This document shows, one piece after another, positions 1 through 64,000 of a DNA stretch of 64,000 bases. The notes beneath the pieces were generated by a model that had not been told where the DNA came from, ran no database searches, and worked only from the letters and a program-made list of their open reading frames with translations. Both the position numbers and the translations under genes were made by a program. This stretch comes from Agrobacterium cavarae. GTDB taxonomy: Bacteria > Pseudomonadota > Alphaproteobacteria > Rhizobiales > Rhizobiaceae. How positions within the stretch are numbered: the first letter of the stretch is position 1; every line of letters begins with the position of its first letter. Location of the stretch: assembly GCF_004310285.1 (NCBI RefSeq), contig NZ_SISF01000032.1, positions 62,001-126,000 of the forward strand, read 5' to 3'.

Positions 1-154
1 TTCGGTGGGCCATGCTTCACTCATGTCGAGTTCCGTCACGTTAAAGGGAAGGAACAACTATGGCCTTGTCGGCTTAGAGGCAAGACATTACATGTTGTAG
101 CAGAACGATCCCGAGATCCAATCGCGCAAAGTACCTGAACATGGAGAGATCGGC

Positions 155-1204
155 TTGAACAGCGTTCTAACGCATCTCGGGCAAGCTCAAGCAATTGCCA
201 AAGCTGATGGCCCCATGATCGACCCCTTCGGTCGGGCGGTCACCTATTTGCGCGTCTCGGTGACGGATCGCTGTGATTTTCGCTGCACCTACTGCATGTC
301 GGAGCACATGACCTTTCTGCCGAAGAAGGATCTGCTGACGCTCGAAGAACTCGACCGGCTCTGTTCCGCCTTCATCGCCAAGGGCGTGCGCAAGCTGCGC
401 CTGACAGGCGGTGAACCACTGGTGCGCAAGAACATCATGCATCTCATCCGCAATCTCGGCCGCCATGTTGAAGCGGGCCGGCTGGATGAGTTGACGCTGA
501 CCACCAATGGCTCGCAGCTTGCCGCTCATGCTGCCGAACTTTACGATTGCGGCGTGCGCCGGATCAATGTGTCGCTTGATACGCTCGATGCGGAGAAGTT
601 CCGACAGATCACCCGTTGGGGTGATTTCTCCAAGGTGATGGCCGGTATTGACGCGGCTCTTGCGGCGGGCATCAAGATCAAGCTCAATGCAGTGGCGCTG
701 AAAGACTTCAACGAGCACGAAATTCCCGAACTCATGCGTTTTGCCCACGCGCGTGGCATGGATCTCACGGTCATTGAAACCATGCCGATGGGCGAGATCG
801 AGGAGGACCGCACCGATCGCTATTTGCCGCTGTCGGACCTCCGTGCCTCGCTCGAAGAGCGCTTCACGCTCACCGACATTCCCTTCAAGACGGGCGGACC
901 CGCACGCTACGTAGAGGTCAAGGAAACTGGTGGACGGCTCGGCTTCATCACGCCGATGACGCATAATTTCTGCGAGAGCTGCAACCGCGTCCGCATTACC
1001 TGCACCGGCACGCTCTATATGTGCCTCGGTCAGGACGATGCGGCGGATTTGAGAACGCCGCTTCGCGCCTCCGACAGCGACGCGCTTCTGTCTCAGGCGA
1101 TCGACGACGCGATCCTTCGCAAACCCAAGGGTCACGACTTCATCATCGATCGGAATCGCAAGCGACCCGCCGTCGCCCGCCACATGAGCGTCACCGGCGG
1201 CTGA
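155..1204 (+). CDS. moaA: GTP 3',8-cyclase MoaA (molybdenum cofactor biosynthesis)
   Basis: This radical-SAM enzyme carries out the first step of molybdopterin synthesis, turning GTP into 3',8-cyclo-GTP in the cytoplasm with MoaC. The N-terminal radical-SAM cluster motif is visible as C40, C44 and C47 (CDFRCTYC). The C-terminal second-cluster motif has the family spacing C-x2-C-x13-C, starting at CESCNRVR. The protein ends in GG, as family members do. It is 349 residues if the TTG at 155 is used; that TTG has GGAGAG about six bases upstream. An ATG at 215 (residue 21) is the alternative and lacks an obvious ribosome site. It supplies cofactor for the formate dehydrogenase encoded at 7652-13739. 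Confidence 0.96.
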
Positions 1205-1352
1205 TTCTTCAGCTAGCTTATTATTTGATACCCTTACATTAAATGGATTGAATTCGAGCGCTCACCATGTCACGACTTTGGGACAGGAGGAGTGAACGGA
1301 GTCGCCTCGCTGCGGAAGGCCCGCATCGCGACCTCGTTCTTGGGATGGCATC

Positions 1353-2255
1353 ATGGCATTGACGGACAATACGCGCGGAGCGCTGCTCATGGCTCTGGCG
1401 ATGGCAAGCTTTACGGTCAACGACGCCTTCACCAAGTCCGTCACGCCCTACATCAATATCGGACAGATCCTCTTCGTTCGCGGCGTTATGACCTGCGTTC
1501 TGGTTTACGTGATTGCGCGCCATATGGGCGCGCTGCGCCCACTCAAGACCATGTTGCGCCCCGTCATCCTGATGCGTTGTCTCTGCGAGATTTCAGCCTC
1601 CATCCTATACCTCAAGGCGCTCAGCATGATGCAATTCGCCAATGTGGCGGCCATCATGCAGTCCCTCCCCCTTGCGGTGACGCTCGGTGCAGCACTTTTC
1701 TTGAAGGAGCCTGTGGGCTGGCGACGCTGGACTGCGATTTTGGTCGGCTTTCTTGGAGTCCTTGTTATTCTCAGACCCGGTCCGGAAGGTTTTACCTCCG
1801 GCGCACTACTGGTGCTGGGTGCGATGTTCGTTACCGCCGGACGCGACCTCTTGACCCGGCGCATGTATGCAGATGTTCCCTCCATGGCCGTCACCATGAC
1901 AACCACCGTCGTCAACACCTTGTTCGGTGCGGCGCTGATCATGCCATTTGGTGGCTGGCAGCCGATGGACACCTATGTCTGGTCCCATCTGGTGGCAGCC
2001 GCCTTCCTAGTCGTCATCGGTTATCAGGCGGTCATCACGGCAATGCGCAGCGGTGACATCTCCTTCGTTGCACCCTTCCGCTACACCAGCATGATCTGGG
2101 CCTTCTCGATCGGCTTTTTCTTCTTCGGCGATCATTTGGATGTCTGGACGCTGTCGGGCACGGCCATCATTGTCGCCTCCGGTCTCTACACATTCTACCG
2201 CGAAAGCCGGCGTCACCGTGCGCCGATCGCCAAGCAAGCGATAGGCATCGAATGA
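1353..2255 (+). CDS. DMT-superfamily (EamA) membrane transporter
   Basis: The 300-residue protein is almost entirely hydrophobic, with about ten predicted membrane segments arranged as two EamA repeats. This is the standard architecture of drug/metabolite transporters in the inner membrane. The substrate cannot be read from the sequence. The fold resembles alphaproteobacterial exporters and S-adenosylmethionine-type carriers, but that is only family-level inference. Its stop overlaps the start of the next gene in an ATGA, so the two are probably translationally coupled. It heads a run of four overlapping genes that ends in mobA-mobB. The ATG at 1353 has only a weak ribosome site. Confidence 0.85.
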   Translation: MALTDNTRGALLMALAMASFTVNDAFTKSVTPYINIGQILFVRGVMTCVLVYVIARHMGALRPLKTMLRPVILMRCLCEISASILYLKALSMMQFANVAAIMQSLPLAVTLGAALFLKEPVGWRRWTAILVGFLGVLVILRPGPEGFTSGALLVLGAMFVTAGRDLLTRRMYADVPSMAVTMTTTVVNTLFGAALIMPFGGWQPMDTYVWSHLVAAAFLVVIGYQAVITAMRSGDISFVAPFRYTSMIWAFSIGFFFFGDHLDVWTLSGTAIIVASGLYTFYRESRRHRAPIAKQAIGIE

Positions 2256-3478
2256 ACAAGGCGCGCTTTCTCGATCGCTCGACCCCACCGCATGTGATGA
2301 CACTCGTTCTGGTGGCCGGTGTCGCAGCACTCAGCATGAATGTCTTCCTGCCGTCGCTTGCGGCAATGTCGGTCTATTTCGGCACTGATTATGCCGTCAT
2401 GCAGTTTGCCGTCTCAGGCTATCTCGCCGCCACTGCCGTGCTTCAACTCGTGATCGGACCGCTGTCCGATCGCTTCGGGCGTAGACCCGTGATGCTCGTC
2501 AGCATCGTGCTGATGATTGTCGCCACGCTGATCTGCACATTCGCGCCGAACATCACCGTCTTCATGATTGGCCGCGTTCTGCAGGCGGCTATTGCCTCGG
2601 GCTTCGTTCTGGCGAGAGCGATCGTTCGTGACATGGTGCCTGCCGAGCAGGCGGCCTCGATGATCGGCTACGTCACCATGGGCATGTCGGTGGTGCCTAT
2701 GGTCGGGCCCACCGTCGGCGGTTTTCTCAATGATCTCGCCGGCTGGCAGGCAAGCTTCGCTTTTGTCGGCATGTCGGCGGTGGTGGTTCTGCTGCTCGTC
2801 TTTTTCGACATGGGCGAAACCAACCGGCAGAAGTCGGCAAGTTTCGCAGCCCAGTTCCAGGCCTGGCCGCAGCTTCTTCGCTCCACCCGTTTCTGGGGCT
2901 ATGCGCTGACCTGCACGCTCTCCTCCGGCCTGTTTTTCTCCTTCCTCGGCGGCGCGCCGTTCGTCGGCAGTGTGCTCTACGGGCTGACGCCAGCGGTGCT
3001 GGGCATGCAGTTCTTCTTCATGGCGACAGGATATATGCTGGGCAACTTCGTTTCCGGCCGCTACGCCAGCCGCATCGGCATCCCGGTGATGATGCTGGCC
3101 GGCAATGTGATCGCGCTTGTCGGCATCGTCATTGCATACCTGCTCCTTCAACTTGATCTCGGCAGCCACTATGAGTTCTTCATTCCGCTCGCGCTGATCG
3201 GCGTCGGCAATGGCGTGACACTGCCGAGCGCCAATGCCGGCATGGTCAGCGTCCAGCCGCATCTGGCAGGCTCCGCCTCCGGACTTGGCGGCGCGCTGAC
3301 GATTGGCGGTGGAGCGATGCTTTCCGTTGTCGCCTCGTCTCTGCTATCGGAGGAAGCTGGAACGACGCATCTGCTCCTCGTCATGCTGGTGAATGGCGTG
3401 CTTGCCGTGGCGACAAGCGCTTATGCGGGCAGACAGGAGCGCCGCCACGCGCAGCGTCTGCTAAGAGGTGAGGCATGA
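2252..3478 (+). CDS. Bcr/CflA-type multidrug efflux MFS transporter
   Basis: This 408-residue inner-membrane protein has about 12 membrane segments and the MFS loop motif [13 protein letters not shown] near residue 70. The following segment, [11 protein letters not shown], is typical of the Bcr/CflA drug:H+ antiporter family (bicyclomycin, chloramphenicol and sulfonamide exporters). The true substrate is unknown. It overlaps the upstream DMT gene and the downstream mobA by four bases each (ATGA). This suggests one transcript with coupled translation, an unusual partner for a cofactor gene. Confidence 0.88.
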
Positions 3479-4107
3479 TGAAAACCGCACGCTCCCTTCC
3501 TGGCCTGATTCTGGCCGGCGGTCTTTCGCGACGCATGGGCTCCAACAAGGCTCTCTGCCCCTTTGGCGAGCGACACCTTCTGCACCACGTCATTGATAGA
3601 CTGGCGCCACAGATTTCGACGCTGGCGCTCAATGCCACCGGCGAGTGGGGCAAGGCCTTCGACCTGCCTCTCGTGCCAGATACCAAGATGGGTCACGCAG
3701 GACCTCTCGCTGGCGTTCTCGCAGGCTTGCAGCACTTTAGAGACCACCCATCTGGCGCGAGCCACATGTTGACGGCGCCTTCAGACAGTCCGTTTTTTCC
3801 GGACGATCTTGCTTCGAAGCTTTTGGATCACCTACCGGACGAGAACACCATCGTTGTCGCCGCATCCAACGGACAGGTTCATCCCGTCTTTGCTCTCTGG
3901 CCGTTTGCTCTCGTCGAGGATCTGGAGAACTGGCTCGCGGAGGACGACAACCGTCGCATCCGCAGCTTTCTGGCGCGCCACCCCACGATCGGCGTGTCCT
4001 TTCCACCAGTGGAAAGCGCCACCAGTTCCATCGATCCGTTTTTCAACATCAACACCCCGGAAGAGCTATCGCAAGCGCAAACCTTCCTGAAGAGTCTTAC
4101 TCCATGA
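3475..4107 (+). CDS. mobA: Molybdenum cofactor guanylyltransferase MobA
   Basis: MobA transfers GMP from GTP to Mo-molybdopterin, giving the bis-MGD form required by DMSO-reductase-family enzymes such as formate dehydrogenase. The N-terminal nucleotidyltransferase signature [17 protein letters not shown] is intact, and the [10 protein letters not shown] motif follows near residue 77. At 210 residues the length is normal. The start lies inside the end of the MFS gene (ATGA overlap) and the stop overlaps mobB the same way. It is functionally tied to the fds operon about 3.5 kb downstream. Confidence 0.95.
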
Positions 4108-4625
4108 CGCGTCAAAAAGTGTTTGGCATTTCCGGCTGGAAAAACTCGGGCAAGACTGGGCTGGCAGTCCGCATCGTCACGGAGCTCACCGCGCGCGGCT
4201 ACCGTGTCTCCACGATCAAGCACGCCCATCATGATTTCGATATCGACAAGGTGGGTGCGGATAGCTGGCGGCACAGACAGGCCGGCGCGCATGAGGTGAC
4301 GATCGTATCCGGCACGCGCTTTGCCATCATGCATGAGCTGCGCGGCGCGGCTGAACCCTCTTTCGAGGAAATCCTCGCGCGCATTGCGCCCTGCGATCTG
4401 GTTCTGATCGAAGGCTATAAATACGAGCCCGTGCCGAAAATAGAGGCCCGCCGGAAGGACGCCGCAAAGACGGAACCGCTGGCGCCGAGCGATCCGCATA
4501 TCATTGCAATCGCTGCCGATCACTTGATCCCGGAAAGTACTCTTCCCGTTTTCGATCTCGATGACACAGGCCGTATCGCCGACTTCATCGAGGCGACGGT
4601 CGGACTTGAGCGTCCATCAAAATGA
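4104..4625 (+). CDS. mobB: Molybdopterin-guanine dinucleotide adapter MobB
   Basis: MobB is a P-loop GTP-binding protein that assists MobA in forming the guanine dinucleotide cofactor. The Walker A loop GWKNSGKT lies at about residues 10-17, followed by the conserved [13 protein letters not shown] stretch and a LVLIEGYK motif near residue 105. It is 173 residues, the usual size. It overlaps mobA by four bases and is followed immediately by a strong hairpin terminator that closes the transcript. Confidence 0.95.
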
Positions 4626-4626
4626 A

Positions 4627-4653
4627 AAAGCCGGGCCTTCCGACCCGGCTTTT
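4627..4653. terminator. Bidirectional intrinsic terminator between mobB and nlpD
   Basis: A 9-bp perfect stem (AAAGCCGGG at 4627-4635 against CCCGGCTTT at 4644-4652) with an 8-base loop is flanked by T-rich sequence on both strands. It follows mobB by two bases on the plus strand and the nlpD-like gene by about 25 bases on the minus strand, so it probably ends both converging transcripts. Confidence 0.85.
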
Positions 4654-4676
4654 CCTTTACCTTGATACGCAAAACA

Positions 4677-6278
4677 CTATTCAAGGAAAGAGGATGGGTT
4701 CACCGGCGTTGCGTCCTTGCGGACTTCGAAGTGAACCTGAGGACGCTTAGCACTGCCAGTCATGCCGGAGGTGGCAATTGTCTGGCCGCGCTGAACCTTC
4801 TGGCCGCGCTGAACATCGAGGTTGGCAGCGTTGCCGTAAACAGTGACCTTGCCGTCGTCGTGACGCACCAGGACCGTGTTGCCGAGTTGCTTCAGACCGT
4901 TGCCGGCATAGATGACCACACCGTTTTCGGCAGCCTTGATCGGCGTGCCTTCCGGAACGGAGATGTTGATGCCGTCATTGCGGTTGCCATCGACATTCTC
5001 ACCGAAGCCGGAAATCACGGCACCGCGAACCGGCCAGCGATACTTGCCGATGCCGGTGGATTCCGGCGCGATTGACGCGACATCAGACTTCTTCTCGACA
5101 TCGCTCACACTTGCTTCGGCAGCCGGTGCCTTCGGCACTTCTGTCTTGGCAACAGGTGTCTCGACAGCCTTTGCAGCAGCCGCGGGCGCAACAGTCTCAT
5201 GCGGCTTGACCGAGGCGGTCTTGATGCCGTCTGTTCCAGCGGCTGGGATGGCGAGCGTCTGACCGATGCGAATATTGCCATCTGCAATGTTGTTGGCAGA
5301 TTTCAGCTCGGCAACGGAGACGCCGTTTTCACGAGCGATCTTGGCAAGGCTGTCGCCCGGCTTGACCTTGTAGCCACCGGTTGGCGGCAGCGGCTTGCCA
5401 CCTGGAGGGGTCAGCTTGCCATTCTCAGCCGAAACCTTGTCGCGAGCAGCGCCCTGTGCCGGCAGGACAGCGAGATTCTGTTCCTGACCACGGGTTGGAG
5501 CCGGGGCGTTGTTCTTGCTCAAATCGATATTGTTGGACGCAGCACGGGCTGCATTGGGTGTCTGACCAAAGCGCGGAATGACGATCGACTGACCAGGACG
5601 CGCAGCCGATGCACTCTTCAGGCCATTTGCCTGCAGGATTGCCTTCTCCGGCACGCCGTAGCGTCTGGAGAGCGTTGCGACGGTCTCGCCGGAATTCAGC
5701 GTGACCGAAGACGCGCCTTCCGTGTGCCAGCCATTATTGTCGCGCTTGACGGAGCCGGTCGACAGCGTATCGGCGCTGTTGTTCGCCGGCAGCCGCGCCG
5801 ACGCCATGGAGGGTGCGCCGTTTGCGGTCGCAGATGGGAATGGCTGTGCCATGGCTTCGCGTCTCGTCGCAGGATCGCGGCTTGCTACCGGCGATGGAGC
5901 GGAGAGCTCGGCGCGCTGAACAGGTGCGGCAGAGGATGCCGAACGGGCCGTTGATGGCTGGACCGAACCATAGCCGCCATTCGAAGCCGGATAAGGCTGG
6001 TTCATGGCCGCGTTCTGGTTGCCATAACCGCCCTGCGGGGCGGCAGCATAACCGCCACCATTCATATCAGCCTGGGGAACGGGGGCCTGACCATAGGCAC
6101 CGGCACCGTTGCGCTGAGGAATGGACGCGGTCGTCATCTGATCCGTATTGTTACTGGAAAAGAGTCCGCTAAAGCGTGTCGCGTCCGAGCTGCAACCCGT
6201 TGCGACGCTTGCCAGCAATGCCGCTGCGAACATCTTTGCGATTGATTTTCCGGTTTTAGGCGAATGACTCATACGCAT
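4677..6278 (-). CDS. nlpD: NlpD-like lipoprotein with LysM repeats and degenerate LytM (M23) domain
   Basis: The 533-residue protein begins with a lipoprotein signal ending in the lipobox SVATGC. Next come a long G/Q/N/P-rich linker, two LysM peptidoglycan-binding repeats (one with SGETVATLSRRYGV, the other with KPGDSLAKIARENGV) and a C-terminal LytM domain at about residues 413-533. The zinc ligands look lost: HxGxD is NDGIN, the YGH position is YGN, and HxH is QVH. This matches E. coli NlpD and EnvC, which do not cut the wall but activate amidases at division. The start was chosen at 6278 because it gives a compact signal peptide; 6272 is also possible. An upstream in-frame extension to 6407 looks untranslated. 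Confidence 0.9.
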   Translation of the reverse strand: MRMSHSPKTGKSIAKMFAAALLASVATGCSSDATRFSGLFSSNNTDQMTTASIPQRNGAGAYGQAPVPQADMNGGGYAAAPQGGYGNQNAAMNQPYPASNGGYGSVQPSTARSASSAAPVQRAELSAPSPVASRDPATRREAMAQPFPSATANGAPSMASARLPANNSADTLSTGSVKRDNNGWHTEGASSVTLNSGETVATLSRRYGVPEKAILQANGLKSASAARPGQSIVIPRFGQTPNAARAASNNIDLSKNNAPAPTRGQEQNLAVLPAQGAARDKVSAENGKLTPPGGKPLPPTGGYKVKPGDSLAKIARENGVSVAELKSANNIADGNIRIGQTLAIPAAGTDGIKTASVKPHETVAPAAAAKAVETPVAKTEVPKAPAAEASVSDVEKKSDVASIAPESTGIGKYRWPVRGAVISGFGENVDGNRNDGINISVPEGTPIKAAENGVVIYAGNGLKQLGNTVLVRHDDGKVTVYGNAANLDVQRGQKVQRGQTIATSGMTGSAKRPQVHFEVRKDATPVNPSSFLE

Positions 6279-6581
6279 GACTCGATCTACACTGACGCAA
6301 ACGCCGCATCGGAATCGATCCGGCTGAACAAACACTTGCAAGGCCCCTCTTCCGAAACGGAAAAACCATGCGTCGATGAGATGATTAAAGCGCGTTAGTG
6401 TTACCACGCCGTTAAAACGTTAAGCTCTTCGCATATTTTTTGATAATTCGATAACCATGCCGGCCTCAGCGATATCCAGCATGGGGTCTCATCCGTCGCC
6501 AATGCATGGCCCTGCCTGATTCCCACCAGTTGACCGCGACCCCTCATCCGCGCCAAATCTCGATGGAGGGGAGGAACCACG
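6279..6581. promoter_or_regulatory. Divergent intergenic region between nlpD and the LysR gene
   Basis: This 303-bp stretch separates two divergent genes and must hold both promoters. No convincing operator was recognised. A GGAGGGGAGGAA purine run at about 6565-6576 is the ribosome site of the LysR gene. An open frame on the minus strand extends nlpD upstream but has no good start. Confidence 0.4.
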
Positions 6582-7517
6582 ATGATCGACAAGCTGGAAT
6601 TTTTCATTGCTCTAGCCCGCGCGGAACATTTCGGTCGGGCAGCCGAAGAATGCCGCATCTCGCAGCCGACACTTTCGGCAGCAATCCGCCAGCTTGAGGA
6701 TCAGTTGGGCGTCGTGCTGGTCGTGCGCGGGTCGCGCTATCAGGGGCTGACCCCGGAAGGCCAACGCGTTCTCGAATGGGCAAGGCGGATCGTCGGCGAT
6801 GCTCGCACCATGCGCGAAGAGATGCGCGCAGCCCGAAAGGGTCTCGCGGGGCATATCAGGATCGCCGTTATCCCCACTGCACTCGCCATGGTGCCAAGGC
6901 TGACCGAGCCTTTTCAGGCACGTCACCCGGATGTTACGTTCTCGGTCGCCTCGCGGACGTCCCTGCAGGTTCTCAGTCAGCTGGAAAATCTCGAGATCGA
7001 CGCGGGAATCACCTACCTCGACAATGAACCGCTGGGCCGGGTCACCACCGTTCCTCTTTATTCGGAACGCTACCACCTCATTACAGCAGCCGGAACGCCG
7101 CTTGCGGATCGCGAAGTTGTGACGTGGAAGGAGGTCTCCGGTCTTCGGCTTTGTCTATTAACACCGGACATGCAAAACCGTCGTATCATCAATGCGCATA
7201 TGGCTGAAGCTGGCGTCCAAACAAAGCCGACACTTGAATCCAATTCGATGATCGTGCTGTTTTCCCACATAAGAACCGGTCAATGGGCCTCCATCATGCC
7301 GCGTAACGTTGCGGAATCATTCGGTTTTCCGGAGCAGATCCGGATGATACCGATCTCGGAGCCGGATGCTGAACACTTGGTGGGATTGGTCGCGACCCAT
7401 CGTGAGCCTCACACGCCTCTCGTTTCAGCGCTTCTGCATGAAGCCAGATCCCGCGCGGCGGCATCGGCTTTCGATAGAAATTTTCTATCGCATAACGGGA
7501 CGTCTTTATTGACCTGA
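6582..7517 (+). CDS. LysR-family regulator of the formate dehydrogenase operon
   Basis: This 311-residue transcription factor has an N-terminal winged helix-turn-helix (residues 2-60, with AEHFGRAAEECRISQPTLSAAIRQLE) and a C-terminal LysR substrate-binding domain beginning near residue 90. It lies upstream of, and in the same direction as, fdsGBA. This is the usual place for the formate-responsive LysR protein of fds operons, so regulation of that operon is inferred. The ATG at 6582 has a very strong ribosome site. A perfect palindrome that fits a LysR box lies inside its own last codons (7472-7490). Confidence 0.92.
   Translation: MIDKLEFFIALARAEHFGRAAEECRISQPTLSAAIRQLEDQLGVVLVVRGSRYQGLTPEGQRVLEWARRIVGDARTMREEMRAARKGLAGHIRIAVIPTALAMVPRLTEPFQARHPDVTFSVASRTSLQVLSQLENLEIDAGITYLDNEPLGRVTTVPLYSERYHLITAAGTPLADREVVTWKEVSGLRLCLLTPDMQNRRIINAHMAEAGVQTKPTLESNSMIVLFSHIRTGQWASIMPRNVAESFGFPEQIRMIPISEPDAEHLVGLVATHREPHTPLVSALLHEARSRAAASAFDRNFLSHNGTSLLT
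7472..7490. promoter_or_regulatory. Candidate LysR operator (perfect inverted repeat)
   Basis: The sequence CGATAGAAATTTTCTATCG is a perfect 9-bp inverted repeat around a single central T. It contains the LysR pattern T-N11-A and the form ATAG-N7-CTAT. It sits in the 3' end of the LysR coding sequence, about 160 bp before fdsG, where an activator would bind ahead of an fds promoter. Binding is inferred. Confidence 0.6.
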
Positions 7518-7651
7518 CGGATGCATTCTCGCCATCCTTCCCGAAAGCCAGATTGGGACACGCGCAACCTACGAGCACTCGGCTTCTCGGTATCGCGGGT
7601 TCCACGGAGATAAGTCTCTGTCTGTCTGGCGTCGGTTTGGGAGGACTGACC

Positions 7652-8131
7652 ATGAACATTCGAGCGGTTGCCAGTACCGAGGCAAGCCGGATATCCGAAA
7701 TCATCGATCACTGTCGCCACTTGGAAGGTCCGATGTTGCCTATCCTGCACCAGGTGCAGGCGGAGTTCGGCTATATTCCGGAAAGTGCCAAGCAGTTGAT
7801 CGCCTCCGCGCTCAATGTTTCGCGCGCCGAAGTGCATGGTGTCATCACCTTCTACCACGATTTTCGCGATCACCCCGCCGGGCGCCACACCCTGAAGCTC
7901 TGTCGTGCCGAAGCCTGTCAGTCGATGGGCGGCGACAGGCTTGCCGAACGCGCGAAAGCAAGGCTCGGCCTCGACTGGCACGAAACCGCACCCGATGGCT
8001 CGGTCACGCTCGAACTTGTCTTCTGTCTTGGCCTCTGCGCTTCTGCCCCGGCCGCCATGCTGGACGGTGAGCTTTATGGACGCGTCGATGAGCACTGTCT
8101 GAACGACATCGTGGCGGAGGTCAGCAAATGA
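7652..8131 (+). CDS. fdsG: NAD-dependent formate dehydrogenase gamma subunit FdsG
   Basis: This NuoE-like thioredoxin-fold subunit carries a [2Fe-2S] cluster that passes electrons within the FdsABG complex. The cluster ligands appear as CRAEAC and CLGLC in the second half of the 159-residue protein, matching the NuoE pattern of two cysteine pairs. The ATG at 7652 was chosen over an upstream in-frame start because GGGAGG precedes it by about eight bases. Its stop overlaps fdsB in an ATGA, indicating coupled translation. Confidence 0.94.
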   Translation: MNIRAVASTEASRISEIIDHCRHLEGPMLPILHQVQAEFGYIPESAKQLIASALNVSRAEVHGVITFYHDFRDHPAGRHTLKLCRAEACQSMGGDRLAERAKARLGLDWHETAPDGSVTLELVFCLGLCASAPAAMLDGELYGRVDEHCLNDIVAEVSK

Positions 8132-9684
8132 CCATCACCGTCTTCGTTCCCCGCGATGCGGCAGCCCTTGCTGTCGGTGCCGACAGGGTGGCCGCGGCCA
8201 TCGAGCGAGAGGCCGCCTCCCGCGGCCATGATGTCCACATTGTCCGCAACGGCTCTCGCGGCGTGCTCTGGCTGGAGGTGCTGGTCGAAGTGCGCACCGA
8301 CGCGGGTCGTGTCGCCTATGGGCCGGTCAAGGCATCGGATGTCCCGTCTCTTTTCGAAGCGGATTTTCTCAATGGCGGCGCGCACCCACTCGCCCATGGC
8401 CTGACAGAGGATATCCCATTCTTCAAAAGCCAGACACGCCTCACCTTCTCGCGCTGTGGCGTTACCGATCCTCTGTCGCTCGATGACTATCGCCAGTATC
8501 AGGGCCTGGCCGGCCTGGAGAAGGCGATCGGGATGCCTCCTGCGGACATCGTCCGACAGGTCACCGACAGCGGCCTTCGTGGACGCGGTGGTGCAGGCTT
8601 CCCGACAGGCATCAAATGGAAGACCGTCGCAGACGCTTCCGCTGACCAGAAATACATCGTCTGCAACGCCGATGAGGGCGACAGCGGTACCTTCGCAGAT
8701 CGCATGATCATGGAAGGCGATCCCTTCGTCCTGATCGAGGGCATGGCTATCGCCGCAATCGCAGTCGGTGCGACCAAGGGCTACATCTACACCCGCTCCG
8801 AGTATCCGCATGCGATCGCCGTCATGGACGAGGCGATAAAAATTGCTCGCTCTGCTGGCATCCTCGGCTCTTCCGTGATGGGCTCGTCCCACGCCTTCGA
8901 TATGGAAGTGCGCGTTGGCGCCGGTGCCTATGTCTGCGGCGAGGAAACCTCGCTTCTCAACAGTCTGGAAGGCAAGCGCGGTATCGTTCGGGCCAAGCCG
9001 CCGCTTCCAGCGCTCCAGGGCCTGTTCGGCAAGCCGACCGTCGTCAACAACGTCATGTCGCTGGCTTCCATTCCGGTGATCATGGATCGCGGCGCGCAGT
9101 TCTATCGCGATTACGGCGTCGGCCGCTCCAATGGCACGATCCCGATTCAGCTCGCCGGCAACCTGAAACATGGCGGTCTCTACGAAGCCGCGTTTGGCAT
9201 GACGCTCGGCCAACTCGTCAACGAGATTGGCGGCGGCACCATTTCCGGTCGCCCGGTCAAGGCGGTGCAGGTGGGCGGTCCACTCGGTGCCTATTTCCCG
9301 CCATCGCTCTTCGACACGGTCTTCGACTATGAAGCCTTTACCGCCACCGGCGGTCTGATCGGTCACGCGGGCATTGTCGTCTTCGACGACACCGTCGACA
9401 TGCTGAATCAGGCACGTTTTGCAATGGAATTCTGTGCGGTCGAAAGCTGTGGCAAATGCACGCCCTGCCGCATCGGCTCGACACGCGGCGTCGAAACCGC
9501 CGACAAGATCGCGCGCGGTATCGAACCCGAGAAAAACCGCCAGCTTCTGGCCGATCTCTGCAACACCATGAAGTTCGGCTCGCTCTGCGCGCTGGGCGGC
9601 TTCACCCCCTATCCGGTGATGAGCGCGATGACGCACTTCCCGGAGGATTTCGCACCCACCCCACTTGTTGAAGCGGCGGAGTGA
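8128..9684 (+). CDS. fdsB: NAD-dependent formate dehydrogenase beta subunit FdsB
   Basis: This NuoF-like subunit holds FMN and NAD and reduces NAD+ with electrons from formate. An N-terminal thioredoxin-like region of about 90 residues precedes the flavin/NAD domain, which carries the glycine-rich GRGGAGFPTGIKW near residue 150. Near residue 435, ESCGKCTPCRIG supplies three ligands of a [4Fe-4S] cluster, and a further Cys follows about 40 residues later. At 518 residues the length fits the family. It overlaps fdsG and is followed four bases later by fdsA. Confidence 0.95.
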   Translation: MTITVFVPRDAAALAVGADRVAAAIEREAASRGHDVHIVRNGSRGVLWLEVLVEVRTDAGRVAYGPVKASDVPSLFEADFLNGGAHPLAHGLTEDIPFFKSQTRLTFSRCGVTDPLSLDDYRQYQGLAGLEKAIGMPPADIVRQVTDSGLRGRGGAGFPTGIKWKTVADASADQKYIVCNADEGDSGTFADRMIMEGDPFVLIEGMAIAAIAVGATKGYIYTRSEYPHAIAVMDEAIKIARSAGILGSSVMGSSHAFDMEVRVGAGAYVCGEETSLLNSLEGKRGIVRAKPPLPALQGLFGKPTVVNNVMSLASIPVIMDRGAQFYRDYGVGRSNGTIPIQLAGNLKHGGLYEAAFGMTLGQLVNEIGGGTISGRPVKAVQVGGPLGAYFPPSLFDTVFDYEAFTATGGLIGHAGIVVFDDTVDMLNQARFAMEFCAVESCGKCTPCRIGSTRGVETADKIARGIEPEKNRQLLADLCNTMKFGSLCALGGFTPYPVMSAMTHFPEDFAPTPLVEAAE

Positions 9685-9688
9685 TACC

Positions 9689-12571
9689 ATGACCCTTGTT
9701 CACGAAATCGATTACGGTACCCCGGCCTCAAAATCCACGGACGTGGTGACGCTGACCATCGATGGTCGCGAGATCACCGTGCCTGCGGGCACCTCCATCA
9801 TGCGCGCCTCCATGGAAGCGGGTATTCAGGTTCCGAAGCTTTGCGCCACCGATATGGTCGACGCATTCGGCTCCTGCCGCCTCTGTCTGGTGGAGGTGGA
9901 GGGTCGAAACGGCACCCCCGCCTCCTGCACCACGCCGGTTGCGCCAGGTCTCGTCGTCCATACACAGACGGAACGGTTGAAGCAAATCCGCAAGGGGGTG
10001 ATGGAGCTCTACATCTCCGACCACCCGCTCGACTGCCTGACCTGTGCGGCCAATGGCGATTGCGAGTTGCAGGACATGGCAGGTGCGGTTGGCCTGCGTG
10101 ATGTGCGCTACGGCTATGAGGGCGACAACCACGTCAAGGCGCGCTCGACTGATGGCGGCGTCAACGCGCAGTGGATGCCGAAGGACGAGTCGAACCCCTA
10201 CTTCACCTATGATCCTTCAAAATGCATCGTCTGCTCACGCTGCGTCCGCGCCTGCGAAGACGTGCAAGGTACGTTCGCCCTGACCATCGAAGGGCGTGGC
10301 TTTGATAGCCGCGTGTCGCCCGGTGCGCATGAAGCCTTCCTCGATTCCGAATGCGTCTCCTGCGGCGCCTGTGTTCAGGCCTGTCCCACGGCAACACTGA
10401 CGGAAAAATCCGTGATCGCCATTGGTCAGCCAGAACATTCAATGGTCACCACCTGCGCCTATTGTGGCGTGGGCTGTTCCTTCAAGGCGGAAATGCGCGG
10501 CGAAGAGCTGGTCCGTATGGTGCCGTGGAAGGATGGACAGGCAAATCGTGGCCATTCCTGCGTCAAGGGCCGCTTTGCCTATGGCTATGCCAGCCACAAG
10601 GACCGCATCCTCAATCCGATGATCCGTGAAAAGATTACAGACCCCTGGCGGGAGGTGACGTGGGAAGAGGCATACTCCCATGTGGCGTCCGAATTCCGTC
10701 GTATCCAAAGCCAGTACGGGAAGGACTCGATCGGCGGCATCACGTCCTCGCGCTGCACCAATGAAGAGACCTACCTGGTGCAGAAGCTGATCCGCGCCGG
10801 CTTTGGCAACAACAATGTCGATACCTGCGCCCGCGTCTGCCATTCGCCAACCGGCTATGGCCTCGGCCAGGCCTTCGGCACATCTGCCGGCACACAGAAC
10901 TTCGACAGTGTCGAACAGTCTGACGTCGTGCTTGTCATTGGCGCGAACCCCACGGATGGCCACCCGGTCTTCGGCTCCCGGCTGAAGAAGCGGCTGCGCC
11001 AGGGCGCCAAGCTGATCGTCATAGATCCACGCCGCATCGATCTTGTGCGCACGCCGCATGTGGAGGCTGCCTTCCACCTGCCGCTGAAGCCCGGCACCAA
11101 CGTTGCGGTGCTGACTGCACTTGCCCATGTCATCGTCACCGAAGGTCTCTTCAACGAAGCCTTCATTCGCGAACGTTGCGATTGGTCCGAATTCGAGGAC
11201 TGGGCAGCCTTCGTATCGGAAGAGGAGCACAGCCCGGAGGAGACGGAAAAGTTCACCGGCGTTCCGGCAGCAGAGCTTCGCGGTGCTGCGCGTCTTTATG
11301 CCCGCGGCGGCAATGGCGCCATCTATTATGGTCTTGGCGTCACCGAACACAGCCAGGGCTCCACCACCGTCATGGCAATCGCCAACCTCGCAATGGCAAC
11401 GGGCAATATCGGTCGTCCTGGCGTCGGCGTGAACCCGCTGCGTGGTCAAAACAACGTCCAGGGCTCCTGCGATATGGGCTCTTTCCCCCACGAACTGCCG
11501 GGCTATCGCCATATCTCGGACGACGCGACGCGCGAGACTTTCGAAAAGCTATGGGGCGTGACGCTCAACAGTGAGCCTGGCTTGCGTATTCCCAACATGC
11601 TGGATGCCGCAGTCGAAGGGTCGTTCAAGGGCATCTACATTCAGGGCGAAGACATTCTGCAATCCGACCCGGATACAAAGCATGTGTCTGCAGGACTCGC
11701 TGCCATGGAATGCGTCGTCGTACACGACCTCTTCCTCAACGAGACAGCAAACTACGCCCATGTCTTCCTGCCGGGATCGACCTTCCTCGAAAAGGACGGC
11801 ACCTTCACCAATGCCGAACGCCGCATCAATCGCGTGCGCAAGGTGATGAGCCCGAAAAATGGCTATGCCGATTGGGAGGTAACGCAGAAGCTCGCCCAGG
11901 CGATGGGGCTCGATTGGAACTACACCCATCCATCCGAGATCATGGACGAGATCGCAGCAACAACGCCAAGCTTCGCCAGTGTTTCCTACGACTATCTGGA
12001 GAAGCACGGCTCGGTCCAATGGCCTTGCAACGAGAAATTCCCGCTCGGCTCACCCATCATGCATGTCGACGGCTTCGTGCGTGGCAAGGGCAAGTTCATC
12101 CGCACCGAATATGTGGCGACTGACGAACGAACCGGCCCTCGCTTCCCATTACTGCTGACGACAGGTCGTATCCTCTCCCAGTACAATGTCGGCGCGCAAA
12201 CCCGCCGTACCGAGAATGTCGTGTGGCACGAGGAGGACCGGCTGGAAATTCATCCTCACGACGCCGAACAGCGCGGCATCAAGGACGGTGACTGGATCAA
12301 GCTCGCAAGCCGTTCAGGCGACACAACGCTTCGGGCGCTGATCACCGACCGCGTAGCGCCCGGCGTCGTCTATACGACCTTCCACCATCCGGACACGCAG
12401 GCCAATGTCATCACCACGGACTTCTCCGACTGGGCGACCAACTGTCCGGAATACAAGGTGACGGCCGTTCAGGTCTCGCCATCCAACGGTCCGACGGAGT
12501 GGCAGGAAGATTATGAAGAATTCTCCCGCCAGTCGCGCCGAATCGTGGCGAAACTTGACGCGGCGGAATAG
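9689..12571 (+). CDS. fdsA: NAD-dependent formate dehydrogenase catalytic alpha subunit FdsA
   Basis: This molybdenum subunit oxidises formate to CO2. In order it shows a plant-type [2Fe-2S] domain (C52, C63, C66, C80), a His-Cys cluster motif (HPLDCLTCAANGDCE), two ferredoxin-like [4Fe-4S] motifs (CIVCSRCVRAC and CVSCGACVQAC), and the molybdopterin oxidoreductase domain opening with CAYCGVGC. In the active-site stretch DTCARVCHSP, near residue 380, the metal ligand is cysteine rather than selenocysteine. It is 960 residues from the ATG at 9689, which has GGAG upstream. Bis-MGD would come from the nearby moaA and mobAB products, and FdhD would supply the sulfido ligand. Confidence 0.97.
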   Translation: MTLVHEIDYGTPASKSTDVVTLTIDGREITVPAGTSIMRASMEAGIQVPKLCATDMVDAFGSCRLCLVEVEGRNGTPASCTTPVAPGLVVHTQTERLKQIRKGVMELYISDHPLDCLTCAANGDCELQDMAGAVGLRDVRYGYEGDNHVKARSTDGGVNAQWMPKDESNPYFTYDPSKCIVCSRCVRACEDVQGTFALTIEGRGFDSRVSPGAHEAFLDSECVSCGACVQACPTATLTEKSVIAIGQPEHSMVTTCAYCGVGCSFKAEMRGEELVRMVPWKDGQANRGHSCVKGRFAYGYASHKDRILNPMIREKITDPWREVTWEEAYSHVASEFRRIQSQYGKDSIGGITSSRCTNEETYLVQKLIRAGFGNNNVDTCARVCHSPTGYGLGQAFGTSAGTQNFDSVEQSDVVLVIGANPTDGHPVFGSRLKKRLRQGAKLIVIDPRRIDLVRTPHVEAAFHLPLKPGTNVAVLTALAHVIVTEGLFNEAFIRERCDWSEFEDWAAFVSEEEHSPEETEKFTGVPAAELRGAARLYARGGNGAIYYGLGVTEHSQGSTTVMAIANLAMATGNIGRPGVGVNPLRGQNNVQGSCDMGSFPHELPGYRHISDDATRETFEKLWGVTLNSEPGLRIPNMLDAAVEGSFKGIYIQGEDILQSDPDTKHVSAGLAAMECVVVHDLFLNETANYAHVFLPGSTFLEKDGTFTNAERRINRVRKVMSPKNGYADWEVTQKLAQAMGLDWNYTHPSEIMDEIAATTPSFASVSYDYLEKHGSVQWPCNEKFPLGSPIMHVDGFVRGKGKFIRTEYVATDERTGPRFPLLLTTGRILSQYNVGAQTRRTENVVWHEEDRLEIHPHDAEQRGIKDGDWIKLASRSGDTTLRALITDRVAPGVVYTTFHHPDTQANVITTDFSDWATNCPEYKVTAVQVSPSNGPTEWQEDYEEFSRQSRRIVAKLDAAE

Positions 12572-12580
12572 GATCGGAGA

Positions 12581-13405
12581 ATGCAGCAGAAACCGAGCCG
12601 AACGATCGACGAATGGCGCTTCCGACAGGGGCGAATGGAGGCGGGCCACCGCATCGTCCCGGAGGAAGTACCGGTCGCCTTCTCCTATGGAGGCTCCACC
12701 CATGCGGTGATGATGGCAACGCCGACAGACCTCATCGACTTCGCCTATGGTTTTTCGCTGGCGGAGGAAATCGTGACGTCGGCGGAAGATATCCTCGAGG
12801 TCGATCTGGTTGAAGCGGGTCGAGGGATCGACGTGCAGATTACGCTGAAGGATACGACAGCCGACGCGCTGGTGGCCCGCCGCCGGCGCATGGCAGGACC
12901 AGTCGGCTGTGGTCTTTGTGGTATTGAATCGATCGAGCAGGCAACTCGCAAGGTTGCGACGGTCAAGGATCCGGCGGCCCGCCTCATGCCCAGGCAGATC
13001 AGCGAAGCCATTCGCCTGCTTGGCGATGGGCAAGGCCTCAATCGCGAAACACGAGCTGTACACGGCGCGGGTTTCTACCGGCCAGAGAACGGCATCGTCG
13101 CGGTGCGAGAAGATGTCGGGCGGCACAATGCTCTGGACAAGCTCTCCGGTGCAATCCTCCGCTCCGGGCATCCGGCAACCGATGGTATCGTGGTCGTCAC
13201 CAGCCGTCTTTCCGTCGAAATGGTGCAGAAAACGGCCCTTCTCGGATGCCCGGTCCTCGTCGCGATTTCGGCGCCGACAGCGCTTGCCATCGAGACGGCA
13301 GAAGAAGCTGGCATCAGCCTGATCGGTATCGCCCGCGGCGATGAATTCGAAGTGTTTACCAGGCCTGACCGTCTGGTCTCCGGGGAGAGCAGTCATGTCG
13401 CTTAG
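12581..13405 (+). CDS. fdhD: Formate dehydrogenase sulfurtransferase FdhD
   Basis: FdhD passes sulfur from a cysteine desulfurase to the molybdenum cofactor, a step formate dehydrogenase needs for activity. The family's sulfur-carrying CxxC motif is visible as GCGLCG near residue 108, and the conserved ALDKLSGA and TSRLSVEMVQK segments follow. It is 274 residues. The gene starts nine bases after fdsA and overlaps fdsD by eleven bases, placing it firmly within the operon. Confidence 0.95.
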   Translation: MQQKPSRTIDEWRFRQGRMEAGHRIVPEEVPVAFSYGGSTHAVMMATPTDLIDFAYGFSLAEEIVTSAEDILEVDLVEAGRGIDVQITLKDTTADALVARRRRMAGPVGCGLCGIESIEQATRKVATVKDPAARLMPRQISEAIRLLGDGQGLNRETRAVHGAGFYRPENGIVAVREDVGRHNALDKLSGAILRSGHPATDGIVVVTSRLSVEMVQKTALLGCPVLVAISAPTALAIETAEEAGISLIGIARGDEFEVFTRPDRLVSGESSHVA

Positions 13406-13739
13406 CCACACAGATGAGAAGCTGATCCGCATGGCGAACCAGATCGCCACATTCTTTACCTCGCAGCCGCAGGACGTGCAGGTGGATGGGGTGGCCACGC
13501 ACATCAACAAGTTCTGGGAGCCGCGCATGCGGCGGCGGTTCTTCGAGATGATCGACAACGGCGCAGACGGCTTCCTGCCGCTCGTCGTGACGGCATCGGC
13601 AAAGATCAAGCGGCCGGGAGACCCAACCACGCAGGCGGTCGGCCTGGGAGAAGACGCAGCAAAGGGTGCGCCGGGAGGCAAAGGTCCGATTGCTGGAGAA
13701 TCTCTTTCGGAACCCAGCATTCCTTCCGGCGCGGCGTGA
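13395..13739 (+). CDS. fdsD: Formate dehydrogenase delta subunit FdsD
   Basis: This small 114-residue cytoplasmic protein of the FdsD family is found with FdsABG and is thought to help assemble or stabilise the complex. Visible family features include an early IRMANQIATFF helix and the basic FWEPRMRRRFFE motif. The C-terminal third is rich in glycine, alanine and proline and looks disordered. The ATG at 13395 is preceded by GGGAGAG and overlaps the end of fdhD. Confidence 0.88.
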   Translation: MSLSHTDEKLIRMANQIATFFTSQPQDVQVDGVATHINKFWEPRMRRRFFEMIDNGADGFLPLVVTASAKIKRPGDPTTQAVGLGEDAAKGAPGGKGPIAGESLSEPSIPSGAA

Positions 13740-13911
13740 AGGTGGACCGAAAGCGCACGGTCCTTGCGCACGCCAATATGAGGTCGAAACCTACATCCTG
13801 GAAGACGGGTTTGATCAGCCCGGCTTTCCCTTTTTCATCGATGCCCGCTCATCAGGTGTGAGCGAGAGCATTTGACGTTGTCCTGACATTCCAAAGAGGG
13901 AGGTATTGTCG

Positions 13912-15564
13912 ATGGCAGTTGCAGGCGTAAGCGGAGGAGGCATGGCGGGGGCAGGTCTTCTCGATCGAGAGCGAATTATCGCCAAACCCGGTTTCAACCG
14001 GTGGCTGGTTCCGCCAGCCGCACTGGCAATCCACCTGTGCATCGGAATGGCCTATGGCTTCAGCGTGTTCTGGCTGCCGTTGTCGCGAGCCCTTCCGGCG
14101 ACCGATCCGAGCTGCTCGAGCCTGACGCTCGTCGGCGCTCTCTTCACCACCGCCTGCAATTGGCGCGTGGCGGACCTTGGATGGATCTACACGCTCTTCT
14201 TCGTTCTGCTCGGCTGCTCGGCTGCCATCTGGGGCGGCTGGCTGGAGCGTGTCGGTCCACGCAAGGCTGGCTTCGTTTCCGCCTGCTGCTGGTGCGGCGG
14301 TATTCTCGTTGCAGCGCTCGGCGTTATGACCCATCAGTTGTGGCTGATGTGGCTCGGTGCTGGCGTGATTGGCGGCGTGGGTCTTGGACTTGGTTACATC
14401 TCTCCCGTCTCGACCCTGATCAAGTGGTTCCCGGATCGGCGCGGCATGGCAACCGGCATGGCCATCATGGGTTTCGGTGGCGGCGCAATGATCGGCGCTC
14501 CACTTGCCAACCTGCTGATGGGCTATTTCAAGACCGACACGACGGTCGGCGTGTGGCAGACTTTCGTCGTGATGGCGTTGATCTATTTCGTCTTCATGAT
14601 GGCAGGTGCTTTCGGCTACCGCATACCACCGGCTGGCTGGCGCCCCGAAGGCTGGACGCCGCCGGCTGCCAAAAGCGCGATGATCACGACGCGTCATGTG
14701 CATCTGCGTGATGCTCACAAGACCAAACAGTTCTGGTTGATCTGGGCAGTTCTCTGCCTCAACGTCTCTGCCGGTATCGGCGTCATCGGCATGGCCTCGC
14801 CCATGCTGCAGGAAATCTTCGCTGGTTCCTTGATCGGCCAGCCAAGCGTTGCCTTTGCCGATCTTGACGCCGCGCAGAAGGCACAGATCGCGGCAATCGC
14901 CGCTGGCTTCACTGGCCTTCTGTCGCTCTTCAACATTGGTGGCCGCTTCTTCTGGGCATCGATGTCCGATAAGATCGGCAGAAAGAACACCTATTTCTGC
15001 TTCTTCATCCTCGGCATCATCCTCTATGCGCTGGCACCCACGCTTGCTCTGATGGGCTCCAAGGCTCTCTTCGTCCTCGCCTTCGGCATCATCCTGTCGA
15101 TGTATGGCGGCGGTTTTGCCACCATTCCGGCCTATCTGGCAGACATCTTCGGCACGCAATTCGTTGGCGCCATCCACGGTCGTTTGCTGACAGCCTGGGC
15201 AACGGCCGGCATCGTCGGTCCGGTCGTGGTCAACTATATCCGTGAGGCGCAGATCGCCGCCGGTGTAGCGCCTGGGCCGGCCCTCTATACCAGCACGATG
15301 TATATTCTTGCCGGTATGCTGGCGCTTGGCCTCATCGCCAACGCCTTCGTCAAGCCGCTCTCCGACAAGTGGTTCATGTCGGATGAGGAAGTCGCCTCGC
15401 TCCAGGCCAAGACCGCTGCCGCCAATGCCGGCCCGACCGGTTCCTTCGGCATCGGCAAGGGTGGCTTCGATGGCAAGGCCGCTCTCGCCTGGGCCGCTGT
15501 CGGCCTTCCGCTTCTGTGGGGCGTGTGGGTGACGCTGAAGAGCAGCTTCGCGCTCTTCGGGTAA
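13912..15564 (+). CDS. Oxalate/formate antiporter-like MFS transporter (OFA family)
   Basis: This 550-residue inner-membrane protein has about 12 core membrane segments and an extra C-terminal segment (ALAWAAVGLPLLWGVWVTLK). It is longer than classical OxlT. Features such as GLGLGYISPVSTLIKWFPDRRG and NIGGRFFWASMSDKIGRKN are typical of the OFA branch. Position directly after the fds genes suggests formate or oxalate as substrate, but that is inference. The ATG at 13912 has GAGGGAGG eight bases upstream. A 172-bp gap separates it from fdsD, so it may have its own promoter. It ends at a strong terminator. Confidence 0.88.
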   Translation: MAVAGVSGGGMAGAGLLDRERIIAKPGFNRWLVPPAALAIHLCIGMAYGFSVFWLPLSRALPATDPSCSSLTLVGALFTTACNWRVADLGWIYTLFFVLLGCSAAIWGGWLERVGPRKAGFVSACCWCGGILVAALGVMTHQLWLMWLGAGVIGGVGLGLGYISPVSTLIKWFPDRRGMATGMAIMGFGGGAMIGAPLANLLMGYFKTDTTVGVWQTFVVMALIYFVFMMAGAFGYRIPPAGWRPEGWTPPAAKSAMITTRHVHLRDAHKTKQFWLIWAVLCLNVSAGIGVIGMASPMLQEIFAGSLIGQPSVAFADLDAAQKAQIAAIAAGFTGLLSLFNIGGRFFWASMSDKIGRKNTYFCFFILGIILYALAPTLALMGSKALFVLAFGIILSMYGGGFATIPAYLADIFGTQFVGAIHGRLLTAWATAGIVGPVVVNYIREAQIAAGVAPGPALYTSTMYILAGMLALGLIANAFVKPLSDKWFMSDEEVASLQAKTAAANAGPTGSFGIGKGGFDGKAALAWAAVGLPLLWGVWVTLKSSFALFG

Positions 15565-15590
15565 GTTGCCGACGGATCTCAAAGACCATC

Positions 15591-15620
15591 AAGAGCCGGC
15601 GAAAGTCGGCTCTTTTTTTG
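15591..15620 (+). terminator. Intrinsic terminator after the OFA transporter
   Basis: An 8-bp perfect stem (AAGAGCCG at 15591-15598 with CGGCTCTT at 15607-15614), extended by a C-G pair closing a GAAA tetraloop, is followed by a run of T. It lies 27 bases past the transporter stop and closes the formate block. Confidence 0.88.
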
Positions 15621-15638
15621 CCAGTTTGCCCCGGCGTT

Positions 15639-16292
15639 CTACAGGTAGGTCGCGATATGGGATTCGATCGGCAAATAAGGCGTCTCGAAGAGTTCCTCGC
15701 GCTCGAAGCGGCTGCCGGTCTTGGAGAAACGGGTCATCACGCAGCGACCGTCTTCCAGGATGATCGGTGCAATCATCATACCACCAGAGACGATCTGCTC
15801 GGTGAAGAAGCGCGGCATGGCAGAAAAGGCTGCGGTGGAGACGATACGGTCGAAGGTCCCCTCGCCGACTAGACCGTTGGAGCCGTCGGCCTGACGGATC
15901 ACAACGTTACGAATGCTGAGATCATCCATCCGGTTCTGTGCCGCTTGAACCAGCGTCTTGTAGCGCTCAACCGAGAGCACGCGCTCGACTCTGCGCCCAA
16001 GCACGGCCGTCATGAAGCCGCTTCCGGTGCCGATTTCAAGCACGCGCTGGCCTGGCTTAACCTGAAGCCGGGAGACGATCTTCACCGCCATATCGGCACC
16101 TTCCATGAAGGCCCCGCAGTCGATCGGGATGGTGCGGCTGGAATAAGCATCCGCCGCAAGCGGTGCCGGGACGAAGAGAGAGCGTGGCGTCTGCTCGACG
16201 GCGGTCAGGAGATCGAGATCGGAAATGCCTTCGGCCCGCAGCCTCAAGACGAGAGCGGCAAAGCCTTCTTTCTCCACCATGGGGGATTTCAA
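15639..16292 (-). CDS. pcm: Protein-L-isoaspartate O-methyltransferase
   Basis: This cytoplasmic enzyme uses S-adenosylmethionine to methylate and so repair isoaspartyl residues in aged proteins. The SAM-binding motif [16 protein letters not shown] is intact. The family catalytic region appears as PIDCGAFME rather than the commoner form with Gln and Ser. At 217 residues the length is normal. The likely start is a TTG at 16292: it overlaps the surE stop and has GGAG seven bases upstream, whereas the ATG at 16280 has no ribosome site. The gene follows surE as in many proteobacteria. Confidence 0.92.
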
Positions 16293-17065
16293 TCGTTCAC
16301 TCCGAATCCAAGTGCCTTGGCGATCCGATCCTTGACCGTGTAGTCGGTAAGGTCAAGCTTGAGAGGTGTTACGGAAATCTGGTTGTTCTTGACGGCATGG
16401 ATATCCGTGCCTTCCATGAAGGTGCCAAGCCGCTCCCCGAAGCGCAGCCAGTAGTAAGGAAGGCCGCGGCCATCCTGACGCTGCTCCACCGTCAGCCCGA
16501 AATCAAGCTTGCCTTGCCCCGTGACGCTCACGCCCTGCACGTCTTTCGGCGCGCAATTGGGGAAGTTGAGATTGAGGAATGTGCCATCCGGCAGATCGAT
16601 CTCGCTCAGCTTGCGAATGAGATCCGGCGCATAGGTTTCAGCGACCTCCCAGGGAACGATCCGCTCGGCATTGCCCGTATAGGCGTAGGCCTGGCTAAGC
16701 GCAAAGGAACGCACGCCTTGCAGCGTACCTTCGATAGCGCCGGCAATCGTACCCGAATAGGTCACATCATCGGCCATGTTGGCGCCGGAATTGACACCGG
16801 AGAGAACGAGATCGGGCTTGCCGGGAAGAACTTCACGAATGCCCATGATCACGCAGTCTGTCGGCGTGCCGCGAAGCGCGTAGTGCTTGTCGGAGATCTT
16901 GCGCAGGCGAAGCGGTTCGGAAAGCGTCAGGGAGTGTGCAAGACCGCTCTGGTCGGTTTCCGGTGCGACGATCCAGACATCGTCCGACAGAGTGCGGGCA
17001 ATGCGCTCAAGCGCTGCCAGCCCCTCGGCATGGATACCATCATCATTGGTCAGCAAAATCCGCAT
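16289..17065 (-). CDS. surE: 5'/3'-nucleotidase SurE
   Basis: This metal-dependent phosphatase acts on nucleoside monophosphates and contributes to stress survival. The N-terminal signature [15 protein letters not shown] carries the catalytic Asp-Asp pair. [18 protein letters not shown] and RGTPTDCV follow, all typical of the family. The start at 17065 (258 residues) was chosen because GGGAGAAG precedes it; an in-frame ATG at 17080 has a weaker site. It overlaps pcm by four bases, so the two are coupled. Confidence 0.96.
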
Positions 17066-17202
17066 GGTCTTCTCCCTCATCGGTTCGTTCTACAACACAC
17101 AGCGCCCGTCTCCGCTCAACCAAATGTCTTGCTGGACGACGCTCTCCTCCGGGCAGAGATGAAGTACTCCTGCGCCGTCGAAGCAGGAGTCGATATCGAA
17201 GC

Positions 17203-18486
<1,284 letters not shown>

Positions 18487-18532
18487 CGTGGTTCCAGACC
18501 GTGGTTTTACGTCTTTGCTTGTTGAAAAACAA

Positions 18533-18557
18533 AACGCCGGGACAAGTGACCCGGCGT
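18533..18557 (-). terminator. Intrinsic terminator of the tatABC transcript
   Basis: An 8-bp stem (ACGCCGGG at 18534-18541 with CCCGGCGT at 18550-18557) has an 8-base loop and, read on the minus strand, a T-rich tail. It lies 25 bases beyond the tatC stop and before serS. Confidence 0.8.
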
Positions 18558-18581
18558 CTGAAGAAAGAACTCAAGAAGCCG

Positions 18582-19394
18582 TCACGCCTCTTCGGGACCG
18601 TCAAGCTCCCGGCCAGCGTTTTCGGCAGCGCGTTTCTTCTCCACGAGTCGAGCCATATAGATGGAAACCTCGTAGAGAAGGATCGCTGGCAAGGCAAGAC
18701 CGATCTGGGACATCGGATCGGGTGGCGTCAGAACGGCGGCCACGACGAAGGCAGCGACGATCGCGAATTTGCGCTTCTCTCTCAGCCAGTCGCTGGTCAG
18801 CAATCCGACACGCGCCAGAAGCGTGGTCACGACCGGCAGCTGGAACACGAGACCGAAGGACAGAACCAGCGTCATGATGAGGCTGAGATACTCCGACACC
18901 TTCGGCATCAGTGAAATTGCGACCTCGCCGTCTTCCGGCAGCTGCTGCATGGCGAGGAAGAACCACATGACCATGGGTGTGAAGAAGAAGTAGACCAGCG
19001 CGCCGCCAAGCAGAAACAGCAGGGGCGATGCGATCAGGAACGGCAGGAAGGCAGCGCGCTCGTTCTTGTAGAGACCAGGCGCGACGAATTTGTAAAGCTG
19101 CGACGCAACCACCGGGAAGGAGATCACCATGGCGCCGAACATGGCAACCTTGATCTGGGTGAAGAAGAATTCCTGGGGGGCCGTATAGATCAGCGAGGAC
19201 TTGGCGACGTCCAGCCCTGCCCAGATCACCGCCCACTTGTAAGGAATGACGAGAAGGTTGAACAGGTGCTTGGCCATGGCGAAGCAGGCCAGAAAGGCCA
19301 CGAAAAATGCTCCCAGCGACCAGATGAGCCGCGTGCGCAATTCCATGAGGTGTTCGATAAGCGGCTGCGGCTTATCCTCGATATCCTCACTCAT
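18582..19394 (-). CDS. tatC: Twin-arginine translocase subunit TatC
   Basis: This six-helix inner-membrane receptor recognises twin-arginine signal peptides of folded exported proteins. The N-terminal signature HLMELRTRLIWSL and the conserved FFTQIKVAMFGAMVISFPV segment are present. At 270 residues the length is normal. The C-terminal tail is charged and cytoplasmic. It overlaps tatB by four bases (ATGA). Confidence 0.97.
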   Translation of the reverse strand: MSEDIEDKPQPLIEHLMELRTRLIWSLGAFFVAFLACFAMAKHLFNLLVIPYKWAVIWAGLDVAKSSLIYTAPQEFFFTQIKVAMFGAMVISFPVVASQLYKFVAPGLYKNERAAFLPFLIASPLLFLLGGALVYFFFTPMVMWFFLAMQQLPEDGEVAISLMPKVSEYLSLIMTLVLSFGLVFQLPVVTTLLARVGLLTSDWLREKRKFAIVAAFVVAAVLTPPDPMSQIGLALPAILLYEVSIYMARLVEKKRAAENAGRELDGPEEA

Positions 19395-20224
19395 GCTTCA
19401 TCCTTCTTGGCCTTGGCCGTTCGTGCTTTCTTGGCTGGCTCGGCAGCCATGGAGGCGTCGGGCTTGGCGCGCGCCGCCTTCGGCTTGGGCGCGGTAGCCA
19501 ATGCGACCTTCTTATCCGCCGCCTTTGCTGACGTCTGTTTCGCAGCTTTGGCCGCAACGTCCGTCAGCGCAGGAGAAATTGCGGGCTCGGCCTGCATTTC
19601 AGCGACGGACGAGACCTTCGGCTTCTTCGCATCGGCCTTGGCCGAAATCGTGCGCGGAGCGCGTTTCGGCTTGGCAGCGACCGCCTCGGCTTCGACTTCC
19701 TGCGTGGTTTTCGCGGCAGCCTTGCGGCTCCGCTTCGGCTTCTCGGCAACCGGATCTACGACCGGCGTTGCTTGCGCCACAAGGGGCGCTGGAGCCATCG
19801 GTGCGGCGGCGATCGGCGCAGGCGTCAAAGCAGGCGGCGGCGCGTCGGGCAACGTCATCTCCGGACCCGACAGGGTGACATCCGGCGCATCGACCGGGGC
19901 GCTGGTTGCCGGTCCGGACGGCGTTGCCGCCTTCTGCAGATCGGAGCGGATGTCATTACCGAGCTGACGCAAAGGGTTCATCGCATCGCGCAGGGAATTT
20001 GTGGGGTTGAGATTGCGGACATCGGCGATCGTCTGGCGCACGTCGTCCATGTCGGCCTCTTTCATGGCCTCATCGAACTGCGCGCGAAAATCACCCGCCA
20101 TCTTGCGGAAGCCGGCCATCGTCTTGCCGAAGGCACGGATCATGGGCGGCAAGTCTTTCGGGCCAACAACCACGATCAATACGATCGCAATCACCAGCAG
20201 CTCGCTCCAGCCGATATCAAACAT
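19391..20224 (-). CDS. tatB: Twin-arginine translocase subunit TatB with long tail
   Basis: TatB partners TatC in signal-peptide binding. The N-terminal membrane helix MFDIGWSELLVIAIVLIVV, followed by a GPKDLPPMIRAFGK amphipathic helix, is diagnostic. The 277-residue protein is much longer than E. coli TatB (about 170). Roughly the last 150 residues are a low-complexity A/K/P-rich tail with many KPK and KKA groups. Such tails are common in Rhizobiales; their role is unclear. The ATG at 20224 is used rather than the TTG immediately before it. Confidence 0.95.
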   Translation of the reverse strand: MFDIGWSELLVIAIVLIVVVGPKDLPPMIRAFGKTMAGFRKMAGDFRAQFDEAMKEADMDDVRQTIADVRNLNPTNSLRDAMNPLRQLGNDIRSDLQKAATPSGPATSAPVDAPDVTLSGPEMTLPDAPPPALTPAPIAAAPMAPAPLVAQATPVVDPVAEKPKRSRKAAAKTTQEVEAEAVAAKPKRAPRTISAKADAKKPKVSSVAEMQAEPAISPALTDVAAKAAKQTSAKAADKKVALATAPKPKAARAKPDASMAAEPAKKARTAKAKKDEA

Positions 20225-20313
20225 CAAAAAGCTCCCGACACGCGCAACAACGCGCCATGATCCTCAAGTCCCGACGACCAGGGCAAAGACGTGACCGTCC
20301 TACCCCGGATCAA

Positions 20314-20526
20314 TTACTTGATCTCGTCAGCCTTGTGATCGACCGTCTTGGCATTGACATTGGTGTCGGCAGGCGGTGGCGTGGCATCGTCATCAGCCAT
20401 GCCCTTCTTGAAGCTCTTGATACCCTTGGCGACATCACCCATCAATTCGGGAATCTTGCCCCGGCCGAACAGAACCAGCACGATCACCAGAACGATCAGC
20501 CAGTGCCAAACACTAAAAGAACCCAT
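20314..20526 (-). CDS. tatA: Twin-arginine translocase subunit TatA
   Basis: This 70-residue pore-forming subunit shows the [20 protein letters not shown] membrane helix, then the [22 protein letters not shown] amphipathic helix with its conserved FGRG hinge, and a short acidic tail. The start at 20526 has AGGGAG upstream; a longer in-frame reading to 20688 runs into the end of scpB and is not needed. It is the first gene of tatABC, separated from tatB by 89 bases. Confidence 0.96.
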
Positions 20527-20684
20527 AACGCAAACTCCCTGAATTTTGCTTTTAACGATGTAAGCCGTTTGAATGGCTTTTTCAAACAACAAAATGGCTA
20601 TTCGACAAAGTAAGGCAGCGAGAAATGCTGTGATGCAGCAGCATATCGACACATCTACGTGATCGCTGTGCACCCGCAACAAAA

Positions 20685-21419
20685 TCAATCGTCTACGTCG
20701 CCACCGCGGGGGGCAAGCAGCCCCAGTTCTTCGAGGTCGAGCTGCGTGATCGGGTCCTCGTCCTCGGTCAATTCGTCGCTCATCGACGGCACGGGAATGC
20801 CGAAATTCGGCGGAATGCGGCCGGACAGCAGCCCCGCTCCCTTGAGTTCATCGAGGCCCGGCAGGTCGCGCAACTCCTCGAGACCGAAGTGATCCAGAAA
20901 CTCCACCGTCGTTCCCATGGTCACTGGACGCCCAGGGGTGCGGCGGCGCCCTCGAAAGCGCACCCACCCCGCCTCCATCAGCACATCCAGCGTGCCGCGC
21001 GAGGTCTGAACACCGCGTATATCCTCGATCTCGGCGCGCGTGACGGGCTGATGATAGGCGATGATCGCCAGTACTTCGAGTGCCGCACGCGAAAGCTTCT
21101 TCGGTTCCTTTTCATCGACATGGATGACAAAGGAAAGATCGCCCGCCGTGCGGAAGGCCCAGTTGCCGCCGACCTGCACGAGATTGACGCCGCGTGTCGC
21201 GTAGACCTGCTTCAGCCGGTGCATCATAGGCGGGACATCGACACCGCGCGGAATGCGCTCAGCGATGAAGGCTTCCGACACGGGCTGCGCTGAGGCGAAG
21301 ACCAGGGCTTCAGCAATGCGCTCCGCCTCTCTTTCAAGACGCTCCGCAACCGTGCCGCCGCCGATCTCTGCACCCTCGTCAGAAACGCCGCCGTCAATAT
21401 CCACATCATTCGACATCAT
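20685..21419 (-). CDS. scpB: Chromosome segregation/condensation protein ScpB
   Basis: ScpB is the dimeric winged-helix subunit that joins SMC and ScpA in the condensin-like complex. Visible features are the [20 protein letters not shown] helix pair and the [25 protein letters not shown] core near residue 115. The 244-residue protein has acidic ends. The start at 21419 (or 21416) overlaps the end of scpA by about 13 bases, as expected for a coupled pair. Confidence 0.94.
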
Positions 21420-22251
21420 CGGCCCTTTCAGAACGTTCCCGCGCTCTACCAGAGCCTTTACGCATGAAGATCGGTTGAAACGCTCCATCCTGGCGAATCT
21501 CCAGCGATCCTTCCCGCACCAGTTCCAGCGACGCTGCAAAGGCACTGGCAATGGCGGTGGCGCGCATTGAGGGATCGGGAACATATTGCAGGAGATACCG
21601 GTCGAGCTCCGTCCATTCACCGATTTCACCGAGCATAGAGGTCAGCAACTCGCGCGCTTCCACCAGCGACCAGACCTGGCGTTTCTCGATCGTCACCTGC
21701 GTGATCGCCTGGCGCTGGCGAAGCGTCGCATAGGCGCTCAGCAGGTCGTAAAGGCTCGCCTCGAATGCAGACCGACTGCGATGGGGAATATGCTCCGGCG
21801 CACCACGGGCGAAGATATCGCGGCCGAGTTGATTGCGGTTCACCAGCCTCTCGGCGGCGTCGCGCATGGCTTCCAGACGCTTGAGGCGGAAGGCCAGCGT
21901 TGCAGCCATTTCCTCGCCGGTCGGGCCCTCATCCTTGCTCTGTTGCGGGATCAGCAGCTTGGATTTGAGGAAGGCGAGCCAGGCCGCCATAACCAGATAA
22001 TCGGCGGCAAGTTCGATGCGGACCCGGCGCGCGGTTTCGACGAATTGTAGATATTGCTCCGCCAGCGCCAAAACGGAAATGCGGGAGAGATCGACCTTCT
22101 GAACGCGAGCCAGGTGCAGCAACAGATCGAGCGGGCCTTCGAAGCCCGCCACATCGATCATCAATGCCGCCTCGCCTGTCGCACGCTCCGGCGTCACATC
22201 CTGCCAGAGCTTGTCCATCGGCGTGCCGCCGCGCGATTTCTCTGCTGCCAT
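21406..22251 (-). CDS. scpA: Segregation and condensation protein ScpA
   Basis: ScpA is the kleisin that bridges SMC heads in chromosome condensation. The hallmark FEGPLDLLLHLARVQKVDL lies near residue 35, followed by ADYLVMAAWLAFLKSKLLI. The C-terminal winged helix lies around residues 200-260. The protein is 281 residues. It sits 47 bases downstream of nagZ and overlaps scpB; the set nagZ-scpA-scpB-tatABC is a familiar alphaproteobacterial run. Confidence 0.95.
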   Translation of the reverse strand: MAAEKSRGGTPMDKLWQDVTPERATGEAALMIDVAGFEGPLDLLLHLARVQKVDLSRISVLALAEQYLQFVETARRVRIELAADYLVMAAWLAFLKSKLLIPQQSKDEGPTGEEMAATLAFRLKRLEAMRDAAERLVNRNQLGRDIFARGAPEHIPHRSRSAFEASLYDLLSAYATLRQRQAITQVTIEKRQVWSLVEARELLTSMLGEIGEWTELDRYLLQYVPDPSMRATAIASAFAASLELVREGSLEIRQDGAFQPIFMRKGSGRARERSERADDVE

Positions 22252-22298
22252 TGTCTCGTCTGTCGGGCCTTTCGCTGGCGCTCTGCCCGCTCAGCGGA

Positions 22299-23315
22299 TC
22301 AGGCAACCGCCAGCATGGCGTTGAATTCGTCTCTCAAGCTTGCCTCATCGGCATCGTCTGCAGCGGGGAAGCCCGCTTCTACGGCCTTGGCGCGTTCCAG
22401 TGACCGGCCGGTGAGAGGGGGAACTTCCTTCACGACCTGAAGCATTTCACTCATCACGCCGTTGCAATGCAAGACTATATCGCAACCGCCCGCAACAATA
22501 TTGGCCGCGCGCTCGCCAAGCGTCCCCTTCAATGCATTCATCGAACTATCATCCGACATCAGCAGTCCGTCAAAACCGATGCGTCCACGGATAATCTCGT
22601 CGATCACTTTGCGGGACGTCGTGGCTGGGCGCTCAGGATCGATGGCATTGAAAACAAGATGCGCGCTCATGCCCATCAGTTCCTTGTTCAAGGCACGGAA
22701 CGGGACAAAGTCGTGCACATCGAGATCATCCAGCGGCACGTCCACCACCGGTAGTTCATGATGCGAATCCACCATTCCGCGTCCATGGCCTGGAATGTGC
22801 TTCATCACCGGCAGCATCCCGCCGGCCTTCAGACCGTCAGCGGCCGCCTGCCCCATTTCCGAGACCATCTTCGGATCGAAGCCGTAAGCGCGGTTGCCGA
22901 TGACATTGCTTGCACCTTCCACCGGAACATCGAGAACGGGCAGGCAATCCACATTGATGCCAAGGCGCATGAGATCGAAGGCGTGCAGGCGCGACATCAG
23001 CCAAGCGGCGCGCAGACCCTGTTCACGATCGCGCAGATAGATTGCGCCCAAGGCATGGGCGTTCGGGTAGGACTGGAGGATCGGTGGGCGGATGCGTTGG
23101 ACCCTCCCACCTTCCTGATCGATCAGAACCGGCGCGTCCGGGCGACCGACCGCCTCACGCATGGAAGCCACCAGATCGGTAATCTGCTGCGCGTCACCAA
23201 TATTACGACCGAAGAGAATGAAACCCCAAGGCTGCTCCGCCTTGTAGAGGGCGATCTCCTCCAGCGTCAGCGTCAAGCCGCTGCAGCCAAGGATCATAGC
23301 TTTCGATTCAGTCAT
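22299..23315 (-). CDS. nagZ: Beta-N-acetylhexosaminidase NagZ (GH3)
   Basis: This cytoplasmic glycosidase removes N-acetylglucosamine from anhydromuropeptides during peptidoglycan recycling. The family signature KHIPGHGRGMVDSHHELP, which includes the catalytic His-Asp loop, is clear near residue 170. DQEGGRVQRI and the nucleophile region LLMSDDSSMNAL are also present. At 338 residues the length is normal. It lies downstream of the SPOR-protein gene but beyond that gene's terminator. Confidence 0.96.
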   Translation of the reverse strand: MTESKAMILGCSGLTLTLEEIALYKAEQPWGFILFGRNIGDAQQITDLVASMREAVGRPDAPVLIDQEGGRVQRIRPPILQSYPNAHALGAIYLRDREQGLRAAWLMSRLHAFDLMRLGINVDCLPVLDVPVEGASNVIGNRAYGFDPKMVSEMGQAAADGLKAGGMLPVMKHIPGHGRGMVDSHHELPVVDVPLDDLDVHDFVPFRALNKELMGMSAHLVFNAIDPERPATTSRKVIDEIIRGRIGFDGLLMSDDSSMNALKGTLGERAANIVAGGCDIVLHCNGVMSEMLQVVKEVPPLTGRSLERAKAVEAGFPAADDADEASLRDEFNAMLAVA

Positions 23316-23364
23316 GGTATGGGTCCTGTCGATGAGGGCACGTGCAATCGATATCAGTTACGAA

Positions 23365-23397
23365 AAAAGCCGGGACGGCGTGACCATCCCGGCTTTT
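23365..23397 (-). terminator. Intrinsic terminator of the SPOR-protein gene
   Basis: An 11-bp perfect stem (23365-23375 with 23387-23397) with an 11-base loop is followed on the minus strand by six T. It lies 18 bases beyond the SPOR gene stop. Confidence 0.88.
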
Positions 23398-23414
23398 GGA
23401 TTTGAGTTTCGCGA

Positions 23415-26400
23415 TCAGCGGGCGACGAGGCAGCTGCCGCCAGCAGAGCGGAAGCGTTCGCACAATGCCGCCGCTTCGTTCTTGTCACCAGCGGGGATGC
23501 GAACACGGTAGAACGTGCCCTTGCCGGCAATTTCGGCAGCCTTGATGTCTACACCACGTCCACCGATGACAGAGCCGAACTTCGCCGACATGTTCTGATA
23601 GGACTTCTGCGCTTCTGCCTGGCTCGGCAGAGATGCGATCTGGATGTAATAGCCACCCGAAGACGGCGTGCTGGTTGCCGCTGCAGGAGCAGCGGATGCA
23701 GTCTGCTGAGCGGGCTGGGCCGGTGCCGCCGGACGGACGTTACCCTGATTGGTCACGGTGGCAACCACGTTTGCAGGCTGGCTGGACGGACGGGCCGCTG
23801 GAAGCGGTGCAGCCGTTTGGGTCTGGGCCGGCTGAGCCGCGGCAGGTGCCGGACGAGCCGAGGTCTGCGCTGCCTGGGCATGCTGCTCCGGCGTCACGGG
23901 AACACGAGAGGTGGCGAGTACCGATGGTGCCTTTTCCGTGGTTGCCGGAGCCGCCAGTTCTTCGACCTTATCCTGCTGTGGTGTTTCAGCCGCAGGTGCC
24001 GGCACTTCCTGTGCAACAAGCGTACCGTCCGGCTTGACAATCATGGTGCGCACCTTGCGGGGCGAAACATTCACGCCGGACTGACCGTTATGTTCTGCGG
24101 TCTGGGTGTTCTCGCCACGGGAGAGCAGGCGCGGATCTTCCGTTTCGCCAACCGGCGTGGACGTACCGTCCTGCATCTGGTCGGCTTCGTCTTCCATCGG
24201 AAGCTGCTCAGGAATGAGCGTGCGCTGCACGACATCCACAGGCTCTTCATTGGTCGAGATCAGCGATGGCTGCTTGGGGTCGGACGGTGCGGCACCGGCA
24301 ACGCGATCATAAACCGCCTTGTCCTGGTTCGGTACGACGCGACCACCCGGATTTTCCGGCACAACCTTCGTTGGCTCACTATCGGCGGAGATAATCACCG
24401 GCGCGCCGTTCGAACCCATGTGGGAGGAACCGCCACCAATCAGCGCGTAGGTGCCGCCACCGACGAGAAGGAGACCGACAGCCGCTGCCATTGGGACGAA
24501 CCAACGACGGGCACCGCCTTCGCGCTCATCCTCGGCATAACGAACCTGCTGCTCTGGAGCGGCATCTTCGCGTGTCTGCGACCCGAGGCGGCCTTCTGCC
24601 GCCTCCTGCATGCTGCGGCGGAAGTCCTGCTCCAGCGCACGCTCGAACTCGTCTACCTCTTCCTGTGTCGGCTGAGGCTGTGCCTGACGCGGCGCTCCAT
24701 TCTTGTGACGATCAAGACCACCGGAAGCAGGCGAGGCAAACAGCGAGGCAAGCTCGGTGTCGAGATCGAGATCTTCTTCCTGACGGCGCGCAACCGGCTT
24801 CGGCTCGAAAACGCCAACGGGCAATTCCGGAACGTCCAACTCGGTGATGGTTTCAGGCGCATCCTCGGTCTCACCGATCTGGCTCGGATCGAAAGGCAGG
24901 CTTTCCAGCGACGCGACAGGTGCAACTGGTTGCTGCGCTGCAGGACGACGTTCCTCGTAGCGCGCACGCTCAACGACCGGCTGAGGCTGCGAGCGGGAAG
25001 CGACAGGTGCAGCGGCGACAATCGGTGCCGCAGCTGGCTTCGGCTGCATGACTGGCGCCGACTTTGGGGCAGGCGCAGGTTGGGCGGCAGGCGCAGCCGG
25101 GGCGACGGGTGCAGGTGCCACTTCGATATTGGCGATCTCGGACAAATCGATGTCAAAATCGATATCCTCAAGCGCAAGCTCGAAATCAGAGTCGTTGAAA
25201 GCATCGAAGTCATCGGCAGCAGAAGGGGCTGCGATGGGAGCCGGTGCTTCAGCGCGAGGCGCTGGCGCGACCGGTGCAGAGATACGCTGGGCTGGAGCGA
25301 CAGGGGCAGCAGCGACCGGCGCAGGCGCGGCAGGCGCCGAGACAACCGGTTGCGGTGCGACTGGCTTTGGTGCCGCAACAGGCGTTTCGAAAACAGGCTC
25401 TGCGCGGACGGGTGCAGGCGCTGGCTTGACGGCCTGGGCTTTGATCACCGGCTCGACGGCTGGCAAGATCGGGGCAGCCGTGACGACCGGCTCCATTCTG
25501 GCAACAGGCGCAGCAGCATCGACGCTCTTGTTGCTGATCTCGTAGCGTGCAACGTCATAGATCAGCTCGTCCATGGCGGACATCTTCTGACCTGCGAGCA
25601 CATCGGCGGTCAATTCATCGGCGACAGGCGCGCGTGGTTCAACGGCTGGGATCGCCGCTGGAGCAGGCTGCGGCTGAGCCTTCGGAGCGACAGGCGTCGC
25701 CCGGGTCGTGCCGAAATTGGCAAGCGGCAACCGCAGGCTGGAGAAATCGAGCGAGGACTTGCGCAGCGATGGCGCGGTCGGCTGGAGAGAGGGCGCGTCA
25801 TCGGCGACCGACATTTCCAGTTCGCTGGCGAGATCGATCGCCGTCTCTCCGGATGTCTCCGCCATGCGCTCCCAATCCGGCTCCTGAACAGGGGCTGGCT
25901 GGTACTGCGCGGCTGGCTGCGGCGCAGCGACCGGCTGCTGCATCTGGACCGGCTGTTCGTAAGCGCGGGGCTCAGGTGAAAGAGCAGCAGGAACCGGAGC
26001 TTCTACGACGGCCTCGGGGGCCGCGGCATAGGCCGGTTCACGGGGTTCTGGTGCTTGGTCGCGATGATTGACATCAAACACAGCAGCGACCGAGTGTGGG
26101 TCGTCGCTGAAATCGTCTCTCAGATCGGAACGGGGTGCTGGTGCAGCGTGCTCCGTGACCAGATAGTCTTCATGGCCCGCAGGGACTTGTGGCGCAACCG
26201 GCTCGACCTCGGGCTCGCGGCGGGAGAACACCGATTCAACCCGCTGCATGAACTCGTTGACCGGAACGGGCGCGCGCACGTCGTTGGCGGGATCCAGCGC
26301 GATGGGCTCGTGGCGCGGCGCGTCATAGACGGCGAACTCGCGAAGCAGCTCATCCTCGAGGTTGAATTCCGGCTCCCGGCGCGCGGCAGGCGGCGCAGCG

Positions 26401-26537
26401 TTCTGCGCAGCCAGGGGAGCGACATGGGGAGGACGATCCTCTTGCGCGACGAGTTGCGCCAATTGAGCCAGGGGATCGTTGTCAGCGAATTCCTGCGACC
26501 GAGAGTCTCGGTTATACGCGACATTTTTTTCGACCAT
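23415..26537 (-). CDS. Giant SPOR-domain membrane protein
   Basis: The 1040-residue protein has a cytoplasmic part of about 670 residues, heavily enriched in Ala, Pro and Val, broken by acidic patches. A single membrane helix near residues 676-700 (WFVPMAAAVGLLLVGGGTYA) follows. The periplasmic stretch is A/P/Q-rich, and a C-terminal SPOR domain of about 80 residues opens with GGYYIQIASLPSQAEAQ. SPOR domains bind septal peptidoglycan lacking stem peptides, so a role in division is inferred. The start at 26537 has a GGTGG purine site; 26552 is an alternative. It lies between nagZ and argS. Confidence 0.88.
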   Translation of the reverse strand: MVEKNVAYNRDSRSQEFADNDPLAQLAQLVAQEDRPPHVAPLAAQNAAPPAARREPEFNLEDELLREFAVYDAPRHEPIALDPANDVRAPVPVNEFMQRVESVFSRREPEVEPVAPQVPAGHEDYLVTEHAAPAPRSDLRDDFSDDPHSVAAVFDVNHRDQAPEPREPAYAAAPEAVVEAPVPAALSPEPRAYEQPVQMQQPVAAPQPAAQYQPAPVQEPDWERMAETSGETAIDLASELEMSVADDAPSLQPTAPSLRKSSLDFSSLRLPLANFGTTRATPVAPKAQPQPAPAAIPAVEPRAPVADELTADVLAGQKMSAMDELIYDVARYEISNKSVDAAAPVARMEPVVTAAPILPAVEPVIKAQAVKPAPAPVRAEPVFETPVAAPKPVAPQPVVSAPAAPAPVAAAPVAPAQRISAPVAPAPRAEAPAPIAAPSAADDFDAFNDSDFELALEDIDFDIDLSEIANIEVAPAPVAPAAPAAQPAPAPKSAPVMQPKPAAAPIVAAAPVASRSQPQPVVERARYEERRPAAQQPVAPVASLESLPFDPSQIGETEDAPETITELDVPELPVGVFEPKPVARRQEEDLDLDTELASLFASPASGGLDRHKNGAPRQAQPQPTQEEVDEFERALEQDFRRSMQEAAEGRLGSQTREDAAPEQQVRYAEDEREGGARRWFVPMAAAVGLLLVGGGTYALIGGGSSHMGSNGAPVIISADSEPTKVVPENPGGRVVPNQDKAVYDRVAGAAPSDPKQPSLISTNEEPVDVVQRTLIPEQLPMEDEADQMQDGTSTPVGETEDPRLLSRGENTQTAEHNGQSGVNVSPRKVRTMIVKPDGTLVAQEVPAPAAETPQQDKVEELAAPATTEKAPSVLATSRVPVTPEQHAQAAQTSARPAPAAAQPAQTQTAAPLPAARPSSQPANVVATVTNQGNVRPAAPAQPAQQTASAAPAAATSTPSSGGYYIQIASLPSQAEAQKSYQNMSAKFGSVIGGRGVDIKAAEIAGKGTFYRVRIPAGDKNEAAALCERFRSAGGSCLVAR

Positions 26538-26605
26538 TACGTGTTCCACCATCTACGCATCACAGCACTTGCCAGCGTATTGTGAGCAAATAATGGTGAG
26601 GGATG

Positions 26606-28363
26606 TCATCGCATCTCGTCAGGCGCATCCGCTCCCAAAAGCGTCAATCCGGACTTCAGCACATTTGCGACAGCACTCACCAGCCCTAGTCTGGCAACGC
26701 TCAATTCTCGGTTTTTATCGTTAACAAAACGTAATTCCGGCTGATCTTTACCTTTGTTCCAGTGTCCATGGAAGGAACTGGCCAGATCGTAGAGGTAAAA
26801 TGCCAAGCGATGCGGCTCATGATTCTGTGCCGCAGACTCGATCAGACGGGGATATTCCGCCAGCTTTGCGATCAACTGCAACTCATTGACATCGTTAATC
26901 AAAACCGATCCGGAAGAAAGAGCGGAAACGTCCAGATCCAGCCCCGGAAACGCCTCGTTAGCCTGCCGGAAAACCGACTTGCAACGGGCATGAGCATATT
27001 GCACATAAAATACCGGATTGTCTTTAGATTGCTCGGTTACCTTGGCAAAATCGAAGTCCAGAGGCTCCGAATTCTTCCGGTAGAGCATCATGAATCGCAC
27101 CGGATCGCGTCCGACTTCGTCGACGACGTCCCGCAATGTAACGAAATCGCCGGAGCGTTTCGACATCTTGACGGGCTCGCCATCACGGAAAAGTTTGACG
27201 AGCTGGCAGAGCAGCACGGTGAGCTTCGACTTGCCTTCGGAAACGGCGCGCGCAACCGCCTCCAGACGCTTGACGTAACCGCCGTGGTCGGCACCGAGCA
27301 CATAGATCATCTCGGAGAAGCCACGATCGTACTTGTCCTTGAAGTAGGCGACGTCGGCTGCAAAGTAAGTATAGGTGCCGTCTGACTTCATCAGCGGGCG
27401 ATCCATATCATCACCCACCTCCGTCGAGCGGAAGAGCGTCTGTTCGCGGTCTTCCCAATCTTCCGAAACCTCGCCCTTCGGCGGCGGCAGCGTGCCCTTG
27501 TAGACGTGACCCTTAAAGGTCAGGTCGTTGATGGCAGAAAGAATCGGGCCGGCATTACCAGCATGAAGAGTCCGCTCGGAATAGAACACATCGTGCTTGA
27601 CGTTCAATGCCGCGAGATCCTCACGGATCATCGCCATCATCGCATCGATTGCCTTGTCCTTGACGATCGGCAGCCACTGTTCTTCCGGCATGGTCCGAAG
27701 CTTGATGCCGTACTCATCCGCCAGTGCCTTTCCAACGGGAACGAGATAGTCGCCGGGGTAAAGACCGGGCGGGATCGTGCCGACGTCTTCGCCGAGTGCT
27801 TCGCGGTAACGCAGGAATACCGACTTCGCCAGCACATCGATCTGCGACCCGGCATCGTTGATGTAGTATTCCTTGGTCACGTCATAGCCGGCAAAGGAGA
27901 GCACGTTCGCCAGCGTATCACCAACGACAGCGCCGCGGCAGTGACCGACATGCATAGGCCCTGTCGGATTGGCGGACACATATTCGACGTTGATCTTCTT
28001 ACCCGTTCCTACCGTGGACCGGCCAAAATCCAGACCTTGCGAAATCATGCCGGCCAGCAGCCGCTGCCAGTAGCCGACCGATACGCGAATGTTGATGAAA
28101 CCGGGACCGGCAACATTGACGCTATCGACATCGGCATCCTGCTCAAGGGCCGGAACGATCAACTCGGCCAGCGCGCGGGGATTGGTGCCGAGTGGCTTTG
28201 CCAGCACCATGGCCGCGTTGGTCGCGACATCGCCATGGCTTGGATCGCGTGGCGATTCCACGGTGACACGGCCAAAATCGACAGCATCGCGATGGGCTTT
28301 GACGAGATCGATCGTCTCGAGAGCTTTTTTGATTCGTGCGTCAAAATCGGCAAAAAGGTTCAT
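26606..28363 (-). CDS. argS: Arginyl-tRNA synthetase
   Basis: This class I synthetase charges tRNA-Arg. The HIGH-type motif appears as [15 protein letters not shown] near residue 130 and the KMSKS counterpart as [11 protein letters not shown]. The protein ends with the family's C-terminal anticodon-binding helices (ending [11 protein letters not shown]). It is 585 residues from 28363; an ATG two codons upstream (28369) is also possible. Confidence 0.98.
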
Positions 28364-28425
28364 GGTCATCTACCTGCGCGAAGGGCTTTCATTCATTTAG
28401 TATTGGCTTCGCAATTGCGCGCTGC

Positions 28426-29643
28426 CTATCGCAAATCGGGGGTATGGTCAAACAGCCGCTGGTGTGTTCTCAGGGCATAACTGTCTGTCATGCCGGCCAG
28501 ATAATCGCCAACATGGCGGGCTCTGGCAGCCTCGGTCATGCCGGGAATGCTGTCCACCCAGTAGTGGCTTTGCATCTCCGCTGGCGTTTCCATGTAGCGA
28601 TGGAAAAGATCGGTGACGATCTGTGTCGCGCCTGCGCGTATGCGCATGATGTCCGGGTGGCGATAGATATGTCCGAAGAGCAGCTTCTTGATCTGCTTGT
28701 CGGTCTCAGCCATCGGCGGCGAAAAGGTCGCGATGGTGCGGTCGGCGGCGCGAATGTCGGCCGCACTTTTCGGCTTTAGACTGCCAAGATTCTGTTGCGC
28801 AACGCCTATCACATCTTCAACCATTCGCGTGATCTGACGGCGCATGATCTCATGTGCGAAGCGATCGTCATCGAGCGACGGGTATTTTGCCCGAACTTCG
28901 GCCATCAGGCTTGAGAGAAACGGCACTTCCTCCAGCATATCGAAGGTCAGATAACCTGCACGCAGACCATCGTCGATGTCATGCGTGTTATAGGCAATGT
29001 CATCGGCAATGGCGGCGACTTGCGCCTCCAGGCTGGCAAATGTGCCGATCTCCAGATCCTGCAGCTGGCAATATTCGAGGATCGGCAGCGGCACAGGACC
29101 ATGCGTCCCGTCACCCGCCGCATTCAACAACGGGCCATTATGCTTGACCAGACCTTCAAGTGTTTCCCAGGTCAGGTTGATGCCGTCATATTCGGCGTAG
29201 CGCCGCTCGAGCTTGGTGACGATGCGCAGTGACTGGGCGTTGTGATCAAAGCCGCCATAGGGTTTCAACACCGCATCCAGCGCATCTTCACCGGTATGAC
29301 CGAAGGGCGTGTGGCCAAAGTCATGCACCAGCGCCACGCCTTCCGCCAGATCTTCATCCAGCTTCAGGGCACGGGCAAGAGCACGGGCAATCTGCGCCAC
29401 TTCGATCGTATGGGTCAAACGCGTGCGGTAGTGGTCACCATCGGGACTGATAAACACCTGCGTCTTGTGCTTGAGGCGCCTGAAGGCCGTCGTGTGAACG
29501 ATGCGGTCGCGATCGCGCTGGAACTCGGAGCGCGTCAGGCTGGAGGTCTCGGGAAACAGGCGCCCGCGCGTCGTCCATGGATCGGCGGCATAGACCGCTC
29601 TCTCTCCGCTACCAAAACCCAACGCACGCTGATCGATAATCAT
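28426..29643 (-). CDS. dgt: Deoxyguanosinetriphosphate triphosphohydrolase-like protein
   Basis: This HD-domain dNTP hydrolase (dGTPase-like) probably trims the dNTP pool. The metal-binding set is visible: H in [17 protein letters not shown], then [13 protein letters not shown], then a later Asp in [13 protein letters not shown]. At 405 residues it fits the type-2 subfamily. The start at 29643 was chosen for its GGACAG purine site; another in-frame ATG lies at 29688. It is divergent from erpA. Confidence 0.92.
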
Positions 29644-29818
29644 CTCTGTCCTGCCATCGGCCCATTGACCTTTTACACTGCCCTTCATACCTATCGCGAA
29701 GGTTGCCGCAAAGCGCGTTTGCTGGTGGTAACGCTATAGACGGTGAATTTGACTGGTTTATAATCGGTCTTACACAGAACTTTGCTCTCCGGTTCTTGAC
29801 CCCGGTTGGAGAAACGAC

Positions 29819-30148
29819 ATGACCACAGACGTTACACTCTCTGAATCCGCTGCGAAACGAATCGCCCAGATCGTCTCCGCCGAGGCGGGCAAGCAGGCGC
29901 TCCGCGTATCCGTCGAAGGCGGCGGCTGTTCGGGCTTTTCCTATAAGTTCGACCTCGACGGCGCCCCGACCGACGACGATATCGTCATATCGCGCGGCGA
30001 CGCAAAGGTGCTGATCGACAGCATGTCGATCGTCTACATGGCCGGTTCTGAAATCGATTTTGTCGACAACCTGCTCGGCCAGTCTTTCCAGATCAAGAAC
30101 CCCAACGCCGTTGCCAGCTGCGGTTGCGGGACCAGCTTTTCGATTTAG
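29819..30148 (+). CDS. erpA: Iron-sulfur cluster insertion protein ErpA/IscA family
   Basis: This A-type carrier delivers Fe-S clusters to apo-enzymes. The three conserved cysteines are C37 (GGGCSGF), C101 and C103 (SCGCGTSF). At 109 residues the length is normal. The gene is monocistronic-looking, with divergent dgt upstream and xthA 84 bases downstream. Clients in this window could include MoaA and the Fds subunits, which is inference. Confidence 0.94.
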   Translation: MTTDVTLSESAAKRIAQIVSAEAGKQALRVSVEGGGCSGFSYKFDLDGAPTDDDIVISRGDAKVLIDSMSIVYMAGSEIDFVDNLLGQSFQIKNPNAVASCGCGTSFSI

Positions 30149-30155
30149 AGCGCTT

Positions 30156-30209
30156 CCTGTTGAAACAGTGAAAACCGGTGGCTTTCGCCGCCTCATCGAG
30201 TAAAACAGG
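30156..30209. repeat. Structured intergenic element between erpA and xthA
   Basis: An outer pair (CCTGTT at 30156-30161 with AACAGG at 30204-30209) encloses an inner hairpin (GGTGGC with GCCGCC around a TTTC loop). It looks like the small folded intergenic elements common in rhizobial genomes, but no second copy was found in this window. Confidence 0.3.
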
Positions 30210-30232
30210 GTCCAAACGGAATGGAACCTGCG

Positions 30233-31027
30233 ATGAAGATTGCCACCTGGAACATCAACGGCGTCAAGGCGCGCATCGAAAACCTCTGCGAATGGCTGAA
30301 GGATTCGAGCCCTGATATTGCCTGCCTTCAGGAAATCAAATCCGTCGATGAAAACTTTCCGCGCCTCGAGATCGAAGCGCTGGGCTACCATGTGGAAACC
30401 CACGGCCAGAAAGGCTTCAATGGGGTCGCGCTTCTCTCCAAGATGCGCCCCGATGAGGTCAATCGCGGCCTGCCGGGTGACGATAGTGATGAACAGGCGC
30501 GCTTCATCGAAGGTGTGTTTTCCGTGCAGGGCGGTGTCATCCGCGTCTGCTCGCTCTATCTGCCGAACGGCAACCCGCCGGATGATCCGGTGAAGTATCC
30601 TTACAAGCTGGCCTGGATGGAGAGGCTGCGCCGCTTTGCCGAAGAGCGGATGCAACTGGAAGAGCCGTTGATTCTGGCCGGCGACTACAACGTCATTCCT
30701 GAGCCTTTCGACTGCCATGACCCAAGGGTATGGGCCGGCGACGCCCTGTTCCTGCCGCAGACACGCGCCGCTTTCAGAAGGTTCGAAAATCTTGGCCTCA
30801 CCGATGCCACCCGCGCCACCTCCGACGAGGCCGGGCTCTACACGTTCTGGGATTACCAGGCAGGCGCTTGGCAGAAGAACAACGGCATCCGCATTGACCA
30901 CCTGATGCTGTCATCGGAGGCAGCGGACAGGCTGCATTCCGTCTCCATCGAGAAACATGTCCGCGCCTGGGAAAAGCCATCCGACCACGTGCCGGTCTCC
31001 GGCTACTTTGACTTCGAAGCAGCCTGA
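30233..31027 (+). CDS. xthA: Exodeoxyribonuclease III
   Basis: This AP endonuclease and 3'-5' exonuclease of base-excision repair carries the family landmarks: KIATWNINGVKARI at the start, CLQEIKS near residue 35, LAGDYNVIPEPFD in the middle and the catalytic SDHVPV at the end. It is 264 residues from the ATG at 30233, which has GGAA upstream; an ATG four codons earlier is possible. Confidence 0.96.
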   Translation: MKIATWNINGVKARIENLCEWLKDSSPDIACLQEIKSVDENFPRLEIEALGYHVETHGQKGFNGVALLSKMRPDEVNRGLPGDDSDEQARFIEGVFSVQGGVIRVCSLYLPNGNPPDDPVKYPYKLAWMERLRRFAEERMQLEEPLILAGDYNVIPEPFDCHDPRVWAGDALFLPQTRAAFRRFENLGLTDATRATSDEAGLYTFWDYQAGAWQKNNGIRIDHLMLSSEAADRLHSVSIEKHVRAWEKPSDHVPVSGYFDFEAA

Positions 31028-31114
31028 CATCGCGGCGTATAAAATGGGATGAGGCCGGACGCGATCATCTCACGCCCGGCCCCGTGCCTCGTTAGTCTCG
31101 GAAGAGACTGCAGG

Positions 31115-33100
31115 TCAGAACTCTTCCCACTCGCTCTTCATGGCCACCGCTGCATTGCCGCGGTATGGCGATACGGTCGGCCTCCTCACTGGCGCATGAT
31201 GCTGGGAGTTCGCTGCTGTCTGCGCCGGTGCAGTTGGACTGCTCCCCGTCTTGAAGCGGGCCACGAGATTGCTGAGGTTGACTGCCTCGTCAGCAAGCTT
31301 GCTGGTCGCCGCTGTGGATTGCTCTACCATCGCCGCGTTCTGCTGGGTCGTCTGATCAATCTGATTGACGGCGCCGTTCACTTCGCTGAGGCCGGTGGAC
31401 TGCTCTTTCGAGGCGGTGGCAATCGAATGAACATGTTCATCGATTTTCCCGACATGGTCCCGGATCGCTTCCAGCGCCCCACCGGTCTCTGTCACGAGCG
31501 ATACGCCGGCAGTCACCTCATTGCGGGATCTGACGATCAGCGTCTTGATGTCCTTCGCCGCTGTTGCTGACCGTTGGGCAAGCTCCCGCACTTCCTGCGC
31601 CACGACAGCAAAGCCCTTACCAGCCTCGCCGGCACGGGCGGCTTCCACACCCGCATTCAATGCCAGAAGATTTGTCTGGAAGGCGATCTCGTCAATGACA
31701 TTGATGATGTTGCCAATCTCATTGGATGCCTGCTCGATGCGCCCCATAGCCGAGACGGCGTTCCTGACGACATTGCTCGATTGTTCGGTGCTCTGGCGGG
31801 CCTGCGCAACCATTTCGGAGGCTTCGCTCGAGCGGGCGGTGGAGTTCTTCACGGCCGACGTGATTTCCTCGAGTGCCGCTGCCGTCTCTTCAAGCGAAGC
31901 CGCCTGCTGTTCGGTGCGTTTCGACAAGTCGTCAGAGGCGATGCGCAGCTCGCCCGCCCCGCTCCTGATCATGTCGATTGCGGAACGGACCTCCATCATC
32001 ACGGAGCGAAGGCTGTCCATCGTTGCGTTGACGTTGCGCTGCAGTTCGAGAAACACACCACGGAAATCACCCTGCATCGATTCCGTCAGGTCGCCATCCG
32101 CAAGCGCCGCAACCACGCGGTTGGTTTCTGCCACACCGCGGTCGACCGATGTGACCAGTTCGTTGACGCTGAGCGCGAAGCGATTGAGGTCCGGGTTCTC
32201 ATAACGCTTGCTGATGCGAGCGGAGAAATCACCCGCAACCGCAGAAGAGACGACTTGGGCGATATTGCTCTGTAGATCCGCATTCTGCTCCTGGAGTGCG
32301 GCCTCCTGAGCCGCAAGATCACGAACCCTCACTGCATTTTCTTTGAACACCAGAACAGCTCTGGCCATATCACCGACCTCGTCCTTATTGTCGGTGTAGG
32401 GGATCGCGACGGACAAATCACCGTCCGCCAGCGTCTTCATGCAATCGGTGGTTCTGGTAATCGGCGTCGCAATGGCCCGGCGGCCAAAGAAGGCGGAGAC
32501 GATCATCAGCAGAACCATGAGGCCTGAGAGAATGATGGTAATCGTGGACGCAAGCGCCTGAAGCTGCCGGCGTTCTTCATTGGCCGCCTCCGATCTCGCT
32601 TTCGCGTCATTGACGATCTCATCAGCCAGCGATGCCAGTTCAGCGCTCGCATTTTTCAAGGGAGGAAGCTGCTGAGAGATATCGGCGTTTGCGGCACGAT
32701 CGGTCGCGAGCTTTCCGACGTCAGCGCTGTATTTTGCGAGCACGTCGGAAATTTTCTGAGCGCCTTCCTTATTGCTGGAAGCAACCATCGCGGCTGTTCC
32801 AAGCTCAAGATATTTGACTGCCGACTCATGGCGTTTTGTCGTGTAGTTCTGCGCGTCTTTCAGTTCAGTCGGCGTTGACGCTAACCTTATGTCTGCCACA
32901 CCGATTTCCATGCCTCGCAGCGAGGCCTTCATGTCCACCATGTTGCGGGCGAGGTCAGCCTGAACGCGCCCCTTTGAGACAGCGGCGTCCACGGATTGAG
33001 AGAGAAACCAGCCCGTCACCGAAGCAGTCAGAACAAGGACAACGCCCGTACCTGACATGAGGGCGAGTTTGGTACGAATGCGGGAAAAATCCAACGCCAT
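31115..33100 (-). CDS. Methyl-accepting chemotaxis protein with CheR-docking tail
   Basis: The 661-residue chemoreceptor has an N-terminal membrane helix (residues about 12-34), a periplasmic helical bundle of about 150 residues, a second membrane helix near residue 195, two HAMP-like regions and a cytoplasmic signalling domain. The hairpin tip contains [20 protein letters not shown]. The C-terminus ends in EWEEF, which fits the tethering pentapeptide used by CheR and CheB. The ligand cannot be deduced. The start at 33100 is an ATG with GGGA upstream; an upstream in-frame TTG (33154) is less likely. Confidence 0.94.
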
Positions 33101-33297
33101 AGCAGCGTCCCATTGACGAAAATTCACGATGACAGGACATGCTTTGTGGAGCAACGCGGGCGCGATTCATTCAGCCCGCAAGAGTAGAAGGAGACACGAA
33201 AGCAACCTATGGTCGCTCTCTATGTTTAATATAACGTTATTGTGAACGACTAAGAGTTCGCTGAAATAGAAAGCCTGGAAATTGGACGGAGGTCTGC

Positions 33298-34092
33298 TTA
33301 ATCAGCATCCCCGGAGGAGATGTTGCGTGCAAGTTGAATTGCGACGCGACGGTCATCCTCAGCGGCGACAGAGAAAGCCTGCTCCTGAAGGTTTTGTATC
33401 CACACACAGTTCGCGGCTGCGCATTTGTCCAGCGCGGCGGTCATGAAGGCCAGTCCTCGAACGGTCTGTCCTTCCTGGAACAGCAGATTGCCGAAGATCG
33501 ACATGGCGCCGGCATGACCGTGCTTGCGAGCCTGGTTCAGCCACTTCTTCGCCTGTTGTGCATCCGCACGACCGCCTTCGCCCGCGAGGATCATCTGGGC
33601 CAGTTGAAACTGCGCCTCGGCCACACCGAAGGTCGATGCGACCTGGAAATAAAGCTGGCGTGCCTGGCCAAGATCCATCTTCACAGGGCTGCCGGGAATA
33701 CCGTGCCGGTAATAATCGGCGAGAGACAGCAACGCATTGACGAAAAAGCCCGTGTCTTCCGAACCGGGCTCCACGCCCTGGCTGGCAATCTCGCTGTAAA
33801 TCTTGAAGGCTTCAAAGTCGTTCTTGGCGACGCCATCACCATAGGCGTACATATTGGCAAGAGCCCAGCGAGAGCCGGTATGACCCTTTTCAGCCGCGTA
33901 GCGATACGCCTCGACAGCATCTTCCTTCTTGCCATTCTTGTAGGACTTGAAGCCGAACTTGAAGAGATCGAAAGGGCCCGATTCCTTGGTAACGCCTGAA
34001 TTGATATCGAATGCCAGAACCGGCACTGAAAGCGATGCGAGCATCAGCCCCAGACATAGCGGTTTCAAAACGTTGATGTCACATCTCAGCAT
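33298..34092 (-). CDS. exoR: ExoR-type periplasmic regulator (Sel1 repeats)
   Basis: The 264-residue protein has a signal peptide (cleavage expected after VPVLA, residue 27) and tandem Sel1-like helical repeats such as WALANMYAYGDGVAKNDFEAFKIY. It closely resembles ExoR of Agrobacterium and Sinorhizobium. ExoR binds the ExoS/ChvG sensor in the periplasm and holds the ExoS-ChvI two-component system off, controlling succinoglycan, motility and the acid response. That role is family knowledge. It stands alone, with a long upstream region. Recognition rests on recalled similarity, not a search. Confidence 0.9.
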   Translation of the reverse strand: MLRCDINVLKPLCLGLMLASLSVPVLAFDINSGVTKESGPFDLFKFGFKSYKNGKKEDAVEAYRYAAEKGHTGSRWALANMYAYGDGVAKNDFEAFKIYSEIASQGVEPGSEDTGFFVNALLSLADYYRHGIPGSPVKMDLGQARQLYFQVASTFGVAEAQFQLAQMILAGEGGRADAQQAKKWLNQARKHGHAGAMSIFGNLLFQEGQTVRGLAFMTAALDKCAAANCVWIQNLQEQAFSVAAEDDRRVAIQLARNISSGDAD

Positions 34093-34555
34093 TTCAACGA
34101 ACTTCTCTCACTCTTCCCGCACATGGCGAAGGCGAACCTTACGTCCATAGCGGGCCGCGATCTCTCAACACACTGCGTCGTTCCGGCAACAGCTTTCAAT
34201 GTGCTGCCGGTGGTCCTGAGCGGTAATACATCAGCAATCTCATGAGCACAGGTATAAGCACCGTTTCCGGCAACATCACGGCGTCTGTTTGCCGTCTGGA
34301 CTCCACCAAACAAGCTTTGACGGGACCAACCCATCTTTACTTGCTTAAAGCCTGAATCCGCACCTGTTTTCACTTCCACCACTTCCGCAGCACCACTTTT
34401 GATGTCTGCATATTCTTCTATTCCCGCGCCGTCGACAGCACTCAAGCACATGCTTTGTGGCGGGAAATGGACAAATACGACCACATTCTTACGCTACGTG
34501 AAGGTTGCAGGAATTTGTTGCCAAATCGTCACAATATTGCCGATCGGCAACAAAA
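34093..34555. promoter_or_regulatory. Long upstream region of exoR
   Basis: About 460 bases between exoR and the FadL terminator hold no convincing gene. An open frame on the minus strand (34086-34484) overlaps the exoR start but has no family resemblance or good ribosome site. Its length suggests a sizeable regulatory leader for exoR, though no specific site was recognised. Confidence 0.35.
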
Positions 34556-34581
34556 AAACCCGGCCGAGAACGACCGGGTTT
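34556..34581 (-). terminator. Intrinsic terminator of the FadL-type gene
   Basis: An 8-bp stem (AAACCCGG at 34556-34563 with CCGGGTTT at 34574-34581) is followed on the minus strand by a run of T. It lies about 20 bases beyond the porin stop. Confidence 0.85.
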
Positions 34582-34602
34582 CAATTGAGTGTTTTTAGAG
34601 AG

Positions 34603-35832
34603 TTAGAACTTCACTTTTACCGATGTATTGATCGCAGCAACAACGTCATTGCCGTAGTCGTACGTCGCGTCGGTACCGTACGTGACACCGCCGCGCGTGA
34701 CCTGACCAGAACTACCGCTAGTCAGCACACCGACGGCCGCGCCCAGACGCCATTCAATATTATCTGTAACGGCATACTGAACGCCTGCACCAAGTGTCCA
34801 TGTGTCAGACGATGCGCCAATGCCGGTGCTTGTACCCCGGTCCCAGGTCACGCTAACAGCACCTGAAAGCTTATCGTTGAACTTATGGCCGATGCCGCCG
34901 CTTACAGTCCAGCCGTCCCTGTAGAGCAGATCGAGCGACGTGACACCCGTAGCAGGGCAGCCAAAAGCACCATTCTCTTCACAGAACCGAATAGACTGGA
35001 TCAAGCTCCAGTTAGTCCACTTTACCGAACCAAATGCCAGCCAGTCCGGAGCGATGCCACTTTGAAACTTCAGTTCCAAAGAATCTGGGGCCTCCGCAGA
35101 TCCTACGACGTTGAAGCGCCTGCCAGTAAAGGGGTTTACCACTGGAACCTGCGTAAGGTCGAGTGTTCCTGTAAGATCGTACTTCACCCTACTATTGTAA
35201 ACCAAGCTCGTTCGGAGCGCATATTCCGGAATTTCATAAGCAATACCAGCGCGCCATCCCCACGCCTCGTCCCCGAGGTCAAGTCTCCCGTTGCCTGCTG
35301 GAGGCGAACCAGGTCCGAGATACAGGACGTTTCGAGTCTTAAAGCCCTCGATCTCTTGATAGAAGCCGCCTCCAATAAATCGAAACTGACCAGGGCCTGC
35401 ATCAAACTTGTACGAACACGTCAGCCCGTAATTATCTGTCCGCAGTTTTGTTTCGATATTGCTTTGGGCGCCAGCCCAGTTTGATCCCGGATTGAGATGA
35501 GCTCCAAAAGGCTGTGAGTAATCGACCAAGCAGTCAACGTCGCCATAACTGCCTTTAAATCCCACATATGGAATCGCGTAATTTTCAGTATCGTCTGCAG
35601 TTGTAACGCCTCCCGGAAACGCATTACCAGCGGCCCCATCTCGCGCGTTTTTCAACTTTCTTTGGGGCGCGACGTAGGTGACCCCGGACTGAAACGTGAA
35701 GGGCGATGCGTCGAACAACTGGTCAATGTTATAACCGCCGCGCTCAAGGCCACCCGCAAATGCAGGCGTGACAGAAGTGATGCCGACAGCAAGGCACACC
35801 GCACCGTGTATAATTGAAACTCGTTTTGCCAT
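34603..35832 (-). CDS. FadL/OmpP1-family outer-membrane transporter
   Basis: This 409-residue protein has a signal peptide (cleavage expected after TPAFA) and then a beta-barrel pattern of alternating residues. Family traits are the ERGGYNIDQLFDASPFTF hatch region near the mature N-terminus and a C-terminal barrel strand ending in KVKF. FadL proteins carry long-chain fatty acids or other hydrophobic compounds across the outer membrane. The substrate here is not evident. The ATG at 35832 has GGGGAGAG immediately upstream. Codon use looks slightly more AT-rich than in neighbours. Confidence 0.87.
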   Translation of the reverse strand: MAKRVSIIHGAVCLAVGITSVTPAFAGGLERGGYNIDQLFDASPFTFQSGVTYVAPQRKLKNARDGAAGNAFPGGVTTADDTENYAIPYVGFKGSYGDVDCLVDYSQPFGAHLNPGSNWAGAQSNIETKLRTDNYGLTCSYKFDAGPGQFRFIGGGFYQEIEGFKTRNVLYLGPGSPPAGNGRLDLGDEAWGWRAGIAYEIPEYALRTSLVYNSRVKYDLTGTLDLTQVPVVNPFTGRRFNVVGSAEAPDSLELKFQSGIAPDWLAFGSVKWTNWSLIQSIRFCEENGAFGCPATGVTSLDLLYRDGWTVSGGIGHKFNDKLSGAVSVTWDRGTSTGIGASSDTWTLGAGVQYAVTDNIEWRLGAAVGVLTSGSSGQVTRGGVTYGTDATYDYGNDVVAAINTSVKVKF

Positions 35833-36181
35833 CTCTCTCCCCAATCAAAGGCAATGCAATGACTAGAAATTGAAATGCTTTGGAGAAAATGACAATGCAC
35901 CCCTGGTCTCAGCATCCGAGGTGACTTTGATCAAAGCTTTACGTGAATAATCGAAGTCAGACGAAAATCAGCGTCCAATCGAAATATTCTTCCAATCCGA
36001 GACCACCAAACGCCCAATTTAAGAAAATATTTGCCCTGCGGGTCACATGTGTGACCGCGACACAACATTCATAGTTTTCGCTCAAAAAAGTCCGATTTCT
36101 GTCACGTTCTGAGGAACTTGGTTGGGACCCAACGACGTGAGCCGTTTCTCGGCGACTCAACTAAGCTTGCCTGCCACGAGA
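35833..36181. promoter_or_regulatory. FadL-gene upstream region with two palindromes
   Basis: This AT-richer gap of about 350 bases carries no gene. It holds a perfect 16-bp palindrome, GGTCACATGTGTGACC (36041-36056), and a perfect 12-bp palindrome, CTTTGATCAAAG (35925-35936). The first has its arms in the opposite order from a CRP site. Either could be an operator for the porin gene, which is read leftwards. Confidence 0.45.
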
Positions 36182-36212
36182 ATAAAAAAAAGCGCCTCCG
36201 TTGAGAAGGCGC
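36182..36212 (-). terminator. Intrinsic terminator of valS
   Basis: A 6-bp GC stem (GCGCCT at 36192-36197 with AGGCGC at 36207-36212) is followed on the minus strand by eight T. It lies 25 bases after the valS stop. Confidence 0.85.
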
Positions 36213-36236
36213 CTTTTAGCTTGCGTCGACGTCAGA

Positions 36237-39164
<2,928 letters not shown>

Positions 39165-39270
39165 TTCCTGGCCTGAAATCTGGAGTTCTATTTTTGGTTT
39201 TTAAATAAGGATGGCAGGTTGAGAGTCAACAGCTGCCGACGCGGCATCAGGTGTATGCGTAACCGCTTTA

Positions 39271-42200
39271 TCATTGGAATTCGAATATCTGCCGGAAAAC
39301 GCCAGGCGCAATCAGCGACAAGGGGTTGATCTGCAACCGCGGCGTGGCCGTCGGACCCGTCAGTTTGAAGGTGATGCCGAGAAGACCACGGTCACGACCA
39401 TTGCCTAAAAAGATGCCGATGAACGGCAACTCGCCGAAGAGACGGTTGAGGCCATAGGCAGGCATGAAGGTCCCGGTCATATCGATATTGCCGTTCTGGT
39501 CCTTCAAAACGCCCTGGAAGGTCGCGCCAATCTGCTCGCCACGGACCACGCCGTTCTCCAATGCCACGACGCCGTTGACAACGACGACGCGAGCAAAGCC
39601 GCGCTGGAACTTCTCCGAACTGACATCGATGTTGCGCCGTACTGCCGCATTCAGACTGCGGCCATCCTGACCGGAGGGGGTCGCAACAATATCCTGCAGC
39701 TTGGCTTCATTGAGAACGGCGAAGTTACGTAGATCGAGCGAACCACTCCACGACGTGCCATTGGACGTGGTCATGACCAGATTTAACAGACCACCGCGGA
39801 TGCGGGTGTAGAGATTGGTGAAGCGGGCAAAGGCGCCGGCATCGCTACTGGTCAGATTGATCGTGCCACCATCGCCCTGGTTCGTGGTCTGCGCCACCAC
39901 GGCCTGACCGCGACCGGACACGCCCTTGAAATCCACCGAGCGCACCTTGCCATCCCTGACCCCAACGCTGGCGGTGACGTTGGATAGCGCCTCGTCATTG
40001 AAGCCATAGACCCGGTCGAGATCTGCCTTGATGTTGAGCGAGCCGAGATCGCCGCTTTGGGCCGTACCGGCGGACGCGCCAGAGGATCCGCTATCGGAAT
40101 TGCGCAGCTTGGCGATGATGGGCCTAAGATCAGCCGACTTGCCGTTGATATTGACCGTGTAGCTTCTTTTTGCCGCGGAAACGGAGATGGCATAATCATC
40201 TTGAGGCGACAATTGAAACCGGGAGAAATTGGCGGAGATCAAACCACTCTTGTCGAAAGCAAGGTCGCCAGCGGCGCCAAAGCCATCGCCCTTGAACGCC
40301 AGATCATGAATGCTGGTACGGCCGTTGACGGTCTCCATGCTGAAGGACGCATTCGCCTTGACGCCCACACCCTTCGTCCAGCCAAGCCCCGGCAGAACCA
40401 TGGAAGCATTGGAAAGATCAAGTTTCACATCCTGCCGGTCGGGATCGGTGCTGTCGATTTCGAGCAACGTCGTTCCGCCCAGCACACTGGAGAGTTCCGG
40501 TGCCAGCTTGGCAATCTGACCCGGCTCCAGCACCGCATTCAGCACCAGCTTTCGGCCCGCTGTGCTGGTCTTGCGAATGGGCTGGGTGAAATCGATGTTC
40601 ATCGCCACATCGTCGATCCGCCCCTTGCCGAGAAGATGCAGCGTCTCATTGTTGAGCTTCAGGCTGCCATTGACCGAAGAAACCTTGCGGTTGGAGATTG
40701 GCCGCGCCAGCGAAACGTCGTTGAGCGCCAGATCCGCCGTCCATACCGGATCGGGCGGAGACTGGCTTTTCAACAGGCCGACCCTCAGCTTGGCGTGGGC
40801 GGTCACATTTCCGGAGAAATCGCCGGGCTGAAATTCGGTGTCTCTCAACGCATTGATCGGCTGGAAGGACGCCAGTTCCGCAATACTGTCGGCCGATCCT
40901 TTGACGTTGAGATCGAGGTCGGCCATCAGCGGCTTGTCGTAAACATCGGCGATCGAGAAGCGGCTGTTTTCAAGTTCGAGACTGCGGTTCGATGGAAAGA
41001 AGGAGGTTGCTTTCGAGACGGTCACGTCGATCTTTTCGCCCACAAGCTCGAAATGAGCGTAAGCATCGCGAAGCGGTGGAATGTCACCGGCGACATTCAA
41101 GCGGGTGTTCTCAACATCGAATTTGATCTGCAATTCGCTGGCGGATAGCTCCAGCGGGCAGTTCGGTCCGCACATTCGACCAGCCGGGATGAACACGGCA
41201 ATGGAGCCGTTGCGCACCGTACCGCCAAACAGGTTGGCGATAACCCATGGCCGCGCCTTGTGCGCCATCCAGAACGGCCAAAGCTGCTTGACAGCCGTCG
41301 CCTCCATTTTCGGGATTTGCCCGCCAAAGCTGATTTCCGGAGACCCTTGTCCAAAATGGACCTTGAGTGAGCCCGCCATGTTGCCGAGCTGGCTTGAAAC
41401 ATAAAGGGACGGCACATTGATCTCGCGTGTGGTGCGGTCGAAGGTGCCGTCCGCCTTTAGATCGAATGTCACGGGCTCCTCGCCACCTGCATCGGCAACG
41501 GCCGTCGCATTGGGCAGATGGACGGAAAGATCGAACCCCTTGTCGTTGTCGAGGATTTTGGCCTGGATGGGCAGCGTTGTGCGGCCAAATTGTAGGTTCG
41601 AATTGTCGACCAGAACGGCCTTGCCGTCGAAATCGTAATGCGCATTGACCACACCACCGCTGACAGGCTGTGCTTCCCCACCGATATAGAGCTCACCGTT
41701 TCCAAGCGCGAAAGATAGATCGAGGGCCGGCTTTTCATTCTCGGCACCGCGGGCCGCAGCGATGTTGATGCCGGTCTTGACGTTGAGCCCCTGGTGCATC
41801 AGCCCTTCGTTATCGAACTGTTCCAGAAGGGGACCGATATCGAACCCATCGAGCCGAGCGGAGAAATTGTTGATGCGGCCATCGACAGCGGTGGCGGCGA
41901 GCGCCAATTCCGCAACCTGGCCGTTGAATGCCACATCGCCATCAAGCGTATAGCCTCCCTCGCCATCGGGAACGAGAGACAACTCGCTGAGATTGATGGT
42001 GCGCGGCTTGCCGTCGTCGCGCGGCGGCAAGCGGATCGCGATATCGGAAAGATCGATTTCCTCCGTGCCGCTGCGCTGGAAGGTCTGCGACAGGCGATCG
42101 AGATCGCCAAAGGCATTTTCCAAAAGCGCAGGGATCGCATCGATGCGAAGCTGCGCGAGATCGAAGGCCTGCCCCTTCGGCAACAGCGCGGTGTCGAGCT

Positions 42201-42672
42201 CCATTCCGTTGGCTTCCAGCGTGGCAATCGACACACGTCCGGTCAGCAACGCGACAGGATCGAGCGCCATGCCGATGGACCGCGCCCGGCTTAGGTGCTG
42301 CCCCGATTCGCTATCGGTAATATCGACATCCTGGGCGACCAGCGAAAGCCGTAGGCCAGAGGAAAAGCGAATTGCCGTGGAGCCTATGCGCGCTTGGTAG
42401 CGGGGACCGAGTGCCCGCTCCAAAGCCTGCTGCGCCTGGCTTGAGAGAACACTGTCTACTGAACCGGTTTCGACGGACAGAATGATACCGCCGATGGACA
42501 GGAAGGCGAGAATAAAGAGGGCAACAAAGACCTTTGCAAAGGCGCGCAGCGTGGAGCGCGGCGCCGGGCAGTGAACGATGATCGGGTCTTCCGCTTGCGC
42601 AGACGGTAAATCGTGCAACGGCACGATGTCTCGCTTGCTGAAACTGACCTTCTCCCCGCGAATTTCCGCCAT
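39271..42672 (-). CDS. AsmA/YhdP-like giant envelope protein (DUF3971)
   Basis: The 1133-residue protein has a short cytoplasmic N-terminus, one membrane helix near residues 45-70 (VFVALFILAFLSIGGIIL) and a very long periplasmic part of repeating beta strands, with AsmA-like motifs near the C-terminus (GNIDMTGTFMPAYGLN). Proteins of this group are bridge-like carriers thought to move phospholipid to the outer membrane, so that role is family-level inference. The ATG at 42672 has AGGGGACGG upstream; an in-frame TTG at 42711 is less likely. Confidence 0.85.
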   Translation of the reverse strand: MAEIRGEKVSFSKRDIVPLHDLPSAQAEDPIIVHCPAPRSTLRAFAKVFVALFILAFLSIGGIILSVETGSVDSVLSSQAQQALERALGPRYQARIGSTAIRFSSGLRLSLVAQDVDITDSESGQHLSRARSIGMALDPVALLTGRVSIATLEANGMELDTALLPKGQAFDLAQLRIDAIPALLENAFGDLDRLSQTFQRSGTEEIDLSDIAIRLPPRDDGKPRTINLSELSLVPDGEGGYTLDGDVAFNGQVAELALAATAVDGRINNFSARLDGFDIGPLLEQFDNEGLMHQGLNVKTGINIAAARGAENEKPALDLSFALGNGELYIGGEAQPVSGGVVNAHYDFDGKAVLVDNSNLQFGRTTLPIQAKILDNDKGFDLSVHLPNATAVADAGGEEPVTFDLKADGTFDRTTREINVPSLYVSSQLGNMAGSLKVHFGQGSPEISFGGQIPKMEATAVKQLWPFWMAHKARPWVIANLFGGTVRNGSIAVFIPAGRMCGPNCPLELSASELQIKFDVENTRLNVAGDIPPLRDAYAHFELVGEKIDVTVSKATSFFPSNRSLELENSRFSIADVYDKPLMADLDLNVKGSADSIAELASFQPINALRDTEFQPGDFSGNVTAHAKLRVGLLKSQSPPDPVWTADLALNDVSLARPISNRKVSSVNGSLKLNNETLHLLGKGRIDDVAMNIDFTQPIRKTSTAGRKLVLNAVLEPGQIAKLAPELSSVLGGTTLLEIDSTDPDRQDVKLDLSNASMVLPGLGWTKGVGVKANASFSMETVNGRTSIHDLAFKGDGFGAAGDLAFDKSGLISANFSRFQLSPQDDYAISVSAAKRSYTVNINGKSADLRPIIAKLRNSDSGSSGASAGTAQSGDLGSLNIKADLDRVYGFNDEALSNVTASVGVRDGKVRSVDFKGVSGRGQAVVAQTTNQGDGGTINLTSSDAGAFARFTNLYTRIRGGLLNLVMTTSNGTSWSGSLDLRNFAVLNEAKLQDIVATPSGQDGRSLNAAVRRNIDVSSEKFQRGFARVVVVNGVVALENGVVRGEQIGATFQGVLKDQNGNIDMTGTFMPAYGLNRLFGELPFIGIFLGNGRDRGLLGITFKLTGPTATPRLQINPLSLIAPGVFRQIFEFQ

Positions 42673-42847
42673 CCGTCCCCTGCCCGCTCCCGGAAATATC
42701 CTGAACCCCAAGCCAGGGCCTTTTCAGTTTGGCGGTTTCACCCTGCCATCCCGCTTGACTCGCCACAAGACTGGACGAAGCTGTTATTCGGTATATATCG
42801 AATACCTGCCCCCATGCTCAACAATCCGGGCAAAAGAAAGGTGAACC

Positions 42848-43315
42848 ATGGCAGAACTGACGATTGGCGACGAAGCACCCGATTTCCGTCTTCCCAGAAA
42901 CGGCGGTGGCGACATTTCTCTTTCCGATTTGAAGGGCAAAACGGTCGTCCTCTATTTTTACCCCAAGGATGACACATCCGGCTGCACGGCAGAGGCAATC
43001 GACTTCAGCGCACTGGGCGCACAGTTCGAAGCGGCAAATACCGTCGTCATTGGGATTTCGCCCGATTCGGTGAAGAGTCACGACAAGTTCGCCGCCAAGC
43101 ATTCGCTCACCGTGATGCTGGCCGCCGACGAAGACAAGAGCGCGCTGGAAGCCTATGGCGTCTGGAAGGAAAAAAGCATGTACGGCAAGAAGTACATGGG
43201 CGTAGAGCGCACCACCTTCCTCATTTCCCCGGACGGCAAGGTCGCAAAAATCTGGAGCAAGGTGAAGGTCCCAGGCCATGCGCAGGCAGTTCTCGATGAG
43301 GCAAAGGCGCTTTGA
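42848..43315 (+). CDS. bcp: Thioredoxin-dependent thiol peroxidase Bcp (PrxQ)
   Basis: This 155-residue peroxiredoxin reduces hydrogen and organic peroxides. The peroxidatic cysteine is C46 in DDTSGCTAEAIDF. It is the only cysteine, so the protein lacks the resolving Cys of many BCP enzymes and is a 1-Cys type. The gene is divergent from the AsmA-like gene and precedes the DUF455 gene. Confidence 0.94.
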   Translation: MAELTIGDEAPDFRLPRNGGGDISLSDLKGKTVVLYFYPKDDTSGCTAEAIDFSALGAQFEAANTVVIGISPDSVKSHDKFAAKHSLTVMLAADEDKSALEAYGVWKEKSMYGKKYMGVERTTFLISPDGKVAKIWSKVKVPGHAQAVLDEAKAL

Positions 43316-43339
43316 CCGGTCGAGTCTGATCCGGTGACC

Positions 43340-44161
43340 ATGCCATTCACGATGACATCACTCCGCGGCGCGGCAACCGAGGCCATCGCCACAGCCGATC
43401 TCGACCGGAAGACGGGATTGGCGCAGGACGCCGCGACCCGCTGGTTCGAGCGGCGTATCTCCTTGCGGTCACCGCTCGATCCCAAGCTGCCGGATCGCCC
43501 GGGACGACCTGAGAAGCCGGAACTTGTTCCACCAACCGCGGTCAAGCGACGGTCGCTTCACAGTGTGAAGGGCCGGATCGCTCTGTTGCATGCCATTGCC
43601 CATATCGAACTCAACGCGGTGGATCTCGCACTCGACATCGTTGCCCGCTACGCCAGCGAGCCTGTTCCGCATTCCTTTTTCGATGGCTGGATGCAGGTCG
43701 CTTTCGAAGAGGCGAAGCACTTCCGGCTGGTGCGAGATCGCCTGCGGGCGATGGGTGCGGACTACGGTGATCTTCCTGCGCATGACGGGCTTTGGCAGGC
43801 CGCGCACCAGACGCGCAACGACCTGACCGCAAGGCTTGCGGTCGTACCGCTCATTCTCGAAGCACGCGGTCTCGATGTCACACCCTCTCTCCAGGCCAAG
43901 ATGCGCGAGACCGGCGATCTTGAGAGCGCTGCCGTTCTCGACGTCATCTATAATGACGAAAAGGGGCACGTCGCGATCGGCGCGAAATGGTTCCGCTTCC
44001 TGTGCGCGCGGGAAAAGAAGGACCCTGCGGAAACATTCAAGCAACTGGTCAGGATCAACTTTCGTGGACCACTGAAGCCGCCCTTCAACGATCTCGCCCG
44101 CGCCGAGGCGGGTTTGACTCCGTCCTTCTATCGTTCGCTCACCGCTGTCAGCCAAAGCTGA
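43340..44161 (+). CDS. DUF455 ferritin-like di-iron protein
   Basis: This 273-residue, all-helical cytoplasmic protein has putative di-iron ligands on four helices: IAHIELNAVDLALD, FEEAKHFRLV, LILEARGLDV and YNDEKGHVAIG. DUF455 proteins resemble the tRNA hydroxylase MiaE, but no function is established here. The start is uncertain: GTG at 43334, ATG at 43340 and ATG at 43352 are all in frame, and none has a strong ribosome site. Confidence 0.85.
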   Translation: MPFTMTSLRGAATEAIATADLDRKTGLAQDAATRWFERRISLRSPLDPKLPDRPGRPEKPELVPPTAVKRRSLHSVKGRIALLHAIAHIELNAVDLALDIVARYASEPVPHSFFDGWMQVAFEEAKHFRLVRDRLRAMGADYGDLPAHDGLWQAAHQTRNDLTARLAVVPLILEARGLDVTPSLQAKMRETGDLESAAVLDVIYNDEKGHVAIGAKWFRFLCAREKKDPAETFKQLVRINFRGPLKPPFNDLARAEAGLTPSFYRSLTAVSQS

Positions 44162-44233
44162 GCGCGTTTGTAAAAGCTTCGTTAACCTTAACAAATTATC
44201 TTCCTCAGTGGACGACGAACCGCTGGAGCAGAA

Positions 44234-45496
44234 ATGACGGAAGCGAGGACAAACCTGGCCTTTGGCAAGAAGCGCAAGCAGCACGTCCTCATTCTGGCGA
44301 GCGGCGAAAAGGTTCGCCATGTCACGATCAGACCCTTGCTCGTCATCCCCACACTGCTGATTATCCTCGTCATGAGCCTCGGCTTTATCGGTTCGACGGC
44401 TTATCTCGTCTTCCGGGACGATATGCTGGGCGCAATGATCGCGCGGCAATCGCGCATGCAAAAGGATTATGAAGACCGCATCGCAGCGCTACGCTCGCAG
44501 GTGGATCAGATTACTTCGCGTCAGCTCCTTGATCAGCAAGCTGTTGAAAAGAAGGTTGAAACGCTTCTTGCCCAGCAGAACGCCCTTTCCTTCCGCCACG
44601 GACGCGCCAACGAACTCCTCAATGAGGAAGACACTCGATCGGCACCGGATGAACAGAGTGTCACGCCGTCGGCCAACCCTTTCGCTCCCCAGAAAAAGGC
44701 CAGCCTTTCCGGCGGCGCGTCCGCCATCGACCGTGCACTGCGTGGTGCGGAAAAAGGATCGACGCTCAAAGGCAGCTTGACCTATAGCGACAACAGAGAC
44801 GCCGTATCAGGTCGCGCGCTGACACGCATGCTCGTCTCGCTCAACCGCATCGAATCGGACCAGCTCGGGCGAATCGCTTCGCTGACGATCGGTGCAAAGA
44901 GCCGAGCCGACGCCATGGCCGATATTATTCGTAGCACCGGCCTGAAGATCGATGACAAGGCTGACGATGCCGTTGGCGGTCCCTTTGTGGAAGCCTCGAC
45001 CAATCCGTTTCAGGCCTCACTCGCAGATCTCGACAACGCCCTGGACCGTCTGGAAACCGTTCGTGGCACTGCAGAGCGCCTGCCACTCGGCAATCCGGCA
45101 CCCGGTCGCGACATAACCAGCCGCTTCGGCAATCGCATGGACCCGTTCCTCGGTCGGCCCGCATTGCATACCGGTATAGACTTCCGCGCAGAAACCGGCG
45201 CCGATGTGCGCGCCACCGGTGCCGGAACCGTGTCTTTTGCAGGCTATTCAGGCGGTTACGGCAACATGGTAGAGGTCGATCACGGCAAGGGTGTCACGAC
45301 GCGCTATGGCCATCTGTCGCAAATCCTCGTTCGTACCGGCGAAAAGATCGAGCTGTCCGATGTCATCGGCAAGGCTGGCAGCACTGGGCGCTCCACAGGA
45401 CCCCACGTGCATTACGAAGTGCGGTTAAATGACGAGGCGGTCGACCCTATGCGCTTCCTCGTTGCGGGCACTGAATTAAAGACCTATCTGCAGTAA
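44234..45496 (+). CDS. Membrane-anchored M23 peptidase, active type
   Basis: The 420-residue protein has a basic N-terminus, one membrane helix near residues 35-58 (LLVIPTLLIILVMSLGFIG), a coiled coil, a linker and a C-terminal LytM domain. All zinc-site motifs are present: LHTGIDF, RYGHLS and GPHVHYEV. It should therefore cut peptidoglycan cross-links in the periplasm, unlike the nlpD product earlier in the window. An active peptidase and a degenerate LytM protein in one window is worth noting. Confidence 0.92.
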   Translation: MTEARTNLAFGKKRKQHVLILASGEKVRHVTIRPLLVIPTLLIILVMSLGFIGSTAYLVFRDDMLGAMIARQSRMQKDYEDRIAALRSQVDQITSRQLLDQQAVEKKVETLLAQQNALSFRHGRANELLNEEDTRSAPDEQSVTPSANPFAPQKKASLSGGASAIDRALRGAEKGSTLKGSLTYSDNRDAVSGRALTRMLVSLNRIESDQLGRIASLTIGAKSRADAMADIIRSTGLKIDDKADDAVGGPFVEASTNPFQASLADLDNALDRLETVRGTAERLPLGNPAPGRDITSRFGNRMDPFLGRPALHTGIDFRAETGADVRATGAGTVSFAGYSGGYGNMVEVDHGKGVTTRYGHLSQILVRTGEKIELSDVIGKAGSTGRSTGPHVHYEVRLNDEAVDPMRFLVAGTELKTYLQ

Positions 45497-45684
45497 AGAC
45501 CCGTCACGCATCAGAATTCGAGCCGGATTTTCTTCCACCGGCCAGTTTTGATGTACCATTTCGGGACAAATCCCTGTTTCCTTGACTTTTCGGCGATTTA
45601 GGCCTATGTCGCGGACCACGATCTGCGGCACTAACGCTACGACAGTCGTTTGTTCTTCGAACCAGAACGGAAACAGTTTTTCCT

Positions 45685-47187
45685 TTGACAACATTCTCTG
45701 ATCTTGGCCTGAGCCAAAAAGTCCTTTCCGCTATTGCCGATGCTGGCTACAGCACGCCAACACCTATCCAGGCGGGCGCTATTCCTCCGGCGCTGGAAAG
45801 ACGCGACATTTGCGGCATTGCACAGACGGGAACCGGCAAAACGGCCTCCTTCGTGCTGCCGATGCTCACCCTGCTTGAAAAGGGCAGAGCGCGCGCAAGA
45901 ATGCCGCGGACGCTCATTCTGGAGCCGACGCGCGAACTGGCGGCGCAGGTTGCCGAGAACTTCGAAAAGTACGGCAAGAATCACAAGCTGAACGTTGCGC
46001 TTCTCATCGGCGGCGTTTCGTTTGAAGAGCAGGATCGCAAGCTGGAGCGCGGCGCGGACGTCCTGATCTGCACCCCCGGCCGTCTGCTTGACCACTGCGA
46101 ACGCGGCAAGCTTCTGATGACGGGCGTGGAAATTCTCGTCATCGACGAAGCCGACCGCATGCTCGACATGGGCTTCATCCCCGATATCGAGCGCATAGCG
46201 AAGATGATTCCCTTCACGCGCCAGACGCTATTCTTCTCGGCCACCATGCCGCCGGAGATCCAGAAGCTGGCCGATCGCTTCCTGCAAAACCCGGTCCGCA
46301 TCGAAGTGGCCAAGCCTTCTTCGACGGCAAAGACGGTGACGCAGCGCATCGTTGCCACCCACGACAAGGATTACGAGAAGCGCGCCGTGCTTCGCGAACT
46401 CATCAAGGTGCAGACCGAGCTCAAGAACGCGATCATCTTCTGCAACCGCAAGAAGGACGTGGCTGATCTTTACCGTTCGCTTGAACGGCACGGTTTCTCC
46501 GTCGGTGCCTTGCATGGCGATATGGACCAGAACTCGCGCACGAAGATGCTGGCGGGCTTCAAGGACAACCAGATCACGCTGCTGGTTGCGTCCGACGTTG
46601 CCGCCCGTGGCCTCGACATTCCAGATGTCAGCCACGTCTTCAACTTCGACGTTCCGATCCATGCGGAAGACTATGTCCACCGCATCGGCCGTACCGGCCG
46701 CGCGGGTCGCTCGGGTGCTGCCTTCACGCTCGTCAATCGCCGTGACACCAAGTATCTCGACGCCATCGAAAAGCTGATCGGCGAAAAGATTGAGTGGCTA
46801 AGCGGAGATCTTTCGGAACTTCCGGCACCCATGGAAAGTTTCGCCACCGACCGTCCGCGCCGCGGCAAGGACAAAGACAAGGATCGTGGTCGTGGCCGCG
46901 ATCGGAACCGCCGCGAAGCGCCTCAAGAGGTGGAAGCGGAAATCCCGAATGTGAAACCGGCTGACACCATCCAGGTTGCGGCAAATGGAGGCGACAAAGT
47001 GAAGGCAGAGCGCAGGCACGAGAAGGCACCGCGTAATTTCGAGCGGAGCCACGGTGCTTCCCACGCGAATGACGACAATCGTGATCGCCGCCGCCACTAC
47101 CGCGACCATGATGATGGCCCGACACCCGTCGGCTTCGGCGACGACATCCCGGCCTTCATGCTGATCGTCGCAAACGCCAAAGGCTGA
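45685..47187 (+). CDS. DEAD-box RNA helicase (RhlE-like)
   Basis: This 500-residue ATP-dependent RNA helicase shows all core motifs: AQTGTGKTASF, PTRELAAQ, IDEADRMLDMGF, FSAT, ARGLDIPDVSHV and HRIGRTGRAGR. The C-terminal tail of about 110 residues is basic and low-complexity (GKDKDKDRGRGRDRNRR), suited to RNA binding. It probably acts in ribosome assembly or RNA decay. The only plausible start is a TTG at 45685. Its stop overlaps the next gene's start by one base. Confidence 0.93.
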   Translation: MTTFSDLGLSQKVLSAIADAGYSTPTPIQAGAIPPALERRDICGIAQTGTGKTASFVLPMLTLLEKGRARARMPRTLILEPTRELAAQVAENFEKYGKNHKLNVALLIGGVSFEEQDRKLERGADVLICTPGRLLDHCERGKLLMTGVEILVIDEADRMLDMGFIPDIERIAKMIPFTRQTLFFSATMPPEIQKLADRFLQNPVRIEVAKPSSTAKTVTQRIVATHDKDYEKRAVLRELIKVQTELKNAIIFCNRKKDVADLYRSLERHGFSVGALHGDMDQNSRTKMLAGFKDNQITLLVASDVAARGLDIPDVSHVFNFDVPIHAEDYVHRIGRTGRAGRSGAAFTLVNRRDTKYLDAIEKLIGEKIEWLSGDLSELPAPMESFATDRPRRGKDKDKDRGRGRDRNRREAPQEVEAEIPNVKPADTIQVAANGGDKVKAERRHEKAPRNFERSHGASHANDDNRDRRRHYRDHDDGPTPVGFGDDIPAFMLIVANAKG

Positions 47188-47597
47188 TGGCACAGCCAGG
47201 CATCGATTTCCCCGGTGTCGGATGCGGTCTCGTCATCAGGCGGGACGGAAAGGTGCTGCTCTATAAGCGCGTGAAATCACCCGAAGCCGGCCACTGGAGC
47301 ATTGTGGGCGGCAAGGTTGATCACATGGAGCACGCCCTTGAGGCTGCCCGTCGCGAAGCTGAGGAAGAAAGCGGGCTGACCATCGGGAACGTCCGCTTCC
47401 TCTGTATCAGCGAGCAGATCATACCAGCCGATGGACAACATTGGCTGTCGCTGATTTACGTGACAGACGACGTGACGGGAACGGCGCAATTGACGGAGCC
47501 GGACAAGCTCTCCGATATGGGGTGGTTTGATGTCGACGACCTGCCCTCCCCTCTCTCTGTTTTTGCCCGGGATGCGTTTCGCCATCTCGCATCGTGA
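47187..47597 (+). CDS. Nudix hydrolase
   Basis: This 136-residue hydrolase carries a clear Nudix box (GKVDHMEHALEAARREAEEESGL, residues about 36-58, with the REAEEE metal ligands). It cleaves nucleoside diphosphates linked to another group; the substrate is unknown. The start ATG shares a base with the helicase stop (TGATG), so translation is coupled to the helicase. Confidence 0.92.
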   Translation: MAQPGIDFPGVGCGLVIRRDGKVLLYKRVKSPEAGHWSIVGGKVDHMEHALEAARREAEEESGLTIGNVRFLCISEQIIPADGQHWLSLIYVTDDVTGTAQLTEPDKLSDMGWFDVDDLPSPLSVFARDAFRHLAS

Positions 47598-47737
47598 CTG
47601 GGTGACGCTTTGCCGGCGTCGGCATTTCGCCAATCACCCGACGAACGAGCATTCTTTGTCATAAAGCGCATTTTTCTTGGTATTGAACCTTTTGCATCCT
47701 GCTCAGCCTCGATAACATCGGACAATCGCACAGGATA

Positions 47738-48820
47738 ATGCCATCCATGAATTCACTCCGCCTGCTCAGTTTTGCCTTCAGTCTCAGCATCGCTGGCGTT
47801 GCAAATGCTGCGACGATCGCAGTCGTTGCTCCGCAGAACGGCGCATATGAGATGCTGGGCTTGCAGATCCGGCAGGGTGTAAAGGCGGCAGCCGCGAAGG
47901 TTGGCCTCGATGTCATGGAAATTCATGAAAGCTGCGAGGACGGCAGCGGTGGTGCCATCGCCGACGGTCTTGTTGCGTCGAAAGTCTCCGTGGTCGTCGG
48001 CTTCCTGTGTACCGAAACCCTTGCGGATGCACTGCCGACATTGAAAAATGCCGCGATCCCGGCCATCACCCTGTCGAGCCGCTCGCCCATTCTGATGGAA
48101 GATGCATTGAAGCGCGGCTGGCCGCTCTTTCGTATGGCACCCTCGGAGAACGATGAAACCTCGGCGGTTGCGGAGATCATGCTGCGCGATTGGAAGGGCT
48201 TGCCCTTTGCGCTTCTTGATGACGCGACGATCTATAGCCGTGAACTGGTGGACCGTGTCCGTGCGCGATTGGAAGAGGCAGGTTTGAAACCGACCTTCAC
48301 GGACACGCTACGCCCTTCACAGGAACAGCAGATTGCGCTCGTGCGTCGCCTGAGCCGCACCGGCGTGACACATGTCTTCGCGGCGACAGAACGCAACGAC
48401 CTATCGATCATCGCACGCGACGCCGCCGCAGAGAAAATTCCCCTCGTGCTTATGGGCAGCGATGCGTTGCGGGCGGCAAACGCGCCTGTTCCGCTGCAAC
48501 CTGGCACGCTTGCTGTCGCCTTGCCGGATTACGCAGCACTGCCCTCCGCGGCGGAGGCGGTGCAGCAGTTGCGTGCTGCCAATATCGAACCCGAAGGCTA
48601 CGTTCTTCCGGCCTATGCCGCCGCCCAACTCTCAGCGCAGGCGCTGGAGAAGGCATCGGAGCAATCGAAACCAACACCTGTCGTGATGGTTGGCACCACC
48701 TTCGATACGGTCATCGGCCCCGTCATCTTCAACGAACGCCACGAGTTGCAGGACAATTCCTACCGGCTTCAGCGCTGGACTGGCACCGACTTCGTCGTCG
48801 TCGACAAGGCGTTGAATTAG
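47738..48820 (+). CDS. Periplasmic ligand-binding protein, LivK-like
   Basis: This 360-residue protein has a signal peptide (cleavage after VANA) and a type I periplasmic binding fold like branched-chain amino acid receptors (Peripla_BP_6). The N-terminal strand is ATIAVVAPQNGAYEMLG, and VVGFLCTETLADALPTL and ITLSSRSP line the expected ligand cleft. No permease or ATPase gene lies beside it, so it is an orphan receptor. An ATG three codons on (47747) is an alternative start. Confidence 0.85.
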   Translation: MPSMNSLRLLSFAFSLSIAGVANAATIAVVAPQNGAYEMLGLQIRQGVKAAAAKVGLDVMEIHESCEDGSGGAIADGLVASKVSVVVGFLCTETLADALPTLKNAAIPAITLSSRSPILMEDALKRGWPLFRMAPSENDETSAVAEIMLRDWKGLPFALLDDATIYSRELVDRVRARLEEAGLKPTFTDTLRPSQEQQIALVRRLSRTGVTHVFAATERNDLSIIARDAAAEKIPLVLMGSDALRAANAPVPLQPGTLAVALPDYAALPSAAEAVQQLRAANIEPEGYVLPAYAAAQLSAQALEKASEQSKPTPVVMVGTTFDTVIGPVIFNERHELQDNSYRLQRWTGTDFVVVDKALN

Positions 48821-48959
48821 GGCCCTCCAGCAACCTGGTATCGTAAGATCGGCTTCTATCTAATCGATTTGTCCCTTTTGAGGTTCGGATCGAAGCTTGT
48901 TGACCCAAGCGTGCGGTGCTAAGGGCCAGCAACGCCTTGCCAATCAGGAGCATTTGCAG

Positions 48960-49637
48960 ATGACCCTCCCCGTCCGGATCGCCCCTTCCATTCTTGCCGC
49001 CAACTTCGCCAAACTCGGACAGGAAGTCGCCGATGTCACGGCCGCTGGCGCCGACTGGATTCATCTGGACGTGATGGACGGTCACTTCGTGCCAAACATT
49101 TCCTTCGGGCCGGATGTGATCAAGGCACTGCGCCCCCACAGCAAGGCCTTCTTCGATTGCCATTTGATGATCGCGCCCGCCGATCCTTATCTTGAGGCCT
49201 TCGCCAAGGCCGGTTGCGACAGCATCACGGTCCATGCCGAAGCCGGCGCGCATTTGCACCGCTCGCTGCAAAACATCCGCGCGCTCGGCAAGAAGGTCGG
49301 CGTCACGCTCAATCCGGCAACCCCGCTCTCCGTGCTCGAAAATGTCTTGGACGATGTGGACCTCATCCTCATCATGAGCGTCAATCCGGGCTTTGGCGGC
49401 CAGAAGTTCATTCCGGCCATGCTCGACAAGATCCGCGCGGCGAAGTCGCTCATCGGCAATCGCCCGATCGAACTGGAAGTGGATGGCGGCATCACCACCG
49501 AGACGGCAGGCAGCGCCATTGCAGCGGGCGCCAATGTGCTGGTTGCCGGTTCTGCCGTCTTCAAGGGCGATGGTGTGGATGACTATACGAAAACCGTCTC
49601 CGCTCTCAGAGCATCGGCCGAAAGCGGCAGAGCTTGA
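48960..49637 (+). CDS. rpe: Ribulose-phosphate 3-epimerase
   Basis: This pentose-phosphate TIM-barrel enzyme interconverts ribulose-5-phosphate and xylulose-5-phosphate. The signatures [33 protein letters not shown] and [11 protein letters not shown] are all present. It is 225 residues from the ATG at 48960, with AGGAG nine bases upstream. An in-frame upstream start lacks a ribosome site. Confidence 0.97.
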
Positions 49638-49751
49638 TCTCCAGGCAGACGTCCGTGTTGCCGGGTTTACCCTGACGCGCCGAATGCGTTGAGATTGCCG
49701 AAACACTTTGCTAAACGGGCACCAGATTTCTCAGTTCAAGAAGGCTTTGCC

Positions 49752-51059
49752 ATGATCCCTCGTTATTCCCGGCCGGAAATGGTCGCTATCTGGTCGCCGG
49801 AAACCAAGTTCCGCATCTGGTTCGAAATCGAGGCGCATGCCTGCGACGCGCTGGCGGACATCGGCGTGATCCCGAAGGAAGCGGCAAAGACCATTTGGGA
49901 AAAGGGTGGCGCGGCCGAGTTCGACGTTGCCCGCATCGACGAAATCGAAGCCGTCACCAAGCATGACGTCATCGCGTTCCTCACCCATCTTGCAGAATTC
50001 GTTGGTCCGGATTCCCGCTTCGTCCACCAGGGCATGACCTCATCCGACGTGCTCGACACGACGCTGAACATCCAATTGGTCCGCGCTGCCGACCTGCTGA
50101 TCGCCGGCATGGACCGGGTTTTGACCGCGCTGAAGACCCGCGCCTTCGAGCACAAGAACACCGTCCGTATTGGTCGCAGCCACGGCATCCATGCCGAGCC
50201 GACGACGATGGGTCTGACATTTGCGCGCTTCTATGCCGAGATGGACCGTAACCGCGCCCGCCTCGTCAACGCCCGCGCCGAAATCGCCACCGGCGCCATC
50301 TCCGGCGCTGTCGGCACCTTCGCCAATATTGATCCATCCGTCGAAGAACATGTGTGCAAGGCCCTTGGTCTGTCGCCGGAGCCCGTCTCCACGCAGGTCA
50401 TCCCGCGGGATCGTCACGCCATGTTCTTCGCCACGCTCGGCGTCATTGCCTCGTCGATCGAGAACGTCGCCATCGAAATTCGCCACATGCAGCGCACCGA
50501 AGTTCTGGAAGCGGAAGAGTTCTTCTCGCCCGGTCAGAAGGGTTCGTCCGCCATGCCGCACAAGCGCAACCCGGTTCTGACCGAAAACCTGACCGGTTTG
50601 GCCCGTCTGGTACGCATGTCTGTCGTTCCGGCCTTGGAAAACGTTGCTCTCTGGCACGAGCGCGATATCAGCCACTCGTCTGTAGAGCGCGGCATCGGCC
50701 CAGACACCACGATCACGCTCGATTTTGCCCTCAACCGTCTGGCAGGCGTCATCGAGAAGCTGGTGATCTACCCGGAAAACATGTTGAAGAACATGAACAA
50801 GTTCCGTGGCCTCGTTCACTCGCAGCGTGTGCTCCTGGCGCTGACACAGGCCGGCGTTTCGCGCGAGGACTCCTATCGCCTCGTTCAGCGCAATGCGATG
50901 AAGGTCTGGGAAGAAGGCAAGGACTTCCTCGAAGAACTGCTGTCGGATGAGGAAGTGCGCGCAGCCCTTCCGGAAGAGACGATCCGCGAAAAGTTCGATC
51001 TTGGCTACCACACCAAGCATGTCGACACGATCTTCAAGCGCGTCTTCGGCGAGGCTTGA
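49752..51059 (+). CDS. purB: Adenylosuccinate lyase
   Basis: PurB catalyses two steps of purine synthesis: it splits SAICAR to AICAR and adenylosuccinate to AMP. The family signature GSSAMPHKRNP is present near residue 260, together with the QGMTSSDVLDT and GRSHGIHAEPTT motifs. It is 435 residues from the ATG at 49752, preceded by AAGG. It starts a stretch rich in purine genes, but purC-purS-purQ lie 1.5 kb further on. Confidence 0.97.
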   Translation: MIPRYSRPEMVAIWSPETKFRIWFEIEAHACDALADIGVIPKEAAKTIWEKGGAAEFDVARIDEIEAVTKHDVIAFLTHLAEFVGPDSRFVHQGMTSSDVLDTTLNIQLVRAADLLIAGMDRVLTALKTRAFEHKNTVRIGRSHGIHAEPTTMGLTFARFYAEMDRNRARLVNARAEIATGAISGAVGTFANIDPSVEEHVCKALGLSPEPVSTQVIPRDRHAMFFATLGVIASSIENVAIEIRHMQRTEVLEAEEFFSPGQKGSSAMPHKRNPVLTENLTGLARLVRMSVVPALENVALWHERDISHSSVERGIGPDTTITLDFALNRLAGVIEKLVIYPENMLKNMNKFRGLVHSQRVLLALTQAGVSREDSYRLVQRNAMKVWEEGKDFLEELLSDEEVRAALPEETIREKFDLGYHTKHVDTIFKRVFGEA

Positions 51060-51087
51060 TCCTTAGTTCCCGGCAAAGGTAGGAATT

Positions 51088-51115
51088 GCTCACCTCGGCC
51101 AGTACCGAGGTGAGC
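51088..51115. terminator. Strong hairpin after purB, no T-run
   Basis: An 11-bp perfect stem (GCTCACCTCGG with CCGAGGTGAGC) closes a 6-base loop 28 bases past purB. No T-run follows on either strand, so it is more likely an RNA-stabilising or factor-dependent end, or a protein site, than a classical terminator. Confidence 0.5.
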
Positions 51116-51211
51116 GCCACTATATTCTGATACCAAAGAACCCTGGAGCTTTGTGAGCGATCCTTTGCTTTGCACCTTGATAACGCCAGCCAACAAACCA
51201 AGATAAGCGGC

Positions 51212-51799
51212 ATGAAAGCATCAGAAGCAGATATCCTCATCGTTCCCGGCTACACCAATTCCGGCCCCGACCATTGGCAGACCCGTTGGCAAGAGAAGCT
51301 GTCGACAGCACGCCGCGTCGAGCAGGCGGAATGGTCGAAGCCCGTGCGTGAAGACTGGGTCGCTCGCCTTGTCGAGGAGGTGAACGCCTCGACGAAGCCT
51401 GTGGTCCTCGTCGCACATTCCCTCGGAGTGCCGACGGTTATGCACGCCTTGCCGGAAATCGCGCACAGAGTGGCTGGCGCAATGCTTGTCGCGCCGCCAG
51501 ATGTCGCCAATCCCGACATCCGGCCGAAGCATCTGATGACGTTCGGGCCTTATCCTCGCGATCCGCTGCCATTCCCGGCCATCACCATCGCCAGCCGTAA
51601 CGACCCATTCGGAACGTATGAGCATGCCGATGACATTGCCGCCGCCTGGGGCTCGCTCCTGATCGATGCTGGCATGTCAGGGCACATCAACGCGGAATCG
51701 GGCCATGGCCCGTGGCCGGAAGGCACAATGGTCTTTGCTCAGTTCCTGAGCAAGCTCAAGCCTCCGTCGGGCTTTGCGATTCCTGAGAATAAAAGCTGA
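51212..51799 (+). CDS. RBBP9/YdeN-family alpha/beta hydrolase
   Basis: This 195-residue serine hydrolase of the RBBP9/YdeN family opens with DILIVPGYTNSGPDHWQ and has the nucleophile elbow VAHSLGVP near residue 82. A catalytic Asp in SRNDPF and a His in AESGHGPWPEG complete the triad. The substrate is unknown. The ATG at 51212 has a weak ribosome site; a TTG at 51170 is the alternative. Confidence 0.88.
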   Translation: MKASEADILIVPGYTNSGPDHWQTRWQEKLSTARRVEQAEWSKPVREDWVARLVEEVNASTKPVVLVAHSLGVPTVMHALPEIAHRVAGAMLVAPPDVANPDIRPKHLMTFGPYPRDPLPFPAITIASRNDPFGTYEHADDIAAAWGSLLIDAGMSGHINAESGHGPWPEGTMVFAQFLSKLKPPSGFAIPENKS

Positions 51800-51853
51800 A
51801 CAAGATCAGCCCTGTTAGCGGCTGCTTTGGCGAATAGAAAGTAAAACGGAAAT

Positions 51854-51890
51854 GCCGCGCAAGTATACCCTGCGCGGCTTCGGCCTTTCG
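51854..51890 (+). terminator. Likely terminator after the RBBP9-like gene
   Basis: An 8-bp stem (GCCGCGCA at 51854-51861 with TGCGCGGC at 51871-51878) is followed by TTCGGCCTTTC. The T content is modest. It is the only hairpin in the gap before the convergent DUF1476 gene. Confidence 0.5.
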
Positions 51891-51993
51891 GCACTTATGT
51901 TCAAACATACCGCATGTTGGTTCGTATGGAGAATTGCCGATCTCCATGCATGACGCCAAGGCCCGTCGGATGTTCGAAATACGGAATGAAAGT

Positions 51994-52335
51994 TCAGGCG
52001 GCGCGCTTGCCGTCGAATTGCGCGATCCCATTGCGGAGCTCGTCGGCGGCACAGCGCAGAAGGTTGGTCATCTGATCATGGATGACATCATCGGTAACGC
52101 CGACGCCGGCGGCGACGAAATCGTCGTGCAGCTTGTTGAACATCGCGTCGTCGCCTTCGCGGCCGATGGACGCGGCAACGATCTCGCTGGCGTAGGAATT
52201 GGCGTCGTCCTTGTGCATTAGGGATGCAGCCCAAAGGCCCATCAACCTGCTGCGCATGCCGTGAAGACGGAAGCTCAGTTCCTCTTCGTGAAAATACAAA
52301 TTCTCGAGCGCTTTACCGCGTTGTCTCAGACCCAT
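51994..52335 (-). CDS. DUF1476 protein, divergent ATPase zeta-subunit homologue
   Basis: This 113-residue helical protein matches the DUF1476 family, whose Paracoccus member (zeta) inhibits the F1-ATPase. The core MRSRLMGLWAASLM aligns with the family's RRNKLLGLWAA motif, and GREGDDAMFNKLHDDF with its GDDDVFRKV region. The N-terminus (GLRQRGKALENLYFHEEE) departs from the usual FDKREEAFEKKF, so this may be a divergent paralogue. The start at 52335 has GGGG about nine bases upstream. It is divergent from purC, a common neighbour of DUF1476. Confidence 0.78.
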   Translation of the reverse strand: MGLRQRGKALENLYFHEEELSFRLHGMRSRLMGLWAASLMHKDDANSYASEIVAASIGREGDDAMFNKLHDDFVAAGVGVTDDVIHDQMTNLLRCAADELRNGIAQFDGKRAA

Positions 52336-52582
52336 GATTATACCCCGTTTTACTATGTCGTTATTTGCGTCCTCTTGATCGGGACACCACTGTTCTAGAA
52401 TACAACTATTGAAAAAGCGTAACTTTGAGATGTTGCCTTGGAACAGCCAAAAACAGGGTTGAAGAATTGCAAACAACCGCGTGCCGTCGCATTGTGAAAT
52501 GGCTTCTTTTCCGCTATGGGACCGCTTCAAGAAACGAAACGACCGCCATCAGCACCGGCGCTAAAACAAGAGATATGTCACT

Positions 52583-53347
52583 ATGAACCGTCGCCGCCGA
52601 ATCTACGAAGGCAAGGCCAAGATCCTGTATGAAGGTCCGGAACCCGGAACGCTCATCCAGTTCTTCAAGGATGATGCGACTGCTTTCAATAAAAAGAAGC
52701 ATGAAGTCATCGACGGCAAGGGCGTTCTGAACAACCGCATCTCGGAATACGTCTTCACGCATCTGAACAAGATCGGCATTCCCACCCACTTCATCCGCCG
52801 CCTGAACATGCGCGAGCAGTTGATCAAGGAAGTGGAGATGATCCCGCTCGAGGTTGTCGTGCGCAACGTTGCGGCAGGCTCGCTCTCCAAGCGCCTCGGC
52901 ATTGATGAAGGCGTTGTGCTGCCTCGCTCGATCATCGAGTTCTATTACAAGTCGGATGCGCTGGAAGACCCGATGGTCTCCGAGGAGCACATCACTGCGT
53001 TTGGCTGGGCCAACCCCGCCGAACTCGACGACATCATGGCGCTTGCCATTCGCGTCAACGATTTCCTTTCCGGTCTTTTCCTCGGCGTCGGCATTCAGCT
53101 CGTCGATTTCAAGATCGAATGCGGCCGTCTGTTCGAAGGCGATATGATGCGCATTATCCTGGCGGATGAAATTTCGCCGGATAGCTGCCGCCTGTGGGAT
53201 ATCGAGACGCAGGAAAAGATGGACAAGGACCGCTTTCGCCGCGATATGGGTGGGCTTGTGGAAGCCTATTCGGAAGTGGCGCGCCGTCTCGGCATCATCA
53301 ATGAAAACGAACCGATCCGCGGCACAGGCCCGGTTCTCGTCAAGTGA
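52583..53347 (+). CDS. purC: SAICAR synthetase
   Basis: PurC joins aspartate to CAIR in purine synthesis. The N-terminal [14 protein letters not shown] and the signature [18 protein letters not shown] with [13 protein letters not shown] are clear. At 254 residues it is the short bacterial type. It heads purC-purS-purQ, with purS starting 18 bases later and purQ about 120 bases after purS. Confidence 0.97.
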
Positions 53348-53364
53348 AATCAGGAGACCATCAG

Positions 53365-53607
53365 GTGATCAAGGCACGGGTGACTGTTACGCTGAAGAAC
53401 GGCGTTCTCGATCCGCAGGGTAAGGCAATCGAAGGCGCGCTGGGCAGCCTCGGTTTTGACGGCGTGGGCCAGGTCCGTCAGGGCAAGGTCTTCGATCTTG
53501 AACTGAACACCACCGACAAGGCCAAAGCCGAAGAAAACCTGAAGGCGATGTGCGAGAAGCTGCTCGCCAACACCGTCATCGAAAACTACGCGATCGCCAT
53601 CCTCTAG
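53365..53607 (+). CDS. purS: Phosphoribosylformylglycinamidine synthase subunit PurS
   Basis: PurS is the small structural subunit of the three-part FGAM synthase with PurQ and PurL. The 80-residue protein opens with IKARVTVTLKNGVLDPQGKA and ends with VIENYAIAIL, both typical. The start is a GTG at 53365 with AGGAG eight bases upstream; a GTG at 53344 overlapping purC is possible but has no ribosome site. Confidence 0.95.
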   Translation: MIKARVTVTLKNGVLDPQGKAIEGALGSLGFDGVGQVRQGKVFDLELNTTDKAKAEENLKAMCEKLLANTVIENYAIAIL

Positions 53608-53725
53608 GGCAAGTGTGGTGAACGATGGTTCACCTCCATTGCTCTTAACTCTTTGTTTGACGCATTTTCCATGCAGACCGCAGGCACTCTTGCTGGAAAT
53701 GCTCTGAATTTCGGAGCCAAGGCCC

Positions 53726-54397
53726 ATGAAATCCGCAGTCGTCCAGCTTCCTGGCCTCAATCGCGACCGTGACATGATCGCGGCCTTGACGAAGATTTCA
53801 GGTCAGGCGCCCGTCACCATCTGGCAGACGGAAACCCAGATCCCGGATGTCGATCTGATCGTCATCCCCGGCGGCTTCTCCTATGGCGATTACCTTCGCT
53901 GTGGCGCGATCGCCGCCCGCATGCCCGTCATGCAGGCGATCCGCGAAAAGGCTGAACAGGGCGTCAAGGTTCTGGGTGTCTGCAACGGCTTTCAGATTTT
54001 GGTCGAGGCCGGCATGTTGCCCGGCGCCTTGATGCGCAATGCCTCGCTCAAATTCGTCTGCCGTGAAGTCAAGCTCGAGGTCGTCAACAACGACACGGAG
54101 TTTACCCGCACCTACGACAAGGGCCAGATCATCCGCTCTCCCGTCGCCCATCACGATGGCAACTACTTCGTCGAAGCCGACGAGTTGAAGGCGATGGAAG
54201 ACAATGGCCAGGTGGTGTTCCGTTACGCCGAAGGTACCAATCCGAATGGTTCGCTGAACGATATTGCCGGCGTCATCAACGACAAGGGCAATGTTCTCGG
54301 CATGATGCCGCATCCGGAAAACCTGATCGAAGCGGCGCATGGCGGCAAGGATGGCCGAGGCATATTTGCCTCAGCGCTTGGCGTGATCGCTGCCTGA
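53726..54397 (+). CDS. purQ: Phosphoribosylformylglycinamidine synthase subunit PurQ
   Basis: PurQ is the glutamine amidotransferase subunit of FGAM synthase. The nucleophile lies in GVCNGFQIL near residue 87, the Gly-rich [12 protein letters not shown] precedes it, and the catalytic His-x-Glu lies in MMPHPENL near the end. It is 223 residues. The 118-base gap after purS holds no gene. A strong terminator follows, so purL must be elsewhere. Confidence 0.97.
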
Positions 54398-54411
54398 TAT
54401 GAGACACATCC

Positions 54412-54440
54412 AGCCGGGCGCATCCGCCCGGCTTTATTTT
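54412..54440 (+). terminator. Intrinsic terminator of purC-purS-purQ
   Basis: A 9-bp GC-rich perfect stem (AGCCGGGCG at 54412-54420 with CGCCCGGCT at 54425-54433) around a CATC loop is followed by TTATTTTT, 14 bases beyond purQ. Confidence 0.92.
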
Positions 54441-54463
54441 TGCAGCTCATGCTGGATTGAAGA

Positions 54464-54868
54464 ATGAACCATATCCTTTCTGGACGTTCCATTGGCATTG
54501 CCGCTGTGGCCCTCGCTGCACTCGCACTGGCCGCATGCCAGCCAAAGCCTGAGCCCCCAACGGCCGCGTCGCAGGCCGCCCTTCCGGTCATGGAGCGCGT
54601 TGCGCTCGGCGCCAATGCCTGCTGGTTCAAGTCTGGCGATCCGGCATTCAAGGCCTATCGCCTGGCACCGGAACTCAACTCCTTCTCCGGTCGCCCCCGT
54701 ATTCTGCTCGTTCCGCGTAACAGCCCGGAATCACGCCCGATGCTGGTGGTGCAGGCCGAAGGCAATCCGGCAAACCTCCAGGCCTTCGGCCCTGTCATGA
54801 ACGACGGTCATGCACCGCGCATTTCCGCCGACATCAAGCGCTGGGCCAATGGCGGCAAGGGCTGCTGA
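54464..54868 (+). CDS. Small lipoprotein of unknown function
   Basis: This 134-residue protein has a lipoprotein signal peptide ending in the lipobox ALAAC (Cys at about residue 25), so it is probably membrane-anchored in the periplasm. The mature part holds two further cysteines (NACWFKSGD and the C-terminal GKGC), which could form a disulfide, and an RPRILLVPRNSPESRPMLVV strand pair. No family was recognised. It lies after the purQ terminator and so has its own promoter. Confidence 0.75.
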   Translation: MNHILSGRSIGIAAVALAALALAACQPKPEPPTAASQAALPVMERVALGANACWFKSGDPAFKAYRLAPELNSFSGRPRILLVPRNSPESRPMLVVQAEGNPANLQAFGPVMNDGHAPRISADIKRWANGGKGC

Positions 54869-54880
54869 CAGCCAACCCAA

Positions 54881-54904
54881 GGGGCCACGACCGATTGTGG
54901 TCCC
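54881..54904 (+). terminator. Possible hairpin terminator after the lipoprotein gene
   Basis: An 8-bp stem with one G-T pair (GGGGCCAC with GTGGTCCC) lies 13 bases past the stop. There is no clear T-run, so the call is weak. Confidence 0.35.
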
Positions 54905-55053
54905 TCTGAAAGCCCCCCGAAAGCCCACGGCGGCTCTGCATCGAGCGCCGTCAACAAGATCATGATTGCCGAAAGCGCATAGACTTGCTTTTTGCCGTTT
55001 CTTGCCGCTATTAGCCAAAGCCATCAGCAATTGAATGAGATGGCAGACCCACC

Positions 55054-55551
55054 ATGTCCCTTCCCGATAAAGCCTTCCCAGTATCCTGGGATCAGTTTCA
55101 CCGCGATGCCCGCGCGCTGGCGTGGCGTCTTGCCGGCCTGAACCAGGAGTTCAGGGCCATCGTCTGCATCACCCGTGGCGGTCTCGTTCCGGCAGCGATC
55201 ATTTCCCGCGAACTCAACATCCGCCTGATCGACACGGTATGCATTGCCACCCGCCACGATTACCTGAATCAGGGCGATACCGTTCTGCTGAAGGGCATCT
55301 CTCCAGAACTGTTGGAAAAGTCCGGTGAAGGCATTCTCGTCGTCGACGATCTGACCGATACCGGCAAGACCGCATTGGAAGTGCGCGAGATGCTGCCAAA
55401 GGCGCATTTTGCCTGCGTCTATGCCAAGCCAACCGGCGTTCCGACAATCGACACCTTCGTCACCGAAGTGAGCCAGGACACCTGGATCTATTTCCCGTGG
55501 GACATGGGCTTCACCTATCAGGAGCCGATTGCCAAGGGCGCGCCCGGCTGA
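55054..55551 (+). CDS. gpt: Xanthine/guanine phosphoribosyltransferase
   Basis: This purine-salvage enzyme joins xanthine or guanine to PRPP. The PRPP-binding motif [17 protein letters not shown] lies near residue 90, and [19 protein letters not shown] near residue 37 is typical of XGPRT. At 165 residues the length is normal. The gene stands alone and faces the convergent soxR gene. Confidence 0.94.
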
Positions 55552-55652
55552 GCACCACGCAAAATTCACGTCGCGCGAAATCCTGATGGGTTTTGCGCGA
55601 CGCGGTCCGATCCTGTTTCCCAGATCGCCTTACAAGCCTGCGATCTCTTGCC

Positions 55653-56120
55653 TCACTCCCCAGGCTCGAGCAGCACCGGCCCAGGGCCCTTGTCCCCCAA
55701 TATATCTGCCGGATTGCGCAGCGGACATTCATCCGTCGAAAGACAACCACAGCCAATGCAACCGGTGAGCTGATTGCGCAGCCGCGTAAGCCGCGCGATG
55801 CGGTCATCCAGTTGCGCTTGCCAATGGGTGGCGAGCCTTTGCCAGTCCTTTCCCGTCGGTGTGCGGCCATCCGGCAGGGTGTTCAGAGCCTGCTGTATCT
55901 CCTTGAGCGGGATGCCTGCCCTTTGTGCCACCTTGATGATGGCGATGCGCCTCAGCACGTCGCGCCCATAGCGGCGGTGGTTCGAGCTGTTGCGCCAGCC
56001 CTTGATCAGCCCTTCGGCCTCGTAAAAGTGGAGCGTCGAGACCGCCACGCCAGCGCGCTCGGCAACATCGCCGACCGAGAGGTCGCGTACGAGAGGAATC
56101 TGCTGAAGTTTTTTCGTCAT
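55653..56120 (-). CDS. soxR: Redox-sensing MerR-family regulator SoxR
   Basis: This 155-residue MerR-type activator has an N-terminal winged helix (LSVGDVAERAGVAVSTLHFYE), a dimerisation helix and the [2Fe-2S] cysteine motif of SoxR. The motif is visible as CIGCGCLSTDEC near residue 120, matching C-x2-C-x-C-x5-C. Redox-active drugs or superoxide oxidise the cluster and switch on target promoters. The start at 56120 is the first ATG giving a normal SoxR N-terminus; an upstream extension is not needed. A classical operator lies just in front of it. Confidence 0.95.
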   Translation of the reverse strand: MTKKLQQIPLVRDLSVGDVAERAGVAVSTLHFYEAEGLIKGWRNSSNHRRYGRDVLRRIAIIKVAQRAGIPLKEIQQALNTLPDGRTPTGKDWQRLATHWQAQLDDRIARLTRLRNQLTGCIGCGCLSTDECPLRNPADILGDKGPGPVLLEPGE

Positions 56121-56129
56121 GCCCGTTGA

Positions 56130-56147
56130 CCTCAACTTTACTTGAGG
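56130..56147. promoter_or_regulatory. SoxR operator (soxbox)
   Basis: CCTCAACTTTACTTGAGG has the 6-bp inverted arms CCTCAA and TTGAGG around six bases. It differs from the E. coli soxS box at only two central positions. It lies 10 bases upstream of soxR and about 42 bases upstream of the rightward ORF at 56190, so it could serve both directions. A TTGACC hexamer at 56126-56131 may be the -35 of a rightward promoter. Confidence 0.9.
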
Positions 56148-56189
56148 AACTACCACTTGGAGGTCAACGCTGAAAGGGGGTATCGATCC

Positions 56190-56294
56190 ATGACAGACAC
56201 AACGCTCTCGCTCCGCATTATTCTGGGCAGCGCCCGTGCCAAGGGCCACATGCGAATTGATCTGCAAAATATGGAGATCAATCACATGCGGTAG
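56190..56294 (+). pseudogene. 34-codon ORF behind the SoxR operator, probable gene remnant
   Basis: The ATG at 56190 is preceded by an AGGGGG site nine bases upstream and is placed for control by the SoxR operator. It opens MTDTTLSLRIILGSARAKGH and stops at a TAG after 34 codons. The opening could be the start of a flavoprotein-like or other SoxR-induced gene cut short by a deletion, but it is too short to classify. It ends only 13 bases before the stop of the convergent phosphatase gene. It may also be a genuine small protein. Confidence 0.45.
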
Positions 56295-56307
56295 TGATCG
56301 GGACGGA

Positions 56308-56886
56308 TCACGTATTCCATGCTCGGATGACTGGTTCTTCCATATTGTGTTCGTAGCCCAATACGCTGACAGTTGCGGTATCGAGGACGAAGCTTCTCCC
56401 GTGTTCAGGCGGAAGCCCGAGCCACCTGGCTGCCAGCACGCGCAGGAAATGTGAACTTGAAAAGATCAGGATGGTCGTGCCGCTGGCCCTGATATCATGG
56501 ATAATGCGATCTGCTCGCACACCCACCTGCTCAATGCTCTCACCACCGGGAGCGCCGTCACGGAATAGCTGCCAGCCGGGCGCCGTCTTGTGGATGTCCT
56601 TTGTGGTGACGCCTTCATATTGTCCGTAATCCCACTCGTTGAGGTCCGACTTGACAGACATTGCGGACGCAAATCCCGCAAGCTCGCATGTTCTGCGCGC
56701 TCGCAAAGACGGGCTCGACCACACCACATCAGGGGTAATCCCTTTCAAGCGCTCGGCGAGCAATCTTGCAGCATTTTCGCCGTTGGGCGTCAGATCGATA
56801 TCCGACCTTCCGGTATGACGACCGGACACTGACCAGGCAGTCTCGCCGTGTCGGACCAGAAAAATCTGTGGCAGCGATGTTTGCAT
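56308..56886 (-). CDS. Histidine-phosphatase-family protein lacking the second catalytic His
   Basis: The 192-residue protein belongs to the phosphoglycerate-mutase-like family. The phosphohistidine motif FLVRHGETAWS is intact, as are the LNEWDYGQYEG acid and RARRTCEL arginine motifs. However, the position usually read as SHGHFLR is SSSHFLR here, so the conserved His and Gly are replaced by Ser-Ser. A His lies one residue beyond. The enzyme may be impaired or use another residue. It lies on the minus strand beyond the soxR operator. Confidence 0.85.
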   Translation of the reverse strand: MQTSLPQIFLVRHGETAWSVSGRHTGRSDIDLTPNGENAARLLAERLKGITPDVVWSSPSLRARRTCELAGFASAMSVKSDLNEWDYGQYEGVTTKDIHKTAPGWQLFRDGAPGGESIEQVGVRADRIIHDIRASGTTILIFSSSHFLRVLAARWLGLPPEHGRSFVLDTATVSVLGYEHNMEEPVIRAWNT

Positions 56887-57018
56887 CGCGTATCCCTTCC
56901 ATGAGTGTTGATCCGAGGTTAGATAAGCTCGCTCGTCGTTTCAAGATCGTGTTGTCCCGTTCCGTTGCTGGCGTGGGCGCAGGACCCGAAACCTTCCAGG
57001 TACCGCTATATCTTGTAC

Positions 57019-57070
57019 CGCATCGCTTCCGCCTGCCCCACGCATCGCTTCCGCCTGCCCCACGCATCGC
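57019..57070. repeat. 22-bp direct tandem repeat
   Basis: Two perfect head-to-tail copies of a 22-base unit beginning CGCATCGCTTCCGCCTGCCC are followed by the first eight bases of a third copy. The unit is not a multiple of three, so it is unlikely to lie inside a conserved coding frame. Confidence 0.85.
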
Positions 57071-57239
57071 AAACCTTGTGGATAGGCCAACACTTGTTGC
57101 TTGTACGCAACAACGACACGTTCCCAGAATTCCGCCATATCGCTCCTTCCACCACCACAGGCAAGCTTCACGCAAGGTAAGCGGCCAGCCATAATGCGCC
57201 GCAAGTGCCTGATATTTATGGAAGGTTTTTCTTTCCCCG

Positions 57240-57259
57240 TTTTCCACACCCTATCCACA
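57240..57259. promoter_or_regulatory. Two DnaA-like boxes upstream of nrdJ
   Basis: TTTTCCACA (57240-57248) and CTATCCACA (57251-57259) each differ from the DnaA box TTATCCACA at a single position and lie in the same orientation two bases apart. Nrd genes of other bacteria are DnaA-controlled, so a role here is plausible inference. Confidence 0.4.
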
Positions 57260-57273
57260 CCACATCTTGTGGT
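57259..57273. promoter_or_regulatory. 15-bp palindrome upstream of nrdJ
   Basis: ACCACATCTTGTGGT is a perfect 6-bp inverted repeat around TCT, overlapping the second DnaA-like box by one base. The binding factor is unknown. Confidence 0.4.
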
Positions 57274-57497
57274 AAATGAACCCTTACAAACTAGGCCTTG
57301 ACGGAATCAGCACGTTTTCTAAAAGTAGATCCATGTTGCGGCGGCAACGGAATCGGCAGGTTCATCTGCGGTTCTCTCCTGTATCAGTTCACGCGATGTC
57401 TTGCGTTCCAACCACGAGGGGTGAGGAACGCTGGGGCGTGTCCATGTTCGGGAGCTGCCAAAAACATAAGGCGGGGTCTGGCGACAAGAAACTGTTA

Positions 57498-57513
57498 ATA
57501 CTATATATAGTAT
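57498..57513. promoter_or_regulatory. NrdR-box-like palindrome
   Basis: ATACTATATATAGTAT is a perfect 16-bp palindrome whose core CTATATATAG fits the NrdR consensus core CwAtATaTwG. It lies about 150 bases upstream of nrdJ. NrdR boxes usually occur in pairs; no second clear copy was seen at the expected spacing. Confidence 0.65.
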
Positions 57514-57663
57514 GCTTGCAGCCATCATAACCACGACATAAGGGAACGACATCCAAGGATGATCGTTTCCATTCATCGGCAGACAACTGGTGGCGCATGG
57601 CCCATGCGACGCCGGAACGATATTTTGCGCCCGATCAGGCGCCAACGGACAAGGACACCAACG

Positions 57664-60600
57664 ATGCGCATCGAACGCCGCTTTACGAAGCCCGGCCAGT
57701 CGCCCTACGCGGAAATCGAATTCCGCAAGGCAATCAGTGAAATCAAGAATCCGGATGGTTCCGTCGTGTTCCGTCTCGCGGATATTGATGTGCCGGCGCA
57801 GTTCAGCCAGGTGGCGACCGACGTTCTGGCGCAGAAGTATTTCCGCAAGGCAGGCGTTCCGAAGGTTCTGAAGAAGGTCGAAGAGAATGATGTCCCGTCC
57901 TTCCTGTGGCGCTCCGTTGCCGATACGGCTGCCATGAAGGATCTGCCTGAAGCTGAGCGTTATGGCTCGGAAATCGACGCGCGTCAGGTTTTCGATCGCC
58001 TCGCCGGCACCTGGGCCTATTGGGGCTGGAAGGGCAAGTACTTCTCGTCCGAAGAAGATGCTCTCGCCTTCCGCGATGAGCTTGCCTACATGCTCGCCAC
58101 CCAGCGCGTCGCGCCGAACTCGCCACAGTGGTTCAACACTGGCCTGCACTGGGCCTATGGCATCGACGGTCCGGGCCAGGGCCACTTCTATGTCGACCCC
58201 TTCACCGGCAAGCTGACCAAGTCCAAGTCCGCTTACGAGCATCCGCAGCCGCATGCCTGCTTCATCCAGTCCGTTGAAGACGACCTCGTCAACGAAGGCG
58301 GCATCATGGACCTTTGGGTTCGTGAAGCACGTCTGTTCAAATACGGCTCCGGCACCGGTTCCAACTTCTCCTATCTGCGTGGCGAAGGCGAAAAGCTCTC
58401 CGGCGGCGGCAAGTCCTCCGGCCTGATGAGCTTCCTCAAGATCGGTGACCGTGCAGCCGGCGCCATCAAGTCCGGTGGCACCACCCGTCGTGCGGCCAAG
58501 ATGGTCGTCGTCGATGCCGATCACCCCGATATCGAAGCCTATATCGACTGGAAGGTGAACGAAGAGCAGAAGGTTGCCGCCCTCGTCACCGGTTCCAAGA
58601 TCGTCGCCAAGCATCTCAAGGCCATCATGAAGGCCTGCCTCAACTGCGAAGGCGATAACGGCGATTGCTTCGATCCTGCCAAGAACCCTGCCCTCAAGCG
58701 CGAAATCCGCGCAGCCAAGAAGGATCAGGTTCCGGAAAACTACATCAAGCGCGTCATCCAGTTCGCCCAGCAGGGCTACAAGGATATCGAATTCAAGACC
58801 TATGATACGGACTGGGATTCGGAAGCCTACCTCACGGTCTCCGGCCAGAACTCCAACAACTCTGTTTCGTTGAAGGACGACTTCCTGCGCGCTGTCGAAA
58901 GCGACGGCGACTGGAACCTCACCGCTCGCCGCGACGGCAGAGTGATGAAGACGCTGAAGGCACGCGACCTGTGGGAGAAGATCTCGCATGCCGCCTGGGC
59001 CTCTGCCGATCCGGGTCTGCACTTCAACACCACCATGAACGACTGGCACACCTCGCCAGCCGCTGGTTCCATCCGCGCATCCAACCCATGCTCGGAATAC
59101 ATGTTCCTGGACGATACGGCCTGCAACCTTGCCTCGCTGAACCTCCTCCAGTTCAAGGACGCGGCCACCAAGAAGATCAACATTGCCGATTACGAACATG
59201 CGGTGCGCCTGTGGACCGTCGTTCTCGAAGTCTCGGTGATGATGGCGCAGTTCCCATCGCGCCAGATTGCGGAACGCTCCTACGAGTACCGCACGCTCGG
59301 CCTCGGCTACGCCAATATCGGCGGCCTGCTGATGTCGTCGGGCATTCCTTATGACAGCGATGAAGGTCGTGCGATTGCAGGTGCCTTGACCGCGATCATG
59401 ACCGGTGTGTCCTACGCCACGTCTGCTGAAATGGCAGGCGAGCTTGGCCCCTTCCCGGGCTTTGCGCCGAACCGCGACAACATGCTGCGCGTCATCCGCA
59501 ACCACCGCCGTGCGGCCCAGGGCCTTGCCTATGGTTACGAAGGCCTGTCGGTAAACCCGGTTCCACTGATCCATGCCGATTGCACCGATCAGGAGCTGAT
59601 CAAGCACGCCGTTGCTGCCTGGGACAAGGCGCTGGAACTTGGCGAGCAGAACGGTTACCGCAACGCCCAGACCACCGTTATCGCACCGACAGGTACGATC
59701 GGCCTCGTCATGGATTGCGACACCACCGGTATCGAGCCTGATTTTGCGCTGGTGAAGTTCAAGAAGCTTGCTGGCGGCGGCTACTTCAAGATCATCAACC
59801 GTGCGGTTCCGGAATCGCTGCGTTCGCTCGGCTACTCCGAAAGCCAGATCGCAGAGATCGAAGCTTACGCTGTCGGCCACGGCAACCTGAACCAGGCGCC
59901 TGGCATCAACCCCGGCTCGCTGAAGTCCAAGGGCTTCACCGATGAGAAGATCGAAGCCGTCAATGGCGCGCTGAAAAGCGCCTTCGACATCAAGTTCGTC
60001 TTCAACCAGTGGACGCTCAGCGCTGACTTCCTGAAGGACACGCTGAAGGTTTCCGACGAGCAGCTTTCCGACATCAGCTTCAACCTTCTGGAGCATCTCG
60101 GCTTCTCGAAGAAGGACATCGAAGCAGCAAATGTTCACGTTTGCGGTGCGATGACGCTGGAAGGCGCGCCGTTCCTGAAGGATGAGCATCTGTCCGTCTT
60201 CGATTGCGCCAACCCCTGCGGCAAGATCGGCAAGCGTTATCTCTCGGTCGAGTCCCACATCCGCATGATGGCGGCGGCACAGCCCTTCATCTCGGGCGCG
60301 ATCTCCAAGACAATCAACATGCCGAACGATGCCACGGTGGAAGATTGCGGTGCAGCCTACATGCTGTCCTGGAAGCTGGCACTGAAGGCAAACGCGCTTT
60401 ACCGCGATGGCTCCAAGCTTTCCCAGCCGCTCAACGCTTCGCTGGTGGAAGATGAGGACGACGAGGACGCCATGGAAGAGCTGCTGGCTCAGCCACAGGC
60501 AGCCCAGGCCGTCACCATCACCGAAAAGATCGTCGAGCGCATCATCGAGCGCGTCGTTCGCAGCCAGGAAAAGCTGCCGACCCGCCGCAAGGGCTACACC

Positions 60601-61467
60601 CAGAAGGCCAAGATCGGTGGTCACACCATCTTCCTTCGCACCGGCGAATATGACGACGGCCGTCTTGGCGAAATCTTCCTTGATATGAACAAGGAAGGCT
60701 CGGCACTGCGCGCCTTCATCAACAACTTCGCGATTTCCGTGTCGCTCGGCCTGCAATATGGCGTGCCGCTGGAAGAATATGTCGACGCCTTCACTTTCAC
60801 CAAGTTCGAACCTGCCGGCATGGTCACGGGCAACGACGCGATCAAGAACGCCACGTCGATCCTCGACTACGTGTTCCGCGAACTCGCCATCTCCTATCTC
60901 GGTCGCCACGATCTGGCGCATGTCGATACGTCGGACTTCTCCAACACCGCACTTGGTCGCGGCGTGTCCGAAGGCAAGGCAGATGTCGTCTCCAAGGGCC
61001 TGACCCGCGGCTACAAGCCAACGCTCGTCTCCAACAATGGAAGCGAACGCGGCTCGGCGGAAATCAAGGGCTCGGCAACGGCAGCCCCTGCCCGCGCCTC
61101 GGCCAACGTGACGGCGATTTCCGGCAACGCAGCCCGCAAGCTGGAGGCAACAGTTTCAGTCGCCACATCGGAAGTCGTCGCCTTCAAGCGTGACTATGAG
61201 GAACGCGCCCGCGAACTGGCCGAAGAGATTGCAGAAGAAGTGGTCGAAACCGAACAGAGCGCCACCGGCCTCTTCTCGGACAAGGCCGCTGCCGACGCAG
61301 CCTCTGCCAAGGCCGACGCCAAGAAGGTGGAAAACGAACGCCGCATGCGCTCGATTGCCCAAGGTTATACGGGCAACATGTGCTCCGAGTGCCAGAACTT
61401 CACGATGGTCCGGAATGGGACTTGCGAGAAGTGCGATACTTGTGGCGCGACGAGCGGTTGCAGCTAA
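57664..61467 (+). CDS. nrdJ: Adenosylcobalamin-dependent ribonucleotide reductase (class II)
   Basis: This 1267-residue enzyme makes deoxyribonucleotides using vitamin B12, with or without oxygen. Visible features are the N-terminal [21 protein letters not shown], a [10 protein letters not shown] motif, the active-site [20 protein letters not shown] stretch, the [16 protein letters not shown] motif and a C-terminal cysteine cluster (CSECQNF, CEKCDTC) that regenerates the active site. The ATG at 57664 has AAGGA upstream; an in-frame ATG at 57559 would add 35 unrelated residues. The upstream region carries NrdR- and DnaA-like sites. Confidence 0.97.
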
Positions 61468-61506
61468 AATAGGATTTAGTGGCGTGACTGATTAGTTGTA
61501 AAAACG

Positions 61507-61543
61507 AAAAAAGCCCGAGGAAACCATCCTTGGGCTTTTTTTC
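61507..61543 (+). terminator. Intrinsic terminator of nrdJ
   Basis: A 14-bp stem with one G-T pair (61507-61520 with 61528-61541) and a 7-base loop ends in a run of T, about 40 bases beyond the nrdJ stop. Confidence 0.9.
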
Positions 61544-61796
61544 TAAAGGAGACAGATCAGTTATTCCAGTAGAGCCAAGAACAACGGAGCTGCGACGACA
61601 AAAAATCGGTTGCAGCGGTGAGTTCGCAGCGAATACGCTTCACTAGCTCGATATCAAAAGGCTCTTAAGCCAATGAGACCAAACATTATTGAAATTCGAG
61701 ACTCAGCTGGAAGCAAAAGCACCAGTATTTGTCGTGAAGCTACGAATTGATGCCCCCAGCCGTCTAATACAAACGATGAGTCGCTAAAGGAGTCTC
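61544..61796. other. Lower-GC spacer before the orphan gene
   Basis: About 250 bases with visibly lower GC than neighbouring DNA. No gene, repeat or clear promoter was recognised. It leads into the orphan gene at 61797. Confidence 0.4.
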
Positions 61797-62087
61797 ATGA
61801 GGAGTTGTGTTGTTGAAATTCCGTTGGACGCTTCGTTTGTGCGCATCCGTGACGAGAGAGACATTGAGCTTTTCCTCGGCGATGAAGATCAAGCCTCACG
61901 GATACTAAACATAATTCCGCCTGGAGTTGGAGGGCAAACCCATCTGATCTACTTACGAGGTGAGATAATACGTGAAAAAGATAATATAATCGTGGTTTAT
62001 ACTAAAGAAGCTAGAGATCTTGAGAGTGCCGTCGAGATTGAGGTTAGTGGCGGCACTGTGAGAAGAGTGTCTGTGGTGTGGCCGTAA
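61797..62087 (+). CDS. Orphan small protein of unknown function
   Basis: This 96-residue soluble protein has no signal peptide or membrane segment. It contains FVRIRDERDIELFLGDEDQA and a strand-rich second half (THLIYLRGEIIREKDNIIVV). No family was recognised. The ATG is preceded by AAAGGAG, a strong ribosome site, so it is likely translated. Lower GC and AT-rich codons (for example around 61961-62010) differ from neighbours and suggest recent transfer. Confidence 0.65.
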   Translation: MRSCVVEIPLDASFVRIRDERDIELFLGDEDQASRILNIIPPGVGGQTHLIYLRGEIIREKDNIIVVYTKEARDLESAVEIEVSGGTVRRVSVVWP

Positions 62088-62177
62088 GCTCGTTGCCACT
62101 TTTTGATTTCTAGCTCTTGTTTACGCCGCCAAACTTCCGGAATTGAATCTCTCGTAATCAGGCCATATCCCAAAGAA

Positions 62178-62201
62178 AAAGGTCCGCCCAAGCGGACCTT
62201 T
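62178..62201 (-). terminator. Intrinsic terminator of the small secreted-protein gene
   Basis: A 10-bp perfect stem (62178-62187 with 62192-62201) around a 4-base loop is followed on the minus strand by a T-rich run, 23 bases past the stop of the gene at 62224. Confidence 0.88.
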
Positions 62202-62223
62202 CTCACCTTCTGAAAACCTACAA

Positions 62224-62571
62224 TCAAATCTCCGGGCAACCGCGCTGGTTGGCGAAGGTGATGGTGTCGGGGCCGCGGCGGGTGTCGCCTTCGACGACCA
62301 CGCGGCGTGGCGTGATACGGACCACCTCGGGATCGCGCAGGCCGGATGCTCGTGCAGCGGCGCGGGCTTCGCGTTCGCTGCAGCCCGCCATACGTGGCGG
62401 ACCACGGCGGTCCATGTCGCGGCGGTCGCGGTCGCGATCGCGGATAACCGGGCGGACGCCATCGGGGCCGATCCGCAGCTCCACATCCTGCGCCTGTGCC
62501 ACGCCGGACACGGCGACGCTTGAAACTGCCATAGTAACAGCAAGTCCCGCAACTTGAATAATCTTCCGCAT
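62224..62571 (-). CDS. Small secreted Arg/Asp-rich protein
   Basis: This 115-residue protein has a signal peptide (cleavage expected after GVAQA, residue 27). The mature part has an IRDRDRDRRDMDRRGPP stretch, then CSEREARAAARASGLRDPEV, and ends in a short GCPEI tail. Two mature cysteines could pair. It is probably periplasmic; no function was recognised. The gene is single and has its own terminator. Confidence 0.7.
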   Translation of the reverse strand: MRKIIQVAGLAVTMAVSSVAVSGVAQAQDVELRIGPDGVRPVIRDRDRDRRDMDRRGPPRMAGCSEREARAAARASGLRDPEVVRITPRRVVVEGDTRRGPDTITFANQRGCPEI

Positions 62572-62698
62572 GTTGCCTCCTCAGTGCCATTACTTCGGCA
62601 CACATAAATGTTCACCGCGCTATAACGTCGAGACGTCTCACTGGTTCCTTCATGGTTGTTTCACGATGATCTTGGGACGGCACGCAGATCACAATAAA

Positions 62699-62720
62699 AT
62701 GCCCCGCCGAAGCGGGGCAT
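62699..62720 (-). terminator. Intrinsic terminator of the ABC ATPase gene
   Basis: A 9-bp GC-rich stem (ATGCCCCGC with GCGGGGCAT) closes a TTCG tetraloop on the minus strand and is followed by TTTATTG. It lies about 35 bases past the stop of the gene at 62756. Confidence 0.88.
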
Positions 62721-62755
62721 AAGAGATTGGTAGTGCGTATTTGAGGATCAACACA

Positions 62756-64000
62756 TCAGGCTGCGACATCCGCCGTGAAAGCCGATTTGATCAGCGTCTT
62801 GGTGTAGTCGGCAGACGGCGCGTTGAAGATTGCGTCGGTCTCTCCCTCCTCCACGATTTTCCCATCCTTCATGACGATCACATAATCTGAGATCGCCTTG
62901 ATCACCGAGAGATCGTGGCTGATGAAGATATAGGAGAGGCCATGCGTCTTCTGCAATTCGCGCAGCAGATCGATCACCTGGCCCTGCACCGAGCGGTCCA
63001 GAGCAGAGGTCGGCTCGTCGAGGATGACCACATCCGGTTTCAGGATGATGGCTCTGGCAATCGCGATACGCTGGCGCTGGCCGCCGGAGAATTCGTGCGG
63101 ATAGCGGTTGCGGGCTGCAGGATCGAGCCCGACCTCCTTCAGCGCTTCGATGGCGCGCTTGTCACGCTCCGCGCGGCTCAATTGCGGCTCGTGGACGAAG
63201 AGGCCTTCGGTGATGATCTCGCCCACCGTCTGGCGCGGCGAGAGCGAACCGTAAGGGTCCTGGAACACCAGTTGCAACCGCCGGCGCAGGGGCCGCATGG
63301 CTTTGCGATCCAGCCCCGTGATCTCCCTCTTCTCAAAGGTGATCCGTCCCTTGGCATTGGTGAGCCGGAGCAGCGCCCGGCCGAGCGTCGACTTGCCCGA
63401 ACCGGATTCCCCCACGATGCCAATGGTCTGGCCCTGGCGCAGATTGATATTCACGCCGTCGACCGCTCGAAACACGCTTGCCTTGGAAAGGAAGCCGCCG
63501 GGAATGTCGTAATCGACGGTGACATTCTGGCCGGAGAGCACGACTGGCGTGCCGTCTGCCACTGGCGGCTTGTGGCCGCTCGGTTCGGCATCCAGCAGCA
63601 TCTTGGTGTAGTCCGCCTGCGGGCGTTCGAAGATATCCTCCGTCGTGCCCGCCTCGACCACCTCGCCGCGCCGCATCACCGTGACGCGGTCGGCAAAGTG
63701 GCGCACCACGCCAAGATCGTGGGTAATCAGCACTACAGCCATGCCGAAGCGTTGCTGCAGCGACTTCAACAGATCGAGGATCTGCGCCTGGATCGTGACA
63801 TCCAGTGCTGTCGTCGGCTCGTCCGCAATCAGGATGTCCGGCTCGTTTGCCAGCGCCATGGCAATCATGACGCGCTGGCGCTGCCCGCCGGAAAGCTCAT
63901 GCGGATAGCTGTCGATGCGGCGCTCCGGATCGGGAATACCGACGAGCTTCAGAAGTTCGAGAACACGGGCGCGCGCCTCGCTCTTGCTGCCGCCACGGTG
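62756..64000 (-). CDS. YejF-like double ABC ATPase for peptide uptake, 5' end beyond window
   Basis: This partial gene runs off the right edge of the window; about 414 residues are visible. The first half shows the end of one ATPase domain ([31 protein letters not shown]). The second is a complete ATPase domain with Walker [13 protein letters not shown], signature [15 protein letters not shown] and Walker [13 protein letters not shown]. Fused pairs of this kind power dipeptide, oligopeptide or microcin C importers (YejF, DppD/F). The substrate-binding and permease genes would lie beyond the window. The reading continues in frame to base 64000. Confidence 0.92.

Follow-up and report, generated by a model that had tools for sequence, protein, structure and literature searches.

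A SoxR operator orphaned beside the remnant of an FMN reductase gene in Agrobacterium cavarae

SoxR regulators carry a [2Fe-2S] motif, C-x2-C-x-C-x5-C, and control promoters in which the operator lies within an overlong spacer of 19 bp between the −35 and −10 elements; the protein binds between these elements and activates transcription when oxidised. The soxR–soxS locus of Escherichia coli shares SoxR, a near-identical operator and, putatively, a divergent long-spacer promoter with the DNA described here, but its target is the regulator SoxS, whereas the target here was very probably an enzyme that has since been lost. The SoxR protein of Agrobacterium tumefaciens, a member of the same genus, reportedly regulates itself, to go by the title of a published study, and in strain C58 it has a known target, atu5152. 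In Streptomyces coelicolor, the flavoprotein reductase SCO2478 is a confirmed SoxR target (PMC4146615). A flavoprotein reductase driven by SoxR is the feature that this regulon may share with the relatives discussed below.

We analysed a 64,000-nucleotide stretch of A. cavarae DNA (the window) in which soxR occupies positions 55653–56120 of the minus strand, with its ATG at 56118–56120 (genome coordinates G000:C7:117656–118120). Its 155-residue product is a redox-sensitive MerR-family regulator that matches PF09278 and PF13411 and scores 214 bits over residues 14–152 against the TIGR01950 equivalog model, which has a cut-off of 116.9. The translation includes the four-cysteine motif as CIGCGCLSTDEC, and the protein looks intact.

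The predicted SoxR operator, CCTCAACTTTACTTGAGG, lies at 56130–56147 (plus strand), between soxR, which starts at 56120, and a 34-codon open reading frame (ORF) at 56190–56294, leaving a gap of 9 bp to the soxR start. The assignment rests on the match of its letters and on the perfect box found at the equivalent position in three relatives (G010, G001 and G014). Within the window, CCTCAACTTTACTTGAGG matches only itself at up to three mismatches, against an expectation of 0.02 from shuffled sequences. A preliminary description had called the operator almost identical to the E. coli soxS box, and it indeed differs at two positions from that box, CCTCAAGTTAACTTGAGG. The exact CCTCAAGTTAACTTGAGG letters are present in 3 of 160 loci compared, two from Alcaligenes and one from Pseudomonas.

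Direct reading of the letters, together with a layout shared by the orthologues, points to a rightward SoxR-type promoter at 56126–56156 (plus strand). Its putative parts are a −35-like TTGACC (56126–56131), a spacer of 19 bp and a −10-like TACCAC (56151–56156). The last of these is weak, matching TATAAT at three of six positions, although the 19-bp spacing fits a SoxR-type promoter. A standard scan for sigma-70-type promoters covers spacers of 16–18 nt and, as a 19-bp spacer would lead one to expect, it returned no sites on either strand of 56050–56420. A scan of the same interval also found no terminator-like site.

The ORF begins with an ATG at 56190 and encodes 34 residues, MTDTTLSLRIILGSARAKGHMRIDLQNMEINHMR, with a stop codon ending at 56294. 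It ends 13 bp from a convergent histidine phosphatase gene (56308–56886, minus strand; PF00300, E = 6.5e-49), and these coordinates agree with the earlier account of a short ORF that stops just before its convergent neighbour. The ribosome site, which that account had considered well placed, is present as a purine run, GAAAGGGGG, but stands 9 nt from the ATG, compared with 6 nt in G010, so that this wording was slightly generous; the window carries four extra bases there. Further from the ATG, between the phosphatase gene and an nrdJ-like gene, inspection by eye reveals a tandemly duplicated 22-bp unit, gcatcgcttccgcctgccccac, at 57020–57063; names of flanking genes such as nrdJ are themselves readings of ORFs by eye.

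The first 18 codons of the ORF (56190–56243, plus strand) match the beginning of an NADPH-dependent FMN reductase gene by tblastn and by DNA alignment. Of these 18 residues, 16 are identical to those of the 191-residue protein of G010 (tblastn E = 6e-6), and both DNA and protein alignments identify the start and position of the ORF as orthologous to those of the intact gene. Searches of Pfam and NCBIfam with the 34-mer returned no family, including PF03358, whereas the intact G010 orthologue matches PF03358. By these sequence comparisons, the ORF is therefore a remnant of a PF03358 gene and not a member of the family. No further reductase pieces, such as a 3′ fragment, occur in 55500–57700 beyond chance words, and no moved copy is present in the A. 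cavarae genome at an E value of 0.001, save for a 40% paralogue covering residues 19–132 (G000:C16).

A DNA search with positions 55600–56330 against 61 genomes (A. cavarae itself plus 60 relatives, of which 36 share its genus) produced matches in 25. The preliminary description had proposed looking in relatives for a longer version of the ORF, and one is present in G010, G014, G007 and G027, where DNA matching the operator and first codons continues into an ORF of 190–191 residues. This ORF lies beside soxR in G014, and elsewhere, behind a SoxR box, in G007 and G027. The 191-residue product of the G010 gene belongs to the NADPH-dependent FMN reductases (PF03358, E = 3.4e-36) and matches the NCBIfam models SsuE, MsuE and ArsH, all below their cut-offs; proteins of known structure that are related to it in sequence include yeast YLR011w, azoreductases and YieF. 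The intact G010 gene occupies the equivalent place, as expected if, as had been suggested, a SoxR-induced gene was truncated by a deletion.

Alignment of G010 with the window (blastn) yields two blocks, 51955–56242 and 56298–61461, between which G010 has 627 bp and the window 55 bp, a net loss of about 572 bp. Identity is 91.5% over block 51994–55551, 95.3% over block 57664–61464 and 85.3% for soxR DNA, and the phosphatase gene is present at the equivalent place in G010. One genome per species was compared; an assembly error is conceivable, although the locus lies well inside a contig of 509,557 bp.

The 55 bp that stand for the 627 bp of G010 (56243–56297, plus strand) are a unique filler, which supplies the last 16 codons of the ORF and its stop; counted from the end of the 18 matching codons, it spans 56244–56297. 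The filler contains an 8-bp inverted repeat, ATTGATCT/AGATCAAT, within CACATGCG direct repeats, and the predicted fold of 56236–56320 beats all 200 shuffles (z = −3.07). It is single copy in its own genome at an E value of 0.01, and the other 38 genomes of the genus hold one weak 27-bp match only, in G022. An origin in a known mobile element or plasmid was considered and rejected, as only weak matches (E = 0.1) were found, in 2 of 72,556 plasmid records.

The gene is also missing from G001, a metagenome-assembled Agrobacterium genome that is 91% complete (CAJYTK010000007.1). G001 keeps the operator and leader up to window position 56168; beyond that point come a purine-rich stretch and seven codons from an ATG, which may correspond to those of the window. 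About 218 bp in G001 compare with 988 bp in the window (56169–57156). Neither the reductase gene nor the phosphatase gene is at this locus, and a search of the remainder of the G001 genome turned up no orthologue of the reductase. The junctions differ from that of the window, which suggests that the loss in G001 was a separate event. It is possible instead that a first deletion was shared and that a larger one followed in G001, a history favoured by the fact that soxR of G001 is closer to that of the window than is soxR of G010 (87.5% versus 85.3% for DNA, 98% versus 95% for protein). In contrast, block 51994–55551 is nearer to the window in G010 (91.5%, versus 88.9% in G001), and for the nrdJ block the two genomes hardly differ (95.3% in G010, 95.0% in G001).

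Reductase orthologues, defined by at least 63% identity to the query protein from G010, occur in 8 of 39 genomes of the genus (G010 included), and 31 lack one at this threshold; eight weaker places with 31–39% identity were set aside in this count. SoxR is found at an E value of 1e-20 in 33 of the 39. In all eight orthologues, a perfect CCTCAAN6TTGAGG ends 37–39 nt before the start codon, whether the gene is beside soxR (G010 and G014) or on a contig other than that of soxR (G007, G027, G024, G013, G003 and G034). In two of the latter, G024 and G027 (loci L128 and L030), inspection by eye shows an MFS-transporter-like ORF after the reductase gene, an arrangement that suggests a SoxR-driven reductase–efflux operon.

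The pairing extends beyond the genus. An even sample of 151 genomes of the family includes 17 with reductase matches (cut-off E = 1e-30) and 68 with SoxR matches. Ten of the 17 reductase matches are divergent from soxR across gaps of 77–109 bp, one is 538 bp from soxR and six are not its neighbours. Plasmid pSymB of Sinorhizobium meliloti (strain Ak57) carries annotated soxR and NAD(P)H-dependent oxidoreductase genes as a divergent pair with a box in the spacer. The same pair and box were located by tblastn in Sinorhizobium sp. K101, Shinella sp. PSBB067 and Microvirga lotononidis; both genes are annotated only in the S. meliloti record. These pairs share gene order and enzyme family with the window, but there the enzyme is intact, whereas the window retains an 18-codon stump. 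Deep conservation of the enzyme as a SoxR gene was considered and rejected: within 1,200-bp flanks of seven distant plasmid-borne homologues (five from Streptomyces, one from Rhizobium and one from Nitratireductor), a perfect box accompanies only that of S. lavendulae pSA3239, where it starts 98 nt upstream, and the other six have no box at up to two mismatches.

A whole-genome search of A. cavarae for CCTCAAN6TTGAGG with at most one mismatch gave 15 sites per strand, compared with three for a reversed-pattern control, and 2 of the 15 are perfect. The perfect box outside this locus (G000:C1:18980–18997; L125:3981) starts 81 bp before a VOC/glyoxalase-family gene. Orthologues of this gene (E = 1e-40) are present in 16 of the 39 genomes of the genus, A. 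cavarae included, and all 16 have a perfect box starting 77–91 bp upstream; in G021, G023, G030 and G033, the VOC gene is the divergent neighbour of soxR. Because a perfect box precedes the gene here and in every orthologue, SoxR probably keeps it as a target. One arm of the SoxR regulon has thus been lost and another probably persists, and the comparisons support the view that the genes for the FMN reductase and the VOC-family protein recur with SoxR boxes in the genus. In three genomes (G004, G005 and G035; L149, L150 and L151), the SoxR-boxed VOC gene has one in-frame TGA and is possibly another decaying SoxR target.

Three of the 13 one-mismatch sites were inspected, one on C9 and two on C12, with ORFs named by eye. 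One of the C12 sites, CCTCAACCGTGGTTGAGA (G000:C12:267910–267927; L127:2411), follows TTGACC and precedes an ornithine-cyclodeaminase-like ORF by 25 bp, which makes it a plausible promoter box for a possible further SoxR target. The C9 site falls inside a dus-like ORF. One other perfect box and one good one-mismatch candidate fit the earlier remark that SoxR controls few targets in Agrobacterium. Plasmid At of A. fabrum C58 also has a perfect box, at record position 155370 (L133:20371–20388), which may mark the place of atu5152. No FMN reductase was seen near this box among the listed features or the ORFs read; by eye, a short GNAT-like ORF that is absent from the feature list lies on one side of it and a small membrane-protein-like ORF on the other. 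We found no mention of atu5152 in the literature searched.

We conclude with high confidence that the ORF preserves the 5′ end of a SoxR-box NADPH-dependent FMN reductase gene lost by deletion. With the full-length gene intact in a related species, this would be ordinary gene loss and not the birth of a new tiny protein. In the ancestor, SoxR bound to the operator in its oxidised form would have compensated for the 19-bp spacer of the divergent promoter and turned on expression of the reductase, whose role was probably to dispose of quinones or other redox-cycling compounds. A deletion with a net loss of some 570 bp, which left a junction of about 55 bp, very probably then removed all but 18 codons, so that the promoter would now drive a dead stump. 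Retention of the operator probably reflects either its closeness to the soxR start, 9 bp away, or a relatively recent loss of the gene.

The preliminary description had also offered the option that SoxR controls a tiny protein. In favour of a functional 34-residue protein are the intact start codon and, upstream of it, a purine-rich ribosome site and a putative SoxR-type promoter, but the first half of this one is the beginning of an enzyme, and its second half comes from filler with that single weak match in the other 38 genomes. The sequence matches no Pfam or NCBIfam family and its ribosome-site spacing is looser than that of G010. A conserved small protein was rejected, as these comparisons show no conservation beyond codon 18, and we regard a functional 34-mer of any kind as very improbable, although the ORF may still be translated. 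It is very unlikely that the locus never had a whole reductase gene and that the 18-codon match reflects a recent partial import or chance. The patchy family, with orthologues in 8 of 39 genomes, would accommodate such an origin, but the match to G010 extends from soxR across the operator and leader to the start codon and beyond, the flanks are colinear, and the soxR–reductase pair recurs in G014 and in 10 of the 17 family-sample matches.

A different question is why the box persists. Compatible with the deletion of a reductase gene, though differing on this point, is the view that soxR autoregulation is the main reason for keeping the operator and that the stump is a bystander, to which we give somewhat less than an even chance. 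Nine base pairs separate the box from the soxR ATG, G001 retains it after losing the target gene, and relatives such as L005, in which soxR has neither a reductase nor a VOC gene as its divergent neighbour, keep a box where, by our reading, TTGACC-19-TATACC faces soxR; self-regulation is also what the published title on A. tumefaciens SoxR states. Against this, the good −35 element in the window points away from soxR, the 16–18-nt scan of both strands of 56050–56420 detected no promoter of the sigma-70 type, and recent loss by itself would account for retention. The deletion could also have made the SoxR-driven promoter a source of antisense RNA that lowers phosphatase expression, since the lack of a detected terminator-like site in 56050–56420 would let transcripts cross the phosphatase 3′ end under redox stress. 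We consider this quite unlikely; if true, it would be a new regulatory link born of gene loss.

The locus, as far as its sequence can tell, is an ordinary gene remnant, or pseudogene, beside an orphaned SoxR operator. It would represent a small SoxR regulon in decay, in which the regulator and its operator outlive the enzyme in both the window and G001, by one history or two.
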